The notes under the pieces were generated by a model. That model was given only the letters and a program-made list of their open reading frames with translations. It had not been told where the DNA came from and did no database searches. This document shows, one piece after another, positions 1 through 9,166 of a stretch of 9,166 nucleotides of DNA. This DNA is from Flavobacterium psychrophilum (GTDB lineage: Bacteria > Bacteroidota > Bacteroidia > Flavobacteriales > Flavobacteriaceae): NCBI GenBank assembly GCA_003243255.1, contig QFQM01000180.1, positions 1 through 9,166 on the forward strand, read 5' to 3'. A program made the position numbers and the translations under genes. Position 1 is the stretch's first letter, and each line of letters starts with the position of its first letter.

Positions 1-373
1 ATGGCAAACGAATGGAAAGCTTCTGACTTTGAGTCCTATTGGGGTTTCTACAATACGGCACGGGGATGGCAGACAGAAATGCAAACTGCGCTGTCAAAAG
101 CAACCGACTACTTCTACCGACACAACTATGATCAGCTGTCGACCAGTCAAGAAGATATTAATTCAATCAACGACACGACCAATCTTATTCGAGTCCGATC
201 GCAGGAATTTGCAAGCGAGTACGTGGAATCAGGTTTGTATGATTCGGCGGCGGACGAGGCTGAAGAATTTGAAGCGTCGCTAGAAATCGATGGACATATA
301 ATGGGCAAAGAAGAGGACTGGACACCTGAAATGGCCGAATTCGTTCGAAAAACACGCGAACATCGTCAACAAT
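1..373 (+). CDS. Exon-like open frame of an unidentified, probably nematode, protein (partial)
   Basis: A frame open from the first base of the window encodes about 124 residues before a good eukaryotic splice donor (AAT|GTAAGTT, GT at 374). Reading through instead gives only about 20 further low-complexity residues and a stop at 436-438, so an exon ending at 373 is preferred. The product is acidic and hydrophilic, with aromatic residues near the N-terminus (YWGFYNTARGW), an acidic stretch around residues 80-93 and a basic end (RKTREHRQQ). No signal peptide or membrane segment is visible, and I do not recognise the family. The ATG at base 1 may be an internal methionine, because nothing upstream is visible. 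Base composition is more GC-rich than the bacterial DNA to the right, and the frame points towards the P450 exons on the other strand. Assignment to a nematode rests on that neighbour, not on homology of this frame. Confidence 0.45.
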
Positions 374-416
374 GTAAGTTAGTTGAATTTTTAAAAACTT
401 TAGCTTTAGGACTCAC

Positions 417-715
417 ATGCATGATGGCTGAAATGTAGGGCAGGTCATTTTTATCGGCCAACGTCACAACTCGATCCGAACCAATTACGCGATCCAGCTC
501 TTCGTGAGCTTTCTTCTCTACTTCCGGGTTGTGAATTAGGTGCGCCAAAAAGCATTGAAGTGTGTTACTGGTAGTCTCCTCAAAATTAAAAATTATAGAT
601 TCAAAAAATCTTCTCTCTTACCTGTCCAGCAACCCACAAGTCAAACAAAAGAACAATTAGTTGCTGATCGCTAAAATAGTGCAACTCATTTCCGTGCGCA
701 CGTCGGTTCCATTCT
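417..715 (-). CDS. Cytochrome P450, nematode CYP2-clan type, two internal exons (partial)
   Basis: Two exons are visible, at 622-715 (94 bases) and 417-578 (162 bases), joined over an intron at 579-621. The first begins after a TTTTCAG acceptor and encodes the end of the region before the I helix plus the I helix itself: EWNRRAHGNE, then FSDQQL and DLWVAGQ. The second continues in frame with ETTSNTLQ, so the oxygen-activating motif (A/G)Gx(D/E)TT is split between Gln and Glu by the intron. It runs on through HNPEVEKKAHEELDRVIGSD to NDLPYISAIMH, the J helix and the segment before the K helix, and stops at a CAT|GTGAGT donor. The K-helix ExxR and the haem Cys should follow in further exons that are not seen at lower coordinates, where an unrelated plus-strand frame lies. 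The wording FSD-QL...DLW-AGQETT is typical of nematode CYP33-like enzymes. These are ER-bound monooxygenases that act on lipids or xenobiotics; the substrate cannot be told. Confidence 0.9.
579..621 (-). other. Short spliceosomal intron within the P450
   Basis: On the minus strand the segment starts GTAAGA (621 downward) and ends TTTTGAG (to 579). It is 43 bases long and AT-rich, with in-frame interruption of the protein. Removing it joins AGQ to ETT exactly in phase and restores the P450 I-helix motif. A length just over 40 bases is typical of nematode introns. The acceptor ends GAG rather than the preferred CAG, so it is weaker than the TTTTCAG at 716-722. Confidence 0.88.
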
Positions 716-735
716 CTGAAAATTGAGATTTTTAT
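716..735. other. Junction between eukaryotic and Bacteroidetes DNA
   Basis: Reading the minus strand, the lipid kinase ends with its natural C-terminus and a TAA stop at 732-734. The very next recognisable element is a nematode-type splice acceptor, CAATTTTCAG, whose AG is at 716-717. The transition therefore lies somewhere around 722-735. No transposon end, target-site duplication, tRNA or long repeat is visible at the join. The bacterial operon has no terminator before it, as expected if the original downstream DNA has been cut away. Confidence 0.8.
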
Positions 736-1610
736 ATGATTACTTTTAAAGCATTGGGAAGAACTGAAATATCAAGGCGTATTGTTTTGAATTTATGGTA
801 TTCACCATCAATCTGAACGTCCGGAAATATCTTATCAGGCAGTTCCAAATGAAGTTTGTCAGTTAAAAAATGTTGTGCCTTTTTAAACTTTTTAATCTTA
901 TTTTGTAATACGTAAAGTCCTAATACGATCTTTTCTCTAAAAGAGAGTTGAGGTATTATTACTAGATCAAGTAATCCGTCAGTTAAACTTGCTTTAGGAG
1001 TTAAACTCATGCCATAACCCATCTCGTTAGAATTTGAAATAAACAACATGAAGGGTAAATCGGCTATTAATCGGTTGGGCAATGAGATTAGTGTTTTAGA
1101 GGGCTTAAATTCCAGACTTGCTTTCAATGTAGATTTGATGTATGAAATAAGAGTCCGTTTTCCGGAATATTCGTAATTTTTGATTATTGCAGCATCAATA
1201 CCAATTCCGGTATTGCTGAAGAAATACTGATCGTTTATTTTTCCTACGTCAATAGCTGTGGTATTCCCGGTCTTAATTATATGTAAAGCTTTAGTTAGCT
1301 CTCTTGGAATCTGTAAATTGGATGCCAGTCCATTTCCTGAGCCAACAGGTACTATTCCAAGTGTAATGTTAGTACCAATAAGACATGATGCTACCTCATT
1401 TATAGTACCATCGCCGCCACAGGCAACAATAATATCAGGATTGGCCTCTATAGCTATTTTAGTAAGCTCTGTTGCGTGATTTTTATATTCGGTGTAATCT
1501 ACCTGAATAATATACTCATCAACAGGGAAAAAGTTTTTTATGTAAGATGTTGTGATTTGATGCTTACCCTTTCCTGAAATGGGATTTACTATAAAGTGTA
1601 TGTAGCACAT
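732..1610 (-). CDS. DgkB/YegS-type diacylglycerol (lipid) kinase
   Basis: The 292-residue protein has the normal length for soluble bacterial lipid kinases of the DAGK_cat family (DgkB, YegS, BmrU). These use ATP to phosphorylate diacylglycerol or related lipids at the inner face of the membrane. Visible motifs are the N-terminal VNPISGKGK, the nucleotide-binding ACGGDGTINEV (GGDGT at residues 65-69), PVGSGNGLA (88-95), GIGIDA (135-140), a TDGLLDLVII stretch (210-219) and the C-terminal QIDGE (266-270), all expected in an active enzyme. There is no membrane segment. The start ATG overlaps the stop of the upstream transferase by one base (TAATG), so the two are probably translated together. 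The likely job is recycling diacylglycerol released by that transferase into phosphatidic acid. A sphingoid-base or other lipid substrate cannot be excluded, since flavobacteria make sphingolipids. The stop lies within about 10 bases of the junction with foreign DNA, but the C-terminus looks complete. Confidence 0.88.
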   Translation of the reverse strand: MCYIHFIVNPISGKGKHQITTSYIKNFFPVDEYIIQVDYTEYKNHATELTKIAIEANPDIIVACGGDGTINEVASCLIGTNITLGIVPVGSGNGLASNLQIPRELTKALHIIKTGNTTAIDVGKINDQYFFSNTGIGIDAAIIKNYEYSGKRTLISYIKSTLKASLEFKPSKTLISLPNRLIADLPFMLFISNSNEMGYGMSLTPKASLTDGLLDLVIIPQLSFREKIVLGLYVLQNKIKKFKKAQHFLTDKLHLELPDKIFPDVQIDGEYHKFKTIRLDISVLPNALKVII

Positions 1611-3568
1611 TACTTTAAAAGTTTATTAGTAAACAAATAATCAGCGGTTTGGTACCATGCAATAGTTTCATCCAGAAAGGATTGTTCCATCGGCAATGTT
1701 TTCAGGCTGTTGTTATTTTTGTTCCAGGTATAAAAAGCCTGTTTTTTCTGATCTGATAATATCATTACTTTATCCTGTTTCATCAGTACCAGCTTCCTGT
1801 ATGTGCCCATTAAAGACCTTTCTTCAAATTTGTTGTCTAACACATTTCTACCAAAGAAATCCGAATCGTAATTCCAATGCATAAGTGAGAACAGGGTAGG
1901 GAACAGGTCTATTTGCGAACATTGTTTGGTAATCTTCTGGTTTGAAGTTTCCGGCAGGTTAACTATAAATGCCGGAATGTGATAATTAGCTACATCAATT
2001 TCATCTTTTCCGGCACTACGGGCACAATGGTCGGCTATGATAACAAACACTGTGTTTTTATACCACGGTTTGGTTTTGGCTTTTTTGAATAATTCTCTGA
2101 GCGCAAAATCGGTATATTTTACAGCTCCCTGGCGGTTTTTACCCGATGGGATATCAATTTTACCTGAAGGATATGTATAGGGCCTGTGGTTGGATGTAGT
2201 CATGATGAAGTTAAAGAACGGTTGTTTGTTTTGGTATTGCTTATCAGCTACTTTAAGCATTTTGTTAAAGATGTCCTCATCACAAATACCCCAGGCATTT
2301 TCAAAAGTTACTTCACTATCATCGATATTATTTCGGGTGGTTTTGATCTTATCGCTTAATACGCTCCCTCTGCCGCGGTCATAGATTGAAAACCCATTTC
2401 CCCCAAAATAGGAATTCATATTGTCAAAATAACCATCGCCACCGTAAAAGAAATTACAGTCATAGCCTTTCATCTTGAATACACTGTTTACAGTATACAG
2501 ATTTGAATTTTCAGGCCGTTTTACAATACTCTGACCGGGCGTGGGAGGTATGCATAGTGTGACAGCCTCCATTCCTCTTACGGTTCTGGTTCCCGTTGCA
2601 TACAGGTTTTCAAAAAAGACGCTTTTCTGAGCAAGGCTGTCAAGAAAAGGAGTAATGTTCTCATCATTCCCAAACTCTTTCATAAAGCTGCCGCTAAGGC
2701 TTTCTACAAGAATGAAAACAACATTTTTCTTTTCATTGTTAGCGATAGTGTCGGTAATATTTCTGTGTATCGAAAAGCCTTTGCCGGTAAATTGAGAATT
2801 GTCACTCTTTAATTTATCCCGGATAAGGCCAAAGGCTTTTTTGTTATCAATAGAAGTATAGAATTCAGTATATTCCATCTGGTTATTTCTAAAGGCAGCA
2901 AAAAAGGAATATACCCCGTTTTTTGATATTTCAGAATTGTAACGGTTTGATGACCATTCCGCATCATTATTGGTTACAAATACTGTATAGAGAATCGCTA
3001 TTACAACAGCTGTTGTCAAAAAAGTAATTCTTTCTTTGATAGAAGACTTCGCGGTGAAAGTTTCGGCAAAAGCTTTTCTTTTTATAAAGATGAATAATAC
3101 AGCTATCGTTAGCAAAAGCACACCGCCTATCAAAACAGGTAGCGGATAGGACTGGTTGATATTCGCAACAACCTCATGCGTGTAAATAAGATAATCTACA
3201 GCGATGAAATTAAAACGGGTTTTAAATTCGTCCCAAAAGGTCAACTCCGCAAAAAAGGTGAATACCAATATAAAAATCGTTAGACTGGTAAAGAACCATA
3301 CCAATGCTTTATCTGCAAAAGAACCAATCCATCTGTCAGGAAATACAGCATAATATAGTATAGCAGGAAGGCTAATGAATGTTACTGTCCCAAGATCAAA
3401 AAACAATCCTGTTATGAGTGTACGTATCAGGCTTATTATATTCCATGAAATTTCATCATATTGCCACACATAAAATATTATGCGTAATAGCTGCGATACG
3501 ATCAGAAACCAAAAAATGAAATGTAATAACAGGCTAAATCTTCCTGTTAATTGAAACTTCTTAAACAT
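1610..3568 (-). CDS. LTA synthase/MdoB-type membrane sulfatase-fold transferase
   Basis: The 652-residue protein has about five N-terminal membrane helices (near residues 10-36, 45-72, 85-110, 142-163 and 181-200) and a large extracytoplasmic alkaline-phosphatase/sulfatase-fold domain from about 280 to 575. Likely metal and catalytic residues are Glu289 in FILVESLSG, Thr329 (or Thr327) in ATGTRTVRG as nucleophile, His461 in SNHRPY, and Asp513-His514 in IIADHCARS. Family members (COG1368: LtaS, OpgB/MdoB) move glycerol phosphate, and relatives move phosphoethanolamine, from phospholipids to surface glycans, leaving diacylglycerol. A Gram-negative flavobacterium has no lipoteichoic acid, so the acceptor is probably lipid A, a periplasmic glycan or a capsule sugar; this is inference. 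No Shine-Dalgarno is seen. A palindrome sits directly before the ATG and a copy of the shared operator lies 34-55 bases upstream. It is coupled to the lipid kinase downstream. Confidence 0.87.
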   Translation of the reverse strand: MFKKFQLTGRFSLLLHFIFWFLIVSQLLRIIFYVWQYDEISWNIISLIRTLITGLFFDLGTVTFISLPAILYYAVFPDRWIGSFADKALVWFFTSLTIFILVFTFFAELTFWDEFKTRFNFIAVDYLIYTHEVVANINQSYPLPVLIGGVLLLTIAVLFIFIKRKAFAETFTAKSSIKERITFLTTAVVIAILYTVFVTNNDAEWSSNRYNSEISKNGVYSFFAAFRNNQMEYTEFYTSIDNKKAFGLIRDKLKSDNSQFTGKGFSIHRNITDTIANNEKKNVVFILVESLSGSFMKEFGNDENITPFLDSLAQKSVFFENLYATGTRTVRGMEAVTLCIPPTPGQSIVKRPENSNLYTVNSVFKMKGYDCNFFYGGDGYFDNMNSYFGGNGFSIYDRGRGSVLSDKIKTTRNNIDDSEVTFENAWGICDEDIFNKMLKVADKQYQNKQPFFNFIMTTSNHRPYTYPSGKIDIPSGKNRQGAVKYTDFALRELFKKAKTKPWYKNTVFVIIADHCARSAGKDEIDVANYHIPAFIVNLPETSNQKITKQCSQIDLFPTLFSLMHWNYDSDFFGRNVLDNKFEERSLMGTYRKLVLMKQDKVMILSDQKKQAFYTWNKNNNSLKTLPMEQSFLDETIAWYQTADYLFTNKLLK

Positions 3569-3569
3569 A

Positions 3570-3587
3570 CTGACTAATTTTAGTCAG
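3570..3587. repeat. Near-perfect 18-base palindrome next to the transferase start codon
   Basis: The arms CTGACTAA (3570-3577) and TTAGTCAG (3580-3587) are exact reverse complements around a 2-base centre. The repeat begins one base upstream of the transferase ATG (3566-3568, minus strand) and touches the AACTTGC element at 3587-3593. If transcription starts just after that element, part of the palindrome is in the short 5' leader. It could be a repressor operator or, with a 4-base loop, a 7-bp RNA hairpin that hides the start region. No T-run follows, so it does not look like a terminator. Confidence 0.6.
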
Positions 3588-3623
3588 CAAGTTTCAGTTG
3601 CAATTTTGAATTAAATTTGAATT
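3587..3623 (-). promoter_or_regulatory. Shared operator/promoter element, copy before the transferase-kinase pair
   Basis: The box at 3602-3623 reads on the minus strand as AATTCAAATTTA followed by an ATTCAAAATT block. It is identical at 20 of 22 positions to the box before the response regulator. Exactly 8 bases later comes AACTTGC (3587-3593), the same heptamer at the same distance as in that copy. The box contains tandem TTTGAATT units at 11-base spacing on the plus strand, as expected for an OmpR-family dimer binding one face of the helix. AACTTGC would take the place of the -7 element (consensus TAnnTTTG), with the box covering the -33 region, an activator geometry. It gives the transferase and kinase their own start site although they lie downstream of the receptor. 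Confidence 0.65.
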
Positions 3624-3633
3624 CTTCCGCCCT

Positions 3634-6060
3634 TTAAAATTTATAGCTATATCCAAAACGTATAACCTGTGTTTCATAATAATCCTTGCTCGTGTAACTG
3701 AAGCCATTTCCGTTAACTTCTTTTTTTATAACAAGAGTATTTAAAAGGTCAGTAGCATTAAGGAATAATTCGCCTTTTCCGTTTTGGATTGTCTTTTTTA
3801 TTCCGGCATCAATAGAGAAACGAGCATCAATTTTTCCTTGTGGGATGATATCCGGTGCAAGGTAAGTAGCCATTAACTGCCCTGTGAAAGTCTTGGTGAA
3901 ATTAAAAGTGTTATTCCATTTTACATTGCCGGAAGTTATATCATGTTTCGTATCAGTAAATGTGGTGGGTTGTGGATATAAGATGTTTACTGTAAAGGCA
4001 TCAATTGTATTATGATATATAGTAGCATTCAGGTTGTATGAATACCACGAGAAAGGTTTTTGTGAAAATACCATTTCCATACCGGACATAGAGCTTTTAC
4101 CTGCGTTTTCAAAAACATTATAAATAAGAGTACTTCCCGGAACTGTAGTTGCTATCCTTGTAATGGTTCCATCTACAAACTTTTGATATAATGATGCGAA
4201 CAGATATCCTTTACCAATAGTGGTCTTATAACCAAGCTCTATTGAATTGGTAAACTGTGGGCGTAACCCCGGATTACCAACCTTAATAATTTCTGCATCG
4301 TCATATTTCGGGAATATGCGAATGTCAACTTCATTTGGCCTGTCTATTCTTCTGTTATAGAATAAAGACAGTTTGTTGTTGTCATTGATCTTATAAGCAA
4401 ATCTTAGGGTAGGGAACGGCTGAAAGTAGCTGTAACCGTCGCTTTTGTATGTTGGATGATTTGGATTTACTTCATACTCCAAATCCATGTATTCTAATCT
4501 CAAACCGACCTCTGCCTCAATTTTATTGCTTTCAAAAATATAGTTTCCATATAATGCAGGTATAGCTTCTTCATAGGTAGCCCTTCCTCCGGCATTCACA
4601 TCGATAGGTGAATTAAGTCCTGGGTAGAATTGCATATTTGTTGGAATAATCCTGTTCCTGAATTTGAATCCTGTTTCCAGGCGTCCAAATTTTAAGGGTT
4701 TTATATAATCAACATTCATGTCAAATACACTTTCATCTGAAAGTAATTTGAAAGCATCTTTTCCTGTAAATGTTGGCATTATATTATCAAAAAAATATTT
4801 TTCATTTTCCCTGTGAAAAGTATAGTTCAGTCCCGCATTCAATACATGACCGGCTTCTTTAAATTTATGCTGATAGGATGCTGAGGTCATGATTGTAGTT
4901 TTTAGCTCATCTTCTAAAAATTGCCATAAGCGTAAACGTTGCGAATAATCAGCATTAAAAAAGGGCTCATCCCCATGATCGATTATCTTTTCACTACCAT
5001 ACAATGCAGAAAACGCAAAGGTATTACGCTCATTATAATTCCAGTCAATACCGGTTTTCAGGGTTGTAAAATGTGTATTCCTGTTTCTTTTGGTTTGTTG
5101 ATTTATAATCGTGCCATCGTCATAAGTACGGGAAACAAATTCATTTTTATTAAGTGTCTCGGTATATAGATAATCCCCCTGAAAGTAAACATTGATCTTT
5201 TCCTTCCTGTAATTAAGCGATAATGATGGATTGATCTTTGGAGTTAGCTGATATTGTGGCCTGATGGTAGGCAGGTTTTCTTTTCGCTGCCACAAGGCTC
5301 CATATCCTGATGATAGGCCGACTTTACCGTTCAGTCCTTCTTCTTTATTCTTTTTGTAGACGATATTGATGATACCGGCATTTCCATTGGCATCATACTT
5401 CGCCGAAGGGTTATTTATGATCTCTATTTTTTCAATTGCCGAAGCAGGGATATTATCTAATCCCGACTGACCATTGAATCCTGTTAGTGCTGTTTGTTTT
5501 CCATCTATGAGTACCATTACTTTGTCATTGCCTCTCAGTTGCAATTTGCCATCCTGGCTGGTTACTCCCGGCAGGTTTTGCATAGCCTGCAATACCGATC
5601 CCCCACTTTGGGTAATGTTATCGCTCAAGGCAAAGGTTTTTTTGTCCATTTTGTTGTTTATCTCATCCTGTGTGGCATCAATCACAACTTCGTTAAGCTG
5701 TTGTGCGTCTTCTGAAAGGATAATTTCGCCGATGGTTATGAATTCTGAAAGTGAGCCTACAAAGAGTTTCTGTTTTACAGTTTTGTAACCAATGGAGCTA
5801 ATCTCTAAAATGTAATTTCCGGGATGAATGTTGTCAATCGTAAAATAACCTTCCTCATTAGTAACTGTTCCGCCTTTTAGTACATCTTCTTTCGATTTTA
5901 TAATTACGTTAGCGTAGGGCAGAGAGCTTTTAGATAAGCTATCGTTCACGGTTCCCGATATAGTAACTGTTTTTGTTTGTGCTGTACCAGTTAGTGCTAA
6001 TAAACTTATTACGATTATTAGAATTCTGTTTAGATGTGGTATGGTTTTTTGGAAATTCAC
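3634..6060 (-). CDS. TonB-dependent receptor-like outer-membrane beta-barrel protein
   Basis: The 808-residue protein starts with a signal peptide (hydrophobic core IIVISLLALTG, cleavage probably near TAQT at residues 25-30). A carboxypeptidase-regulatory-like beta-sandwich follows (about 31-115; TISGTVND, GYFTIDNIHPGNY), typical of Bacteroidetes receptors. A segment LNEVVIDA near 122-129 fits a TonB-box region. The plug domain (about 135-235) shows LQAMQNLPGV, QLRGNDKVMVLIDG and ASAIEKIEIINNPSAKYDANG. The rest is a barrel of the OMP_b-brl_3 kind, ending VIRFGYSYKF with the terminal aromatic recognised by the Bam machinery. Such proteins import siderophores, metals or organic ligands, or act in signalling; this subfamily's substrate is not known to me. 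It follows the histidine kinase gene by 60 bases with its own copy of the shared operator, so it is a likely direct target of that two-component system. No SusD partner is present, which argues against a polysaccharide-utilisation locus. Confidence 0.88.
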   Translation of the reverse strand: MNFQKTIPHLNRILIIVISLLALTGTAQTKTVTISGTVNDSLSKSSLPYANVIIKSKEDVLKGGTVTNEEGYFTIDNIHPGNYILEISSIGYKTVKQKLFVGSLSEFITIGEIILSEDAQQLNEVVIDATQDEINNKMDKKTFALSDNITQSGGSVLQAMQNLPGVTSQDGKLQLRGNDKVMVLIDGKQTALTGFNGQSGLDNIPASAIEKIEIINNPSAKYDANGNAGIINIVYKKNKEEGLNGKVGLSSGYGALWQRKENLPTIRPQYQLTPKINPSLSLNYRKEKINVYFQGDYLYTETLNKNEFVSRTYDDGTIINQQTKRNRNTHFTTLKTGIDWNYNERNTFAFSALYGSEKIIDHGDEPFFNADYSQRLRLWQFLEDELKTTIMTSASYQHKFKEAGHVLNAGLNYTFHRENEKYFFDNIMPTFTGKDAFKLLSDESVFDMNVDYIKPLKFGRLETGFKFRNRIIPTNMQFYPGLNSPIDVNAGGRATYEEAIPALYGNYIFESNKIEAEVGLRLEYMDLEYEVNPNHPTYKSDGYSYFQPFPTLRFAYKINDNNKLSLFYNRRIDRPNEVDIRIFPKYDDAEIIKVGNPGLRPQFTNSIELGYKTTIGKGYLFASLYQKFVDGTITRIATTVPGSTLIYNVFENAGKSSMSGMEMVFSQKPFSWYSYNLNATIYHNTIDAFTVNILYPQPTTFTDTKHDITSGNVKWNNTFNFTKTFTGQLMATYLAPDIIPQGKIDARFSIDAGIKKTIQNGKGELFLNATDLLNTLVIKKEVNGNGFSYTSKDYYETQVIRFGYSYKF

Positions 6061-6084
6061 GGCAACTTATTTTAAATTATATAA

Positions 6085-6120
6085 CAAAGTTGCGACGTGA
6101 ATTGGGAGGAAATCTGAATT
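6085..6120 (-). promoter_or_regulatory. Shared operator/promoter element, copy before the outer-membrane receptor
   Basis: On the minus strand the box begins AATTCAGATTTC, identical over 12 bases to the response-regulator copy. After a 5-base variable stretch it continues AATTCA, and exactly 8 bases after the AATT comes AACTTTG (6085-6091), followed by TTATATAA. The first half is one base closer than in the other two copies. The element fills the gap between the kinase stop (6121-6123) and the receptor start (6060), 25-60 bases upstream of the ATG. CAACTTTG differs from the Bacteroidetes -7 consensus TAnnTTTG at one position. Confidence 0.65.
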
Positions 6121-7386
6121 TTAGAATTTTACAGTAAAATGATGCAGATTTTCTGAAAAACTATATGATATATCCCAATTGTTGAGTTCTGTAATTTTTT
6201 TGATGATAGCTAAGCCCAGGCCATTACCCTGAGCAGATGGATCGGCTTTAGAAAAACGGTTGAACAACTTTTCAGAATTTAATGGGGTTTGTTGGCCGGT
6301 ATTTGAAAATGTAATTGAAGCAGGCGTAGTCGCTACGATTATTCTCCCACTTTTTACATTATGCCTGATGGCATTCAGAAACAGGTTGTTGATCAATACT
6401 TCTGTTAAGACTGAGTTTGATTGTATAGATATATTAATATCAAGCTCTGTAGTCACTGATATGCTTTTCGCTTTTGCCTGTTCGGTAAAAAAGTCAAGAT
6501 GCCTGTTTATATATTCATTAAGCACTATGGGCTGTTTTTCAAAATAGCTGTCATTGTCAATTTTTGAAAGCAGCAACAGATTTTTATTGAGTCGATTAAG
6601 CCTTGAAACATCATTGTTTAAGGAGCCAAGCAGTTGCGATTGTTCTTTACTCAGATCAGATTGTGCGAGTGTGTCTATTTTTGTCTGAAACAAGGCTAAT
6701 GGTGTTTGTAATTCATGGGCCGCATTTTCTACAAATTCCCTTTGGCTTTTGTATATAGCGGTATTCTTTTCGATTAGCCGTTCCAGACTTTTGTTAAGGC
6801 GGTCAAATTCATCTATGTCAGTAGGAGTGAAGTGAGGAGGTTTATTCTTGTCTATTTCAAAATTGTGTATCTGATTCAGTGTATCATAGAAAGGCTTCCA
6901 GATTTTTGCGGCAGAGGATTTCGATATCCATATTATACCCACAAGAAGAATTATTATGATAACAAGGAACATCACAGCTATACTGAACACCATACCTTCC
7001 ATTTCTACAAGGTTGGTTTTTTCAACATAAGTATACCTTTTCCCATTTATATCAACAGGAGCATATAACAAGCGAAATGGTTCTTTCTCATTAGCAATAG
7101 AATCAAACAGCATTTTACCGACAATAGAATCTTTTGTTACGCCCATGTCAGGCACAATTTCTACATCACGATTGTATTTGTTCCAGTTGGCTATATCTTT
7201 TTCGGTATACTCTTTATGGCTTTCTTTTACAAAAGCTCCTTTATGAAAAAGTAATACTTCATCGGTTTCATAAATGTAAAGCCATTGGCTTATGAAATAA
7301 AAAATCGGTGCAGCTATCAATAGAATGATAACCGCATAGGCCAAAAAGCTATTAGTAGTCTTATTTAGAAGCTTTTTATTATTCAT
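6121..7386 (-). CDS. Sensor histidine kinase of a two-component system
   Basis: The 421-residue inner-membrane kinase has two membrane helices (about 14-35 and 132-155). They bound a periplasmic sensor loop of roughly 95 residues rich in Asp and Glu, of no family I recognise. HisKA follows with the phosphoacceptor His224 in NAAHELQTPL, then HATPase_c with the N box (NNLFLNAIRH, 333-342), a reduced G1 box (SNTGQ, 361-365, lacking the usual Asp of DxG but common in Bacteroidetes kinases), the F box (LFNRF, 374-378) and the G2 box (GNGLGLAI, 387-394). The linker at 156-205 shows no clear HAMP signature. Its start overlaps the response-regulator stop by 8 bases, so the two are one unit. The acidic loop beside a metal efflux pump suggests sensing of cations or cationic peptides, but this is inference. 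Confidence 0.92.
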   Translation of the reverse strand: MNNKKLLNKTTNSFLAYAVIILLIAAPIFYFISQWLYIYETDEVLLFHKGAFVKESHKEYTEKDIANWNKYNRDVEIVPDMGVTKDSIVGKMLFDSIANEKEPFRLLYAPVDINGKRYTYVEKTNLVEMEGMVFSIAVMFLVIIIILLVGIIWISKSSAAKIWKPFYDTLNQIHNFEIDKNKPPHFTPTDIDEFDRLNKSLERLIEKNTAIYKSQREFVENAAHELQTPLALFQTKIDTLAQSDLSKEQSQLLGSLNNDVSRLNRLNKNLLLLSKIDNDSYFEKQPIVLNEYINRHLDFFTEQAKAKSISVTTELDINISIQSNSVLTEVLINNLFLNAIRHNVKSGRIIVATTPASITFSNTGQQTPLNSEKLFNRFSKADPSAQGNGLGLAIIKKITELNNWDISYSFSENLHHFTVKF

Positions 7387-8056
7387 TTTGCCATTTATAG
7401 CCTAAGCCGTAAATTGTTTTTATGTAATCGCCACTTCCTGCTTTGGTCAGTTTCTTTTTCAGGTTTTTTATATGGGCGTATATAAAATCATGGTTGTCTA
7501 GCATATCGGCCATATCACCTGATAAATGTTCTGCAATAGCACCCTTTGAGAGTACTTTGTTTTCGTTTCCTATAAGATAAAGTAAAAGGTCTATTTCTTT
7601 TCTTGTAAGGTCAACAGACTTATCGTTTACATATACTGTTCTTGCAAAGATATCTATGCTTATTTCGTTGAAAGATACAATATTATTGCCTTTAAAATTC
7701 TTGCGCCTTATAAGTGCCTGCATCCTTACCAACAGTTCAGATAAATGAAAGGGTTTGGTAAGATAGTCATCTGCGCCAAGGTTAAAACCTTCTATGCGGG
7801 TATCCAGTGTTTCTTTTGCAGAAATAATAATAACGCCTTCCATTTTGTTTTTGGACTTTAATTCTTTCAGCAAATCAAACCCGTCTCCATCGGGTAGCAT
7901 AAGGTCTAACAGGATGCAATCATAGTCATACATGCTTATCTTATCGAAAGCATCTCTGTAATTTTCGGCTGTTTCGCAATGCACACCATTAGGTTTAAAA
8001 TAATCTCTAATGCTTTGTGCAATTTCAGTCTCGTCTTCAACAATCAGGATTTTCAT
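7379..8056 (-). CDS. OmpR/PhoB-family response regulator
   Basis: The 225-residue protein starts MKILIVEDE. An upstream in-frame TTG would add five residues (MLTCN) but is rejected because MKILIV is the canonical first beta strand. The receiver domain (1-115) has the acidic pair Glu7-Asp8, phosphoacceptor Asp51 in LLDLMLPDGDG, the Ser79 position in IIISAKE and the conserved Lys101 in LTKPF. The C-terminal winged helix (about 125-225) shows DLTRKEIDLLLYL and ends with IKTIYGLGYKW, the usual wing of DNA-binding OmpR-type proteins. It is co-translated with the kinase downstream. The box immediately upstream of its start is repeated before two other units, so it is the natural candidate to bind all three and to regulate itself. 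Confidence 0.94.
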   Translation of the reverse strand: MKILIVEDETEIAQSIRDYFKPNGVHCETAENYRDAFDKISMYDYDCILLDLMLPDGDGFDLLKELKSKNKMEGVIIISAKETLDTRIEGFNLGADDYLTKPFHLSELLVRMQALIRRKNFKGNNIVSFNEISIDIFARTVYVNDKSVDLTRKEIDLLLYLIGNENKVLSKGAIAEHLSGDMADMLDNHDFIYAHIKNLKKKLTKAGSGDYIKTIYGLGYKWQNE

Positions 8057-8059
8057 ATT

Positions 8060-8096
8060 GCAAGTTAGCAAATGAATTTTGAATGAAATCTGAATT
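8060..8096 (-). promoter_or_regulatory. Shared operator/promoter element, copy before the response regulator
   Basis: On the minus strand the box (8075-8096) begins AATTCAGATTTC and continues ATTCAAAATT. Eight bases later comes AACTTGC (8060-8066; TAACTTGC with the preceding base). The ATG of the response regulator is only 3 bases further (8054-8056). If AACTTGC is the -7 element, transcription would start at or next to the ATG and the mRNA would be leaderless. Another candidate promoter further upstream, TTTG (8128-8131) with TATTATTG (8104-8111) after 16 bases, would place the box inside the leader instead. The box also lies 42 bases before the -33 of the divergent metal-efflux promoter and could serve both directions. 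Confidence 0.6.
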
Positions 8097-8138
8097 AACG
8101 GTACAATAATAGCGAATCCATAATTAACAAAGAAACCA

Positions 8139-8169
8139 TTGTATATTTTTACAGGCTGTCATAACTTTG
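8139..8169 (+). promoter_or_regulatory. Bacteroidetes-type promoter for the metal-efflux genes
   Basis: TAACTTTG at 8162-8169 is an exact match to the Bacteroidetes -7 consensus TAnnTTTG. ATTG with TTG at 8139-8141 lies 20 bases before it, an acceptable -33 element. Transcription should start around 8174-8178, which falls on the GTG start codon of the next gene. The -33 element is divergent from the response-regulator operon, 42 bases past its operator box. Confidence 0.72.
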
Positions 8170-8174
8170 CGTTG

Positions 8175-8555
8175 GTGAAAAAACTTTGTGTATACATACT
8201 GATTTTTCTGGTAAACCTTAATACCTCTTTTTTTGAAGAGCTGTTCAAGGTTCCTGTACTTGTACAACATTTTGTGGAGCATCAGGAACAAAATGTAAAT
8301 CTGAGTTTTCAGGAGTTTCTGGCTATGCATTATGGCAATAAAGATATAAATGATAATGACGATGATCGTGATATGCAATTACCTTATAAAAAGCTCAATC
8401 ATCAGGACGTTACCCATTTTGTATTTATACCTAACCGTTTTTATACTTCTTCAGTCAGAATTATTCCTGCAGATTCTCAATTGCTGAATCATTATAAAAA
8501 TAATTTTCTTCACAATCCACATTTAGGGGCACTATTCAGGCCACCCATTGCATAA
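8175..8555 (+). CDS. Small His/Asp-rich exported or anchored protein preceding an RND metal pump
   Basis: From the GTG at 8175 the product has 126 residues. The only alternatives are TTG at 8139 or 8172; no ATG is available, and 8139 overlaps the promoter. The N-terminus KKLCVYILIFLVNLN is a signal sequence or anchor. The rest has His in QHFVEH, MHYGN, NHQDVTH, NHYKN and HNPH, an acidic run DINDNDDDRDMQLPYK near residues 62-77, and ends LFRPPIA. I recall similar small proteins of about 130 residues ending in a Pro-Pro motif directly before CzcA/CusA genes in Bacteroidetes, but they have no assigned function. Periplasmic metal binding or delivery to the pump is a reasonable guess from the His and Asp content and position. 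The following pump gene starts 83 bases downstream with no obvious terminator between. Confidence 0.72.
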   Translation: MKKLCVYILIFLVNLNTSFFEELFKVPVLVQHFVEHQEQNVNLSFQEFLAMHYGNKDINDNDDDRDMQLPYKKLNHQDVTHFVFIPNRFYTSSVRIIPADSQLLNHYKNNFLHNPHLGALFRPPIA

Positions 8556-8582
8556 TTCTTTTTACCGGTTTTTATTTAATAA

Positions 8583-8605
8583 CATGCTGCATAAGTTGCA
8601 GTATG
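8583..8605 (+). repeat. Inverted repeat between the small protein and the RND pump gene
   Basis: The arms CATGCTGCA (8583-8591) and TGCAGTATG (8597-8605) pair over 9 bp with one G-T wobble and a 5-base loop. No U-run follows directly. It lies 34 bases before the pump ATG and could be an mRNA hairpin that tunes pump translation or marks a processing site, or an operator. An intrinsic terminator is unlikely because it is weak and lacks the T tract. Confidence 0.45.
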
Positions 8606-8638
8606 CGGTATTGCATTTATAATTCAAAAAAAGAAGAT

Positions 8639-9166
8639 ATGCTTAATAAGATAATCCAGTTTTCAGTAAAGAATAAACTGGCAATAGGCATTTTTACACT
8701 GCTATGGATAGTCTATGGCGTGTATGAAGTAAGCCGCTTGCCCATTGATGCCGTACCTGACATCACAAACAACCAGGTACAGATAATAACCACCGCGCCA
8801 TCACTTGGAGCGGAAGATGTAGAACGCCTTATAACCTTTCCTATAGAACAGGCTGTAAGTAATATTCCCCAACTTAAAGAAAGCCGCAGTATTTCACGTT
8901 TCGGGCTGTCGGTAGTGTCTATAGTCTTCGATGATGATACCGATGTATATTGGGCGCGCCAACAGGTAGCCGAACGCCTGCAAAAGGTAGACATTAATGA
9001 AAATGCCAACCTTCCGGAAATGGCTCCTGTAACCACAGGCCTTGGTGAAATTTACCAGTATGTACTAAAGCCTCAGCCTGGCTACGAAAGCAAATATTCG
9101 CTTGAAGATCTACGTACCATACAAGATTGGACCATACGCCGCCAACTTTTAGGTACACCCGGCATT
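8639..9166 (+). CDS. CzcA/CusA-family heavy-metal efflux RND transporter, N-terminal part (cut by window end)
   Basis: An open frame of 176 codons runs off the right edge. The ATG at 8639 is preceded by a purine-rich AAAAAAAGAAG, one of the few ribosome-binding-like sites here. The start shows the first membrane helix (about residues 12-33, LAIGIFTLLWIVYGVYEV). The HME-RND porter-domain hallmarks follow: PIDAVPDITNNQVQI (36-50), SLGAEDVERLITFPIE (55-70), FGLSVVSIVFDDDTDVYWAR (89-108), QVAERL, and PVTTGLGEIYQYVL (131-144). The family pumps divalent (Zn, Co, Ni, Cd) or monovalent (Cu, Ag) cations from the periplasm out through an adaptor and an outer-membrane channel. The charged helix residues that separate the groups lie beyond the window, so the metal cannot be named. 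It is probably co-transcribed with the small protein upstream; adaptor and channel genes are expected downstream. Confidence 0.93.
   Translation, partial: MLNKIIQFSVKNKLAIGIFTLLWIVYGVYEVSRLPIDAVPDITNNQVQIITTAPSLGAEDVERLITFPIEQAVSNIPQLKESRSISRFGLSVVSIVFDDDTDVYWARQQVAERLQKVDINENANLPEMAPVTTGLGEIYQYVLKPQPGYESKYSLEDLRTIQDWTIRRQLLGTPGI

What the first reader, a model, noticed from the sequence alone, without database searches (positions are those of the whole stretch)
3587..8096. The same operator/promoter element before three units: a predicted two-component regulon
Boxes at 8075-8096, 6100-6120 and 3602-3623 (all read on the minus strand) share AATTCA-ATTT and a second AATT block. Each is followed after exactly 8 bases by AACTT(G/T)(C/G), near the start of the response regulator, the receptor and the transferase. 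Copies 8075 and 3602 agree at 20 of 22 positions in non-coding DNA over 4 kb apart. Equal spacing to a -7-like element suggests activation by the encoded OmpR-type regulator, including of itself.
Basis: seen in the sequence. Interest (0 to 1): 0.82.

Follow-up and report, generated by a model that had tools for sequence, protein, structure and literature searches.

The report
Conserved envelope-remodelling two-component regulon in Flavobacterium
Three copies of a short DNA switch sit before a bacterial regulator gene and before the membrane genes beside it, and the same switch recurs before the same genes in dozens of related bacteria, so it is very probably where that regulator binds to turn on itself and a set of cell-envelope genes.

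Summary
The three boxes are real, non-coding and not chance. Boxes 8075 and 3602 are the window's only 22-mer pair matching at 20 or more positions (shuffles average 0.05). A relatives-trained matrix scores the three sites 30.0, 28.8 and 21.6; nothing unrelated exceeds 2. In 56 loci the box precedes all 41 neighbouring response-regulator (RR) orthologues, 32 of 32 receptors (3 through a PepSY-like gene) and 46 of 56 LTA-synthase-like genes. Box identity is 0.77-0.83 against 0.28-0.44 upstream. It is an 11-bp direct repeat with a -7-like TTG at fixed distance, as for a PhoB/PmrA-type activator. Among 60 distinct RRs, 42 of 42 at 65% identity or more carry it and 0 of 18 at 64% or less, though RRs at 60-61% in other genomes do. 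Further targets include PAP2, diacylglycerol kinase, PepSY-like and DUF347 genes. Best reading: an autoregulated OmpR-type system controlling envelope lipid remodelling, working like PmrAB or ColRS but a member of neither. The RR mRNA is predicted leaderless. No binding or expression data exist here. A new regulon of a known kind.

The parts
8075..8096 (-). Operator box 1 before the response regulator: AATTCAGATTTCATTCAAAATT
   Evidence: PWM 30.0 bits; conserved before 41 of 41 RR orthologues in the 56 loci
8060..8067 (-). -7-like element TAACTTGC of the RR promoter; predicted transcript start at about 8056, the A of ATG (leaderless)
   Evidence: 4 bases between G and ATG in 31 of 34 RR sites, 5 in 3; -7 consensus position from PMC9723704
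7379..8056 (-). OmpR/PhoB-type response regulator
   Evidence: Response_reg + Trans_reg_C; best PDB sequence matches 1kgs (DNA binding response regulator D), then BasR
6121..7386 (-). Sensor histidine kinase, overlaps RR by 8 bases; matches NCBIfam PorY family above cut-off
   Evidence: HisKA + HATPase_c; NF052314 446 bits, cut-off 350
6099..6120 (-). Operator box 2 before the receptor, directly after the HK stop codon
   Evidence: PWM 21.6 bits; before 29 of 32 receptors directly and before PepSY-receptor pairs in the other 3
6085..6092 (-). -7-like element CAACTTTG; predicted start at about 6080
3634..6060 (-). TonB-dependent-receptor-like outer membrane protein (CarboxypepD_reg, plug, OMP_b-brl_3)
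3602..3623 (-). Operator box 3 before the LTA-synthase-like transferase: AATTCAAATTTAATTCAAAATT
   Evidence: PWM 28.8 bits; before LTA or its operon in 46 of 56 loci
3587..3594 (-). -7-like element AAACTTGC; predicted start at about 3583
1610..3568 (-). LTA-synthase-like phosphotransferase (sulfatase fold)
   Evidence: PF00884; PDB 3lxq and LtaS2 sequence matches; below the NCBIfam cut-offs of phosphoglycerol transferase I and LtaS
732..1610 (-). YegS/DgkB-like diacylglycerol kinase, start overlaps the LTA stop by one base
   Evidence: DAGK_cat, TIGR00147 144.9 bits over cut-off 118.65; directly after LTA in 36 of 56 loci

Best explanation
The boxes are operators of the response regulator encoded at 8056-7379. 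Phosphorylated by the neighbouring histidine kinase, the regulator binds as a head-to-tail dimer to two TTCA half-sites 11 bp apart. The site spans about -40 to -19, where the -33 element would lie, and recruits RNA polymerase to promoters with a poor -7 box. It thereby activates its own operon (RR-HK), the outer-membrane receptor, and the LTA-synthase-like transferase with its diacylglycerol kinase. In relatives the same regulator also drives PAP2 phosphatases and PepSY-like and DUF347 proteins. Together the enzymes would move phospholipid-derived head groups onto an envelope acceptor, recycle the diacylglycerol released, and adjust lipid phosphates: a remodelling response like PmrAB or ColRS. 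Shown here: the sequence, its conservation, repeat geometry and co-occurrence with the regulator. Inferred: binding, direction of control, substrate and signal.
For: Box scores at orthologous promoters fall above 17 or below 9 with one exception at 12.1. Box 0.77-0.83 pairwise identity against 0.28-0.44 upstream. 11-bp self-match 0.492, next best offset 0.222. 42 of 42 close RRs with the box and 0 of 18 distant ones, with a near-constant recognition-helix region in the 42. Genus scan: 15 hits against 0 in the reversed control, 121 genomes, 14 of 15 before set members; 9 of the 15 lie outside loci already held, 8 of these 9 before set members. Order scan: 16 hits against 2, 395 genomes, 11 of 16 before set members (10 of the 15 not already held), including RRs at 60-61% identity. 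LTA paralogues away from the TCS lack the box although their genomes have the RR at 81-82% (L002, L012, L043, L053). The divergent hypothetical/CzcA unit has its own TTG...TAACTTTG promoter and no box reading its way.
Against: No biochemical or expression data. L023 keeps the LTA box though its draft genome has no RR closer than 43%. L109 and L110 (64% and 58% RRs) lack the box in their own promoters although their recognition-helix regions differ little from the others, while RRs at 60-61% in other genomes have it (L136, L137). In L027-L030, L033 and L049 the RR box lies 130-139 nt upstream, not at the class-II position. Five of 16 order-level hits precede unrelated or no clear genes. In one search, 7 of 19 hits with 0-1 mismatch lie outside the known set. 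The strict pattern is insensitive, so regulon size is unknown. The 56 loci include near-identical relatives, so locus counts are not independent.
Confidence: 0.85

Rival explanations
1. The encoded RR binds the boxes but mainly represses these promoters, so the genes rise when the kinase is off.
For: A site over the -33 region could block polymerase (position).
Against: TTG within the box is rare (2 of 28 RR, 2 of 25 receptor, 0 of 27 LTA sites) and -7 boxes are imperfect, so the promoters look activator-dependent. A repressor needs no fixed phase with the -7, yet the spacing is 35-37 wherever a TTG was found (71 of 80 sites).
Confidence: 0.12
2. The box is read by another regulator, or is an extended promoter of an alternative sigma factor, and only happens to sit near this TCS.
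For: L023 has the LTA box without a close RR. F. psychrophilum has a TAnnTTGY promoter class (SM5), and several -7 elements here fit it.
Against: A 22-bp direct repeat is not a usual sigma -35 element (recalled). The -7 varies between sigma-A-like and SM5-like at orthologous sites while the box stays. Box presence largely follows RR identity.
Confidence: 0.08
3. Chance similarity in A+T-rich intergenic DNA.
For: A site as good as box 2 arose in 1 of 300 shuffles of the window.
Against: Conservation and control counts.
Confidence: 0.01

Closest known systems
ColRS of Pseudomonas putida (PMC2689224, passages read)
   Same: OmpR-subfamily regulator on imperfect direct repeats; activates a PAP2 phosphatase gene (PP0900) and a diacylglycerol kinase gene (PP1636); membrane-related regulon
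   Different: Published ColR core (T/C)(T/C)NA(C/G)NN(T/C)TTTTT(C/G)AC is not this box; no LTA-synthase-like gene or TonB-dependent receptor was seen among the targets in the passages read; different phylum
PmrAB/BasRS (polymyxin-response system)
   Same: RR aligns full length with BasR; recalled: direct-repeat PmrA box and head-group transferase (EptA) targets
   Different: RR 157 bits against PmrA cut-off 330; the transferase's PDB matches are 3lxq and LtaS-type enzymes; extra receptor and PepSY targets
PorXY of Porphyromonas gingivalis
   Same: HK passes the NCBIfam PorY-family cut-off
   Different: This HK lies beside an OmpR-type RR; porX and porY lie at separate loci and PorX has a CheY-like domain and, in the F. 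johnsoniae homologue, phosphodiesterase activity (PMC10951265 passages)
PhoPR of Riemerella anatipestifer (PMC9603813 passages)
   Same: Flavobacteriia TCS with a mapped, autoregulatory motif and many membrane targets
   Different: Most conserved nucleotides TTTAACA, ArcA-like; not this repeat

Membership tests
OmpR/PhoB-family two-component system | RR with receiver and winged-helix domains beside a HisKA/HATPase kinase | tested here: met
OmpR/PhoB-family two-component system | Direct-repeat operator with about 10-11 bp period | tested here: met
   offset 11 scores 0.492, next best 0.222
OmpR/PhoB-family two-component system | RR binds the repeat when phosphorylated | not testable with these tools
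   needs footprint or shift assay
PmrAB/BasRS | RR passes the curated PmrA model | tested here: not met
   157.4 bits, cut-off 330
PmrAB/BasRS | Induction by polymyxin, Fe3+ or acid and lipid A head-group modification | not testable with these tools
   -
ColRS | ColR core binding consensus | tested here: not met
   published core compared by eye with the three boxes, both strands
ColRS | PAP2 and diacylglycerol kinase genes in the regulon | tested here: met
   PAP2 boxes in relatives; DGK after LTA and with its own box in L126; resemblance of function only, not membership; this DGK is of the YegS/DgkB type
PorY-family kinase | NF052314 score above cut-off | tested here: met
   446 bits in the window, 418-439 in three relatives, cut-off 350
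PorY-family kinase | Works with PorX on type IX secretion | not testable with these tools
   own adjacent OmpR-type RR; 5 of 10 genomes searched have a match over cut-off

The most novel reading that the evidence does not exclude
The PorY-type sensor kinases of Bacteroidota are at root sensors of envelope lipid or LPS state that drive this OmpR-type remodelling regulon, and the PorY-PorX type IX link in Porphyromonas is a rewiring of it. The master RR would be made from a leaderless mRNA, so its translation is tied to a distinct mode of initiation.
Probability: 0.12. Interest if true: 0.65.

Novelty: new member of a known kind. Interest (0 to 1): 0.45.

Why it matters
Few transcription-factor regulons are defined in Flavobacteriia (recalled). 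This one has a precise, testable operator with a fixed place relative to the unusual Bacteroidota -7 box, a coherent envelope-lipid gene set, and an RR mRNA predicted to be leaderless. It offers a model for class-II-like activation at TAnnTTTG promoters and a candidate envelope-stress or antimicrobial-peptide response system in a group with little known of either.

Tried and rejected
Chance similarity: rejected. Box as a shared operator for the divergent hypothetical/CzcA unit: not supported; that unit has its own TTG-20 bp-TAACTTTG promoter, and of the 56 loci only L011 shows the arrangement, so it cannot be tested by conservation. Box as an inverted repeat: the best palindromic score (0.321) is below the 11-bp direct repeat (0.492). 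A coevolution paper with an OmpR-family mutation in F. johnsoniae (PMC10197871, passages) could not be tied to this RR. A paper linking P. gingivalis lipid A 1-phosphatase (PAP2) activity to type IX secretion (PMC12704123, passages) did not mention PorY and was not used as evidence. Whole-genome search of the window's own assembly was impossible (none held).

Literature: seven paper search listings. None of the listed titles and abstract starts describes this operator or regulon; that claim covers only those searches of the open library.

Dropped before counts: RR or gene matches under 60% identity or starting past query residue 30, sites 60 nt or more from the gene and sequences 65% or more identical upstream to one already kept (25 of 36, 10 of 30 and 16 of 38 kept for RR, receptor and LTA, window included), RRs with under 60 bases of upstream sequence, or identical in both their last 60 upstream bases and the helix, repeated 45-base sites.

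Mended: one receptor score (L054, 12.1) lies between the two modes; 2 of the 53 training sites of the matrix are weak (12.1 and 8.5 bits); 6 of the 15 genus hits and 1 of the 16 order hits lie in loci already held.
Full report
What is there. The window carries, on the minus strand, an OmpR/PhoB-type response regulator (RR, 8056-7379), a histidine kinase (HK, 7386-6121), a TonB-dependent-receptor-like outer membrane protein (6060-3634), an LTA-synthase-like phosphotransferase (3568-1610) and a YegS/DgkB-like diacylglycerol kinase (1610-732). Divergent from the RR are a hypothetical gene and a CusA/CzcA gene cut by the window end. No whole genome is held for the window. A scan of genome contigs with the LTA protein gave 56 loci, all titled Flavobacterium, Flavobacteriaceae or Flavobacteria.

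3602 and 8075 are the only 22-mer pair in the window with 20 or more matches (one diagonal; 20 dinucleotide shuffles average 0.05). A matrix trained on 53 distinct relatives' sites, none from the window and two of them weak (12.1 and 8.5 bits), scores the boxes 30.0 (8075-8096), 28.8 (3602-3623) and 21.6 (6099-6120). The only other window value above 2 is a shifted overlap of box 3 (10.3). In 300 shuffles of the window the best score averages 5.6 and reached 21.6 once.

Conservation. In the 56 loci, 41 have an RR orthologue nearby. All 41 carry the box upstream: 35 at 17-19 nt from the start codon and six (L027-L030, L033, L049) at 130-139 nt. Of 32 receptor orthologues 29 have it directly; in the other three (L005, L044, L054) it precedes a PepSY-like gene that precedes the receptor. 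Of 56 LTA genes, 37 have the box 30-41 nt upstream, four have it 155-173 nt upstream, five have it before a PepSY-like gene that precedes LTA, and ten have none. All 41 loci with a neighbouring RR are among the 46 with a box; the other five are L022, L023, L025, L035 and L048. Best scores per promoter lie above 17 or below 9, except one at 12.1 (L054 receptor, whose box is before PepSY). The loci include near-identical relatives, so these counts are not independent; after thinning by upstream identity, mean pairwise identity is 0.82 (25 RR sites), 0.77 (10 receptor) and 0.83 (16 LTA) in the box against 0.28-0.44 in the 66 bases upstream.

Architecture. The matrix matches itself best at an offset of 11 bp (0.492; next 0.222 at 7; best palindrome 0.321), so the box is a direct repeat TTCArnWTT / TTCArAAT. 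The last G of a TTG lies 36 bases from the box start in all three window copies; among distinct sites it lies at 35-37 in 26 of 28 RR, 22 of 25 receptor (all 36) and 23 of 27 LTA sites, the rest having no TTG in the range searched. In F. psychrophilum the -7 box TAnnTTTG lies at -12 to -5, and a variant class SM5 has TAnnTTGY (PMC9723704; passages and part of one section read). By that yardstick the box spans about -40 to -19, in place of a -33 element, and TTG inside the box is rare (2 of 28, 2 of 25, 0 of 27). This is the layout of PhoB- or PmrA-type activation (recalled). In the RR promoter there are 4 bases between that G and the start codon in 31 of 34 sites and 5 in 3, which puts the predicted transcript start on or within a base or two of the A of ATG. 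The RR mRNA is therefore predicted to be leaderless, a class that makes up 5.5% of the F. psychrophilum mRNAs with mapped starts.

The box follows the regulator, with exceptions. For the 15 loci without a nearby RR, whole genomes were searched for it. Among the 24 RR loci returned, the seven at 72-82% identity all carry the box 17-18 nt upstream and the 17 at 64% or less do not. Pooling the loci held at that time gives 60 distinct RRs: 42 of 42 at 65% or more with the box and 0 of 18 at 64% or less (best score 13.7). The 42 share a nearly constant recognition-helix region, DMLD(N/S)HDF(I/V)YAHIKN(L/M)KKK. L109 (64%) and L110 (58%) have nearly the same helix region yet no box in their own promoters (L110 has one after its HK), and RRs at 60-61% in other genomes do have the box (L136, L137), so identity is a guide and not a rule. 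Six genomes have no RR above 44% (L023, L038, L039, L040, L042, L050); the LTA box is absent in five and present in L023, which I cannot explain. Genomes with the RR at 81-82% but with this LTA gene elsewhere lack the box at that gene in L002, L012, L043 and L053, while L022 and L025 (RR 81% and 78%) and L048 (64%) have it.

Genome-wide targets. With up to 2 mismatches in four genomes (of loci already held) the forward-plus-reverse hits were 41, 27, 8 and 13 against 17, 13, 3 and 2 for the reversed control; of 19 hits with 0-1 mismatch, 12 lie at RR, receptor, LTA or PAP2 genes and 7 do not. A strict pattern with the TTTG gave 15 hits in 11 of 121 genus genomes and no control hit. The targets are RR 5, LTA 3, receptor 1, PepSY-like 4 (one by eye), YncE-like 1 (a family added to the set from L005) and unknown 1. 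In 395 order-level genomes the pattern gave 16 hits in 14 genomes against 2 control hits. Eleven of 16 (one, L097, already held) precede RR, LTA or LTA-like, DGK, PAP2, DUF347, PepSY-like (one by eye) or weakly similar receptor genes (25-26%). Five do not (L128, L130, L131, L135, L140), though L130 lies just after an LTA homologue. The pattern is insensitive: it finds one of the known sites in G001. Extra boxes in the fetched loci precede PAP2 phosphatases, PepSY-like, Omp85, DUF347 and YncE-like proteins.

What it probably does. The LTA protein aligns with PDB 3lxq (Vibrio VP1736, uncharacterized) and more weakly with LtaS2; the Thr and metal-ligand motifs appear kept by eye (residue roles recalled). 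It is below the NCBIfam cut-offs of the named transferases, so its substrate is open. Enzymes of this class release diacylglycerol from phospholipid (recalled), and the kinase that would recycle it starts within a base of the LTA stop in the window and directly after LTA in 36 of 56 loci. PAP2 phosphatases in the same regulon point to lipid or lipid A phosphates. The closest functional parallel is ColRS of P. putida, where ColR activates PAP2 and DgkA genes (PMC2689224, passages), and PmrAB (recalled). It is a member of neither: the PmrA model is not met (157 against 330 bits) and the ColR core consensus is absent by eye. The kinase passes the PorY-family model (446 against 350; three relatives 418-439). 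In G074 a PorY-family kinase also lies directly beside another OmpR-type RR, so the label should not be read as proof of a T9SS role.

Verdict. What is missing is any biochemical or expression evidence. It is a new regulon of a known kind, with a coherent envelope theme and a neat leaderless-RR prediction.

Noticed in passing
window 1-about 600: The left end carries a cytochrome P450 exon-like frame (548-366, minus; Pfam p450 1.6e-9) and an ORF (1-438) without Pfam match; by eye it looks eukaryotic and suggests a chimeric contig joined between about 590 and 732.
   Followed up: no
window 8056-8067: Predicted leaderless mRNA of the RR; the G-to-ATG distance is 4 bases in 31 of 34 RR sites and, by eye, also in L095, L136 and L137.
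   Followed up: partly
window 3571-3586: Perfect inverted repeat TGACTAA-TT-TTAGTCA between the predicted LTA transcript start and its ATG; not evident by eye in the relatives printed.
   Followed up: no
L026, L034, L055 about 9824-10001: Box and -7 followed by about 90 nt and a terminator-like hairpin before LTA, where other loci have a PepSY-like gene: possible small RNA or remnant.
   Followed up: no
L035 143-175 and L037 8401-8433: Two boxes offset by 11 bp, i.e. three half-sites in a row, before an Omp85-family gene.
   Followed up: no
L115, L124, L125: A different, distant RR (34-38% identity) lies beside LTA homologues of 39-41% identity without this box: a second TCS-LTA association.
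   Followed up: no
window 8139-8169: Divergent hypothetical/CzcA unit has a canonical-looking TTG...TAACTTTG promoter and no box reading its way.
   Followed up: partly
L141, L142 and window HK: PorY-family kinases in Flavobacterium occur beside OmpR-type regulators (seen for the window's own and for G074); G003 has two family members above cut-off.
   Followed up: partly
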